DNA of 64,000 bases from Gloeophyllum trabeum ATCC 11539 (Eukaryota > Basidiomycota > Agaricomycetes > Gloeophyllales > Gloeophyllaceae). Location of the stretch: positions 1,070,647 to 1,134,646 of the forward strand of contig NW_006920412.1 of the NCBI RefSeq assembly GCF_000344685.1. Direction: 5' to 3'. The number at the start of each line of letters is the position of its first letter. Positions within the stretch are counted from its first letter, which is position 1. The notes under the pieces were generated by a model. The model did not search any database. It had not been told where the DNA came from and worked only from the letters and a program-made list of their open reading frames with translations. A program made the translations under genes and the position numbers. Shown one piece after another: positions 1 through 64,000 of the stretch.

Positions 1-1546
1 AAAGTTTACGTCGGCCATCACATTTCCAAGAAGGTGCGTAACACAACGCTAGATAAGATGAAAATACGCTAACAGTGACAGTTACTTTAGGAACGTCAAG
101 CCAAGATTGACGAACAAAAGAAACAATTCACTAACATCTACGTGAAGAACATCGATCTCGAAGTCACGGACGAGGAGTTCAGGGAGCTTTTCACTAAGTT
201 TGGCCCTGTTACCTCTGCAGTTCTTCAGAAGGACGAGGAGGGCAGGAGCAGGGGCTTCGGTTTCGTCAACTACGAGAATCATGACGACGCTCAGAAGGCT
301 GTGGAGGCACTGCACGATTCCGAGCTCAAGGGCAAGAAGCTCTACGTGTCTCGCGCGCAGAAGAAGGCCGAGCGTGAAGAGGAGCTACGTAGGTCGTACG
401 AGCAGGCGAAGATGGAGAAGTTGAGCAAGTACCAGGGAGTCAACCTCTACATCAAGAACTTGGAAGACGACATTGACGACGAGCGTCTCCGCTCTGAGTT
501 TGAGCCTTTCGGCACTATCACTAGTGCCAAGGTCATGCGGGACGAGAAGGGACAGTCCAAGGGCTTTGGTTTCGTCTGCTTCTCTTCTCCGGACGAGGCC
601 ACGAAGGCCGTTGCGGAGATGAACAATAAGATCATTGGTTCCAAGCCCCTGTACGTCTCCCTCGCCCAGCGTCGCGAGATCCGCAGGCAGCAACTGGAGA
701 GCCAGATTGCTCAGCGCAACCAGATTAGGATGCAGCAGTTGGCTGCTGCTGGCCTTCCTGGTGGTTACCCCAACGGACCCATGTACTACCCTCCTGGCCC
801 TGGTTACCCTCCTCAGGGCGGTCGTGGTATGATGGGCTATGGCCAGCCGGGTATGATGCCTCCTCGTCCCCGCTACCCCAACGGCGGGCAGCCGGGTATG
901 CCTATGCCTGGACCTTACGGGCAAGTCCCTCAGGGTTACGGTATGCCCGGATACCCTCGCGCGCCTCCTCGTGGTCCTCCTGCTCCTCGTGGTCCCGGAG
1001 AGGCCGGTGCTCCCCCTGCTGGCCGCGGCGCCAACGGTGTTCCTCCTCCAGTCAACGGTGCTCCTAGGCCAGCCGGCGCTGCAGGCGCCCCTGCCGGACG
1101 GCCTGCTGCGGTCCCGGCTGGTGCACCTGCTGGCGCTGCCCGTCCCCAGGGATACAAGGGCAATGCGCAGGGCCGACCTGCTCCTGCTGGTCAACCTGCT
1201 CCAGCTGGTGCACCGCAACTTGATGGCCTGCCGACGATCTCGCCCGCTACACTGGCGAACGCACCTCCGATGGAGCAGAAGCAGATGCTCGGCGAGGTGT
1301 TGTACATGAGGATTGCTCCGTAAGTCGATTCCCGCTGTGCGTAGTCTGGACTTCATCTGATGCCTATGTTTCTATAGTGCTGCTGGGGAGCTTGCTGGCA
1401 AGATTACTGGTATGCTTCTCGAGATGGACAACAGCGAGCTTCTGCACCTCTTGGACGCCCCGGACGCGTTGAACGCCAAGGTGGCCGAGGCTATGATCGT
1501 CTTGCAGGAATACCAGTCGAAGGAGGATGAGCAGAAGGCTCAGTAA
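1..1546 (+). CDS. PAB1: Polyadenylate-binding protein (5' truncated by window)
   Basis: This is the C-terminal part of the cytoplasmic poly(A)-binding protein, which coats mRNA tails and links them to translation and deadenylation factors. The first 33 bases code for the end of RRM2 ([11 protein letters not shown]). An intron then runs to about base 90. RRM3 follows from about base 130 (RNP1 [11 protein letters not shown]) and RRM4 from about base 445 (RNP1 [11 protein letters not shown]). A Pro/Gly/Ala-rich linker spans about 740-1220. The MLLE (PABC) peptide-binding domain begins near 1225 ([26 protein letters not shown]) and is split by an intron at 1320-1377. It ends at [16 protein letters not shown] and a short tail before TAA at 1544-1546. 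RRM1 and the start codon lie upstream of the window. Identity is very secure from domain order and motifs. Confidence 0.96.
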
Positions 1547-1935
1547 ACGGGTCACGGCTGTGATGGGTATGATGCGTAGTGGTGGGCGCTCGCTTGGGTT
1601 GTGCAGCTTTGTTCTCTTCGACGCTATCTTCGGTCCGTGCTGTGTTCGTCGACGGTTCCCTGTTCTCGCATTGCATCTTGCTACTTGCTTCATATCTCCG
1701 TAGTAGTGGGGGGTCTTACCTTTGTGTACTTGCGACAGAATAGAGAGATTCAGCTGCTTTAACTGATGTGTGAATGAGTACAATCCGTTTGCTTTCGGAG
1801 AAGCAAGCAAGGGGCTCAACCGAACTTGGTGTCGCATCGCCACAGAATGTTTAATCGGATGCGGTGACGTACATGTACTACGCGTACTATGGGGCGCGCA
1901 GTTGCTGCAGGTCTGCCCCCTCTTAATCCTCGACT
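1547..1935. other. Intergenic, PAB1 3' region and promoter of next gene
   Basis: This gap of about 390 bp holds the 3' untranslated region of PAB1 and the upstream region of the small membrane-protein gene. Reverse-strand open frames here are not supported by any family motif. I see no RNA gene or repeat. Confidence 0.5.
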
Positions 1936-2734
1936 ATGGCTACCGACATTGAGATGGAAGACTTGAACAGAAAGACAGACCCAGGGCTGGATCCTCTCAA
2001 TGCCGACAAGCCTATATACGAGTCTCAGGACGCAAGGGAGAGCACCGTCTCGCTTTGGGTCTGGGTGTCCTCTGCAATGTTAGTGTACTCTTCCTCCATC
2101 TCAAATTGCTGCATCGTTGCTGAATGGATTGTATAGCCTTGGATTTGCCTCGCTACCTCTTCTGCTCTTCCCCAGGCTAATCCTATTTACGTCGGAAGCT
2201 TCTACCGAGGCCAGGACACTGCTGACGCCTCTGGAGTCCTTCCTATGCACGCACTTCGGAATTTTGCTTGCAACTATAGCCTTAACACTAGTCCTGAATG
2301 TACAGCACGTTCCTTCACTCCATTCACTGCCCTTGCTTACATGGTATCCTCGAAGATACCCTCTTATGCGCCCATTGCGCCCAGGGAAGAGATTACGAAT
2401 ATCCAAACGCATCCTCTGCTTGGTCCACTTACGGGCGCCTGTGTTCTATCAGCCTTTCTGGCGTGGAATACTAGAGATGTCGGTCCACTGGCCACGTTGG
2501 TTTTCCTAGGAACGGGGACAGTAGGGCTTTCCGGTCTCTGGGCGGTAGGTGCATACACTCTCGAATGCGTACTTATTTATAGTTTTGCTTGCATAGATTG
2601 TATTTGCTGGGACTGCAAGGATATCGAGAAAGACCGGTGCCGACAAGCACACTTCGACGTTCATCTTCGGGAATAGGTCCGCTGCTTCAAAGCAGAAGAA
2701 ACAGTGGAAGAAGGAACAGAAAGCGCGGCAATGA
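1936..2734 (+). CDS. Small multi-pass membrane protein of unknown function
   Basis: Four exons join in frame: 1936 to the GTTAGT donor near 2078, then about 2137-2299, 2356-2545 and 2597-2734. The start is the first Met of a hydrophilic N-terminus ([13 protein letters not shown]). A first hydrophobic segment crosses the first splice junction ([17 protein letters not shown]). A second is [17 protein letters not shown]. After a short loop ([12 protein letters not shown]) come two more segments around [15 protein letters not shown] and [18 protein letters not shown]. The C-terminus is basic and Gln-rich ([14 protein letters not shown]) and would be cytosolic. I do not recognise the family, and no catalytic motif is visible. 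The gene converges on SRP54. The exon chain is well supported because every junction has GT/AG ends and keeps a membrane-protein frame. Confidence 0.7.
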
Positions 2735-2921
2735 CCTCTTCGGTGAATCACAATTGTAGCATAGCATCTTGTAGCGTAGAATCTGTACGTATCATATCTT
2801 GGTTCACAGGCCCGTTTTGGTCTGCCGCAATATCACGCATGTCGTATACATATTGTTGGGAGTCCGCGAAAAACAAGCCAATGAAACTACGCTACATGAA
2901 TATTATAGTAGATACAGTATA

Positions 2922-5079
<2,158 letters not shown>

Positions 5080-5171
5080 AACGGTGGAAGCTGGGATAGA
5101 GAGCGTGGGAACATCACCTCCGCGTTCTTGTCTCTCGATCAGATCCCTGCAATTGTGGCGCGGCGAGCACT
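5080..5171. promoter_or_regulatory. Compact bidirectional promoter SRP54/SPT8
   Basis: Only 92 bp separate the two start codons, so the 5' leaders and promoter elements of both genes must share this stretch or reach into each other. I see no clear TATA box. The assignment is inferred from geometry alone. Confidence 0.5.
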
Positions 5172-7587
5172 ATGGCCAACAGCGACCTCGAAGACGATGA
5201 CTTCGACTTCGACGTGCACGCGGAGGTGGACGCGGACGCGGACGGCGACGAAGACATTGACGAAGATATTTTAGACGCGGTGGAGGCCGAGATTGGCGCA
5301 GATGATGCTACGGAGGGCGACGAGGTGCGTTGTGGATCGCAGTGCTAGCCTGAGTACGGCATCCCTAGGTCCGCCCTAACTCTACCTGACATTGCTGCCT
5401 CAAGGACGGCTACTTTGATGATTCTGACGAGGGGGAAGAAGACGAGGACGAAGAAGAGTTACCCGAGGGTCTGGCAGTGCAGACGCCAGTCCTCGATCCA
5501 AAGCCTCCAGCGTACGTTGGGGAGACACCCTTGCCCCCGCAGGAGATCGTCCATAACACCCTAGCTGGTAAGTTATCAGCTAAGCTCTGTACTCTTCTCT
5601 TCTGTAATTATTTCCGGTAAGTTCCCCCAACGACTGCACCTTCCCCTCCCCGCGAACGTACGCCAGGCCCGCTGTCGCCGGCACAACAACGACGCGCTCA
5701 AATCCTCGCCACCTTCAACCCTTCTTCGCCACGATCCTACACAGTAGAAGCAATGTGTGCGATCCCCCAGCCCCACCCGACACACTCCCTAGCCGCATCA
5801 CTTTGTATGACCCATCTCCTAACAGGCTGCGACGACGGATATGTCCGCGACTACGACATATTCGCCGCAGTAAATGGGAAGAACTTTCTAACAGCCCCTC
5901 AGCGGCACCATTGCGGTGTAATTGAGGGCACTATGAAAGCTGGCCAGTTACGATTCTGGTGGGAGAACCCCGCGGACCCGGAAAGGTTAGGTAACATTCC
6001 GGCGGAGGAGATCCCTCTATCTCCCGTATACAGCCTGGCCATGCACTCGGACGCTTTATGGGCCCTAGCTGGGTCAGATGTAAGTGCTACTCCGTGTCTG
6101 CGCCTTACATTACAAAATTGTTTATGCTCGGTTCCCGACAGCAAGGCCATATTAATTTGTTCACCGTACGCCATGATCCAGGGCGGTTGTGTCACGTTAT
6201 GCGCGGCCATCGCGGCCATGTGTCTGCGCTATCTATACAGCACGATGAGAAGGGTTTTCTCAGTGCCGGGTGGGATGGGGATGCTATTGTAAGTTTCTTT
6301 GGAAGATGCATATCATTATATGCTTTAACTTGATTAGCACTGGGATTTGAATACGGGCCAGATCACTAAGAAATTCACGGCCCATGGTGCGCAGCTGGCA
6401 AGCATTGCGTTCCGTCCCATTTGTGCACGCCCATGGATCCCGCCTTCGACCAATCCCAAGTCCGAGGAACTCGACGGACTATGGGTGACGCCGAAGAAAG
6501 AAGAGGACTCCGTCGACTTCCAGCAGGGGAATCCTCAAGTGAATGGTGCGCCAGGTGGAGCTCTTGCCGCACCACCTCAACCCAGCGGCTCTAGACCACC
6601 TCCCGACGACAGTGATACAAAGTCGGACGCATCATTCGATCCGTTATTCGATGATGAACCTGACGGTGATGGCCAGGACGGCGACAATGCCTCCGTGTTT
6701 CGTACTGCCGCGGGAGTTCCAACCGGAAATCAGGCATTTGGCGCGACGTCCATCGGACAGTCTAGGTTGACTTCGCAACCGGCGTACTCGCGGACAGCTG
6801 GTGCGCCTGCCCCCAGGAATGCGCCCCCGCTTCTGGATTCGCGTGAATACGCGGCGTTTTCGCCCGACACGTTCTTAACGGCGTCTGTTGACGGGCAGGT
6901 CATCTTATGGGATGCTAGGGCATCACCAGGCCGCGGCGTTGGACGGTTGTGGATGAACGAGAAGACGCCTCCATGGTGTCAATCGGTACGGTGTCTTGAT
7001 AACTCTTGGCTTAACCTCTTATCTTATCAAAAGTTTCTCGAAGGCTTGCTGGTCGGCCAATGGCGAGCAGATCTACGCTGGGCGCCGGAACGGGACGGTG
7101 GATATCTGGGACGTCCGTCAAATGGGCACCTCTGGGCCCGAAAACACTCCCCGCCTGATGAAGACATTGCGCAACCCGGCTTCATCTGGCGTGGTGTCCT
7201 GCGTCGTAGCATTTCCGGACGGCCGTCACCTGGCATGGTAAGCGTCTCATTTAGAATACCAAAGTCTAGCTTTTCATAGCTCTACTTCAGCGCGTCCCAA
7301 GATAACATCAGACTTTGGAACGTGGCTGAGGCTGGCGAACCCGATGCTTCGGGTCGAGTCAGAAGCGGAGCCCAGTTCAAGATCATTCCGGGCCACCACG
7401 GTGGCTACATCTCCCAGATGCGTGAGTAGCAAAGGTAGACTATGTCTCCTGATTAGTGTGCTGATCTGCGCACCTTGTAGTGGTAGATCCCGCGGCCCGC
7501 TTCCTGGTCTCCGCCAGCAGTAACCGCGGATGGCACGGCGATTCGACGCGCACGGTCTTCGTGCACGAGATTAAACACATTCAATAG
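5172..7587 (+). CDS. SPT8: SAGA complex WD-repeat subunit Spt8
   Basis: Spt8 is the TBP-binding WD40 subunit of the SAGA co-activator complex. The first exon codes for a strongly acidic N-terminus (MANSDLEDDDFDFDV), usual for the family, followed by a further acidic exon (DSDEGEEDEDEEELPEG). Beta-propeller blades are read from about 5790 onward (HLLTGCDDGYVRDYDIF, HVSALSIQHDEKGFLSAGWD, DTFLTASVDGQVILWDARA, GEQIYAGRRNGTVDIWDVR, DNIRLWNV). Between blades lies a long acidic/Pro insert (about 6450-6800), also seen in other Spt8 proteins. The C-terminal motif SNRGWHGDSTRTVFVHEIK is diagnostic. About seven introns are present, for example just after 6285 and after 6988. TAG is at 7585-7587. The exact joining of exons at 5560-5790 is uncertain. 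Confidence 0.9.
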
Positions 7588-7935
7588 GCCATTGCCGGAA
7601 TGACGGAGTTCACCCCACCGTCTCTGAATCGACCGTGTACAATACGCATTCTATGTAGGTATAGGTATTATTACATCCTTGTTGTATTGGGTAGATGTAT
7701 ATGTAAAGAGTTTAAGTATATATCTCGGGAGTGCCTCGCCCCCACAGACGAATGAGGAGCTAGTTCCACTGAGTTTGCGTGTGAGGTAAGCAGAGATGCT
7801 ACAGCGCCCGGGCGATATGAAATTGGAGTTGCATCCTCCATTCGATCGTCTCCCGCCTTTAAACTCTTATGGCATACCATGCTGCCCACAATTCGGAGCC
7901 GTTTGGGCTAGTTATGGGCACCTCCACAGCTATCC
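7588..7935. other. Intergenic region
   Basis: This gap of about 350 bp lies between SPT8 and the methyltransferase. It contains AT-rich stretches near 7660-7720 that suit a 3' end. I see no gene or repeat. Confidence 0.4.
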
Positions 7936-9272
7936 ATGTCTGCCCAACAATCCCCCATGTCTGACGAAGATACCTTTGTGGGCGAGGACGCCTCTCGATA
8001 TTTCACGCAGCTGCACGGTCGTCGGCGCAACGTCCTTAATGAGCGATATATGCTCCCCGCGGACGAAGATGAGATTCGCGTAAGTTGCATTGTAGTAATT
8101 TCTTTGGGGTATAGGTTGACAGTCTCTCAGCGGTACAGTTACCACCACCGCATCCTGCAGTTTGTCTGCGCAGGCCGTAATTATGTTGGCCCGGTCAAGG
8201 AGGTTCTGACCTACCCCGGCGTCAAGCACAAGAGGAGGGTCCTCGATGTCGGCACTGGGGGAGGATTGTGGTAGGCCAGACGTGCCCCTCAGATGTTACT
8301 TGCTCTTACTTAGCTCAGGGCTATCGAGATGGCGGACGAGTTCCCTCGGGTGGATGTTACTGGAGTTGATCTCGCACCCATACAGCCGAGGTAAAATATA
8401 GCAACTTGATTTCATGTACCTTAGCTTACATTTGGTGTGGACACATAGGGAGGTGCCGCCAAATTGCTCGTAAGTGGCCGATGTTACCGTGTATACAAAG
8501 CATTAACGTCTATCGCTCAGGTTCGAGCTGTGTGATCTCGACGGGCCTGAGCTCCCGTATTCGAACCATGCCTATGACATAATCCACGCAAGGTCAATGC
8601 ATACGGGGGTAAGCATCGCTCCCTATACTTGTATCTCAGTCATTCAATTCCCGCAGATTGGCAATTACCAACAGTTCGTCAATGAACTGACAAGGATGCT
8701 GCGTCCAGGCGGCATCCTCATCCTGATAGAACCCGACTCGCAACCCGTCGTGGACGGTCAGCTCGTCGGGATTCCCCCTCACGATGCTCTCGGCGCAATA
8801 ACGTCGTCAGGCAAACGCCCTCAAACGTCGTATGCTTCCGGCGCTCCGGGGTGGTTCGCCCTTTGGGAAGCATATCGGAACTGCCTCACACGGAAGGGCG
8901 TCGATGTAAACGTCCCATCGCACCTCGGGGCCATCATCCGGCAGACGGGTGCCTACGAGAAGATCCGTGTGCAAGAAGCCAGCATCCCCATCGGCTTCTG
9001 GCCCAAAGGTCAGTCGCTTAAATAGCCCGAGTCACCCGCCGTTTATTGTCTGACCGCCATGTTGATTTCAAGACGAGACGTTGCTCACTATCGGGCAGCT
9101 AGCCTGGATGGAGTACGACCATCTCCTGCCGGCTATGCGGCCGATGCTGCTGGAGGCCGGGATACCCGAGTGGAAAGTGAAGGTGCTCATTGAAGATGCT
9201 CACCGCGACATGTACGAGCCCGTTATGCCACCGTCCGTCCGCCTGCACGTCGTGCATGCCATTAAAAAGTAA
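7936..9272 (+). CDS. Class I SAM-dependent methyltransferase
   Basis: The protein starts MSAQQSPMSDEDTF and has the Rossmann-fold SAM-binding motif I, VLDVGTGGGLW then AIEMADEFP, split by an intron near 8272-8318. The acidic strand-2 residue is in VTGVDLAPIQPR. The motif after strand 4 is AYDIIHARSMHTG, and strand 5 reads LTRMLRPGGILILIEPD. Seven or so short exons join in frame. The last exon (9075-9272) gives a helical C-terminus ending HVVHAIKK. Length is about 340 residues, usual for the Methyltransf_25/LaeA-like proteins found in many Agaricomycetes. The substrate cannot be read from sequence, and no biosynthetic genes lie beside it, so a role in secondary metabolism is only one possibility. 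Family assignment is sound; specificity is unknown. Confidence 0.85.
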
Positions 9273-9598
9273 GGTGGTTTTCTTGCTTATCTTGGAGTCT
9301 AGGCTTCGTTTTGCATCAATCTTGCATTGTTTTCTTGCATCCCACTTCCTCAAGGACTCGCCATAGACATTGTAGCATACTCTTATGTATTATCTCTTGC
9401 CTTAGGATACCTATACATGAGGATCGTTGACAGGCTGTGATTGATCGCGGTCAGCCGGAATCACGCTTTCTCATCGTAGAGCCTAGAGTCTGATGTACAC
9501 AGTGATGAGTATGGATTGTTATGAGTAGTGAGGGGTGCTGATTACTATTCTAACTTGTAGCCTGTAAGTCTATAACCGAGAAGTCCTATGCTACTACC
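9273..9598. other. Convergent intergenic region
   Basis: About 325 bp lie between the stop codons of the convergent methyltransferase and NAA25 genes. The stretch should hold both polyadenylation regions. Nothing else is visible. Confidence 0.4.
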
Positions 9599-12500
9599 TT
9601 ATGCATGAACTGAGGTTACTTTGAGGATACCTTTCGCAACACCCTCTAACACCTTTTTGCGAGAGTCGGTGACTCTTTTTGCGACGTCGAGGACGAAGTC
9701 ATGATCAATCTGTCGCCATATATGGTTCGTCTTATAGCAACGGGAGATATGAAGTGACTCACCTGGCCGGTCGCCTGGACAGGCTTACAAAGTTCTACGA
9801 AGGCCTTACGTCGCTCTTGGGTACCCTCCTTTTCGCTGATCTTCGTTAACTCTGCGGACATTTCCTTCAAGACGTCCGCGGCCTTCGTTCGAATCGTTTT
9901 GCAGCTCGCAACCAACTGTAGCAATACCCATCAATCCCTGTCCCTGGAGAAACCACAGGGACTCACGGCGCCAAGCTTATGGATTTTCACGATGGACGCT
10001 GGTTTGAAACGAAGAGTCTCGATCGTGAACAGGATCAAAGCCTGCGTAGCGGTCAATACCACATACTGCCAAGAGGTCGAAACAGCGCACTTCCTGAGTC
10101 AAAGCAGCCACATGAAGAAGCTCAGGTGGCAGAGCACCGCCTTCAACTAGCTGTTTGAAACGGGCTAGCATGTCTGCGGACAATAATATTTTTGAGCGCA
10201 AAAAGTAGCGCAAAAACGAAGGGTCCCGACCATCGAAGAAACCAGCGATTGATGCCGGCGCATCCTTCACTGGTGGTGCCTCCTCGTCTTTCTTAGCGTG
10301 CCCATTGGTGGGAAGATCAGCGGAGATGTCGATGCCCTGTAATGGACGCCCCGTCTTGGCTTCAGTCTGCTTCGACGCTTCGGCTAGAACAGCTGAGGGT
10401 GGGGGCCGTATGTGATCATGGTGAGGTTCCAACCATTCACCCAAAACTGTGGCAAAGTCATAAAATGCGAGTTCACTGGGAGTTAACTGTCAAATGTAAG
10501 CGTTGACAACTGGCATCGCTATAGCTTTGTTTACCTGGTCCAACTCTTCCTGTTTGCGGTGAGCCAGCCGTTCCTTCAGTGGTCGTTGGATTTCAGGTTC
10601 ATGACTTTGCTTGGGTCTGTCCCCGATTAACAGTTTGGCTTCTACTGTCTCGTCTACATCACTAGCGTGTTGCAGCGCCCTGATGTAGATCTTCAAGAAA
10701 GCAAACAGCCATCCTGACTAAGAGGAGACCATTAGATAGCGCAGCCAGAAAACCTACACCATGCAAATACGCACTCCTGGCAAATTCTTAAATAACAACG
10801 TTTGCTCAAATGTTGATTTCTGACCGCGAGGTTGATAGTTACTGAAAACTTTGATGTCTCGGTTGTCGTAATGATCTGATCCATGTCGAGGCCAGTCAGG
10901 GTTGAAGTGTAATTATTTAGAAAGAATGTAGTCACTTACATCGGTCGAAATTGAACTTCAGCTCGATGAGTTCCATGTCAATCAACTCCGAGTTCACCGG
11001 CTCATGTGTTATCCTCATCCGGACATGCTCAAGCTTTACAAGGTCCCTTTGGAGTGAATTATCGAGTCTCTCTTCCAAAGCAATCAGATCCGGAATCTGA
11101 AGCAAGACGATCGGTGTGAGAAGAAGGTCCGTAGAGGAGCTACAAAACGCACCTGTGAGTATTTCTCCTGAGTAAATGCCCTGACAATGAAATCCGAAGT
11201 CTGCTGCGGATGAGTATCGACCTTCCCAATCCTCAACGTCAAACGATTCCTGACCTCATGGGAGTTGCTCATGTAGATGTGGCTGGATTCGAGGCACTCA
11301 GAAGGGTACGTCAAGTCGCCCGTGGCAGCCAGAGAGAAAGTTGAGGCTCTTGCTAGGACCAAGTGCGAAAGGGTGTCATTCTGAACCTGCTTCACGTGTA
11401 ACAGCCGGTAGTGTTCCAGTGCTAGACTGGGTGCGCCTGGGGATTTACTTCAATGGAGAAGGTCAAGCGTCGACGGATATGCTGACTAACCGAGTAATCT
11501 GTATATTTGGATAAGCAGCAACCGCATATGGTACGATTGCTTACTTCTGCCGAGACCGTATTCGAGGACCACAGCCGCATTATACAGCTGTGCCTCACCG
11601 CCGCCAGCTGTCCAAGAGGAGATGAATGCATGCGCCGCAAGGAGAGCAAGATCATCAGCAGGCTGCAGCTCCGTCTCAGGTAAACTCTTCCCAAGCGGCA
11701 AACCCGTCAGGTACGCCTTGGTATACTCCGATGCGCGCTCCGATTCCAACTCTGCAGTTATCTGAGCCTCAGGGATAGTGTACCGCCGTGTCTTATACCA
11801 GTTTATTGTACGACGCAGATTCGGCTCGGTGTCCTGATAGATATCAGTCAGAAAACGCACTTTCCGTCCACATATAACGAGTAAACTCACATATGAAGGT
11901 TGGACAGAGTCCAGAAAGGTGGTCCATTTGGAAAGAGTGTCACTGTCCAAGTCCAGATATGGCTGAATATCCTCGAAGAAGCACATCTTCTCTCCAAACT
12001 GATGCCAATATTTTTGCATGAGAGAAAGGAGCTCCGAAGAATCTAGGGTAAACCGGTCAGGAAGTGATGCATCGAGATACAGGTTATCCACCTTGACAGA
12101 AATCGTGATGTCTTGATCGTTTCTCTAGCTCGATAAGCGCTAGTAGACCTGAGCGATCCTTAACGCCGTCCTCCTCGGCAACGCGGTTGAATAGTTCTCT
12201 GGCCTGTGTAATGCGCTCGAGGCACTCAGCCCGGGAATCCTCGTCGACAGGCGACGACGAAGTGACGGAGGAAAAGGTCGCGTCGAGGACGGACAGGAAT
12301 TCCAGCCAATTCCGATCCCTTGACAGCAGCCAGTCGTAGGGGTAATCCCATCAGCTCACGAGACCCGCCTCAGCTCAACAGACTCACTTCTTCTCCGTGA
12401 TTCGGTGCTCCGCGAGCTCTCGCTCCTGCGTCCACCGGCCGGAGAGGCGCCATAGTTCTCGACGGAGCTCATCGACAACTAGACTCGCATTATACATGTT

Positions 12501-13421
12501 CCTGCCAGTCTCGTGATCTAGCACCTTTTGTGCATCGTCAAACATTCCCAGTTCACGCAGCACAGTGAGATGCAGGTATAGTCGATCAGGCATGACATAA
12601 GCTGGCGTTGGGGATGTCATGAGTTTGCTGTGTGCAAGCTTATGGAGGAGGCCTTTCATGTTCTCGGGAGTCGCTGGATCATTGGCCTGTATGTTGTAGC
12701 GTGAGAGGTTCGAAAGCATTTCTACATGTCGAGAGGACTCACCTGGAGCATGACAGCAATAACGTACCAGTAGATATACCTGTCCTCTTGGAACTGCTTA
12801 TGCATTTTGGTGGCAACCTGCACCCATGTCGGCATCAGGTCACGATCAGATTTGAAACGACTGTCCCTCACCAGCTGTGCGGCTTTCCAGTTCCCAATCC
12901 TGGCGTTTGCGAAGAAGGTCTGTGCTCCATATTCCTCGTTGAAAGGTTGCGCCTTAAAGGCTTCCTCGAACATCTTGACAACGTCCGTGTCTGGCTGAGC
13001 GTCAGGACTCGAATACACGCATAGGTATTCATCCAAATGAACTGACGACGACCAAGACCGCGGAGGACATGCGACATGGCGGACAGCGTCGCGTCATCCA
13101 TGGGTCGGTGTGCAAGTACTTCATCGCATAGCATCAATGATTCCTCGACCTTTTGCGATCGGACTAGAGCCAATGCCTTGAGGGCCTATCCGACTGACGC
13201 GTCAGGGACCACGTCTTAGCATAGCAGGTTTCATACCTTCAACAGGTCATTATTCGGCTGCTTCTTCAAGAGCTTGTTGCAAGAAACTATGGCCGACTTG
13301 TTGGAGCCCGTGTCGAGTGCATCTGAATAAACCAAGTGAGCCAGACGCGTCCCATCCTGCAACGCAGCATAACCTCCGAACCGTAAATTGGGCGGATCTG
13401 GCGTTCCAAGGCAGCAGACAT
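9599..13421 (-). CDS. NAA25: NatB auxiliary subunit Naa25/Mdm20
   Basis: Naa25 (yeast Mdm20) is the TPR-rich scaffold that anchors the NatB catalytic subunit to ribosomes for N-terminal acetylation of Met-Asp/Glu/Asn proteins. The N-terminus (MSAALERQIRPIYD, then SNKSAIVSCNKLLKKQPNNDLLKALKA across introns) is the usual opening TPR. Further helical repeats follow (MMCDEVLAHRP-like at about 13120, MFEEAFKAQPFNEEYGAQTF, DDAQKVLDHETGRNMYNASL). The middle part contains LEFLSVLDATF and DIQPYLDLDSDTLSKW. Later parts read RMRITHEPVNSELIDMELI and LTPSELAFYDFATVLGEWL. The C-terminus is KKVLEGVAKGILKVTSVHA with TAA at 9599-9601. About eleven introns occur, including a 49-nt one near 10040-10088 that joins LTQE to ALILFTIETLRF. 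The gene is divergent from NCE101. Confidence 0.88.
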
Positions 13422-13643
13422 CGGACAACAAAGTCGGTCACAAAAGAGGATCTTCAAAAACACGACAGCCCAGCAGGAAGAGTTCACGGAGTACCGACAG
13501 CAGTCCGGGGTATACACGTCGCGTACAAATTTGAGGCGTCCTTCCGTGACGCGCCGAATAGTGCTTCCGACCAGACGCACCGGCAGGGTACCCCATCCAC
13601 CGTCACCGAAGTTAACCGTAGGAGCGGTAGTGTATCCTCTGCA

Positions 13644-13889
13644 ATGCCGCCCGTCTTACTTTCTCGGTCAGCTGCTCATTCCCTATCTATCGGCACATAC
13701 GACTGAAGAGATATCAGAGCGTTGGATCCCTTGCTCGGCGTGTTTACAGGGCTAACTGCCTACTACCTCTACGAGACGCATCCACGTACTGCCCCGCCGC
13801 CTGGCGAACGGCTGCAAGAGCTGGCGAAGTGGAAGTGGTCTAGATGGCAGCAAGAGAGAGAGGAAAGGCTACGCGCTAACGAACCATGA
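13644..13889 (+). CDS. NCE101: NCE101-like non-classical export protein
   Basis: Two exons (13644-13666 and 13718-13889) joined at a GTCAGC/TCAG intron give a 64-residue protein. It begins MPPVLLSRALDPLLGVFTG and continues LTAYYLYETHPRTAPP. One membrane segment (LLGVFTGLTAYYLY) is followed by a short charged tail (RWQQEREERLRANEP). This is the arrangement of the fungal Nce101 family, first described in yeast as affecting export of proteins without signal peptides. The biochemical role remains poorly defined. The gene shares a 222-bp divergent promoter with NAA25. It is easily missed because neither exon is long. Confidence rests on the conserved RxLDPxLGVFxG and AYYLYExHPRTAP patterns. Confidence 0.82.
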
Positions 13890-13984
13890 AGCCCGCATCA
13901 TCCATCCTTGAGGTGCATGGATGAGTGTTCCGTATATCCAGCCAACATGCCCCACTGCATTAGTGTCATAAAAGCCATATTATA

Positions 13985-14579
13985 TCAAGATGATTCCTGA
14001 TGACCACGTCTGGCAACTGTCAAACACTCGTTTTCCAATCCTTTCAACCATATAACCTCAATGCCCCCTTTCCTGAGTTTGTCAGCTCCTTCACACTTCA
14101 CAAAGTCATCCGGCTCGCCAACGCCAATGAAGCACCGTCGAACCCCAACTGCGATAAGCGCGTCCGCGCAGGGAGCCAGACCCGAGGTCCTAATCGAGCA
14201 GGGTTCCATCGTCGTATACACGTCAGTATGCTTGAGAAGTTCGTGTATGTCCACCGCGCCAGGAGTGGAAGAGGTAAACACTTCGGAGAGTTCTTCGCAA
14301 CTCGACACTGCTTTGGCTAGTGCATTAGCTTCCGCATGGGTATTCCCAGGAAGCTCGCGCGAATAACCCCGCGCAAGTATAATAGGTTTATCATGGACAG
14401 TTGGCCAGCGAGTTACTAAAACGCAGCCGACACAGAAAGCAGTAGGTGTTGGTTGACATTTCTCAGCCTCCTCAAGGGCTAGCCTCAGGAATCCTAGGTG
14501 CTCGTCGTTTTCTGTTGCGGAAACTCAGCTCTCCGGGCCAGACAGAACAACAGCGACATAAGTACGGACCAGATGACAT
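13985..14579 (-). CDS. CMP/dCMP-type zinc deaminase (DRAP deaminase-like)
   Basis: The protein carries the zinc-dependent cytidine/deoxycytidylate deaminase motif: HAEANAL (His ligand plus catalytic Glu) near 14330 and PCSIRTSGLAPCADAL (two Cys ligands) near 14195. Around these are FCVGCVLV and VGVRRCFIGVGEPDDFV. Segments GVGEPDDFVKCEG and GIEVIWLKG resemble the C-terminal deaminase domain of the riboflavin-pathway enzyme (yeast Rib2, DRAP deaminase). Length is about 180 residues, so it would be a stand-alone deaminase. The start is tentative: ATG at 14577-14579, then MSS, then an intron of about 46 nt, joining VSATENDEHLGFLRLALEEA. A general CMP deaminase function is the main alternative. 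The gene is divergent from SPT6. Confidence 0.8.
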
Positions 14580-14785
14580 AATGGAACAAAGAGCTCGCGA
14601 AAAGCACTAGTAGAATTTCTGTCCTAGTGCAAGCCCGACCGCAATATAGATTCAGAAATACCTCAAATGGTCGCTTACTCAGCAGGAACCAAGCAGGTAC
14701 AAACTAGCCACTGAGTTTGGCACGCAGTGTACAACATACTTAACGGCCACAGCGCCATCAGACTGCTTGTACCACGTTTTTTACT

Positions 14786-17700
14786 ATGGCCTCGCCAGTA
14801 CAAGATCCAGTCCCGACGACTGCCCCCGATGACGGGGATGACCCGATGCAAGGTTCCGGACAGGAAGAAGAAGGCGAAGGCGACGACATTCGCCCTGCAG
14901 GTGGATCGGAAGACGATAGTTCCGAGGAGGAGGAGGAAGATGAGGAGGAGGCCAGACGTATACGCGAGGGCTTCATAGTGGATGAGGACGAAGATGAAGG
15001 GGAAGAGGAAGAAGAAGAACGGCGGCGGAGGAGGAAGCGGCGAAAGCGGCGCCATCGCAGAGGTACCGTGCTTTGCCTCGAGGACGTTCGCATCTAATAT
15101 TCCGTTATACGGCTAGAACGTGAAGAAGAGGAGGCTCTGGAGGATGAGGACCTCGAACTGCTAGAAGAAAATACGGGTGCTTCATTCAAGAACCGTCTGA
15201 CGCGCTTGCGACGCGGTCGGGACGACGAGTCTCCGCCCACTGCTTCGTCCTCGAAACGAAGAGTAGTCGAGGAATCTTCGGAAGATGACATCGAGAATGA
15301 CGACCTTGAACTTCCTGCAATTCAAGACATTCATCGCATCTGGGATGAAGGAGCTAGAGAGGATGAAGACGAGGATATGGACGACATGGACAACTTCATC
15401 GAGTATGAGGATGATGAAGAGGGTGTGGAAATGATGGACGAGCGTGAAAGAGAAGAGAAGAGACGAGAGAGGAGGCGACTGGAGAAGCAACGACGAAAAG
15501 CTCTCGGCCGGCCTGAGCTCGCTGGGATTGATGCGAAGTGAGTTTTCATATCCATAGTACGCGTCTCAAATGCCACCCGAGACTGATAATGGTTCCAGCG
15601 CGTGGGACGAGATCCACGAGGTATTCGGGGATGGTCATGACTATGACTGGGCTCTGGTTGATGAGGATGACGCTGAATACGATGAGGAGAAACTAAAACC
15701 TGAGATGAAGTACCAGGATGTGAGTCAACTGAAGACATTGCGCTTATTTGTCCTGACAATACCAGGTCTTTGAACCGTCCGAAATACGTGCTCGTATGTT
15801 AACCGAGGACGACGACTTGATTCGGGCGCAAGATGTCCCGGAAAGAATGCAGCTGGCCACATCGTCTCTTTCGCCGTCTTCCACTCTTTCATTACACAAG
15901 CCGTTGACTGATAATGATATCGACGACGCAGCTCAGTGGGTCTTGACTCGGCTGTCAACTCGCAAAGAGCGGGACTTCTTCCGCCGAGACGGCCAATACA
16001 ACCACTTGCTCGCGGATTTGGTTCAAGCGGCTTCATACGCCTTGCGATATCTGTTTGTCCATGAATTCGAGGTCCCTTACATCTGGACGCACAAGCGAGA
16101 CTATATCTCATATTTCAATCCCGCCGACATGCGGACAAGGGTGGAGCTGCTCAGTCTGGATGAGCTTTGGCGGTTGTACAGTCTTGGTCAGAAATATCGA
16201 TCGCTCATGGAGCGCCGGCATCATCTCGATGCTTTGTATGCCCGACTGGGTGTCTCGGACGAGTATTTCGAAAATGAAATCCGACGGAGGCTGGAGAGTG
16301 TCGAAGTTGTCGCGGACGCCACCGAGTGGTTGGGAATGAAGTACAAGGACAAGAAAAAGGACCAGTTCGAGCTCCATTTCCATGATGATGAGGAACCGGA
16401 GGCCCCTAAGCGGAAGAATCCTAGTCGGACGTCCGCGTACCAAGTCGCGAAGAACAGTGTCGTTGCCCGACTAGCGCAGGTATGTGTCAGGCTTCGATCC
16501 CATGTACACGTGTATACTGGACTGACATGGCCGCTCGTTCAGGGCTTTGGTATCACGCCCCACGAAATAGTTCTGAATTTCCTTGCTTCGAACAATTCAC
16601 ATTTCGTGGAAGACCAAGAGGTTAATCCCACTGCATATGCCGAGCAGTTTGCAGACCCGAATTCTTCGAAAATCGAGTCTCCTGAGGAGCTCCTCCGTCG
16701 TGCTCGACTCATTATCTCGACTGAGCTAGGGAAAGATCCTCTGCTCCGGCAGGAGATTCGGAATGTTTTCAAAAGCGAAGCTCGTATCTCGGTATCGCCC
16801 ACGGAACGCGGGATCACGAAGATTGATGAGCACCACCCGTATTATGTGAGTCTAATGTCCGCTTCGCACATGGTCCCATATTGATATTCCATACTCGTGC
16901 AGAACTTCAAATACCTGCATTGGAAGAGAGTCACTGACATGCTCCAGACACCTCAGTTCCTTCATATCCTCGCTGCTGAGTCAGAGCATCTCGTGACTGT
17001 TTCGATTTTCCTACCACCTGAGGCGAAGTCATCATTTGAACGCCGATTGAATGAAGCGTTCGCGTCAGACAGCTTCAGCGATACTGCAAAGGCGTGGAAC
17101 GAGGAACGATCGAAGGTAGTTCAGGAAACAATTGAGCAACACTTACTTCCCCTGGGTATGAAGTGGACACGCGAATGGGTGAGGGAGGAAGTGGAGGATT
17201 TCCTCGCGAACCGTTGCGGAGATGTTCTGCGTGAGGTGAGTGCACCAAGGTCTGGAAGCTTGCCTTCTAGTGCTTACCAGATGCCAGCGGATCGACGTGG
17301 CGCCCTTCAACACGGCCGACATGCAGCTCGGCGACACACCCTCGGTCCTTGCGATGTCTTGGGGCAAAGGTGACCCGCAGAAGGACGACATCGCCCTGGT
17401 CTTCTTGGATGAGGCTGGCAGACTACGCGAGCATACAAGGCTGGATAACCTCGTTGATGCAGATAACCGTCACGACTTCCGCGACTTGTTGAAGCGTCGC
17501 AAACCAGACGTCATTGCCATTGGTGGTTTCAGTATAACTACCACCAAACTGGCACACACCGTCAAAGATTTGCTTAAGGGAGGTCCAATGGATGCATACG
17601 GCAATTGGCCCGAGGAAAAGTTCGATATTCCCGTCATTTATATGTTCGATGAAGTTGCTCGCCTCTATCAGCACAGCAACAGGGCTTCTGAAGAATTCGG

Positions 17701-20070
17701 ATCATTGTCTGAAATCGCCAAGTACTGTGTGGGGTTAGCACGTTACGCGCAAAACCCTCTAAATGAATATGCTGCGCTGGGTGGCGACGTGACCGCCATA
17801 ACATTCGAAGAAGACTTCCAGCAATTAGTGGGTTGTTACTTATGTATGCGCTCGGTTGACCCTGACTTTGCATTCCCAGATCCCCAGAGAGAAGCTTCTG
17901 ACTGCCCTCGAACGTGTCCTTGTAGACATAGTCAACAAAGTCGGCGTGGACATCAACAGAGCTGTTACGGACTCGTATTACCAGCATCTCCTGCCATACA
18001 TCTGCGGTCTGGGACCACGGAAGGCACAGCTTGTTGTTAAGAAGATTGCAAGTATGGTGAGCACCGCGTTACATCTCGTGGATCATGATAAGAATCTGAT
18101 CCTGTTTGGTAGGGTGGCAATCTTGTGAACCGTGAACAATTTGTCAAGAATGGACTGCTCACTACCAAGATCTTCCTCAACGCTGCTGGATTTCTGCGTA
18201 TCACACATGACATCGAAACAACTAAGTCGTCTAAGAATCGTCATAACGACGACGTTGACACGCCGGACCCTCTGGATAACACTCGAATCCATCCCGAGGA
18301 TTATGAGTTGGCCAGGAAGATGGCCACGGACGCTCTCGAGCTGGACGAGGAGGACATCCAGGAAGAGTCGCCATCGCATGTAGTGTCTCTGATCATGCAG
18401 GACGACGACAGCGAACGAAAGCTGGACGAACTCAACCTCGACGATTTCGCTGTTAATATGTACGAAAACAGCAAGGACCGCAAGCGACATACCCTGAACG
18501 TCATACGACGGGAACTTATACACCCATTCGCGGAACAGAGGTCTAAATTCCCCTTACCGAGCGCTTGGGAGGTTCTGACAATGCTCACGGGCGAAACACC
18601 GAGGACCTTACGCATCGGGTTGATCGTCTCCGTACTCGTGGTTAGACCTAAGAAACACTTCGTTGCTGTTCGTCTCGATTCCGGCATTGAAGGCATGATC
18701 AATGCACAGTATCTCGCTGATCAATCCGTCGACTCGGAGACCTACGTGAAGAAGGGGCAAACCATCCCCGGGGTCATCATCGACGTCAAGCTGAACCTCC
18801 AGGAAGATCAATTCTCGGTCGAATTATCTTCGCGTCCTGCTGATGTCCAGGCGGGAGACAGCCAATTCCGTAGGGTCAAGCATGACGAAGATTGGAACCT
18901 GCATCAAGAGGAACGGGATAAAGAGATGCAGGCTCGGAAGAAGAGGGCAGAAGTCGACCGGACAAGACGCGTCATCAAGCACCCAAACTTCCACAACTTC
19001 AATGCTAGTCAAGCTGAAGCCTATCTGGACAAGCAGCAGCGAGGCGATGTGGTGATCAGACCATCATCCAAAGGTTTTAATCATCTGGCTGTGACTTGGA
19101 AAGTCGACGATAAGCTTTTTCAGCATTTAGGTGAAGCACACATATTTTAGTCCTCAGTCTGTTTGCCTTACTGTATTACTTGTAGATGTTGTGGAGCCAA
19201 ATGCCGATCCCACCGGGCAGGCAGTCGGCACTCGTTTCATTGTGGACGGCAAATACGAGTTCGCCGATTTGGATGAGCTGATCGTGAACCATGTTCAGGC
19301 CATGGCTCGGAGGGTCGAAGAGTTAATGGCCCACGAAAAATTCAAGCACGGGTCTGAGGAAGAGTTGCGTAAGTATCAGTTTCTCTGACCATCAGTCCAT
19401 GTGTGACCAACATCTCCGTAGACTTGTTCCTCAAGAATTTCGTGGCTGCCAACCCGTCGAAGAGTGCATATGGCTTCACTCTGAATCGGAAACGACCTGG
19501 CCACTTCAACCTATGCTTCCTTGCGAATAAGAATTCAACTGTTCAGAGCTGGCCAGTCCGGGTTGCCCCCGAAGCCTACTATCTCTTCGATACTGCCGCT
19601 CCCGGTGTTCAAGAATTGTGTGATGCTTTTAAAATTCGGCATGTCTTTCTCCTTGTCATTAAGAGGTTACGACTTACCCGTCTTGTAGACATTTGCATGA
19701 GTCCCAGAATCTGGCTGCCGGCGGCGCTGGCGGAAAAACACCATACGGCGCTGGGCGGACGCCTGCCCGGACGCCAGGACACATGACACCTGGGCATATG
19801 TCTGTCAGGCAATCGGCTCGGACGCCCAATCCTTACGGTGGTACGCCATCTCAGCCCGGACCTCCAGCAGGGTTTGGCTCCACTACCCCCTCTACTTACG
19901 GAATGCCACCCCCACAAACAACCTACGGGTATCAAACCCCGTCTTCCTATCCACCTCGCACGCCCGCGTTTCCTCAGCAGCCTGCGCCGCCCTCTGGAAT
20001 GAATCCTGCTCGCGCAGCTATGATTCAGCAGTCAGGTGGATGGGGAACCGGGTCGGGTGGTACCTGGTGA
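14786..20070 (+). CDS. SPT6: Transcription elongation factor / histone chaperone Spt6
   Basis: Spt6 travels with RNA polymerase II, binds histones and keeps chromatin ordered behind the polymerase. The N-terminus is strongly acidic (about 14790-15470) and ends in a basic helical stretch ([16 protein letters not shown]). The core follows: a helical part ([21 protein letters not shown] motif near 16040-16100), the inactive YqgF-like nuclease fold ([21 protein letters not shown] near 17340), the helix-hairpin-helix part ([17 protein letters not shown] near 18000), an S1 domain ([20 protein letters not shown] near 18620) and tandem SH2 domains ([20 protein letters not shown] near 19045, then [19 protein letters not shown]). 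The C-terminal tail is Thr/Pro-rich ([16 protein letters not shown]). About a dozen introns are present. Identity is very secure. Confidence 0.95.
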
Positions 20071-20349
20071 TTTCGATTTTTGCGCTTTGTAGCCCTTCAC
20101 GAAGAGCGTGTCTAACTGCTGTAGAAGTGTCATTTTTGTTTGTCCGATCGCATTGTATGTAGCATAACATTTAATCCGACCATGCACCCGCACATCTCCA
20201 TCATGCATAACTCAGTTTGCGGTTGGGTTTGGCAATAATGATGCCAGACCATGTCAAATCCGATTTTCGCTGGCTGTATTGGAGAACTGTGTTGGCACCC
20301 ATACTTCAATACTCGACGTAAGCGACATGCATTGTTCGTGTAATCCCTG

Positions 20350-21800
20350 TCAGTCCTCCGGGGGCGTGAAGGGCAATGTGTCGCCGTTTACGTCGTTCCA
20401 CATCCTGACAAATTTCGCCAGTCTCTCTGGATCGGGTTTCTTGTTGGATGGCGGTGGCCGTCGGGAGGAAGCGTCGTCTAGCAGAAGTCAGCTGGGTCAG
20501 TAACGCCTTCGCTTCGATTGCAGGCAAGCAAACATACCCCAAATGACCTTCGTCTCCTTCGCTAGCTCTGATAGCCGTGACTTAAACGAGTCTTCGTACC
20601 GCTCGCGATCCTCCGGGTCCCCGAGGTCCATCTCAATGGTGACAAGGAAGGATACCTCTCGCAAAGCCGGGAACGCCCTATTTATATGTCCCTTCACAAG
20701 CTCCTCCCAATCGACGTCCTCGAAAAGAGCATCGACCGAGTAACCGTTGCCCCCCATGTAGAAACCGACTTTGAAAGCCCCAACGGTAGGGGTTACTGGC
20801 ATGTGAGCAACGAACTTGCGCACGAATTCGAGCGATGGCCAAGTCCCATCTCCATCAAGTGTCTCGCTGATCGTTACGAAGCCAATGTGCCGGAGATGCG
20901 GTAAGGGTTTCGCAACGAATGGCTGGTCCAGTTCGACTATTTTCAAGCGTATACTGTGTTATGAATGTAAATATGAATAAACAGATAACTCACCCTCGTC
21001 CCAAGCGGGGTCAATTGTCAGAGATTAAAGAGTGGGCAGATGACTCTATGAGCCATGCGGTCCACTCGGTCGAGAGAGCTTCCGTGCGAACAGAGAGCGT
21101 ACGTAAATTGCGGGACAGAGGTCGCGGGAATAGCCATTCGATGAGGTCGTCGTAGTCGTGAAACCTCGACCATCCGATATGCAGTGTCTCCAGTCCCGAG
21201 GCATCGTAGGTAAGGTCATCAGGGATGGCCCAGTCCCTATACTGGCACTCCTCGATACGCAGACTCTTTAATCCCTTGAAGAACGAGATGAATTTGGTGA
21301 GTTCCCTCCGTGAAGCAACGCACGCCGTGAGCGTCAAGTCCTTTACCTCCAATATCGAAGTTAAGAATGAAGATCGTGCGAGTTGCTGATTGACGCGTAT
21401 CCGGTGACCTAGATTGCCCATCCATTTCAGAACCTCCACCTTGGGCAGTGGCCCGAGACCGGGAAAAGAGAGGGTAATCTCCGGGCATCCAAGGGTAAAA
21501 ATCTATTACCCGAAGGTATTCGGTGCCGATCGCTGGACAAGACTTTATGAGCTTTTGCCAGCGCAATGGATGCTTTTCCGTTGACACATCCGCGGAATGG
21601 TGCAGCTTAGGTTGGGCGCATTCCCGCCACTTGTGCGACAGTAAGCAGCAGCTTTTGAGGTCATCTGAATCTTTCGGGTTCTCTACTATCTTGTGAATCA
21701 GCTCCAGAGGTAGGCAGTCAACACCTAATCGATGGAAATGTGTCAGTCAGTCTCCTCACTTTAAAATATGGTTATACGTACTTGCGGTCGAAATGTACAT
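20350..21800 (-). CDS. F-box-like / leucine-rich protein
   Basis: The first exon is short (MYISTA, start at 21800) and joins an F-box-like segment (DCLPLELIHKIVENPKDSDDL, LKSCCLLSHKWRECAQPKL) read near 21620-21720. The body contains degenerate leucine-rich stretches (EVKDLTLTACV, KGLKSLRIEECQYRDW, SGLETLHIGWSRFHDYDDL) and a region ending SRLSELAKETKVIWG. The last exon gives KPDPERLAKFVRMWNDVNGD and TLPFTPPED before TGA at 20350-20352. Such proteins form large, fast-changing families in Agaricomycetes and are thought to recruit substrates to SCF ubiquitin ligases. No target can be predicted. The start is chosen because the first exon splices in frame to the F-box. Length is about 430 residues. 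Confidence 0.72.
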
Positions 21801-21941
21801 CTTCTAACGCTTATTAGCAACCCCCTCTATATCAGTGGGATGTGACCCACTCGACGTTCCGGCTTGCATCGCAGCCAGGACGTTCGCTGAAGGAACAAAG
21901 AGCATGGGCCGGGACAGCACACCTTCTGCGGTTGTCACGCA

Positions 21942-21959
21942 ACGCGTTATGTAACGCGT
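21942..21959. promoter_or_regulatory. Two MluI cell-cycle boxes (ACGCGT) upstream of RPA2
   Basis: ACGCGT occurs at 21942-21947 and again at 21954-21959, each in the context AACGCGTT and 12 bp apart, about 100 bp before the RPA2 start. In ascomycete yeasts this hexamer is the binding site of MBF, the G1/S factor for DNA-replication genes. Use by MBF here is inferred from the motif and from the nature of the gene. Confidence 0.5.
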
Positions 21960-22055
21960 TTATAGTCACGGTATGTAGTCACGGCGCAAGCGCGTCTTGA
22001 TCGTGATTCACCTTCCTGTCCTCAACCGTCTACATCCAGTATCCTTGTTCCTCCG

Positions 22056-23201
22056 ATGAGTCAACCTTGTGAGTCGTCGAAGTGCTCTGCATGGCCGAGC
22101 GGGTATAGATGAGACTTCAGTCGGCAGCAACCCGTACTATCAGAACAACACTGGGGGTGGATATCTAGCTGGAGGTTCACCATTCGGAGGCAGCCCCAAC
22201 AGCCCTGGTCAAAGAACGGTCCGTACCACACTTACTGTAAGATGATTCTCTATCTGATTCCCGTCCATCAGCGAAGCGCCGCAGCGCAGTCGTTGCGGCC
22301 TGTTAAAGTAAAACAACTATACTCAGCGACACAGGCTCATACAGATGCAGAGTGGAAGATCGAAGACATAGAAGTTGGGCAGGTGAACCCGCCCGGCCCT
22401 CGAGGTTTGGAATGTCTGCTCACACCTGTTTCTAGGTTTCTGTTGTCGGCACCGTAGTCTCGATACAACCCGGCACCACGAACAGCGTGTATTGGATCGA
22501 CGATGGAACTGGCCGTATCGAGGCGCGCCATTGGAATGGTACTGAGGAGGATAATGCGAAATGGGCAGATGTTGTGTACGTTGGCTGGTTAGTCCTGTTC
22601 TGGCATGTTGTTCAACGCTTCGTGGCATTCAGAGAAAATATCTACGTGCGGGTGACAGGCACGCCGAAGATGTTTGGCAACAAGCGATACATTAATGCGA
22701 CAAATATCCGGCCGACAAAAGATCTCTATGAACCATTTTTCCATGAGCTGGAATCCATTTACGTTACCCGCTTCTACAGAGAAGGCCCTGTAAGCCTCGC
22801 TCTTCACCTCACTTCCTAGTTGCTGACATGCGCGTCAAAAGCCGGGCGGGAGTGGAAACGCAGATCATAATATGTCACCGAACGGTCAAGGCAGTCATGC
22901 GTCGAACTACACCGCCCAAGCATCTGCAGGGCAGAGCGACCAATGGGCATCGCTTCCTCCCATGCAGCGTGCGATCATGAACTTTATGGCGAGCCAGCCG
23001 GATGACAGTGACGAAGGCATCCACGTTGGTGCTATCGCACGAGCTGTCCGAGGGGAACCAGATGCTATCAGGTACGTGCAGCGTCTAAGATCCTTCCGTT
23101 ATTTACTAACGTTGACCCAACGTAGTGCCGCACTTGACGCGCTCATGGACGACGGTCGAATCTACAGTACCTCGGATGAGTCGCACTTCAAAATGTCATG
23201 A
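22056..23201 (+). CDS. RPA2: Replication protein A 32-kDa subunit
   Basis: RPA32 is the middle subunit of the single-stranded-DNA-binding heterotrimer used in replication, repair and recombination. Seven exons (22056-22068, 22121-22218, 22272-22382, 22436-22575, 22633-22789, 22842-23071, 23126-23201) join in frame to 274 residues, the usual family length. The Gly/Ser-rich N-terminus (YYQNNTGGGYLAGGSPF) is the phosphorylated tail in other species. The OB fold follows (LRPVKVKQLYSATQAH, VSVVGTVVSIQPG, VYWIDDGTGRIEARHW, VRVTGTPKMFGNKRYI). After a short Gly/Ser/Gln linker comes the C-terminal winged helix (MQRAIMNFMAS, ALDALMDDGRIYSTSDESHF). Two ACGCGT boxes lie upstream. A related gene follows directly downstream on the same strand. 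Confidence 0.95.
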
Positions 23202-23427
23202 TCATCGGGTATATTGGTCTGGAGTTCCGGGGTGTATCGCGAATTGCTGTGAGTTTGTCATGCCTATATTGTAGCTTAACCTATTTCTGCATGTTCCTGT
23301 CCCATGTCGTAGTCACATTATCTTGCATTGTCCAAATGTTGCATCTCAGCATAAGTATAGCGCTGTGAGTCTGTGGCACAAAATTCGAGCTGTATCGGTC
23401 ACACGGCCAAGGTGCGATTGCCACCGA

Positions 23428-23438
23428 TCGCGTCGCGT
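23428..23438 (+). promoter_or_regulatory. Two overlapping TCGCGT hexamers
   Basis: The hexamer TCGCGT, a relaxed form of the MBF box (WCGCGW), occurs at 23428-23433 and 23433-23438, about 150 bp before the first assigned codon of the RPA2-like gene. A regulatory role is only inferred. Confidence 0.25.
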
Positions 23439-23587
23439 CCTTCGCCTTAGCCGTCGACCAGGGCATCTACCGGACTATACTCGAGCTCGCTCTACAAACT
23501 ACCACCGCTAGATGCAGTTTGTTTCTATGTCAGCGGAGCACACCTTTATTGAGGAAGGCATCAGTGCCTTCAGTGTATCAGTGAGCA

Positions 23588-25100
23588 ATGACACATGCCA
23601 CAGAAGGCTCCTCACTTCACTCGGCTCGTACCACACAGAACGAAGAAGCAATCCAAGGCAGGCTGCGCCCAGTAACTGTGCGCCAGATATTATCCGCGAT
23701 GCAAGCACATTCGAGGGCCAAATTCAGGATCGATAATTCCGAAGTAGTGAACGTAAGCGTCATGCCCACGGATCGCAACATCTCCAACTTCGATACGAAG
23801 TTCCTACCCAGGTATCACTTGTGGCTCATGTCGTCTTCATCGATACGAGTCAGGACAAGTGGAATGTGTTTCACTTGGAGGACTCAGGTCCGGGTCGGCT
23901 CGTTGCGCAACAGTGGGATGCCGATATTCCAGGGACCGAAGAGGACGAGTCTGGCGTGAGTGATATCAAGTAGGTATCCTGGCCACCTCTTGTCAAGAGA
24001 GGCATTCAGGTGTCATGAGTAGACCCGGTTCATACGCAAGAATTATTGGCCTTATCACACAATATGGGGGCAAGAACAGGCTCAGAGTGAGGTTCATCCG
24101 ACCAGTCGCGGATCCTCATGAAGTCTGGTGCCACATCCTGGACTCGATGCTCGTCACTCTGCAAGTTCGGCAGGCTTCTTCGGTAAGCAGGCGCTTCTCG
24201 CATCCTGTGATTGACAGGTCCGGTGAGGGACGTCCCATAGCAGGGCAATTTCGGTCGCTTTTACACTTCTCAGAGTTCTGAGCAGAGTGGCCGCTCGGAG
24301 GAGTTAGAGCAAACCGCAGAAGAGACGGGAAGCGTCGGGACTCCATGTCCCTCCACTGCTGAAGTCCACCTTTCACCTTTCGATGGCCAGAGAACACCGA
24401 CCTCTCCCAGACCGTCAAGCCCTCGGGCTGAAGCCCCCCTTCCCGAGGAACCACCTTCTCACTCGCACGGCGACGTAAGTGACAGCATTGACATGGCCGA
24501 CGACCCCGACACGTCCGCGCCCCCGATGGACGACAGCGTGCCTGTGAGTGATTGGGATCCTACTGTGTCCACCGGCTCGACGTCTACCATGGTGTCTCGC
24601 GACGGAGGCGGAGAAATGATCTCTTCGGATGCTCGTGTCGATGAGACAATTTCTCGAGTGGAGAGTCTCTCCCTTTGGGATGATGCTGAGCCCTTTACTT
24701 CCACTCCCGCGCCACACCAGGCGGGGGCCCCTAGTCATGGCCAAGCGAATGTTTTAAAAGAGGAATCGTCTAGGACCGCACTTGCTCGAAGAGCTCCAGC
24801 ATTAACGCCGGACCCGTACCAGCACCTGCCAAATTTACATAGGGCTATCATGGTACTGATGCACGAAGCCGAGAGCCAGACGCACCAGGGCACTGATGGA
24901 GTGAAGCGCGAGAGGATAATTCGGGGCATGAAGTTCAAGGACCCGAGCGTAACTACTGAGCAAGTAGAGTGCGTAATCCCGTCTCTTTATTTAGTGTGCG
25001 GTGCTGATGTGAATGGTCTAGGGACGCTTTGGAACTCTTGCTTGACGACGCCCGCCTTTATACCACGATCAACGATCGTCATTACAAGGTGGCGTACTAA
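23588..25100 (+). CDS. RPA2-like paralogue with extended linker
   Basis: Five exons (23588-23752, 23812-23969, 24020-24182, 24241-24968, 25022-25100) join in frame to about 430 residues. The OB-fold half matches RPA2: LRPVTVRQILSAMQAH for LRPVKVKQLYSATQAH, VSLVAHVVFID for VSVVGTVVSIQ, then VFHLEDSGPGRLVAQQWD. The last two exons give a winged helix (LHRAIMVLMHEAES, then ALELLLDDARLYTTINDRHY). All four introns shared with RPA2 sit at the same place and phase (0, 2, 0, 2). Between the domains the RPA2 linker is replaced by a much longer Ser/Thr/Pro/acidic stretch. Two junctions are less usual: a GTAGGT donor with a TGAG acceptor, and a CATAG acceptor at 24240. The N-terminus is uncertain; an upstream first exon is possible. 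Whether it joins an RPA trimer is unknown. Confidence 0.8.
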
Positions 25101-25376
25101 ATACGGATAGACATGGGTTGATTGCTGCTGCCTGACAATATTCAGTTGATGATGCGGAGCTCTAGGTAACCTTGTGTATTTTTTGGAAGCAGGTCAGAAG
25201 AAAACATGGGATTCAATAATATTACCACTAGTGCAGTGTAGCTACAATATGTACCAATAGCCCTAGCAAAACAAAGCTAGAATACATCCAACCGGCGGAA
25301 TCCTACATGACCATGATCTGGCCGTATACCTCGGAATAAAGATCATAGAAGGGTCATCAGCGATACAAAGAGGACA

Positions 25377-27143
25377 TCACTCCCGAGGCGCCTTCTCCCG
25401 GATTGCACTCGCATCCGCAGAGGCATCCACGGTTGTATCCGCTGTCGTGTCCGCCGCTGTGTCCGCCGCTGTGTCCACTGAGGTATCAGCCGCCGTGGTC
25501 GCAGCTAATCTCCTCTTCTCTGGGACCTTCTTCATATCACTACCAGGGGTACCGGTATTCGTAGACGTACTGGGCGACGGCGAATGACTCCCACCTGCCC
25601 CCTGCCGCGGCGGAGTGGCCGCAATCACATCGGCATACGAGGGAGGGTTGAAGCGCTGTCTTGACCTAGGCGGCGTCGTGATATAATCGCCTTGATCATC
25701 GTCGTCCAGAAGAGACGGAGAGGTCACGTCTCGGCGAGGCGAAGAGAGAATGACGTCGATGGACTGGGATTGGTGGTGCAGCGAGGTGGTGCTCTCAGAC
25801 CCGGCGCTCGTCGTCCGGCTGTGCCAGCCTGCCCGCGAGGGGGAGAGGCCGCCTTCGACGTCCGTGGATGCGATCGTGAATTCTGTGCTCGGCATCCGGC
25901 GGGAAACGTAGGTATTGCGGTGTGCCACAGCGGCCGTGGTCGTGTTCGTGTTCGCCATACCGCTCAGGTTGAGGGGAGTGGTGGTGCCCATCTCGGTCAT
26001 GTCGCCTGAGAAGGCCGTCGTGCCGGAAAGTGAATGCTTGTGAAGCGTCCCGTTGTTCCCGTTGACTCCTGGCTGCTCCCAGTTCTCTTTGGCCTGTCGA
26101 CGCTTGCGGATAATTCTCCAGGCTACAATACCAAGGATAGCAGACAGCAGCGCGATAGCGCCGACTACACCACCCGCAATTGCGCCGACAGGGGTCTTCT
26201 TCGACGAAGTGTCATCAGGGAGGTCGGAATGGCCTGACCAGACTAGTCAGCATCTGAAGGTCATGGAGGAGTTGTGAACACGCTCACCCTGCCCAGCCAG
26301 ATTCTGAGCTGAAGTCAGATCGAATATCCCGTTCGACCATGTCGTAGCTAGGTTGACGCCCTAAGCTTATCTCCTACTTTTGCATAATTCATGAAGACTC
26401 ACGATCGGTACCCGCCCAGTACGGTATGGCAGTGGTGTCTGGCACGGTGAAGTTACTTGTGGGCCAATATCTAGAGTCACCTCAGAGCAAGCACAGTCGG
26501 ATATACCAACCTAACTCACGTGCTTGTAGAGTAGTAGCCGGTGCAGTTAGTCTTGTATGCATCCCAGCTAGACCCGGGGACCACTCTTCAGTATGCAACA
26601 AGGCAAGGCATGTATTTACGGAGACGTACGTATGGACCGACTCTGCAAATGCTGAGCCTTGGCACAAGGTGCAAGCGCTGATCAGATTGTATGCAGACCA
26701 GGAACTATAAATGTACGTCAAGAAAGCTCGGGATTGCTTAATGCAACGAACGCTCACCATTCACAGACGTCTACAGGCGTGCACGTCTGCCCGGGTGTAT
26801 TGTACGAGGTGATGGGATTGTTCTGCAGAGGCTGGATAGTCCAGCCTACGCATTGAGTCGATATCGTCAGCCATAGGACGCATCGAAAAGCAAGTCACTA
26901 CTTACTTCCTTCGTTGCATCTCGCCAACAAGTACGCCAGGACAAGGCACGGCGACTGTTGCAGGTGATTGTCCATCCAGCTATATTGGGACTGGCACACG
27001 ACATTGGAGTTGACGGACAGGACTTTGGCTTTGGCGTCGTTGAGCGTGCAGCCGTTAGCTTGGGCCAGTACCGAAGGCAGAAAAATCATGATGGAGAGTA
27101 AAATAAGGATACATATCATTGTTGATGTCCGCAGCTCGTACAA
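25377..27143 (-). CDS. Signal-peptide, Cys-rich, single-pass membrane protein (copy A)
   Basis: The N-terminus is a signal peptide (MICILILLSIMIFLPSVLA, with a second possible start 24 bases upstream). A Cys-containing ectodomain follows, with CQSQYSWMDNHLQQSPCLV, LAYLLARCNEGS, CECSWSAYNLISACTLCQG and WDAYKTNCTGYY. A juxtamembrane Ser/Asp stretch leads to one membrane helix (VGAIAGGVVGAIALLSAIL) with a basic stop (WRIIRKRRQ). The cytoplasmic tail of about 240 residues is rich in Ser, Thr and Pro and ends in degenerate Ala-Asp-Thr repeats. At least six introns interrupt the ectodomain. Architecture is that of the single-pass wall-sensor or receptor-like proteins common in basidiomycetes, but no ligand or partner can be named. 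A clear relative lies at 44225-45538 on the same strand. Confidence 0.75.
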
Positions 27144-28521
27144 CAGAATACAAAAGAGAGCAAAGACGAGGATGGCTGACTCGAGTCACCAGCAAACCTC
27201 GAGGAGAGTTTGTTCCCGAAAGTCAATGTCGGAGACAGAGGTCTTAGACTAGTTCAGGAGCTACGAGCGTCGGGCCACCAAGGCAGGATGGCGGGGAAGC
27301 CGGGCTTAGCCCACGCGGTGTAGCACAGACCTGCTCGAGCAAGCCTGAAGCCGATCGAAGGCGGTACGGCAGCCAGAGTGAAGATATCAGGCCGATTGCA
27401 GAGATAACTCCATGAATAGCCTACAGGTATAGGCGCCAGGGGCACACCTGCTACATCACATTCGGCTGCCTGTGGGCGCGCGTCCTAGCTGAATCTGGGA
27501 GTGGTAAAGATTTGACCATGATATCACCGTCAATTCTCCCATAATGAAGACCATACCTGATATGAAGCCAGAGACGCCTACTCATGCCGTATAATAGGCT
27601 CGACATATCATGGAAGCAGATGTTACTGCAGGTCGCGCGCTCGCCATGGCTGAACGCCGTGTACTGCGGGCGATTAACCTGGGACAACGGCCAAGGGCAT
27701 CGTCTGGCTGCGACGGTGCATGCGTGCAGCCTCGTTGTGGCCGGTCGTGACTTCAAGTTGACGGGTACAGTAATTATCATAGCACAGCACGAGAAGCGTG
27801 GGAACACGCTATATTTGCACAGCCCTCTCAACTCTTCGTCCAGATCTCTCCTTCGTTCCTTCCACATCATTCCCCTTGGGGAATATCGGTCAGCGAGCCA
27901 TATGCACCGCGTGACTCTTGTTTCAAGTATGTGCCTTAGCCGCTGAGCGTTGGCTTTCGGATGCAGAGCTGTGTGTGATTGAAGGTAACCAAACTGAAGA
28001 GCGTACATCTTCCAAGTGCCAGTCTCGTTTTAATCCCAACCTGGCACGGAAGCTTATCTCTCCAAAGATACCCGTATCGGTCTATGCAGAAAATCCCTTG
28101 TTGGCGTGGTTTGTACTCGGCGGCAACCGATTCCGAGTAACCCGACCCTCCGAGGACGCCTTGGATGCGATGCGCAAAGAATCGGTGGCATCAGCGTTCA
28201 TTCCGGCCTCCCATTTTTCCGTTAGTCCAGTTGGGATGTCCTGGAACACATCTTTCCGGTTCTCTCGTGCATAATCCACGTTTCCGACCAGAAATCTGGG
28301 CACGTGTGCCTGGTAGGCCTGCGGGATCTGTATCCTTCACCCAATAGCGTGGCCTTAGCGTGTATTTGATCGTAAGTCGAAAGCACCGCTTCCCCGGTCC
28401 AGGTTCGTTCCTCGGCATGATGCAACCCAAGAAAGGATTGCTCATTTAAAAGAGGCCATGCAAAGGGCGCCCGCCCTTCGGTCTTGCGACTCCTGCCAGA
28501 GGAAAGGAACGGTAGACCACC
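27144..28521. other. Intergenic region without a supported gene
   Basis: This 1.4-kb stretch separates the divergent copy A membrane gene and the GH5 gene. It contains a reverse open frame of 185 codons (27451-28008) and a forward one of 120 codons (27584-27946). Both have Arg/Cys/His-rich compositions unlike a folded protein, and neither has a recognisable motif. I read the region as promoters and non-coding DNA. Confidence 0.4.
28445..28452 (+). promoter_or_regulatory. TATA-like box of the GH5 gene
   Basis: The sequence TTTAAAAG lies about 75 bp before the GH5 start codon, a spacing suited to a TATA element. A CCCCGG hexamer near 28393 fits the CYCCRS form of the CreA/Mig1 carbon-repressor site, but one weak match proves little. 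Confidence 0.3.
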
Positions 28522-30686
28522 ATGCGTCTGTCCCTGTCTGTTCCTTTGATCTTCGGTGCTCTGTTGGCTTCTGCGACGAGCCAGACTCCCTCTCGCACTG
28601 TGAAGCGTGACGACTCGTCAAAGTTTGTTACGACTTCTAATGGCCAGTTCCATTACAATGGACAGTGAGTGCTTAAAGTTATGAGATACTCGGGCAAAAC
28701 TCACAAGATCACTCACCATTGTCAGAGACTTCCGCTTTGTAGGAACCAATGCCTATTGGCTTCCCACCCTCAACGATGAGGATATTGCGAATACATTGGG
28801 TAATATGTCTGCGGCAGGAATCAAAGTCGTCAGAGTGTGGGCCTTCAATGGTTAGTCCGAATTTTTCCCTGGGGATTTTCTAGTTGCTCACCGCGTCATA
28901 AAATTTTAGACGTTGAAGCTCCCACTGACGAGGGTATATACTTCCAAACCCTTTCCAATGGAATTGGCACTATCAACGACGGTCCCAACGGCCTTCAGCG
29001 ACTGGACAAAGTAATAGAGCTTGCTGAGAAGGCGAACATGTGGGTTATCCCATCCCTGACCAACAACTGGTTCCCGACTGTCGACAACACTCCGTCGCGT
29101 CGGTGGGCGACCGACACACCGCGCAATTATTTGTCCAACGATTACGGTATGTCGACAGTCTTCCTGCGCCAGTCGGGCGCTGAGTTATGTGACTCTAGGC
29201 GGTATGGACGCATACGTCAAGGCCTTCATCGGCGCGAATGGCAACCACGATGAATTTTACACAAACGAGAAAATCCTCAATGCATTCACGAATTACACGA
29301 CCCAGATTGTATCTCGCTACGTCAATAGCCCCGCAGTATTTGCCTGGGAGCTGGCCAACGACCCGAGGTTGGTGTTCGATCATTGTCTCTACCTGCCTTT
29401 CGCTTACTCTCTCGTGCAGGTGTTATTCTACTCTCACTGCGAGCTCTTCCTGCACTCCGCAGACCATTACGCAGTGGCACTCTACTGTCGCTCAGCACAT
29501 CAAGTCGGTAGACCCCAACCACCTTGTCAGCTCCGGGTTAGTATCTCCACCGTTGTACTGCGCTCTTCATTAATGATTCGCGCTCGCAGCAACCAAGGCT
29601 TCTTCTGCGTGGACTGTCCCAAGTTGTTCCCCCCAACCACGCCTCCGCCCCAAACCTCTCCAGCCCCGGGTGAGAAACGCCGGAGCGTTCAGCCCTTGTC
29701 GAAGTCGAGGCTGTTCCTTGAGCGCCAAGAGGCAAGGAAGAGGACTAGGGAAGCCAGGAAGAGGTCAGGTTCCGCTGAGCCGATTGCCATGAAGATTCGT
29801 GGAAGGTGGGGCGCCGTAGCTGCGAAGCGCCAGAGCTCTAGCACTGCGTCCGCGTTCGACGGATCTCAGGGTGTCGATAGTCAAGATATCTTGAACATCC
29901 CTGAGATCGCGTTCGGCACTGCTCAGCTCTTCCCTGACCAGGATCAATACGCCGTCGACGGCTCAATCACTGCCGATGACTACGACGCGCTAGTCCAAGA
30001 GGGTATTAGCTGGATTCAGCTCCAGGCTCAGTCCGCGAAGACGTACGTTTCGTTATATTCATTCCACGCTTCTGTGGCTGAGGTGTATCGTCTAGGTATA
30101 ACAAGCCGGTGTTCCTGACCGCGTTCGGTCTGGTCTCTCAGAGCAATGCACCGTATTTTGTCCCATTCAACAACACGGTGCCCGTCAGCTCTGGGCGGAC
30201 ATTCATCACCGATCAGCAACGTGACGAGGCATATGTCCAGTGGCTGAATGGTGCGTGTTTACGTCGGGTCATATCTATTAATGGAACGAATGCTGACCTG
30301 GACTGCTCTAGCTGGCTACACTAGCGGATTGAGCGGCATGGTCCAATATCAGGTAAATAACCAATTACTGCCGTCATCTGAATTATAAAGTCGCTGACCG
30401 TCCTGGTGACAGTGGGGTCAATCGAACCTGAATGCGAAGGCGGGGGCGTCACCATCTAGCGCCAAGTTCCGCCGTCAAGGAACTTCCAACCCGAACTACA
30501 ACTACTCACCCCAGTCACCCAACGACGGTTACTCGTACGTTTCAGTTTACTTCTGCGCACGTTGGCAGTGGCTGAGCGATGTTTGTCGTTAATAGGGACC
30601 AAGGCGCTCAATGGGCGTCGGATGTCGGAGGCTCGATGGGCTGGCCTAGTCTCATGGATCAGCTGGCATCGCTTCTACACTTCTGA
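28522..30686 (+). CDS. GH5 (mannanase-like) secreted protein lacking catalytic Glu residues
   Basis: The signal peptide is [20 protein letters not shown], followed by a Lys-Arg site (TVKRDD). The body follows the GH5 subfamily 7 endo-beta-1,4-mannanase pattern: [85 protein letters not shown] and [10 protein letters not shown]. In active members these last sites read NEPR (acid/base Glu), FGTxH (substrate-binding His) and LEEFG (nucleophile Glu). Here the residues are Asp, Gln and Ala. An unusual Pro-rich then Lys/Arg-rich insert (about 29620-29830) follows the GFFC motif. About nine introns are present; TGA is at 30684-30686. By motif loss it should not hydrolyse mannan by the normal mechanism, so a binding role is more likely. 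The family call is firm, activity is inferred. Confidence 0.85.
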
Positions 30687-31361
30687 GTGACGCACGCAAA
30701 ATTGTACGGTAGGCGTTTGACGACGGATTGGGCGTGGACCACCTGATTTAATTTACTTGGGCATGGACTCGTGTAGCCATGACTGGGATGACGAACGTTC
30801 GTATAGCTTACCTACGTATTAATACACATTTGTTACCGTACGAGGCATCATGGACTGTCGATAGACAATCGTAGTGGGAGTTGATAGGGGACGGTGATTG
30901 GTAGTCGTTGCTTGAAGACATCAGTGCGTTTGCAGTCAACTGTTGCAATGTCGGCGGAGGAAGCAGATACCCATTGCGATGTGCTTACCCTGTCTACTCG
31001 CCCACGACAAGTCGCGATCGCGACGACCCGCCGCGATGCACCAATTGACGGTAGGGTAATAAGCGTGGAAACGTTGATAATCCTTACCGTGGGAAGGTAT
31101 CTGTATTGCGATTATCTGGTCAACAAATGTGGCTACAGTGTACACTGACTGCAGCTGTCCTCCTCCTGTGCTTCCGTTTAAGACATTGGACTCACCTGCT
31201 CCTAAAAACTCCAAACAACCCATGTATTTGAAGAAGTGAAGGAAATAACAACAGAGATGTTTGAATCGAAGATCGAAGGGTGTCGTTATACAGACTAAAA
31301 CTGATACTACAAGAGAACAAAGGGACAAAGAGCGAATGTGCATAAAGGTCGTTAGGGTCAT
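30687..31361. other. Convergent intergenic region
   Basis: About 675 bp lie between the ends of the convergent GH5 and DUF7918 genes. Short open frames on both strands have no motif. I see no RNA gene or repeat. Confidence 0.4.
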
Positions 31362-32609
31362 TCAGGTATCGTCAGTCATGTCTTTATCGTCGTCCTTGTC
31401 GTCTTTCTTCATAGGCAGGTACGGATTGGTGGGATCAGGACTTGTAGGAAACCTACTCGACCATACGAAGATGCTGTCTTTGAACGACTGCGTCTGTGTC
31501 GGGTCCTCGAAACTGCCGGTGCTTTGGTTGCTCTGGTTACTCTGGTTCGACACGGTCCGCATTGCTTGGCCAATACCTGGCGGCTACACTGGGTGATCAG
31601 CGCGATTGCTGTGGCGGCTTCTACACAGACTAGGTGCCCTTACCCTTCTTACTCCGCCGGAGAGGGCCCTAGCGGCCTGCTTAGGACTTGGGGTCGCTCG
31701 AGGAGTTATGGGACCGGACGAAGTTCTGCTAAGCACTTGTTCTTCCTCTTCCGTGAATTGTGGGACCTCCGATATGGAAGAGATGATGCCCTGGGCTTGC
31801 AAGAAGTCTGCGTGGACAAAGAGGGTTAGCGGAAGGATGTGATAGTGTGTTCAGCGAACCTGGCGAACGATACCGGAATACGAAGGTAACGTAGGATCCT
31901 GGACTTCTTCTATCGTATGGTTGGGTACTGAAAGTCTTTGGGTGTTGGAGCCACGTCTCTCTTTCCTGACCAAATCTACATCGAAGGCTCAATCCAGGAC
32001 GAAACTCCCGCCACAGCGTAACCACAGACCCAATACAATGATCGCCGACTTTCTGCGGCCCCTGCATCCTGTCCGGCACCTGCCTCGGTGCATCAGACTC
32101 CTTCTCCGCCAGTCGCTTCACGCGTCTAATCTTCAGTATTATCGTACCGAGGTTAGCTCGGCTCGTTGTCGTTCCTTCTCCAGCTTTCTCTGCGGACCTT
32201 CATCTATCATGACACGCGTAAGGCATGGTAGTAAACGCGCACCTCCATCTGGAACTTTGGAGAAAGTGAATGGCCTCTCCGCGCTTGGACCAGTCCTGAC
32301 ACCTTCTCGGTATGCCTCCCCTTCCCCAGCCAGGAACCTGCCGGCGCACACGAATCCATCCAGTTGAATGTACGCGGCCGTGTCGATCTTGCTACCGTGG
32401 TCTTTCCAGTGGATCACGAACGCCTGATGCAAGTTCAAAATCATAACCCTAAGATGTGGAACTCACGTGGCCACGCGCACCTTGCCTTCGTAACTTGGTA
32501 TCCAGCACGTAACACGGTGGGTCTTACTGTCAGTAGCAACTTCGAATTCCGGTAGTATTCGTCCTTCGCAGGATATCCATGCAGAGAACCCCCGGTGCGA
32601 GACTGTCAT
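31362..32609 (-). CDS. DUF7918-type basidiomycete protein
   Basis: The N-terminal pattern is that of a widespread Agaricomycete family of unknown function: MTVSHRGFSAWISCEGRI, then VTCWIPSYEGK, then FVIHWKDHGS after an intron, and LDGFVCAGRFL. Further exons give FTFSKVPDGGARLLPC, a basic helical stretch (KIRRVKRLAEKESDAP) and SPGSYVTFVFRYRS. The C-terminal part is low complexity (repeated SNQ units, then MKKDDKDDDKDMTDDT) with the stop at 31362-31364. The last intron runs from the GTAAGA donor after ALSGG to the acceptor before PPGIGQ. Such proteins are often multicopy and have no proven function. They carry no signal peptide, so a cytosolic or nuclear location is likely. Start and stop are well supported; internal joins are approximate. 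Confidence 0.72.
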
Positions 32610-33137
32610 GCTTTTGATAAAAGATGGATGTAAGTCCTGAATCGTGCAAGAGGTCTGTGGAACGTATGTCGGTGTTCTACGAGAAATTGTGCAGGCGTCG
32701 CTCAAAAATCAGAGACGCAGGAGCATTCCAACACTTGAGTATAATAATCGTGGAGGGGTTAGTGGAGGTTCGCGGCCACACCTGTGTGACCTTATGGGTC
32801 CACGCATTTTTCAACATCCACGTGCACTGATCCGCCATCTAAATTGTTATTGTTGCATAGATGCCGACGTCGATGAAGTAGTGTACAATCAGAAACACGA
32901 TAGCAGAATCGTCTACCACAGATACTCTGAGAAGTATTACAGTGAATCGTCCTGCATAACAAGTGGAAGCAGACGCAAATCTGTTCGGGGATGGTAGTAC
33001 ATAGTACATGTACGTGTGACTCCGTGTCGCGTTACGTCACGCGCCGCCACGCGTCTCATTACATGTCCAGGTTGTTATCCGCCAGCGCGTTCAGACTGCT
33101 TGCATCCTGCCCTTTCAGCTTTACAAGCAGACCTAAC
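32610..33137. promoter_or_regulatory. Divergent promoter DUF7918/APE1 with MBF-like boxes
   Basis: This 528-bp gap lies between divergent starts. Near the AP-endonuclease side it holds TCGCGT at 33027-33032 and ACGCGT at 33049-33054, about 85-110 bp before the ATG, similar in kind and distance to the boxes before RPA2. Function is inferred. Confidence 0.35.
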
Positions 33138-34429
33138 ATGCCTCCAAAAAGAAATGCAAAGCGAAAGGCGTCTGAATCCGAGGACGACAACGCGGAACCG
33201 ACTCAACCGAAGGCTTCCACGTCGAAGCGTTCCAAAGCCTCGTCTAACGCGGATGACGCCCCCACGCCCGAGAACGCGCAGCCCACAAATAAGGTCTTGC
33301 CCACTACTATTAGCTTTCCTAAGAAGCTAGAAGGTACAGTGAGAATAGCCACCTGGAACATATGCGGTCTAGCCGCCGCACAGAAGAAGGGATTTAAGTA
33401 CTACGTGGAAGCAGAGGATCCTGACGTCTTGATTCTCACCGAGACAAAGGTACACTTGGAATTAATGTCCACGGCTGCCTAATCAAATGCTTTGCTCAGG
33501 TGAACAACGATCCAGTGGATCCTGCTCTGGCCAGTCGCTTCCCGCACCGACACTGGGCTATATCAGATAAAAAGACGTACTGTGAGTCCGTCGGTCTTAC
33601 CTTGCGATGATTGACAGCTAACGGGACCGCAAGCTGGCGTGGCTCTCTTGTCAAAGGTCAAGCCTCTGAGTGTAACCAAAACGTTGCCTGGTCATCCTCA
33701 TCCAACCTCAGTGAAGGGACGCATACTCACCGCAGAATTTGACAATTGCTATGTCGTAGGGACATATGTTGTCAATGCGGGAGAAAAGCTCAAGGTAGTA
33801 TTTTGCTGTATGGCGTGACTTAAAACGACTGAGCTTGGTTTTTCTCCAGACGCTTGACGCAAAAAAGGAGTGGAATACCCACTTCGAGGCGTATATTCGG
33901 GAGCTGGATGGGAAGAAACCCGTGATATGGGGAGGTGACTTGAACGTCGCTCCTACAGAACTAGGTTAGTGGCTAGTCACTATAACTGAGGCCAACGGCG
34001 ACCTCTGACGGTTCTCGTGCAGACCTAGCGAACCCGAAGAGAAACTGGAATAAGACAGCCGGATACACTGAAGCCGAAACGTCTTCCTTTGCTCGTATAT
34101 TGAACCCACCGGACAGAGACTCAGACTCAGACTCTCCCGGATCTCCGGGCAAGTTCGTCGACATCTGGCGACAGCTACATCCTACGGACAAACACTACAC
34201 CTACTTCTCATACCGGTTCAACTGCCGAGCCAAAGGCCTCGGGTGGCGGATAGACATGTGTAAGCCTGCACCTCTGATTCGCTGGGCCATGACGAGCGCT
34301 GACGACGATCTGGCAGTCGTTGTGAGTCAGCGCATATCTGACCGAGTCAAAATGTGCGAAATTCGGAGTGAGATCTATGGGGCGTCCGATCATTGTCCCG
34401 TGGTTCTGGAAATAGAGGGTGGACTATAA
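33138..34429 (+). CDS. Class II AP endonuclease (APE1/ExoIII family)
   Basis: This enzyme cuts DNA at abasic sites in base-excision repair. A Lys/Ser/Glu-rich N-terminus (MPPKRNAKRKASESEDD) carries a likely nuclear localisation signal. The exonuclease III fold follows with its metal and catalytic motifs: VRIATWNICGLAAAQKKG, VLILTETK, VALLSKVKPL, WGGDLNVAP, RIDMFVVSQRISDRVK and GASDHCPVVLEIE. It lacks the GRF zinc finger of APE2 proteins, so it matches APE1 rather than APE2. Five introns are seen. The last joins GWRIDM plus one base to TCGTTGTG, giving the expected Phe-Val-Val. The stop is at 34427-34429. The upstream region holds ACGCGT/TCGCGT boxes. Identity is secure. Confidence 0.93.
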
Positions 34430-34859
34430 CGAAGGATGTGAATTTATTCCTATGGGTCAGGAGTGCTGCCTCAAGATCTTCTTCACCTGTGCTGAGAGAC
34501 GGATCTCACCCACTGTTTGGGAGATGTCGGTGCCGCACTGTTAATCTGAGAAGCTCCCGCGTGTATGACGTTTTGCTTGACGCCTTCTTAAACTGTAATT
34601 AGTTGATGACGTCCGATCGTACGTAGCGGCTTTGAGCCGCCCACACTAAGTAGTCCCCAGGGGTTTTACACATGTACTCCACCAATTAACCATAACCCAT
34701 ATTACCGGAAGTCCAAAGTAGAGCACAATGCGAAAATCAGTCCGTCGCTTATACACCAATCTTCCATACGAAACCCCAGTGAACGATATTGGTCACCCAT
34801 CGCGACATGAGATCACCGGAAATATCGAGGGTATCCCTTTAGTACAGCCCGCTAGCAAT
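34430..34859. other. Convergent intergenic region
   Basis: About 430 bp lie between the stops of the AP endonuclease and the Cys-rich secreted protein. I see only short frames without motifs. Confidence 0.4.
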
Positions 34860-35425
34860 CTAGCACTTGGCGCTGCCGGGGCAATTGCCTTGGTAGATGT
34901 TCTGCAGGTCTCCATTCTATAAAAGCAAAGATTAGGTCCATCTCGCATTGCAGGTCCAAAATTTGTTACCTGATCCCAGGTACAAGCACCGTTGGGGTAG
35001 GCGCACTGGTATCCTTCGAACTGGTTAATGAGGACGCCAGAGTCGCCATTCAAGTCAGCAGGGCAGTCACAGCCCCCGGAAGCGCAGGGAGCGGAAGACG
35101 GGCAGTTCCCTTGGGCAATGTCCTGCAGCTGACCGCTCTGTAATTCTTTGAGTCTTAACTGAATAGAAAGACAGAAACATTGGCCTACAGCGATAGCCCA
35201 AGCGCAGGCGCCTGAAGGGTAGGCGCACTGGTAACCGGGGAAGACGTTGATCAAGACGCCGGAGTCACCGTTGAGGTCAGTGGGGCAAGGGCATCCGCCT
35301 GCGCCTCCGGGGTAGCATCCAATCAAAACCTGGCCGGCATCAGCGCGCCTCGTGAGGCTCGTAGCTTGAACAGCGACGGTCGCGGCCAGGGAAAGGGTTG
35401 CAAACGAACGGAGAGTCGCAAACAT
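34860..35425 (-). CDS. Small secreted Cys-rich protein with duplicated domain
   Basis: A signal peptide (MFATLRSFATLSLAATVAVQA) is followed by a Kex2-like Arg-Arg site (SLTRRADAG). Two copies of one domain make up the rest. Copy 1 has GCPCPTDLNGDSGVLINV, YQCAYPSGACAW and QDIAQGNCPSSAPC. Copy 2 has GCDCPADLNGDSGVLINQ, YQCAYPNGACTW and QNIYQGNCPGSAKC, ending in TAG at 34860-34862. Over the first 32 residues of the unit about 26 are the same. An intron lies at the same point in each copy, just after the ACxW motif, in phase 0. The mature protein would be about 140 residues with some 13 Cys. No known fold is evident. Secretion, small size and Cys content suit an effector-like or wall-associated role, which is inference. 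Confidence 0.8.
35106..35265 (-). repeat. Protein-level duplication, unit 1 (coding)
   Basis: This is the first copy of the Cys-rich unit inside the secreted protein, with its own phase-0 intron. Coordinates are approximate. Unit 2 lies at about 34863-35085 and also includes its intron. Confidence 0.55.
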
Positions 35426-37130
35426 CACTGTTAGGATGGTTGGAGTGGTTGGGATTGTTTGCGATGTCTCTGAAGGTCGGACCTTGGTAAGATCCTGCAC
35501 AGGAGAACGGTCTCTTATACTCGAGCTGGCGGTTATTCACGGACAAACGAAAACAGTCAATGGCCCATCGGTGCATAGCTCTGTCATTCCTCCGGTGCCC
35601 AAACGCAAGATGTTTGGCCCCGTAAATATCTTCAGGGACGGTCGGAGTGACACAACGTGAGAGGATGGATGAAGAGCCTGAGAGACGCCCAGGATCGCCC
35701 TGACTGCATTGTACAGCACTTGGCTGGGCCGATCGGTGGACCAATCCCCCTGCTGCCAGGTTAGCCGAAATATAATAGGAACGGCGTATCATGTCAACCC
35801 AACTGGTGGAAGTAGTCTCTTCTGGGATGAAGGATGAAACATAAACGTGCGACGCACCTTGTGGCTCAAGAGAAATCACCCCTGGTCAGATGGACAGTCC
35901 AGACAGCTCTCAAGACGGAGATAGGCAGGTATAAGCACGATTACCTGGACCAGGTATGACGTCCAGGCCAGAGTGTCAGCTTGCCCGCAGCCAGGAAAGC
36001 GGGCCTGACTGGAGTTACTGGGCGAGATGATAGACCGCGCCTCGCGGGAGTCCCTTGTACGCAGGTGACCCGTTGGCTCCTAACTTACTATGTTCCAAAA
36101 CGGTGTGAGCACGGCACCCAGAAGATCGTCAGGCACCTGATTCATAATTGTGGAAGTCATCATCTTCGGTGTTGATTGTGGTCGAGAGAACAAGACCAGC
36201 TGGCAGCCTTTGACGTTAATTGAATGCCTCGCTGATATGGACCCCGGGCCCAACAAGCGCCTAGCTATACTATAGTCCAAGCTGCTAGCTGTTGGAACAA
36301 AAAAGCTCTTAGTCCAACGCTCGACCGGCTGGCGGTACGCCGCTCTGCGAGCATATGCGAGGGGCACGTAATGCAACGTCATACCGAATAAACCGTGTGG
36401 CCTTTATGTATCTCTTGGGGATGAGGACGCTGAGAACCATAGAGGCAGTCATCCGCTCGCGGTTCTCGGCACCGAAATGACTTGCCCAGTCCACCCTCCA
36501 TTCACACTGGCGGGTGCGGAAGCATCCATCGGGCGCACCAATGTGCCGCCAGTAGCCATCCCGAACAGATCTCCGCAGGAGGCGTGTAAATATCTGTCCA
36601 GATGTCGATACAGCCGGAGAAAGAGCCTAGACCTCAGTAGGGGACTCGGATTTATACATCAGAAAGCGTCGCCCACGCGTTTGACACTGTTATATTGACT
36701 GGAGTGAGTGTTAGCAAGTCGACAATCCTTAACAAGAAAACTCACGCCCAAAGCTGACGTGAATTAATTGGGCTGCTGGGTGAGGAGTTGGCATGTTTGG
36801 ACAAAAGCCACCGTCATCTGAGTGTGCTTGCATATGTTGAGATCAAAGCCCAGTCGGGCCTGATTCCAAAGGCCCCGTCCATTGCCATTCAGGTATCTTG
36901 AATCAGAACCATTTCACCTATCACTTTCATTTTCCCATAAGCAGTGGTCTATGACGATACCTCCTGTGACTTCAAATCCGCGTAGGCTTCCTACAGCCCT
37001 CTTCTTCCGCAAATTCCGGAATCAAGCTTTGGGGACAGATAACTGATGTTACTGAGCCTTTCTTGCAGAATGGCATGGATGGTTCGACCATCATTGGCGG
37101 ATCGAAATACCCGTATTCCAATAATACATA
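35426..37130. other. Long region without a supported complete gene
   Basis: This 1.7-kb stretch lies upstream of the Cys-rich gene and downstream of an unknown secreted protein. A reverse frame of 179 codons (35340-35879) overlaps the Cys-rich gene in another frame and looks like a chance opening. The only suggestive segment is a short reverse-strand exon at 36089-36163, listed separately. Confidence 0.35.
36089..36163 (-). pseudogene. Possible first-exon relic of an F-box-type gene
   Basis: The reverse strand reads MMTSTIMNQVPDDLLGAVL, then TPFWNI, and stops at a good GTAAGT donor. The wording resembles the opening of Agaricomycete F-box-like genes (PDDLL...). No matching downstream exon is visible, so it may be a remnant or a chance match. 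Confidence 0.2.
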
Positions 37131-37785
37131 TCACCCTGGCCTGATTCCGCGTCCGACCGGATCTCCAATATCGACGACGATAAATGTGAAAGGAGACAGA
37201 GAGGTATGATTGCTCAGGAACAACAACTACGAACCAGGAAAGCGCAAACCGGCCAGCGGGTGACAGAGCGCAGCATGTCAGTTCGCAACTAGCAAACAGC
37301 AGTGATCCCGGAGAAATGCACCGGCAACAGACGGGCAATGTTGGTAATGCCAGGCACACTGGCATCAGCGGAGACGGGAGTTGCATGGATCCGTGTGATA
37401 GCTGTACCAAAGGATAGCGGCGGTGTAAGCCTGGGCAACTTACTACTGAGAGACAGAAAACCTTGGAGTGTTACTGCATCGTCTGGGGGAGGTATACTGA
37501 GACCAGCATGGACATACGTTCCAAGGTATTCGTCGTAGAGAAACTTGAACCCACAACGCTCGATAGCTGCATTTTGACGCGAACATTTTCAAGAGACTAC
37601 CGCCAGCTGCAGGTAAGATCGGCGACAGGGCAAACGATACCGCACTACGATAACACTCATGAAGAAATTTGAAGGAGCAGGTAAAAGAGGCATTGTGGCG
37701 CGACGCGTCGGCGGGACATACATGATGGCTTCCTGCAGCCACAAAGAGCCACAACGCAACGTATGATGTAAATCCTTCGATCATA
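37131..37785 (-). CDS. Putative secreted protein of unknown function
   Basis: The proposed start at 37785 begins a signal-peptide-like stretch (MIEGFTSYVALWLFVAAGSHH) followed by VCPADASRHNASFTCSF. After an intron of uncertain edges (about 37650 to 37587) the frame continues IERCGFKFLYDEYLGTYVHAG and LSIPPPDDAVTLQGFLSLS. An intron next to a GTAAG-like donor leads to KLPRLTPPLSFGTAITRIHA, then VPGITNIARLLPVHFSGI. A further intron (GTTTGC to CGTAG) joins TALLFLSNHTSLSPFTFIVVD and the end GDPVGRGIRPG with TGA at 37131-37133. The composition is protein-like throughout, but I recognise no family. An alternative upstream Met (MGEIEEHY) at 37844 would hide the signal peptide. The model is tentative. 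Confidence 0.42.
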
Positions 37786-37873
37786 GTGACCCTCTCATCC
37801 GACTGGAACACCTGCAGTATATAATGCTCTTCGATTTCTCCCATGTTTGGCGAAAAATTATCTCTTCATCTAC

Positions 37874-38351
37874 ATGTCGCAGGAGCCAGCTTACAAGGTA
37901 CGGAGCCATCGTACTATCTCATCTCATTGCGGAATTAAGCTCACCGTCCCATTCGCGAACAGAAAGACAGCAAAGTCGAATATAAGGATGACCTAGGTAT
38001 GCATAGACCGATACAGTGTGATGAGTGTTCTTGACGTAGACTTCGCAGGAGAGGGTGCTACCGGCACCGTGACAAGAGAACCTAAATCCGCCCAGGACAC
38101 TTACACCATCAGGAACGAGAATAAGAGATCAGACCAGGTGAAAGTAAGTAGCCCGTTCGATGGACAAATAATCAACGTCCCCCTCATACCGTGTTCTTCA
38201 GGAGCAAGACATAATACGGGAGGTTCCCGACGTTGACCGGGATTATCGGGAGAGGCAGCTGAGGGCCGAACGTGATGCTGGAAGAGCACCTGCCCATCAG
38301 GCTACGGACACGCGATGGGATCCCGCAGCGGCAAGAGATCCCAATGCATGA
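37874..38351 (+). CDS. Small hydrophilic protein of unknown function
   Basis: Four short exons join cleanly: 37874-37897 (MSQEPAYK), a second coding KDSKVEYKDDL, a third coding FAGEGATGTVTREPKSAQD and TYTIRNENKRSDQVK, and a fourth coding EQDIIREVPDVDRDYRERQL through RWDPAAARDPNA with TGA at 38349-38351. The introns have GTACGG, GTATGC and GTAAGT donors, and all phases agree. The product has about 103 residues, is highly charged, and has no signal peptide, membrane segment or Cys. A helical, partly disordered protein is likely. The family is not recognised. It is divergent from the putative secreted gene, with 88 bp between starts, and convergent with OTU1. Confidence 0.65.
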
Positions 38352-38485
38352 ATGTGAAAGGCAGGGCAAGCAGTTTGAAGGTTCAAAGATGTACGATTAG
38401 GTCTCGGCTTTGAGCCTGTTGTGAAAGTTGTGAACACTGCTCACACCCCAAAACGAATGTGCTACGTGTGGCGGTCGCGACTTCG

Positions 38486-39842
38486 TTAATATTCGCCAAA
38501 CTGCGTATGCCCGGTCTGCATGGCATGAGCACAGGCCTCCTTCTCTCCCTTAAGACCCTGGCCACATTGCTGACATTTTGCCGGGCAGTTAGCATAGGCA
38601 AACACGCGTCGCTGTTTACCACGTACTTGACATTTCAAATCAAAGGTTGCCGTATTTGTGTATGCTCTCTTCGCTCGCAGGATAGCCGCGAGATCCTTTC
38701 CGGCCTTGAGGATAGGATCATCGTCACCGTTCGAGATCTGCATATATGCATGAGACCGATAGATTCAAGAGGTACCATCTTCATAACTCACAATGGGGAA
38801 AACCGTCTGGTGGAATTCGGTTGGTGCGTCTGGCGTAGGCGCCAAGCTAGCAGCATCGTAGTGAATCCCAGAATAGATCAAGATACACCTGTTTCCAGAA
38901 TCGGCCTCTGGTGGCGGCGTGAACTGGTCTATCCGGCCGGTTTCCACATCAATAGAAGCGATTTCTGTCGAAAAATATCTGGCAAAGATCGCAAGCTCTA
39001 TAGCACCGCCCCAAGATGCAGGCTTCAGTATCGTCGCGATATAGTCATCCCGAGGGCGGCTGCCTATCAGTGAGAATGCTTATGGATAGCTACTGGAAGG
39101 CCGACGTACCCCAAAATGGCTTCGGAGTATGTGATTATGTCCGCTCGGATTGCGTCTGCAATAACTACAGTGCTGGATCAATACGACATTTGCTCGGCGA
39201 CTATATCGGTGACGGGAGAACCCACTCTTCCGCATTTCTTGTGCTTTACCAATATTTTGATGGAAAACCAATGCAATAGAAGAGAACAAGCACGAGTTGT
39301 CATCCGGGACGACCTGCGGACGCACAAAATGTTGGTCCATGAACACATTTAACTCTCATTTGTTCTGCTCACTCTGTGAACCAGGGTCCCGTTATCCGTC
39401 TCGACGTAATCTGGGCCAGATGAAACGGTTCCGGAGCTGGGTGGAATCCTAGGAACAGAACTCCGCCCGAGGGTAGCATTACCAGATGACGGTGCTGAAG
39501 GAGCTCTAGCAGGTGCGGGTGCAGGTGCTGTCTGAGGTGCTGCACCCGGTTTCGAGTTCACGATAAGCTGATCTCCGGGTTTGAGGCCGAGGCTCTCCAG
39601 CGGAAGTTCCGGTATGACAGTGAGTGTCTGCGGAGGGTAACCGGCCTTGACTGTCGAGGTACGCGCATGAGTATGCGTCCACGGACGCGCTCTGCAGGCG
39701 AACTGAACGCACGATCTTGGAGAGAGGGCGGGATCTCGGAAACGGCGAATATCTCTTGCTGTAGATCTTGGACGGTGAAACTATCCAAGTCGACCTGGAT
39801 AGTCGATACTCCTTTGGGATGCCGCAGTCGAATGGGTGCCAT
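38486..39842 (-). CDS. OTU1: Ubiquitin thioesterase OTU1 (YOD1 homologue)
   Basis: OTU1 is the deubiquitinase that works with the Cdc48/p97 segregase in ER-associated degradation. The N-terminal UBX-like domain begins MAPIRLRHPKGVSTIQVDLD and contains LESLGLKPGDQLIVN. A Pro/Ala-rich linker follows. The OTU catalytic domain has the Asp-Asn-Ser-Cys motif (VVPDDNSCLFSSIALVF) near 39310, then IATILKPASWGGAIELAIF, and the catalytic His in YSGIHYDA near 38850. The C-terminus is the C2H2 zinc finger CQQCGQGLKGEKEACAHAM, then QTGHTQFGEY, with TAA at 38486-38488. Five or six introns are present, one splitting the zinc finger. All parts of the family are present and the active site looks intact. Confidence 0.93.
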
Positions 39843-40159
39843 AGTACAGCTATAGTTGAAACTCGAAAGTCGGTGGTAATTATACTGCAGATGCTAACTT
39901 GCAAGTACTGAAGCTTACAAGTCCGAAGAGCTGCAATGACACGTGAGTCCGAAAAAGGCAAATGTCGTAGACTAAGACAGTCGATCAGCAACTCGATCAC
40001 TCTCGTGTGTAAGTATTGCTCTCCTGCATGAACATTGGAGGCACTGATTAGGGTTGCTGTCGACAACATTGAAATGCATAGTTCTATGGTGAATATCGTC
40101 CGAAGTAGAGACTGCAAATGAGGAGATGCAAAATATCCAGCAACGAGGTACAGAGCTGT

Positions 40160-41903
40160 TTATGCAGGCTCTCTGACGCGTTGCTCTACTGTACTCCCGG
40201 CCGTAGATTCTCGCGGTTCGCCGTGATGCTTGGAGAGAGCTGCAAAACGCGCCGCCATCTGGCGCCTGTCGAGTTGAGGCTCTGGCGAAACCTGCCCTGG
40301 TTGCAGTGTTGGAGTACTCGGCGCTGCAGAGATCCTTTGTTGCACCTCCTCGGCCTCAGCATGAGATTGCTCAACCCTGCGCCTGTCCTCTGCATCACCT
40401 TGCTCCGACTGAGCGTCTCTCGCCATTTGTTCCAGCTCCTTCTCCAGCTGATCCTCGTCGATTCCCATGTCCGCTTGGGCCATATCTGCACCCAAACGGA
40501 TGGCGTCGTCGACTTCGCGAGCGTCCGCTGTGGCGGCTGCCATAGCATCCATGGTCTCGTGGATCTTTTCACGTTGGAGGGACGGGTGTGACAGAATGGC
40601 TTGCAACGTTGTCGTGGATGTTTCGAAGGATCTCATAATCTAGGAGGGCGTATGGGTTGACAGCGACTATGGACATGTGTAGTGGACACTACATACCTCG
40701 ACATCTCCCATAGCTGCCTCTACGGTTATAAGGGTCGACTGCAATGTAGTCAGCGACCCGAGGCGCTTGGATAGGAGCTCTTCCAGTTGCTTCCGAGAGC
40801 GGAGGTGAACCACCGCAATCTCTTTGCGCTTCTGACGAAGAGCATCAGATATGTTGCGTGTCCGCCTGTGAGTCGGGACAAGTGATGAGAAGAATTTGGA
40901 GAATTCGCAAGTCATTATGCGCACTCGTCGATCTTCCGTTGTAAGCCGTCCACTTGCGCTTGCAGATTGTCGACGGCAGACTTGAGTTCAAGAACTCCGT
41001 GGTCTACCGCTGATATCTCCCGGCCTTCAACGGAAGTAGCATCCACAAACTTGATAACCTGTGTAGTTGTAAGAACATAAGAATTGGGACAAAATGCTGT
41101 AAGACAACAGTACTTCTTTGTCTGCCGCGAGCACCCTCTTGTCCCTCTCTAGGTACTTCAGAAGCACTTTGACGTCCGGATCCGACAAAGGCATATCTGG
41201 CAGCACATTCGCAAATTTAGCCTTGAACGACTCAGGGCTATAGAGCATGTCTGCCAGAGAGATCCCTTGCGAATCCCGCTGCCTTTCGATGACGGCGTCG
41301 GCCACCTTCTCCACCAAGCTCACCACCACGTAGTCTCCCTTCACTTTTCTCCATCGCTGACTGTCACTCTCGCTCCCACCCTGTTCGCCGTCGACTATAC
41401 CGACCTGCTGCAGCGCCCACCATAGCGGTCGGCCAAGCACATACGACGCTATCCGCAATGGCAGAGACCCAGGGTCGTATATCGACTGCGAGGCAGTCAA
41501 GAAATATTGTAGTGGAATGTATGCCTTCGAGTCGCAAAGCTCCGTCTTTACTAGTTGAAGGAGTCCTCAGCGCTCTTCACGCTCATGTTCAGGTACCACT
41601 CACAATAACCGTGCTAAGGCTGAGCGGTTTCCCAACACCCTCATACCTGAATACCTCCGCTAGGCTCGGGCTGGCATGTAAGATGAGTCGGTCCTGTGAG
41701 GCCTCATGTTGCCATCCTTTTGAAACCACTGCTTCGAGAGTACGCCGCCACCAGTCAATGTTCGACTGGTATGATGTAGGGTTGGACTGCTTCTGACGCG
41801 TGAAGTCCGAGTATAGGGCCTGAAGTCGCGAGGTAGATGAGCTGGTGTAGGTTAGCAAAGACGATAGCTGGGCGAATTTCAAGGGCGTCGCGCTTCTCGA
41901 CAT
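40160..41903 (-). CDS. CHM7: CHMP7-type ESCRT-III protein
   Basis: The N-terminal half is a winged-helix-like domain (LSSLLTYTSSSTSRLQALYSD, then SNIDWWRRTLEAVV, then GRPLWWALQQVG, then YVVVSLVEKVADAVIERQRD). The C-terminal half is an SNF7 domain with long charged helices (DGLQRKIDE, IAVVHLRSRKQLEELLSKRL, TLQSTLITVEAAMGDVEV) and an acidic end (GADMAQADMGIDEDQLEKEL). This arrangement is that of CHMP7/Chm7, which recruits ESCRT-III to the inner nuclear membrane and to defective nuclear pores. The start is set at MSRSATPLKFAQL (41903); an in-frame Met at 41966 would add 21 residues. The stop is at 40160-40162. Several introns are seen. OTU1 lies next downstream on the same strand. Confidence 0.82.
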
Positions 41904-42098
41904 GACGAAGGTCGAATGAAGCCAGCGGGATCCCAACGCCACAATTATACCTCCTGGCAGTGCCACAGCAATTTACGTAGGCTGGCTAACGTCACACATG
42001 CACACTTGTTTTCAACAGCCACCATACTCCTACAGAATAGATACACCGCGATTGTACTTCTTTAACTGCTCTAGAGCCCGTTCCAGACTATAAATCAT

Positions 42099-43121
42099 CT
42101 ACTTGTCCAAGAACTGGCACTAAATGGGCGCCGTCGTCAGAGCTTACTAACTTTTAAACGGACATTGCTACGTACGAAAGCTCTCGTGTGCTGTTTCTTG
42201 CCAGTGGACTCAATCTCCGCGACCTCTTCGGGAGACAAGTCAGGTAGGTTAGGCACGTCGAGGTATTCCTTGACGCGCTCTGGCTTGGATGACGTGCTTG
42301 AGAGCAGACTCAGTACATTGCCTGCGGTATGAACCGATGTTGCACTCACGTTACCACCACAATTTCCTTCTGCAGGAGCCACTTGGAGAGAACCTGTCCC
42401 TCGGAGACGGGTTTTCCTGCAGTTTTTTCGAGCCTCTCACGAATCTTGGCCAGGACTGGATCCAAAGGACCACCCCGCGCACGGACAATGGGCGTCAATC
42501 CCCCGTAGGACTCGGTACGAATACCAAGTTTGGTGGTATACTCCAGGAGTTGCTCGGAAGCTTTCAAAAGGTATGGGTGGAATTCAATCTGCATAAGGTC
42601 AGGACATGAACTAGATATCATACTTAAGCATCACACACCTGATTAACCGCTGGCTTGATGGTGGCCTCGGGAAGGAACTCCTCAAAGTCCTTGATACGGA
42701 AGTTGGACACGCCAATGGACTTGGCAAGTCCTTCCTTCTTGACCTCCTCCATCTGCTTCCACACTTCCTTCAGTCGACCCTCATGGTGCGTGGGCATGTG
42801 GATCAAGAACAAGTTCACATAGTCGACCTTCAGCTTCCTGAGGGACTCTTGCAGGGCGCTCTTTACGGTCGCCCCGTTTTTCAGCTCCGTCAGTTTGGTG
42901 GTGATGTACAGCGACTCGCGAGGTTTTCCAGACGCTACTATAGCGTCTCCCAGGGAGTCCTCGTTGCCATACATTTGGGCGCCATCCAGGTGTACGAACC
43001 CAGATGTGATAGCGGTCGTAACGGCGTCCCGTGCATCCTTGTTGTAGAGCGCGGTACCTGTCCCGAAGGCAAGCGCAGGAATGCTGGTTCCGTCGTTGAG
43101 GGGGAAGGTTAAGGTGGCCAT
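42099..43121 (-). CDS. Aldo/keto reductase
   Basis: This is an NADPH-dependent aldo/keto reductase with the complete catalytic tetrad: Asp and Tyr in FVHLDGAQMYGNE, Lys in ITTKLTE and His in LFLIHMPTHH. Cofactor and barrel motifs follow: KSIGVSNFRIKDFEEFL, PAVNQIEFHPYL, LSKWLLQKEIVVVT. The C-terminal exon reads YLDVPNLPDLSPEEVAEIES and ends HTRAFCQFLDK after a small intron, or HTRAF followed by 12 more residues if unspliced (stop at 42137). The Met at 43121 (MATLTFPLNDGTSIPALAFG) is the usual family start. An in-frame Met at 43253 would add a basic, acid-poor stretch. Length is about 290 residues. The substrate cannot be told. Confidence 0.88.
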
Positions 43122-44224
43122 CGTGCGCTGAGTGGATTCCCGGCGACTGAAGGCCGTCAAAGTGTTGGGTACTATCCTGTGCCGAGAGACTCCCAGTGTC
43201 GCCTTTATACCGACGTTGCTTGTTATCGATCGAGTGACCCAGAAACAGCTCATCGAGTGACTAAGGCAGGTGCGCGTCCGACCTCAGCGGTCCGGGGAAC
43301 GCAGGTCCAATATTATATCCCCTCATTTTAACGCACGCTGATACCAGCGTGTGTAGTAGAACCATACATAACCTTCTGCAGTAGATACTGGACAGAAATG
43401 TGCTTGCGATTCACCCATGGCATGATGAGCGATGCTACATATATATGCAATAATGCATCGACGACGAGCCGATCGCGATCCTATGTTTGGAGAGCTAATG
43501 CGTCTATAGCTGACGTCACGATTATTACTCATACAGTCCCCGAAAACCGGCCCTAAACCACGGTCAACAAAATGTCGGACTCGGAGTCGTCTGGTTTTCT
43601 TCCATCTTTTAACATACCAGGCGCTGTTCCCTATGTTAGATTGTCGCTTCACGGCAGTCTCTCATCAACGGCAGCCTCAGAAGGAGAGGTGCGTTCTTTG
43701 GCTGGACTTCCGAGGGTAAAACCGATGGGTGGTGCCGGTCACCTAACGTACCTACAACTATGTCATCCAGAGTTGAGTTTTCTTTGTATTGCGCCTTGGT
43801 GGATGGAACTGAATATACTATGCCTTGGAACGCTTGCATTACTCGAGGAGGATATCTCTGTACATCGTTAATGACGACTTGCTTATCGCCGAATGGCGAC
43901 CTCAGGCTCTCCACATATGGGATTGTGCCTTTACAAGACAGTCCTTCATCTGATAGAAGCCTAATAGCGACCAGGTCCACTTATATCGCTGGATATCCCG
44001 GTGCCGTACCATTTGTTGGGTATCTGGCCCCTGGTGTGCCGACATAGTGTGGTTTGCATGAAAAATGGAGAGTACTATTCAGAATTCATCTACCTAATAT
44101 ACCTCATAAATATACACCGTTTTCACCGTTAACAAGCATGCGACGAAATGTAACGACGCCGGAGCATTGATACCGTAAGCCAGACCCGAGCGAGCAAGTA
44201 TGTTATGTGTACCGGGGGCCCCCC
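43122..44224. other. Region with unresolved coding signals
   Basis: This 1.1-kb gap contains overlapping open frames on both strands. Forward 43572-44047 reads MSDSESSGFLPSFNIPGAVP and later DGTEYTMPWNAC and YIAGYPGAVPFVGYLAPGVP. Reverse 43636-43980 reads GTIPYVESLRSPFGDKQVVI. A single in-frame splice that joins the two forward parts was not found, so I do not call a gene. Some coding remnant is possible. Confidence 0.3.
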
Positions 44225-45538
44225 TTAGAGCTCGGGGGTACCTGTGTACTGGCCAGGACGGTAGGCTTGTTGCGGGCCCACTGAAGGAGAATAACCCAAC
44301 GTATGCCCGGTGGTTATGCTCGGAGAACCGACCGTGGGCGGGTAGGTGCTGGGATCAGAAGGATCCTATCACAGCATGTCAGCAAACCCAGTGTAACGAA
44401 GTAGCAGTAGAACTTACATAGAACTTGGTCGTAGATGGCGTGAACGGCGGTACGGCCGTGTACTCAGTGGTCGCTGCGCTCATCGGGCGCTGTTCGAACA
44501 TGGCGGAAGCCGCTTTGGGCTGCGATCGCCTTCTGCTGCGCATCACGAAGAAGGCTATCAGACCCCCAATGATGGCGAGGCCGACAACACCGCCCACGAC
44601 GCCTCCCGCAATTGCCCCCGTGTTGCTGTTGTGGCTTGAGGTAGCTCCCCCAGAAGGAACGGAGCTAGACGTTGAGCTGGGGTTGGCAGTAGAAGGTGCC
44701 ACCGAGCCTGTCGATTTCTGAACGGTAGCTGTTGACTCGGGAGCACCTATCGACGCATTAGGAACGGTTCAGTCTCAGTTCAGTCAGGCTACGTACTGAG
44801 ATCAGCTTGGGCGGACAGGTAGTCCCACAAGTCATTCTGTCGGATGCAATTAGGTCCTGAATGCACTAAATGCCAGGTTGCAACATACCGAAACGTTTAG
44901 ATACGCCCATGCAGGAACCTTTGTACCGGATGGAATGGATTCGGGGTAACTGGCAAATATTTCAGTCTCTCTCCTGGAGAGTATTCTATGATGCTACTAC
45001 TCACGTGTTATAGACGGTGGAACAGTTGTTGCTCCATGTACTCCATCTACACGCATATTAATGGAGAAGATCGCAGGCTATAGCACCAAGCTCACGTTAT
45101 GATAGTGCGGTTCTGGCACGCGCCACACGCGCTCATGAGATTGTACACTACAGTGTTGCACTCGCAGTCATTCGCCGTAGCCTGGGTAGGCCCGATGTAA
45201 TGATGGTCTTCCGGCAGCGGTGCGATGTTGTATTCTGCAGAATTTGGAGGTCGGTGATCGGCGATCTCGGTCTACCAAGCATGGTCCCCACCTCCTCCAT
45301 TGCATGCTCCCTGCAAGTAGGACGCCACCAAGCAGGGTGTCTGCCCGATGGAATTCTCCGTCTGCGGACAAGCAAACTGTGAGACCCTCACCAAGACAAT
45401 AGACGCGCACTTGCATACCCAGTTGTAGATGGTACATTGGTTCACGCCGGACGTCTGCGCGTACGCCCCCGGCAAGAACGAGACAAGCAGTTCGGCGACA
45501 AGCCCTGCAGCGGCGACGCCCTTCATGCTGGCGAACAT
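44225..45538 (-). CDS. Signal-peptide, Cys-rich, single-pass membrane protein (copy B)
   Basis: The signal peptide (MKGVAAAGLVAELLVSFLPGAYA, start at 45538) precedes CTIYNW, then after an intron FACPQTENSIGQTPCLVASY, LQGACNGG. Next come CECNTVVYNLMSACGACQ, WSNNCSTVYNT and PESIPSGTKVPAWAYLN. A Ser/Thr-rich stalk leads to one membrane helix (NTGAIAGGVVGGVVGLAII and GGLIAFFVM) with a basic stop (RSRRRSQ). The tail continues TTEYTAVPPFTPSTTKFY and, after an intron, DPSDPSTYPPTVGSP to the end GQYTGTPEL with TAA at 44225-44227. It shares the PCLV-x-YL...CN, CEC...YNLxSAC..CQ and GAIAGGVVG motifs with copy A at 25.4-27.1 kb. The cytoplasmic tails are unrelated in sequence. Its function is unknown. 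Confidence 0.77.
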
Positions 45539-46955
45539 GCTGGGATGGGGAGATGGCCGGGTAGAGGAGCGGGGACGGGCATTTTGGGCATGCAGCGCTT
45601 GATGAATATAAGGAGGCGTCAATGCTCTCAGGGGAAGACACTGCCACCTGCCACTGCTAGTGTTCGGCGTGCCCTTCCGTATCGCCTTATGGGGAGATAG
45701 CGTCCTCGAGGCCCCCGGCGCTCGTTTTTGCTCGATATTTTTCCCTGAACACCGGAGTACACAGACCAAAGGAGTTAAAACGATGTCACCACCGCCTCAA
45801 GATGTCTCAAGAGCGCCCAATATTCTGAGATCAAGTACAGCCCCCCCCTGATAGGACGACCTGAAGACGACGTCGACCCGGAACTTACAGCAAGTATCTT
45901 AGTAGTCTAAGACTCTAAGTATCTGAGTAGTCTAAGTATCTGAGTAGTCTGTTATGTATTGATTGGTCGCCTCGGCCGCGCTTCTAACAGCAGAACTCGA
46001 GTCCGACGGCACCCGCCTTGCAACTACATCCAGCAGTTCGCTAGATTACCTCCCAGTGGAGGTTTTCTTCGGCGAGCGCTACGTACATGCGCATGTCGAT
46101 CTTCGTACTCACGACCGTCAGGCGGACATCAAGGAAATGTCAAAAGTGTATCGCTCAAATGTCTCAAGGATTTTCGTGCCTAACCATAGTACTAGTGGCG
46201 GGCCGGCACTGAAGGACGCTATACACAGGTCCAGGTCACTCCGAAGTTGTGTTTGACAGATAGCAATCTAGTGTATGTACCTGAGGCGTCCAATACATAT
46301 ACATTACATCACGAAACCCACAACAGGATATTCGTGCAGCTTGGCCTGCGCCATCCAGAAATCCCGATGAACATACCGTAGCAGACTAACCATAGACAAG
46401 CGGGAGGTATCGGTAGACCCGTAGACGGCGTCTCCTCAGTGCGACTGAGTAAAAGAGCATAAAGCGTTCATGCCGCATCAGTACCAGTCTTTGGAAAAGT
46501 GAATGTCGATCCAGATGTACAGTAGGGTTCAAGAGTCACTTGGGAGAATCCAGCAGCCACACTCATAGTCCCGTAACGGTTGAAGACGTAGAAGAGGTGG
46601 ATATAGAACTCGTTTCAGAGCCCTAGGGAAGATCCACAGTAGCCTGAGAGGATATGCACAGCGGCTTTTCGGGGTGTATATCAGTTGCTGAATGTACAAG
46701 CGATGGGCAGCCGGCATGCAGGACATTTCTGGCAGCCCCTCGACAACGAGAAAACAGGCAAATGGTAAAGCAGGCGATTACACGCTGACTTCATGGGTGC
46801 ATTGAGTACAGTAACTTCGCGCGACGCGATGAACGACGGAATGAGTGTGACAGAGCGTGGGATGAAGGTCCGTCACGCTGTACAGTCGCTAGCCACCTGC
46901 CCAAGCTCGTAGTTCGTGACCATACCCGACAGCCCGTATTCCTCAAGATCTCCTA
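45539..46955. other. Long intergenic region upstream of RPL7
   Basis: This 1.4-kb stretch holds a short minisatellite (45892-45950) and the RPL7 promoter. A forward frame at 45963-46256 (LPVEVFFGERYVHAHVDL) looks faintly protein-like but has no start context, splice partner or known motif. I call no gene. Confidence 0.35.
45892..45950. repeat. 17-bp minisatellite, about three units
   Basis: The unit AAGTATCTGAGTAGTCT occurs three times (the first with one change), with an 8-base partial AAGACTCT between the first and second. Confidence 0.75.
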
Positions 46956-48109
46956 ATGGCCCCCTCAACTACGTGCGTATGCTGCCTCTACGATCCGTTC
47001 ATTTCCGTCTAACCGAGCCTTGCTGTCCAGCGTCCCGAGCACTTCGGTTCGTACGAATCCAGGCTCGACATTTAATTATCTAAACTCATGGAACGCGTTG
47101 GCAGGACATCGAGGTCCCGGAGACCCTCCTCAAGAAACGCAAGCAAAACGAAAAGGCTCGGGAGGAGCGCCTTGCCAAGGCTGCTGAGGCACGCAAGGTG
47201 AGCTTGCGATCCATTCTATCAACTCCGCTTTTGTAGGATGCATACTTTCATTCAAGAATGGCTAGTGAGGCTTTGCCTTGCGATGTCGCTTTTCTAAATA
47301 CCATCTTTCGGGACTGACCTATTTATTTCACCGTCTGTATCGATCGTTGAGCTGACTATTGTTCAATTGGTCAGGCTGCCAAGGCCAAGCGTGAAGTAGT
47401 CTTCAAGCGCGCGGAGACATATGTTAAGGAGTATCTTGAGAAGGAGCGTGAAGAGGTCCGGTTAAAGCGAGCGGCGCGTGCATCAGGGGACTTCTACGTT
47501 CCTGCTCAGCCGAAGGTTTACTTCGTCATCCGTATCCGGGGGTGAGTCCATTACGCCAGTACTTCAGCCGCGGGCTCTAAAGTCTCGTCCCAGTATCAAT
47601 GAAATCGCTCCCAAGCCCCGCAAAATTTTGCAGCTCCTTCGGCTTCTCCAGATCAACAATGGTGTGTTTGTGAAGGTCACCAAGGCCACTCAACAAATGC
47701 TCCGCCTGGTTGAGCCATACGTCACCTACGGCGAGCCCAACCTGAAGTCCGTCCGTGAGCTTATCTACAAGCGCGGCTACGGCAAGGTCGACAAGCAACG
47801 TATCCCCCTCACGACCAACGCTATCATTGAGCAGACCCTCGGCAAGTACGACATCCTCTCCGTGGAGGACCTCGTGCACGAGATCTACACCGCCGGCCCC
47901 AACTTCAAGCAGGTACGTGACTTCTTGCTCACTGCTTATGAGGGCACCGCGTTAATCTATTGTGCAAGGCCGCCAACTTCTTATGGCCCTTCAAGCTGTC
48001 CAACCCCACTGGCGGCTGGAGGACACGCAAGTTCAAGCACTACGTCGAGGGTGGTGACTTCGGCAACCGGGAAACTAACATTAACAAGCTCATCCGGTCG
48101 ATGAACTAA
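46956..48109 (+). CDS. RPL7: 60S ribosomal protein L7 (uL30)
   Basis: This is a large-subunit ribosomal protein. The first exon (MAPST plus two bases) joins a tiny second exon that gives TVPSTS, and then [20 protein letters not shown]. The basic N-terminal extension continues [35 protein letters not shown]. The uL30 core reads [65 protein letters not shown] and [20 protein letters not shown]. The end is [23 protein letters not shown] with TAA at 48107-48109. About six introns are concentrated in the 5' half, usual for highly expressed fungal ribosomal genes. Identity is certain; the first two exons are inferred from matching splice phases. Confidence 0.95.
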
Positions 48110-48614
48110 TCTGTTCATATTGCTTGGGGGTTGCTCCGGTGATGGAGGTGGAGTTGGCGGGGGGGCGTAGCTTCCTGCGTTCGGGTATGGCACTAAGAGA
48201 CATGTTTTATTTTACTTGTTATCCAAGCCTCATATGCCATATGACCATCTGCTTGCATGATCAACGCCCTTAAGAAGACTCGAGCTCCCGCTGGATTATG
48301 ATGCTTTATCTTGTGCGTGGACTCTTCAATCGTATCAACAGTGAATTATCCGCGCTTCCTCCTAGTCGCTCGGGCTGTAAGCGGCGATGCGCACGTTTCC
48401 AGCTGCTGGCCAGCATAGTCAAGGCAATGGCGTATCAAGTCGTAAAACTACAAGGAATGTGAGTACAGGGGGTAACAGCGCATCGGGAAGTACATCGAAT
48501 GGAGATCATCGGACTCGTTACAATCATACAGGTAAGCAGGTTTGTCCAGAATCTGAGGCGGAGACTGCTATCACCACATAGGACTACGGGTGTTGGAGGG
48601 CGACAAGCAAGTGA
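48110..48614. other. Convergent intergenic region
   Basis: About 500 bp separate RPL7 and the coiled-coil gene. A forward frame from 48387 (Ser/Asn/Gly-rich) could splice to GLRVLEGDKQVIMVGRR, but this overlaps the possible 3' end of the reverse gene and has no support. Confidence 0.3.
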
Positions 48615-49904
48615 TTATGGTGGGCCGTCGTGTATGTCTTTGTGGAGACGTCGGTAACTTGAACGGTATCTAGTCGTCATGATGTGAGCCGACCCCCATA
48701 GCAAAAGATCCTTCTGAACACGTACCCCGCTGTGCGACATTATGGTGTTGATATAGTGTTCCCTGGATTCACCTCCGCCATCTCCAATACCGCCTTCCGA
48801 TTCTTCAGGTATCACGGGCCAATTGTATTCAGCCGTGATTCGCCGAGCATCCTCTAGCTTCAATCTCATCAATGCTCGCATATTGGAAGGGAAGAGAGGG
48901 GAGGGCGTCGGAGGCTCGACCTCCATCTCCTGATTCGAGCCAGAATTCGTTCGCGCGGAGATCGGCGTTGGGGGGATTGCCTTCTGCGCAGCTGCGGCTG
49001 ATGTAGAAGGACTCTCGGCAGAGAGAGATTTGGCAGGCCGTAGAGGCGGCCTCAACGGGTCCTTGTCCTTATGGGATCGGATCGTGCCGTGGTACCGCTT
49101 TGCTTCCCTATACACAAGTGTTCAGGACCAATTCAGGTGTCGTTGCGAGATGCTGACGCACCTGTTATACAGATCAACCTGCATGTTTACGAGGGTAGGT
49201 TGGGTCTCTTTGATGCGAGCCTTCAAAGTCTCTGGTATCTGGGACTCCGACGCGAGCTGTGAAGGTTGGATTACCTCCGGAGCACACAAGTCAGAGGATG
49301 GAAGACTGACCTCGTCGGCCACTCTCTTCTTCAGGTTCTGGCTCACCATGCCCTTGATGAGATCCGCTGCCTGTGTGGTCATGATCTCTTGTACGTGCTT
49401 TTCCACTTGTGCGCGCAGTTGCTCTTTGACCTCGTCTATTCTGCGTTCGCGCTCTATTTCGCGGGCCTCCAGTTCTGCTTTCATAGCAATTATCTAGGAT
49501 AAATGCCGCACTCAGTCTACCATCCCCGATTCCATCGATGGTGATGTTCCGATGGGTTAGCGAAGGTTGGACGACGGTACCTTCTCGGCATTGGCTTTCG
49601 CCTCTCTCAATAGGGCCTCCTTCTCGAAGATCTCGCCCAGTGCGTCGACCACCTTACCCAGGAGGCTCTGAAGGCTCATGGACGCAAGGAAGTCGGGCGC
49701 ACCAGCGCGATCAGATGCCGTGCTACTGCCGACCTGCGCCGTCGACACAGGCTGGGTATCGAGGCTGGCGTCCCCCTTCACAGAGGTTGTGTCGTTCTTG
49801 CCGTCTAGAGCAGACAGCTTCTCTGAACCTTGGCTCCTGGGTGATAATGGTGGAGTAGGCGGTTCGTGACCCGGAGATTTCGATTTCGATTTCGCTGGTG
49901 ACAT
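48615..49904 (-). CDS. Coiled-coil protein of unknown function
   Basis: The proposed start at 49904 begins MSPAKSKSKSPGHEPPTPPL, a Ser/Pro-rich N-terminus. A conserved-looking helix follows (FLASMSLQSLLGKVVDALGE, IFEKEALLREAKANAEK). After an intron comes a coiled coil (MKAELEAREIERERRIDEVK, EQLRAQVEKHVQEIMTTQA) and KARIKETQPTLVNMQVDLYN. The next exon is Ser/Pro-rich (RPAKSLSAESPSTSAAAA) and ends in MRALMRLKLEDARRITAEY, NWPVIPEESEGG. The 3' end is uncertain: read-through gives a stop at 48615, while splicing the GTACGT...CTAG intron would end at 48571. No family is recognised; scaffold or cytoskeletal roles are possible. In-frame upstream codons to 49979 are less likely to be used. Confidence 0.6.
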
Positions 49905-50140
49905 ATCGACTCTTCGTTCCGTTCCCTTAGTAGATACGAGAGCAGCACCGAAGAGCACTCCGCAAAGCAAAGGGCGCAAGGGGGGTTGAAATATGGAATC
50001 CAGCGCTTTGACTATAATACGACGGTGGTGGGGGGTACGAGGTTATCGATGGATTCTAGATGTGGAGGTATACGGGCTGTGCGTTCTTCTTGATTTCATT
50101 ATAGCTACTGCAGTCCACGATAACTGAATTATGGGTCCAA

Positions 50141-50903
50141 ATGTATACCACACGCGGCCTCCGCATGGACGATGATGCGGGTCAGCTGCAGGCTCCGTGG
50201 CTTCAACAGGCAGAAGTGTACCCAAGAATTGTCCAAGGAATGCAACTTTGCAGCACCGTGAGTGCAATATCTATATATAGCTATAACAGGGAGATAAGTA
50301 GCAGCTTACTGAGCGGAGGATGGCGCGTATAACTGACCATTGCGATATTGCTGGGGTAGGTACTTGACCACAGCGGAAGCGTACTCGACGAGGGCAAGCT
50401 GCCTGCAAAAGTTGTCTCTTACTGGATAATCCATGCGAAGCGAGCGCGGAGTATCAAATATATTACCATCAGGCTCAGCGTCTGCTTGAACACACGCAGC
50501 TGCTGCAAGGTGAGTACCCCTCATTCATTTGCCTAGGTTGAAGACTCCAGGCCCATACCTTGCAAATTGGGCTGAGGTCACGCCGTACCCCAGTTTCATA
50601 CTCGGACCACTGGCAGTCGGCTCTCCCCCGAGTCCGCGAAACGACCACGATACCAGCGATATCAGCCGGACACCGGAATATATCGCTCCTGCCACAGGTA
50701 AGGCAAGGAGACGGGTACTGGATTCGTTTCACCAACTGCTCGGCGCTCGGAAGGGCCGCGCTCTCGCTCATGCTTCGGATGCAAAATATCAAGGTCGGGC
50801 CTCCGAGTCATTCCGGGCATTCAGCTATTCCCCGTCCCTCATATGGCCAAATCGAGCTAGTAACTTCGACTTGAAGGACATTCGAGGGAAGTCATATTCA
50901 TAG
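50141..50903 (+). CDS. Tentative small multi-exon gene, possible half zinc cluster
   Basis: Exon 1 (50141-50257) codes MYTTRGLRMDDDAGQLQAPW and ends at a GTGAGT donor. Exon 2 (50374-50509) codes RKRTRRGQAACKSCLLLDNP, CEASAEYQIYYHQAQRLL and ends at another GTGAGT donor. Exon 3 from 50551 codes GPYLANWAEVTPYPSFILGP and continues open to 50903, or splices at GTAAGG (50698) to 50754-50860. All phases match. The basic run followed by C-x2-C-x6-C recalls the first half of a Zn2Cys6 DNA-binding cluster, but the second half is absent. The reverse strand is also open across part of this interval, so strand is not certain. Function is unknown. Confidence 0.3.
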
Positions 50904-51626
50904 ACTTTTCAGCGAGGTTAGATATCATTGCATACGGGGCTTCGCGTTACGTATCCTGACAGGAGAGCTTCCGATTCAGCCAACATAATAGATACTCCAA
51001 CTGCCGGCAATGCCGCAGATTGGTTGAGCGTTCTCGTGTTCGGGTGCGAGATCAATATTCGAAGAGATGTCCGCACTGTGCACACCCCGGAACTTCGTCC
51101 GGGGGAATAGGTTTTACTCAGGGCCTCCACTGAACGCGGTGATTGCCTTCAAGTTGGGTACTTCCGACAGCAGATTTAGGGAAACTCTGCTGTTCTACAA
51201 TCAGATGGCTCGTGGTGACATGTTGACTGGACGGCCACTGAGCCATTAGTATATCATACCCGCGAGCCTCTATATGCGGCCCAAGGCAGGATCACGTCCT
51301 TGACCTGTTACCGATACTAATGATAGAACTGATGTTGACTCGAAACTGTCCGACCCCGGAAGATGATGGCGGTACGTCTTCACACACTCTGGCACCTTTC
51401 GCCGGCAATGACGCTGCGTTCTGACGAGCTTGATTTAACTTGAAGGGTGTTATATCATAGCTTGATTGAGCGGGGCTCTGCGAGTTCCCTATGATAAAAC
51501 TCCCCCCTCTCCATCCCATGTCTATGTCCTGAGGTTTTCAGGTTACTCGTCGAGGGCACAGCGGCTCTGCCGCTGAGACTGTAGATATTCCATCCGTTGT
51601 TTCCCCCGCCATACCGAGGTGAAAAC
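50904..51626. other. Intergenic region
   Basis: This stretch of about 720 bp lies before the seven-TM gene. Short frames on both strands carry no motif. I see no repeat or RNA gene. Confidence 0.35.
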
Positions 51627-52900
51627 ATGACGTCCTCTGAAGAACCTCTATCTCTCAGATTCGCACAGTTCTTCGGGGTCATGACTGGCTTAATGGCGTA
51701 CGGTAGGTCACGAGCGTAGACTCCACTACCGTAGTCAGCTCACTATGATATCTGCACAGGCATCCATTTCACGCTGTTCGTCATGACCGCGTGCCTCCTC
51801 ATGAAACAGCGGCATACGATGCGCCGAGCCTCCTTTTACCTGACGTACACCTGCCTCCAGTTCACGTTGAGCTCCATCGGCATGTGGCGGGACGTGGTAG
51901 GAGAGTCAGTTTCGTACCTGGAGCACGGAAACGATCCGGCTATTGCGGGACCGATTGAGTATTATAATGTTTATTTCCGGTCACCGCCCGAGTGGGTCAG
52001 CGTGCTTGCGTTTGCGGCGTGCACTTGGTTACAAGATGGGCTGCTAGTGAGTTGCCGACTTCCCAGCGGCGAGCAGTGACGGATTAAATGTGATTGTCAG
52101 TTATACAGATGCCTTTTATTTTATTCCAACAAGCGGGTAATAATCGTCCTCCCCGCCCTACTCTTCATCGGTTCAATAGGTACGTCCTCTCCCCCCTCTC
52201 CCGCCTTCCCCCCTCACCGTCACATCGGTAGTCACCTCCATCCTCTTCATCATCGAAGTCGCCACCAGCCGCGACCTCTACGGGAGCACCTCGATCGACC
52301 TGGGGATCCCGTACTGGGCGCTCAGCATCGCGTTCAACCTCGTCGTGACGCTGCTGATCATCGCGCGGCTGTACGTGCTACGCCGGGAGGTGCGGCGCTC
52401 GCTCACACCGGACGCGGCGGACGTGTATACTAGTGTGGGCGCGATGCTCGTCGAGAGTGCGGCGCTGTACTCAGTGACGGGGCTCGTGTTTATTGCGTGC
52501 TATGCGAGGGATAGCGGGGCACAGTACGTGTTTATTACGTGGCTGGGCCAGTTCGAGGTGGGTGGTAGTAATATGGTTGGAGGAGTTGCACAGCTGACCC
52601 GGTTCTCTTTTCTATCAGTCCATCTCACCACTGCTCATCATCCTGAGAGTGGCGCAGGGCCGCGCATGGTCGGCCTCCGCCCCGCCGCCGGTGACGAACC
52701 CGGCCAACGTTATCCGCCTTAACCATATGCGCAACTCGCACAAGGCGGGGGAGCAGGCAGCGTCGGGCGTGTCGGTAACGGTAGAGACCGTCACGGCGGA
52801 CCCTGGGACACGGTTCGCGGTGGACGCTGAGGAGGAGAAGAAGAGGGAGAAGTGGCATCGGCTGGGGTTGAAGAGTACGCAGCAGGTCGGAGATGTATGA
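51627..52900 (+). CDS. Seven-transmembrane protein of unknown function
   Basis: The start MTSSEEPLSLRFAQFFGVMT leads into a series of hydrophobic segments: FGVMTGLMAYGIHFTLFVM, then FYLTYTCLQFTLSSIGMW, WVSVLAFAACTWLQDGLL, RVIIVLPALLFIGSIV, YWALSIAFNLVVTLLIIARL, AALYSVTGLVFIACYA and FITWLGQFE-SISPLLIILRV. The C-terminus is hydrophilic (NVIRLNHMRNSHKAGEQ, then ADPGTRFAVDAEEEKKREK) and would be cytosolic. About five introns occur, including two very short exons at 52098-52180. The layout, with an outside N-terminus and the basic tail after TM7, is like a GPCR, and such orphan families are expanded in Agaricomycetes. I see no pheromone-receptor (Ste3) signature. Receptor function is inferred only from topology. 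Confidence 0.72.
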
Positions 52901-53140
52901 TCTAGGGAGGGCGGGTGAATATTTTGATTTATATCCTATATTGCTGCACTACATATGATGTACTAATGAATGTAAAGATGAATACAAGTCAACACATCTC
53001 TGCCGATCGTATTGCATAACTTCAGGGCCGTCTGCCCACTCGGGGAGCACGTGATCATACAAGAAAAATCACCCCATGGGGGTGCAATCGGTTTCCCATC
53101 CAGTCCCAGCTAAACGCGAAGGTCCTGTGACCTTTAGAAG

Positions 53141-54312
53141 CTAAACATCGAAGGCAGCTGTGACTGCCCCATACACGGCCGAAAGCACCTTCACCCTTCC
53201 CTCCATGGGCTTGTCCTTGTCGCCGAGCCCCGCGCCGGCGGCAACGTAGATCGGGACGAAGTGCTCTGCGCGCGGGTGGGCGAGGCGGAAGGAGGGATGA
53301 CGGGGGAGTGAGAGTAGGGCGTCGGTCTGAACGACGGGTTAGTTAGATTACCAGAGACGAGAGGGGATTACATACGGAGGGTGAGGTGAGGGCGTCAAGG
53401 ACGGCTTGGTGGAAGTCTTTGTAGGGCTTTGTGGCGTTTGCGGGGGAGAAGGAGGAGAAGTCGCGGAGGTTGTGGATGGTGAGGCCGCCGGACAGGACCA
53501 GGATCCCCTCCTCTCTGCAGAGTATTCGTTATACAGACTGTGCAGAATGAGACGGTTGCGTACCTGAGCTTGCTGACAGCAGCCCCGACCGCCCAGTTCT
53601 TCTCCGGGCTCAGGCTGGCGTCAATCGACACCTGGACGATTGGCACGTCCATAAACACCTCGCCAAACATGATCCTGAATGGGACGAACACGCCGTGGTC
53701 GAGCCCTGGTCCCTGGAAGCCCCGCCCATCCTCCCCGCGCGGCTCGAGCTTGCCGGTAGTGCGCGCGAGCTGCCCCACGTCCTTGAAGCACTGCACAATG
53801 CGCTGGGCGAGCACTTTGTCGCCGCGCGAGCGGAACTGCAGCTCGTAGAGCTCGCGGTCGAAGCCGTAGTAGTCCATAAGGAGCGGGTTGCTGTCGCCGT
53901 AGTCGGTGACGAGGCGCTCACCGGCGGTCTCCCAGTGCGCGGAGAAGACGAGGATTCCGCGCGGGCGGTACTTGTCGAGCAGAGTAGGCCCGAAGTCAGA
54001 GAGAAACTGGGCGAGGGGGCCGCTGGGCCCCATGTGGGCCATGATGGAGTCCGTGCCGAAGCGCGAGCGGGTGGAGGACGTGGCGAGCATGGGGGAGCCG
54101 TGGGCGAAGAAAAAGGCGGGAATGCGGGCAGGCGAGGAGGGCAGCGAGGCGAGCGCTGCTTGCCATTCGGCGCGCGTCTGCGGGAGGGCGGTCGTTGACA
54201 TCGTGCGCAGGCTTGACGGGGGCAGTCTACGGAAGAGAATGGCGAACGATAGAGCGACAAGGATGGGCACTAGCGTGCGTGCGGTAAACCAAGTTGAAGC
54301 CACGCTGGGCAA
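53141..54312 (-). CDS. DODA-like extradiol ring-cleavage dioxygenase
   Basis: The protein belongs to the LigB class III extradiol dioxygenases, close in pattern to plant and bacterial 4,5-DOPA dioxygenase-like enzymes. The iron and active-site motifs are present: IPAFFFAHGSPML, GILVFSAHWET, GPGLDHGVFVPFRIMFGE, VPIVQVSIDASL and, after introns, ILVLSGGLTIHNLRDF and HPRAEHFVPIYVAAGAG. It ends AVYGAVTAAFDV with TAG at 53141-53143. The first Met (54312) adds a hydrophobic stretch (TLVPILVALSFAILF) that could anchor the enzyme in a membrane; a second Met (MSTTALPQ, 54201) would give the usual soluble form. The reaction is opening of a catechol ring; the natural substrate is not known. Confidence 0.87.
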
Positions 54313-54666
54313 GGGATGTTGTACAAAATGATGTCGAATTGGGCCATTTATGCAGAGCTGGTTGAGTGATCCAGTAAGCTGTTATAAAGGGGAATAAGCA
54401 GCTCGGCGTAAGCAATTACGATGCATTACCCGGTATGGCAGCCCTAACCTTAGCATCGTCGATCGCGTTGTAGCGTCTCACTTGAATCATCTCTCGGGAA
54501 GACTTTCTCGCATTTTGCTTACACCTCGTTGTATGCGTACGCTGAGATTATCGTCCAGGCCTTACAATAGAGACGGAGAGCGTGTTCTGAATCTAGGCGC
54601 GGAGAACCTGTTCAATTGCGACGGCTGTCGAGGTGTTCGTTGCGCGTTTTTGTTGCGAATTCCAAG
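54313..54666. promoter_or_regulatory. Divergent promoter region DODA-like/HRQ1
   Basis: The 354-bp gap between divergent starts contains a single TCGCGT at 54463-54468. No TATA box is obvious. Confidence 0.3.
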
Positions 54667-57600
54667 ATGCCACCCAAGGGTACCACTCGGAAGCGTGCCA
54701 AATCTGGGGAGGGAGAACCGGGAGAAGCAAGTAGCAAGCCCGCGTCTAAGAAACCGAGAACTACAGCGAAAGGGAAAAGTAAAGCCAGTGCGAAGCCGGA
54801 GGTAGCTTGGCCAGAGTACTTCAAGAACGTGAGTTAGAGCGCGGCCTCATCATAAACGCGCATACACTTACTCCTACTCGAATGGTAAGTTGGAGAAAGT
54901 ATATAAGGTAAGGTTTGCTCGCAAAGACTTGCGGCTGTTTTAAGCAAATGGGTGGACTTCTGGTAGGCATTAAACACTGTATTGGCTTTCTGCTCCTCTC
55001 GAAAGCACCTCGCGACTACATTTCCCGTAGTTCGCGCCTCAGTCGAAGGATTACTCAAGCAGTAAGTGGGCATGCACGCTCTACTCGTTCGCTAACCCCG
55101 CTAACGCGCTGTTCAGGCCGCTGGACCTCTCGAAAGTAGCCGAGCTGAAGTAAGTCCCATCCTACCCCTTCCACGTCCAGCCTAATACGCTCTAGAGCAC
55201 TCCTCCCAGATGTCATCAAATTCGGCTACATCCCGCGGGACGAGCTGCGCATCCACGGCGACTCGCAGCCCTCCGCCCCCACGTCCGGGTCGCGCGAGCG
55301 CTCCCCGGACTTCAGCTCCTTCATGCAGCCGCGAGCCGGCGGGAAGGAGGAGGAGGAGCACGTGCTCGTGCTCGACTTCCTCGACAACACACGCGGCAAG
55401 AAGAGCAAGAACACGGGGTTCATGCTCGCGCCGCCGCCCGCACTCACACCTGCGGCAGTGAAGAAGCTCATCGAGAAGCGGAACGAGCGGTTCGCTCAGT
55501 CTGTCGATGAGTGCGTTGTCCACATGTTCTTCGTGTTACTGAGCTGGTTCCCTCATACATACATGAAACAGATTATTGTTGGCTACACCCGAGGACGAAG
55601 ACCCCGTCCTCCTGCTCCAAGCCGCCGCGCACGACCACATCCCCGTCAATCCCTCCTCAGGGAAGAAGGCCCCCGAAGCGTTCGGCGATACGAAGGGCAA
55701 GGGCAAGCAGGTCGTCCCGGACTGGAAAGACCGGCCGTCGATCAACGAGATTATCGACGAGATCCTCAATGAGGGGTGGTATAAAGACCAGATTGTAGAC
55801 AGGCGGACGTTCGAGGCGCGTGAGGGGCAGATCGGTATGTGTGTCGTATGTTGTGAAGTTTGGCTGGGACTCAATGAATGGGGTAGGGGTCCTGGACCCG
55901 CCGTTGTCGGAGAGTATACGGCAAGCGTTGCACTCGGCGAGGAATATTACTGAGCTGTATACTCACCAAGTTGCTGCTATCGGTGCTCTATCTCAAGGCA
56001 AGGACGTCATCGTATCCACCAGCACCGCGTCCGGGAAGAGTGTCATATACCAGGTAAATCCGCATATACTCGGTGGCATACAATAACGCTGAGCCCTGTT
56101 GGAAGGTACCGATACTTCGCTTCTTAGAAGATGACCCCGCCTCAACCGCACTGCTTATCTACCCCACCAAAGCGCTCGCGCAAGACCAAAAAGCCGCACT
56201 CCAGCGTCTGCTCAGTGCGCACCCCTCCCTGTCCCACATCAGAATCGCCACGTACGACGGGGACACCCCGCAAGACTCCCGGCGCGAAATCCGCGACACC
56301 GCCTCCGTCATCTTCACCAACTTCGACATGCTGCACGCGTCGCTCCTCCCGCACGAGGACCTCTGGCGGCGCTTCCTCAAAAACCTGAAGCTCGTCGCGG
56401 TCGACGAGCTGCACTATTATCATCAGCTGTTCGGGAGCCACGTCGCGATGGTGGTGAGGAGGTTTCGGAGGGTGTGCGCGGCTGTGGGGAATCGGAGGGT
56501 GAGGTTTGTTTCGTGCAGTGCGACGATTGCGAGTCCGGGAGAGCATATGCGTAGGGTGTTTGGGTTGGAGGATGTGGAGGAGGTGACGGAGGACGGGGCG
56601 CCGTCTGGGCGGAAGGACTTTTTGATTTGGAACCCACCACCCGTAGACCCTATGGATCCGAGTCTCGGGCGGCATAGCTCGCTTTCGGAGGCGACGGGCT
56701 TGATGAGGTTCTTGATGAAACGCGGCGTGAGGGTCATCTTGTTCTGCAAGGTATCATACTATACACATGTCTCCTGTCATCATGGTCGCTAACTCTGCGT
56801 GGCTTGGGAAGATCCGGAAGACATGCGAGTTGGTGAGTTGGAAAAAGAGAGTTGGATACTTGGCGATGCTCATCGCTGGGTAGGCAATGAAAACGCTGCG
56901 CGCAGATCTGAGTAGTGAAGGTCGGCTGGACATACTGAATAAGGTCATGTCTTACAGAGGAGGTTTGTGTTCCCCCCTTACATCTATATTCTCGACTCAT
57001 CATGACGGACGTCAGGGTACTCGCAGGAGGTATACCACGGTGGTCCGGTGCCCGTACGATGGTCTGACAGTTCCCATATGATGTAGGATCGACGTAAGAT
57101 TGAAAGAGATGCATTCTCAGGCCACCTTCTTGGGATTGTGGCTACCAATGCCCTCGAACTTGGTGTGGACATCGGGGTGCTGGATGCCGTGATAATGCTG
57201 GGTTTCCCGATCAGCATAGCGAGTTTCGTAAGTGGCTGCGGCTCGTTCTTCAGTGGGAGGCTGGTGATCAACTCTATCCTCAGAGGCAACAAGCAGGGAG
57301 AGCGGGACGGCGCGCTCGAGATGCCCTGACCGTTCTGGTCGCGGACTCACTGCCGATTGATCAGCATTATGTGCTTCACCCGGACGAGTTATTCGAGAAG
57401 GGAGTGAAGGACCTCGTGCTAGACCTGGAAAGCAAACCGATCGTTGAAGCGCATCTACAGTGCGCTGCCCATGAAATGCCCCTAAGGTTGGAGGACGAGA
57501 AGTGGTTTGGTCCTTTGACGAAGGAACTATGCGAAACGAAACTCTCCGAAGACAAGGATGGCTGGTGAGCTCGTTAACGCTAATCCGTCAAGCAGCAAAA

Positions 57601-59143
57601 TGTGATGTAGCGTTCACAAGGTACCACGTCCACCCGAAGTATCTTCCCTTTCCCGCGAAGCACGTTAGCCTCCGCGGAGTTGAGGAAGAGAAGTACACGG
57701 TTGTGGACATTAGTCACTTCAGTAGCTCCGGCAGCGTGGGTCGTATCGTGGAAGAAGTGGAAGTATCAAGAGCGCTCTTCGAGCTGTATGAAGGCGGCAT
57801 TGTTAGTATTTAAGTTTGTCCCGACTTCGCTATGCCAACTTATCCATTATTAGTTTATTCACCAGGGATTGACGTTCATGGTAAGTACGGCCACGCTTTC
57901 GTGCTGACATATGCTTGAATGGATGCGAACTAGGTGCAAGAAATCAGCCATGACTCCAAGGTGGCCAAGGTCGTTCGCGCCGATGTCAACTGGATCACGG
58001 AGCCCAGGTAAGCGTCTTACAGCGTGTCGGTCTCCAGCCTCTAAAACCCTATCCGCAGAGATTTCACGTGAGTATGGCTGATAGTTACTTCTGCCAGCAC
58101 TAATGGTTAGTGCAGGAACGTGGATGCAGTGCAAACTTATCGTATCAGAGAAATCCGAGGTTCCAGCCACCGCGCATTCTTTGGTCGTGAGTATGCCTGA
58201 TACATGTTTCATGTGCATACTAAATTTGCTTTAGGAGTGGAGCTGTTCACGCTAGTGTATGGTGAGGATGCACTCTAACCCGCCGTGGTAGTTTCACTGA
58301 TTTCGTGACGTGCAGGTTTCTTCAAGATCCGGTAAGAATACAGTTTCACTGCCCCGCGTGTCTGGCACATTCTGAGCAGCTTGCATCAGGAACAAGACCA
58401 TTTTGGATGCGGTAGATTTGGACACGCCACCATGGCAGCGGGAGACGACCGGTGCATGGATCGACGTGCCGAAAAGTGCTCTGGAGCTGATGCAAGACCG
58501 AAGCATCAACGCAGCTGCAGCCATCCATTCTGCGCAACATGCGTATCTAAACCAGTTCGCTTTGGGCGCGGATCTCAGAACGGAATGCAAAGTACCAGAG
58601 AAGGGATACAAAGCCTCTGAATCGCAGAGGAAACGTCCCGCACGGTATGCAGCATCGCGACATGTGGAGTCATCACTCGATTCAGTTGTTACTCTTCAGA
58701 CTCATATTTTACGATATTCATGGTAAGGGGGGCGCCGTCGCTGCGAAAGCATTCGATCATGGTTGGTTGGAAGCAATTTTGTTCGCCCGTCTTGCATATT
58801 AACATAGCATGCACTCAGTTTCAGATGTGCTACGAAGTGCGGTAGAACGCGTGGAGTCATGCCCATGTGAAGAGGGTTGTGCTGCCTGTGCGTACAGAAC
58901 TCCTTCAGTCCTTGTCTCAGTGTTGACAGGAGACTTCCAGGTGTCAACAGTCCGTCATGCAAAGAGGGCAACGTCGTGTCCTCCAAGCTGGGAGCCCTCT
59001 TAATTCTCAAGACCATCTTAGAAATGCCCATAGATCCAAACGCATTCCAAGACCAGTACGAGAGCCCTGACGAAGCTCATCAAACAATCGTACAGGCGTC
59101 ATTTGTCCGACCTGTCGAAGGAGTAGAGGTCGAGGCAGACTGA
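54667..59143 (+). CDS. HRQ1: Hrq1 family RecQ-like DNA helicase
   Basis: Hrq1 is the fungal RecQL4-type 3'-5' helicase used in crosslink repair and telomere care. A basic N-terminus (MPPKGTTRKRAKSGEGEP) is followed by the helicase core. Motifs seen are ELYTHQVAAIGALSQGKDVI, Walker A STSTASGKS, motif Ia LIYPTKALAQDQ, Walker B VDELHYYHQLFGSH (DELH, as in the family) and FVSCSAT. Then come GGYSQE joined to DRRKIERDAFSGHLLGIVAT, then NALELGVDIG and motif VI QRQQAGRAGRR. The C-terminal Hrq1 domain contains HPDELFEKG, VQEISHDSKVAKVVRADVN, VQTYRIREIRGS and the metal-binding-like CPCEEGCAAC joined to CKEGNVVSSKLGALLILK. About fifteen introns are present. TAG/TGA at the end lies at 59141-59143. The gene appears intact. 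Confidence 0.92.
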
Positions 59144-59255
59144 TTCCGTCACTACTCTACTTATAGGGCTAAGTCACGAGCATATTCCGTGATGGTATAC
59201 ACTGGTATACAGCACATGAGTCGAGCAGGAGATCCCGTGGTGGATAGGTCCAACA

Positions 59256-62200
59256 TTACGACAACGGATCGAAGTCCCCCCAGTCATTGTTCTTTAACTG
59301 TTGAGAATTGGACCAACCTTGCTGGGCTGGTTTCGACGGAGTTAGCAAGCCTCCCATGCTAGGCGGTGAGGCAAAGAGGGGAGGGGAGGCCATAGATATC
59401 GGCGGTGGTGATGTCACGCCCATGCCGCCCGTGTAATTGGGCTGTTGCAGAGGCGTCGAGAAAATCTGTGGGTTCGTAGTGGAATTAGCATCGAAGTCGT
59501 CCAGGGAAATATTGTAGTTAGGTTTGGATGCTTGGCTTTGCGTCGCCTGGTATGATCCACCGGTATAGTTGGCCTGCATCGGTTGCATTATCTGGCTCGA
59601 TGTGGATAGCGATGATCTGGCCCTAGGAGGCGCGCCCAAAGCACTCGTGTTGAATGAGGTAGATGGTATCGGTGTGGCACCCAGACCACGTGAAGAAGTT
59701 CGACTTGCCGTAGGCCTTGAGGAAGTCGCAAGAGATGTCTGAAACTTCGGTGAGGAGGGCACTGACTGTGCTTGTATAGGGATTGACGACGGCTGTGGTT
59801 GGGGAATCGGCGCTGGTAATTTCGGCGTCTGTAAACTTAGTGTGAGCGGCCTCGTATACGGTCAGGATTGAACGCATTACCTCGGCAGGACTGGTAAGTA
59901 AACTGCCCCACACATCGTCTTCCCATGCTGCTGACGAAGTATCGAGGACGGTGTCGGCTCTAACAGATGCTCCATTGGCCTTTCCGACCAGACTCTCGAA
60001 GTCAATAGTCGCCCCGGCGGTCGCCGAGGAATTGCCATTGACAGCAGTCGCGGAGCGATCTTCGATGCGTTGTGTATCGCGGAGGAGCTGATTATGCTCC
60101 TTCTCCACTCGGTCGGTCAACTTGCGTATTACCGACATGAAACGCTGGAACTGTGAAATATTCAATACTGTAAGCCACGGCTAGTTAGTCAGAAATCCCC
60201 GTCCCCGCATAAGGAGAACCTACGAGGCCCCATAGACATAGTGAAGAGATGCGGGAGAATCAGAGATGCAATCGCCTCGTGATCCACTTTCAGCCCCATA
60301 GCTTCTTGGACGGCTAACGTGGCCATCTAGTAGTCTTCAGTTTGGCTTCACAACACACGAACGAAGTTAACTGCACGCACCATGACCGCAGGCTCCTTTG
60401 TACGAATCTTCGACAGTAAAGGAACCAACTTCTGCGTGAGGCTGGCCTGAGATGCATAAGCGACCCTGTGAGAAACGTTGGGAGGAACACTAACTTGATC
60501 GAGCGTTTTAACCATACTTAGGAACGTGTTCAGGGTAGCCACTTTCACGGACAATATCCGTGTCTTCGAGAACACCAACTGTATGCCGCAGCTTAGCTTC
60601 CACGTCACATAGCAGATCAACAGTAACTTACAGCAACCCGGGGGAATAGTACACCCTGGACTTCAGCATAATCAATAGTCTCGCAGAGATCAGGGACTGT
60701 CGTAAGTGCACGTTCTTGGACCTTGACATCGTCAACAACACAATCCAGCCGGAAGACAAGATGCTACACGCACGATGGCATGATCGGACTCAAGAGCGTT
60801 GTACACAAGCGGCAGGACGTCTGATTTGCACGTCAGTTGGACATCACAGCATAAGGACAAACTCCTTACGTTCACGAAACACATTCTTCTCCGTTTTGCT
60901 CTGCAACATTTTTAGGTTATCCAAAAGCGTCAGCATATTCTGCGGTGGCTCTTTGATTGCGAACAAGGGCTTCAAGCTAGGTAAGACTGTCGAAGCAAAC
61001 TGCACGGGGGACAGTGATGCCGATATCGCGAATACATTTGGCAGAATATATGGTAGGAGTTGTGTGTCTTTCATCTATTCTCCTAGACATTAGATCCTGC
61101 CAGGCCGGGGACGGAGGAAGAACGCGTACCTCTTCCAGTAGAGTAGGTAATATCTTCCGGACCCGTAGACCCTCGGAAAACCGGTCGAGGACACTCGTGA
61201 GACCCTTCATGAACGAGATTTTCTCTTCCTTCGATTTCGCAGTGAAATTCGTACGATCCAAGAAGTTGAGGGTCGAGATGGGCAGAGACGAGAAAAACAA
61301 ATGAGTAGGGAGATCGGTCGGGGTGGGACGATTATGTGGATAGCGGGTGATGAGGAGCTGGAGGAGTGCTGAGAACGAACGGGTGTCAGAGCACAACCGT
61401 CCGGTAGATGTTAGGAAACGGTACACAAAATGCACCTTGCAGGTCCCGGTCTAGGCGATCTATACCACTCAATGGCTTTCCTGCATTATCACGTAGGCCA
61501 CTCAGGCTGCCATGATTGAGGAACGGCGGACTCCCTTTACAATGTACGGCATAGATAAGGCAGCCTAACGAGTACATATCTGATTCCGTAACGAGCATCT
61601 CATCTAGAGCGTACTCAGGAGCTACATGCTGTAAGTGTTCCTCTCGCAGTCTGGTCAACTAAAAGGTGCTTACCCATGTAATCGAAGGATCGCTGTACAT
61701 AGGAGGGCGCACGCCCATCGAAGGTCGGGAATTCCCAGCGCGTCTCCGTTCCGTCCGGTTTTTGGAGAGGGATTGTTAATCCCAGGCCAGATATCTTCCA
61801 GTCACCCTGTCGACAATGTCTGTCCTCGAATCAAGGTCACATCCGAGGGAGAACACTACCTACTGAACTATTTATGAGAACACTCTCTGGGTTGAGGTTG
61901 CTGTGTATCAGGCGTGCCGAAGTGTGCAGGAACGCCAGTCCTTTGCAGAGTTGGAGGATACCTTTCTGGATCTAATTATGGTGTGAGAGTTGTATAGCAC
62001 GCATGATCTTCCATTTGCAAACCTCCACTTCGTCGAGTTCCACGAGCGTTGATCGAGAGGAGCCTGGTATCGAGAGCTGTAGGGACGATATCAACGGCTC
62101 AGTGGCAAAGATGAGCTCGTTTCGCGTCTCCTCTAGCGGTTCAACCATCTCTAGTTATTAGACTGGTCAAATGGAAGTTCCCAAACCTATGAAATTCAAT

Positions 62201-62607
62201 ATACCTAATATACAAGGATGACGGAGACGGCTAAGCGCCGATGCCTATAGGACCATGAAATACTGCTCAATCGTACGTTGACTAGCTATACGACGAACCT
62301 CGCTCTTCAAGACAGATAGAGTATGCTCTCGTGCAATCGCCGTCAAGCGCTCCATTTCTGGGCTCCTCTTGTCGAAGCTCCATACCGAAACGCGCTTGTT
62401 CGTGACTTTGTGCGTTGCAGACTGGACTCGCCATAATCCGACATTGAATGTGGATGAATGCGCGGCAGCAACCGGAAGGGGAGACGAGGACGCTCCTGGG
62501 GTAGACGGCGCGGGGGTGGTAGACCTGCTCGAGGTGGATGCCGCTCCTATATTATACGACTGGGAGATATTGGATCGTGCGAAGAATGAAGTTGCAGCAG
62601 CGAACAT
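59256..62607 (-). CDS. SCY1/SCYL2-type pseudokinase
   Basis: The N-terminus (MFAAATSFFARSNISQSYNI) leads into a kinase-like fold. The catalytic loop region reads LIHSNLNPESVLIN in place of the HRD motif, and the DFG region reads ISGLG, so it should be inactive. Later kinase-like parts are APEYALDEMLVTESDMYSLG and the segment RYPHNRPTPTDLPTHLFFSS. HEAT-like helices follow (KEEKISFMKGLTSVLDRFSE, PLFAIKEPPQNMLTLLDNLK, RVAYASQASLTQKLVPLLS). The C-terminal tail is Ser/Gln/Pro-rich and ends NDWGDFDPLS. Yeast Scy1 and animal SCYL2 act in clathrin-coated vesicle traffic between Golgi and endosomes. About a dozen introns are present. The stop is at 59256-59258, converging on HRQ1 with 112 bp between. 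Confidence 0.87.
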
Positions 62608-63460
62608 CTTTGGTAGTCTCCGGCCGTCAATAAATCTAGGGTTGGTTGTCCAAAGCTGCGCCAACTAGAAGGATGTCCGGCCTCAGACGATAGAACTTGG
62701 CACAGGCTCCAAAACGTGGCGTGAATGTAGCAGATCAGATTGCTTTGAACAGGAGATGACTCCCAGACAGCCGCTGTCGCCCTCAGCCTTGCTAGAAAGT
62801 GTTACACGAGAGCTAGCTGGAATATGCACGGAAACACACTTGCAATGCGAGTGACCGGATCGGCGACGCGACTGAATCACTGATCGCTGCGGCTGCCACC
62901 TGGCCTTCCCACAATAGCAGTATAATAAGAGTGGACGGTTGATCGTACCGTCCAGTATTATGAGACTCAAAAGCCTTTCAGGTCGACTCCACCGGAAGCG
63001 TTGGTCTCAATGTCGGGACTCCAGCACCTCCATGCGGACTCTGGTGAATGCAGTACATCTCATTCCAGCGGACTCCAGCCGGAGCCGGAGACTCCAGCAC
63101 AACTGACTCCAGCCAGCTCCGGCGGGAGCTCTCACCTCCAGCACGACTGACTCCAGCTAGCTCCGGCGGGAGCTCTCGACTCCAGCGCCACGAACTCCAG
63201 CGAATTCCGGCTGGATTGTCATCCGCATTTCAGACTTAGCAGGACTTGTGGCCGTCGTAAGTATTATGCAGCCGGTGGTTGATAAAGCATCCGATATTAT
63301 AGTAAACTACGTACAATTACAAAAAAGTAACCCTCCTCTGTATATAGTAGCAGAAGTATAGACGGTGTTAGAAGACCATTACGTATGTCATTATTTGAAG
63401 AAAGAACAAGAATACTTGATGAGCAGACATTCCACATTCAAAGTAACCGCGTAGATGTCC
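62608..63460. other. Intergenic region with tandem repeat
   Basis: About 850 bp lie upstream of the SCY1-like gene and downstream of the partial gene at the window edge. A reverse frame at 62683-62970 has no motif. A 44-bp tandem repeat at 63062-63212 is listed separately. Confidence 0.4.
63062..63212. repeat. CTCCAGC-rich tandem repeat, 44-bp period
   Basis: Units start with CTCCAGC at 63092, 63136 and 63180, giving a 44-bp period. Each of the first two units holds the blocks CTGACTCCAGC and AGCTCCGGCGGGAGCTCTC. A degenerate unit lies before them. The block GAGCTCCCGCCGGAGCT is nearly self-complementary with its neighbour, so hairpins are possible. Confidence 0.8.
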
Positions 63461-64000
63461 TTAAGCAAACGATAAATGCACCCCTGTGCACGGGTCTACA
63501 TCTCCTTCCTGACCCGTGGCAGCAGTCGGAAGCCCTCCCTCATCAACATCGATGAAGGGGCCGGGCGAGAAACAAATGAAAGCGGCGGGATCAAAGTTGA
63601 AGTTCATTGATGAATTGGGTGACATACCGTTGAACTCGAAGGCAAACGATGCCATGTCAGATGTCCCAACAGCGGCTGTTGCAAAATCAAATGCATCGGA
63701 GGATGCAGGTATCGACGACAAGTCGGCGCTTGGAAGAGGAGATGGGATCACCGAGACCAAGGCGTCAGAATTGTTCATGTTATTAATGGTGTTCGGGTAG
63801 AATAGGTCCGTCGGCGGCAGAGACAGCATCTTCGCGTTCGAGAGAAGTGGGGTGTTGATACCAGATGGGATGTTGAACGACGCGGAAGAGCCGAGCACAG
63901 TGGTGGCCACTGCACAGTCTGACGGAACAGCGTCCGATGCGAATGACATGGGTATGGGGTCAGATGGGGTGGAAGGGCTGGGAGGGACATTCTCGTCGCT
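63461..64000 (-). CDS. C-terminal part of an unknown Ser/Asn-rich protein (5' truncated)
   Basis: The frame is open from the right window edge to a stop at 63461-63463. It reads SDENVPPSPSTPSDPIPMSF at the edge and continues through low-complexity stretches (PNTINNMNNSDALVSVIPSP, FEFNGMSPNSSMNFNFDPAA). Short acidic and aromatic patches such as FAFEFNGM and FIDVDEGG recall activation domains. The DNA-binding or other defining domain must lie beyond the window, so the family cannot be named; a transcription factor tail is a guess. Confidence 0.5.
   Translation of the reverse strand, partial: SDENVPPSPSTPSDPIPMSFASDAVPSDCAVATTVLGSSASFNIPSGINTPLLSNAKMLSLPPTDLFYPNTINNMNNSDALVSVIPSPLPSADLSSIPASSDAFDFATAAVGTSDMASFAFEFNGMSPNSSMNFNFDPAAFICFSPGPFIDVDEGGLPTAATGQEGDVDPCTGVHLSFA

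What the first reader, a model, noticed from the sequence alone, without database searches (positions are those of the whole stretch)
23588..25100. Intact tandem paralogue of RPA2 with an expanded linker
Directly after RPA2, on the same strand, lies a second gene with both an RPA32 OB fold and an RPA32 C-terminal winged helix. All five exons join in frame, and the four introns that can be compared sit at the same positions and phases as in RPA2, so it arose by gene duplication, not by retroposition. The OB fold is diverged, and the linker has grown to well over 150 residues rich in Ser, Thr, Pro and acid. RPA2 is single copy in the fungi I know. An alternative RPA32 is known in primates (RPA4) and several in plants; a tandem, long-linker version in a mushroom-type fungus may form an alternative RPA for repair, meiosis or dikaryon growth.
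Basis: partly seen in the sequence, partly recalled or inferred. Interest (0 to 1): 0.78.

Follow-up and report, generated by a model that had tools for sequence, protein, structure and literature searches.

The report
Second, long-linker RPA32 gene in mushroom
A wood-rotting fungus carries, right next to the gene for one subunit of its main single-stranded-DNA-binding complex (RPA), a second, much altered but intact and apparently expressed copy with a very long flexible linker, which may build an alternative form of that complex.

Summary
The window is Gloeophyllum trabeum, a brown-rot Agaricomycete (its RPA2 record P0003 reads 265/265 from the window). Directly 3' of RPA2 lies an intact RPA32 paralogue. 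Five introns match RPA2 introns 2-6 in phase, three exactly and two within one residue. AlphaFold gives a confident RPA32-type OB fold, C-terminal helix and winged helix, joined by a disordered linker of about 190 residues. The most conserved RPA2 positions are preferentially kept, and a neutral frame would not have stayed open. It is a diverged duplicate; no other copy or orthologue was found at limited sensitivity. Best reading: an alternative RPA32 subunit on the one detected RPA1, with altered DNA- and partner-binding surfaces; this function is inferred. Later RPA2 duplicates are known in primates, plants and nematodes, and STN1 is an ancient one; my paper searches listed no fungal RPA2 duplicate besides STN1.

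The parts
22056..23201 (+). RPA2 (RPA32), 7 exons: 22056-22068, 22109-22218, 22272-22382, 22436-22575, 22633-22789, 22842-23071, 23126-23201; 278 aa. The 13-base first exon and the donor of intron 2 are inferred from homologues
   Evidence: P0003 (G. trabeum ATCC 11539) reads 265/265 from the window
23527..25100 (+). RPA2 paralogue, 6 exons, 430 aa, stop codon at 25098-25100
   Evidence: P0001 identical at 429/430 residues across all five splice junctions; PDB RPA32 match; AlphaFold
23527..23580 (+).
   Evidence: P0001 N-terminus; intron 23581-23638, GTGAGC..ACACAG, phase 0
23639..24182 (+). Paralogue exons 2-4 (23639-23752, 23812-23969, 24023-24182): OB fold, residues about 20-162, with the C-terminal trimerisation-type helix (residues 141-162)
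24241..24816 (+). First part of paralogue exon 5: disordered linker, residues 163-354 (192 residues), Ser/Thr/Pro/acid rich, seven S/T-P sites
   Evidence: one short 7-base repeat of 2.1 copies only, no second copy found in the genome
24817..25097 (+). Winged-helix domain, residues 355-430 (rest of exon 5 to 24968, and exon 6 25022-25097), split by a phase-2 intron at the same place as in RPA2

Best explanation
It is a tandem duplicate of RPA2, not recent by its divergence, that has been kept as a second RPA32-type subunit. Shown by sequence: an intact six-exon gene, a matching intron-free product in a public collection, constraint on RPA2's most conserved positions. Predicted: the OB fold and its C-terminal helix, so it should be able to sit in RPA32's place on the one detected RPA1 (and on RPA3, whose gene I could not detect). 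Inferred: the resulting 'alternative RPA' still binds single-stranded DNA through RPA1, while the paralogue changes the regulatory part. It has lost RPA2's Gly/Ser-rich N-terminal tail; several near-invariant residues on or near its OB DNA face are changed while the two stacking aromatics are kept (Trp, and Phe to Tyr); its winged helix has lost part of RPA2's acidic partner patch and hangs on a long tether with S/T-P sites. It would thus coat ssDNA but recruit a different or smaller set of repair factors than RPA2-RPA does, as a specialised or competing form of RPA.
Confidence: 0.6

Rival explanations
1. It is mainly an antagonist: it competes with RPA2 for RPA1 and so lowers canonical RPA function at some breaks, as reported for C. 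elegans RPA-4, instead of supporting repair.
For: Changed residues on or near the DNA face with a predicted intact fold and helix; precedent: C. elegans RPA-4, an RPA-2 paralogue; [quoted passage not shown]
Against: Nothing here measures competition; both stacking aromatics are kept.
Confidence: 0.22
2. It has left the RPA complex and works with other partners, for example as an STN1-like telomere protein or with a MEIOB-like RPA1 relative in meiosis.
Against: By sequence the single protein matches RPA32 chains and no STN1 chain at E up to 1; a profile of 78 sequences, mostly RPA2, reaches STN1 only at 5e-6 against 1.2e-50 for RPA32; introns and place are those of RPA2; no MEIOB N-terminal domain hit. 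The STN1 and MEIOB searches rang in no control genome, so they show no absence.
Confidence: 0.12
3. It is a decaying duplicate or an assembly artefact without function.
For: Fast divergence; known from one species only.
Against: Intact frame and splice sites over six exons, matched by P0001 at 429/430 residues; selective retention of conserved sites; no second copy found.
Confidence: 0.04

Closest known systems
Primate RPA4 (alternative RPA)
   Same: RPA32 paralogue; human RPA4 replaces RPA32 in a complex with RPA70 and RPA14 (PMC10779431, passages)
   Different: RPA4 is 47% identical to RPA32 (same passages) against 34% here over the OB region; RPA4 is not a tandem neighbour of RPA2 and has no 190-residue linker (both recalled); independent duplication (inference)
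C. elegans RPA-4
   Same: RPA-2 paralogue that forms a dimer with RPA-1, whose formation RPA-2 inhibits (PMC7913698, abstract)
   Different: Independent duplication in nematodes (inference); its sequence was not compared here
Plant RPA2 paralogues (Arabidopsis two, rice three)
   Same: Several RPA32 genes, with a limited set of distinct complexes (PMC4830875, passages)
   Different: Plants also have several RPA1 genes (same passages); here the RPA1 domain searches point to one locus
STN1 of the CST complex
   Different: No match of the single protein to STN1 chains; RPA2-type introns; one winged helix here, two in STN1 (recalled)

Membership tests
RPA32 (RPA2) family | OB fold of the DBD-D type | tested here: met
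RPA32 (RPA2) family | C-terminal helix of the trimerisation core | tested here: met
   Helix 141-162 predicted with high confidence; 11 of 23 columns equal to the consensus of 103 relatives, RPA2 10 of 23. Assembly itself not tested
RPA32 (RPA2) family | C-terminal winged helix (RPA_C) | tested here: met
RPA32 (RPA2) family | RPA2 gene structure (introns) and place | tested here: met
   Five introns with phases 0,0,2,0,2 match RPA2 introns 2-6, three exactly and two within one residue; tandem to RPA2. RPA2 intron 1 has no counterpart
RPA32 (RPA2) family | N-terminal Gly/Ser-rich phosphorylated tail | tested here: not met
   26 residues before LRPV, five of them acidic; five N-terminal columns conserved at 95% or more in the 101 relatives (RPA2 Y15, G21, G22, P29, P37) are missing or changed. 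I take this as an accessory feature, not needed for the fold
RPA32 (RPA2) family | ssDNA stacking aromatics (human W107, F135) | tested here: met
   W91 and Y123; other near-invariant residues nearby are changed (R105 to Q, T88 to D, K to T at 133)
Alternative RPA (functional class: RPA4-like) | Stable complex with RPA1 and RPA3 in place of RPA2 | not testable with these tools
   Only single-chain prediction was available
STN1 | OB fold of the STN1 type | tested here: inconclusive
STN1 | Sequence similarity to STN1 rather than RPA32 | tested here: not met
   No STN1 chain at E up to 1 with the single protein, eight RPA32 sequences at 4.3e-5 or better; with the 78-row profile STN1 5e-6, RPA32 1.2e-50

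The most novel reading that the evidence does not exclude
Gloeophyllum trabeum makes two RPA heterotrimers from one RPA1. The second one uses a subunit in which RPA2's phosphorylated N-terminal tail has been given up and a phosphorylatable stretch of about 190 residues now sits between OB fold and winged helix, turning RPA's partner-docking domain into a long-reach, separately regulated arm. This would be the first alternative RPA in a fungus that I know of (CST aside), evolved by tandem duplication independently of primates, worms and plants.
Probability: 0.35. Interest if true: 0.65.

Novelty: new variant of a known kind. Interest (0 to 1): 0.46.

Why it matters
RPA has long been considered a well-conserved, unalterable complex (PMC4830875, passages). 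A tandem, fast-evolving but constrained RPA2 copy in a fungus that can be cultured would allow a test of how a cell divides labour between two RPA complexes, and of whether RPA2 duplication repeatedly leads to repair-biased or antagonistic RPA (primate RPA4, worm RPA-4, plants). It also shows that such a copy can fall under the Pfam cut-off and escape simple copy-number counts.

Tried and rejected
Retroposition: rejected by five shared introns and by genome searches that find only this locus, broken at its introns (one search scores only the best candidates). Recent Gloeophyllum-only duplication: not supported but not rejected. Where G. trabeum RPA2 carries a residue seen in under 5% of the other 103 sequences (32 columns), the paralogue has the common residue 8 times, the derived one 4 times, another 20 times; at 13 Gloeophyllales-derived columns it has consensus 3, derived 2, other 8. 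The tree has 42 rows: the paralogue, G. trabeum RPA2, RPA32 stretches of Ustilago, human and yeast, and 37 that I chose of the 107 other database proteins. The paralogue lies within the Agaricomycete RPA2s (100/100 against Ustilago, Saitoella, yeast, human and P0108) and nearest the three Gloeophyllales (76/32, weak). Holding it with G. trabeum RPA2 alone gives p-AU 0.265, holding it outside all Agaricomycete RPA2s 0.156; neither is rejected. The program warns that its long branch makes its place unsure.

Rows dropped: the conservation and residue counts use 103 of the 108 database proteins; P0001 (entered as the paralogue), P0002, P0003, P0107 and P0108 were left out. Unnamed sequences among the 103 are taken as Agaricomycete-like, not shown to be. 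The AlphaFold alignment has 78 of the 108.

Orthologues: the whole-protein search found P0001 and a Saitoella RPA2 only (only the 7992 candidates sharing most words were scored); the OB-region search found P0001 only, among 154 candidates. These searches missed almost all RPA2s that one search shows to be in the database (33-42% identical to the paralogue among the best 40), so absence in Neolentinus and Heliocybe is not shown. No annotated paralogue of G. trabeum ATCC 11539 came up either; the search allows lengths of about 236-752 aa only. RPA3, STN1 and MEIOB N-terminal searches gave nothing, but rang in no control genome. RAD52, an RPA32 client in animals, has one locus, not pursued. Linker origin: one 7-base repeat of 2.1 copies does not explain its growth; no other genomic copy was found. 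dN/dS between the copies is not interpretable because dS is saturated (the YN00 estimate failed). An Rfam scan and a tRNA scan of the window gave nothing, NCBIfam nothing relevant. Net charge of the winged helix was looked at: -2 against -6 in RPA2, within the relatives' range of -9 to 3 (100 sequences), so it is no argument. My first gene models had splice-boundary slips (both genes; last RPA2 exon), corrected. One table failed through a script error and was redone.

Full report
What is there. The window lies in contig C3 of a 35.5-Mb genome in 34 contigs. Its RPA2 is that of Gloeophyllum trabeum: the public RPA32 record of strain ATCC 11539 (P0003) can be read from the window over all of its 265 residues, including the stretches where that record reads through introns. 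G. trabeum belongs to Gloeophyllales, Agaricomycetes. RPA2 has seven exons between 22056 and 23201; the 13-base first exon and the donor of intron 2 are inferred from Neolentinus and Heliocybe.

The paralogue. 325 bases downstream, on the same strand, is a six-exon gene (23527-23580, 23639-23752, 23812-23969, 24023-24182, 24241-24968, 25022-25100) of 430 codons plus stop. The correction comes from P0001, a database protein of 430 residues on a 3337-base contig (source code 'lgn'), which equals the spliced window sequence at 429 of 430 residues (residue 298, Arg in P0001, Thr in the window, in the linker). As it runs without break across five introns, the contig most likely derives from RNA; I cannot exclude a splice-aware gene caller on genomic DNA. 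That 'lgn' stands for the Logan assemblies is my recollection. The contig is about 2 kb longer than the coding sequence, which I could not explain.

Origin. The five introns have phases 0,0,2,0,2 and lie where RPA2 introns 2-6 lie: three at the same aligned place, two shifted by one residue. No other copy was found in the genome. So it is a DNA-level duplication. In a 42-row mixture-model tree it falls among the Agaricomycete RPA2s (100/100) and weakly nearest Gloeophyllales, on a branch of 3.22 against 0.26 for G. trabeum RPA2. Topology tests leave the date open. At 32 sites where G. trabeum RPA2 carries a residue rare elsewhere, the paralogue shows the common residue twice as often as the derived one (8 against 4, other 20), which suggests that the duplication is older than many of those changes; at 13 Gloeophyllales-derived sites the count is 3 against 2 and says nothing.

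Constraint. Among 137 columns on which the three Gloeophyllales RPA2s agree, the paralogue keeps 22 of 31 where the other 101 RPA2s are at least 97% conserved, 10 of 18 at 90-97%, 5 of 28 at 80-90%, 6 of 21 at 60-80% and 9 of 39 below (2 of 10,000 permutations as strong). dN to RPA2 is 0.79 over 222 codons, with dS saturated. A neutral simulation with substitutions only left the frame open in 48, 4, 0 and 0 of 3000 runs at 0.1, 0.2, 0.4 and 0.8 substitutions per site. So for much of its history it was very probably under selection as a protein.

What changed. The linker grew from 44 to 203 residues (alignment measure; 104 RPA2 sequences: 8-58, median 43), inside one exon and without repeats that would explain it. 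It has seven S/T-P sites, none of the form S/T-P-x-K/R. The Gly/Ser-rich N-terminal tail of RPA2 is gone. The aromatics of human W107 and F135 remain (W91, Y123), but residues near-invariant in the 103 relatives are changed: R105 (103 of 103) to Q, T88 (102) to D, the basic residue at 133 (K in 101) to T; at the V142 site (N in 99) it has R. These positions were chosen from a docking study of human RPA32 (PMC12115182, passages), not from measured contacts. The double W107A/F135A mutant of human RPA32 is reported to bind ssDNA weakly and to suppress the 30-nt mode (PMC10450186, passages). In the winged helix the acidic patch described for human RPA2 (E223, D260, D261, D262; PMC8053108, passages) reads D, N, D, R in the paralogue and E, D, E, S in G. 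trabeum RPA2. Net charge stays within the relatives' range.

How it probably works. The conserved fold and helix suggest that it can occupy RPA32's place on RPA1, for which the genome search shows a single locus by two domain models. Changed DNA-face and partner-patch residues and the long tether suggest a complex with other client proteins or other regulation. Whether it helps genome maintenance, as proposed for primate RPA4 (PMC4830875, passages), or antagonises canonical RPA, as reported for C. elegans RPA-4 (PMC7913698, abstract), cannot be told from sequence.

What is known. RPA4 replaces RPA32 in human alternative RPA (PMC10779431, passages). Plants have two or three RPA2 genes, and MEIOB, an RPA1 paralogue, has relatives in some fungi (PMC4830875, passages). 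STN1 is listed as an old RPA2 paralogue in yeast and man (PMC4748036, passages). My paper searches on RPA32, RPA2 or RFA2 with fungal, basidiomycete or Gloeophyllum terms and duplication or paralogue terms listed, by title and abstract start, no report of another RPA2 paralogue in a fungus; two searches showed only 10 of 22 and 12 of 21 papers. Passages of PMC10122647 and PMC10901339 held none either. The library holds open-licence papers only, so this is weak evidence of novelty.

Verdict. A real, intact, constrained and probably expressed long-linker RPA2 paralogue; a new variant of a known kind. The alternative-RPA role is the best inference, not a result.

Noticed in passing
22219-22271 and 23072-23125: The public G. 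trabeum ATCC 11539 RPA32 protein (P0003) starts inside RPA2 intron 2 and retains intron 6 as an 18-residue insert; it is probably a mis-annotation.
   Followed up: yes
P0001 (contig of 3337 bases): The contig carrying the spliced paralogue is about 2 kb longer than its coding sequence; it could include long UTRs, read-through or overlap with the convergent gene. I did not see a tool here that fetches that contig.
   Followed up: no
15757-19147 (+): Upstream gene is SPT6 (HTH_44, YqgF, HHH, S1/OB and SH2 domains).
   Followed up: partly
21240-21746 (-): F-box-like protein, weak Pfam hit (20.5 bits, under the 24.3 cut-off), divergent to RPA2.
   Followed up: no
25380-26246 (-): Convergent open frame of 289 residues directly downstream, without a Pfam hit, with a hydrophobic stretch that looks like one transmembrane segment (seen by eye).
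   Followed up: no
91-1320 (+): RRM repeats plus the start of an MLLE domain (22.2 bits, under the 27 cut-off): poly(A)-binding protein-like gene.
   Followed up: no
53398-54381 (-): LigB-type aromatic ring-opening dioxygenase domain (66 bits).
   Followed up: no
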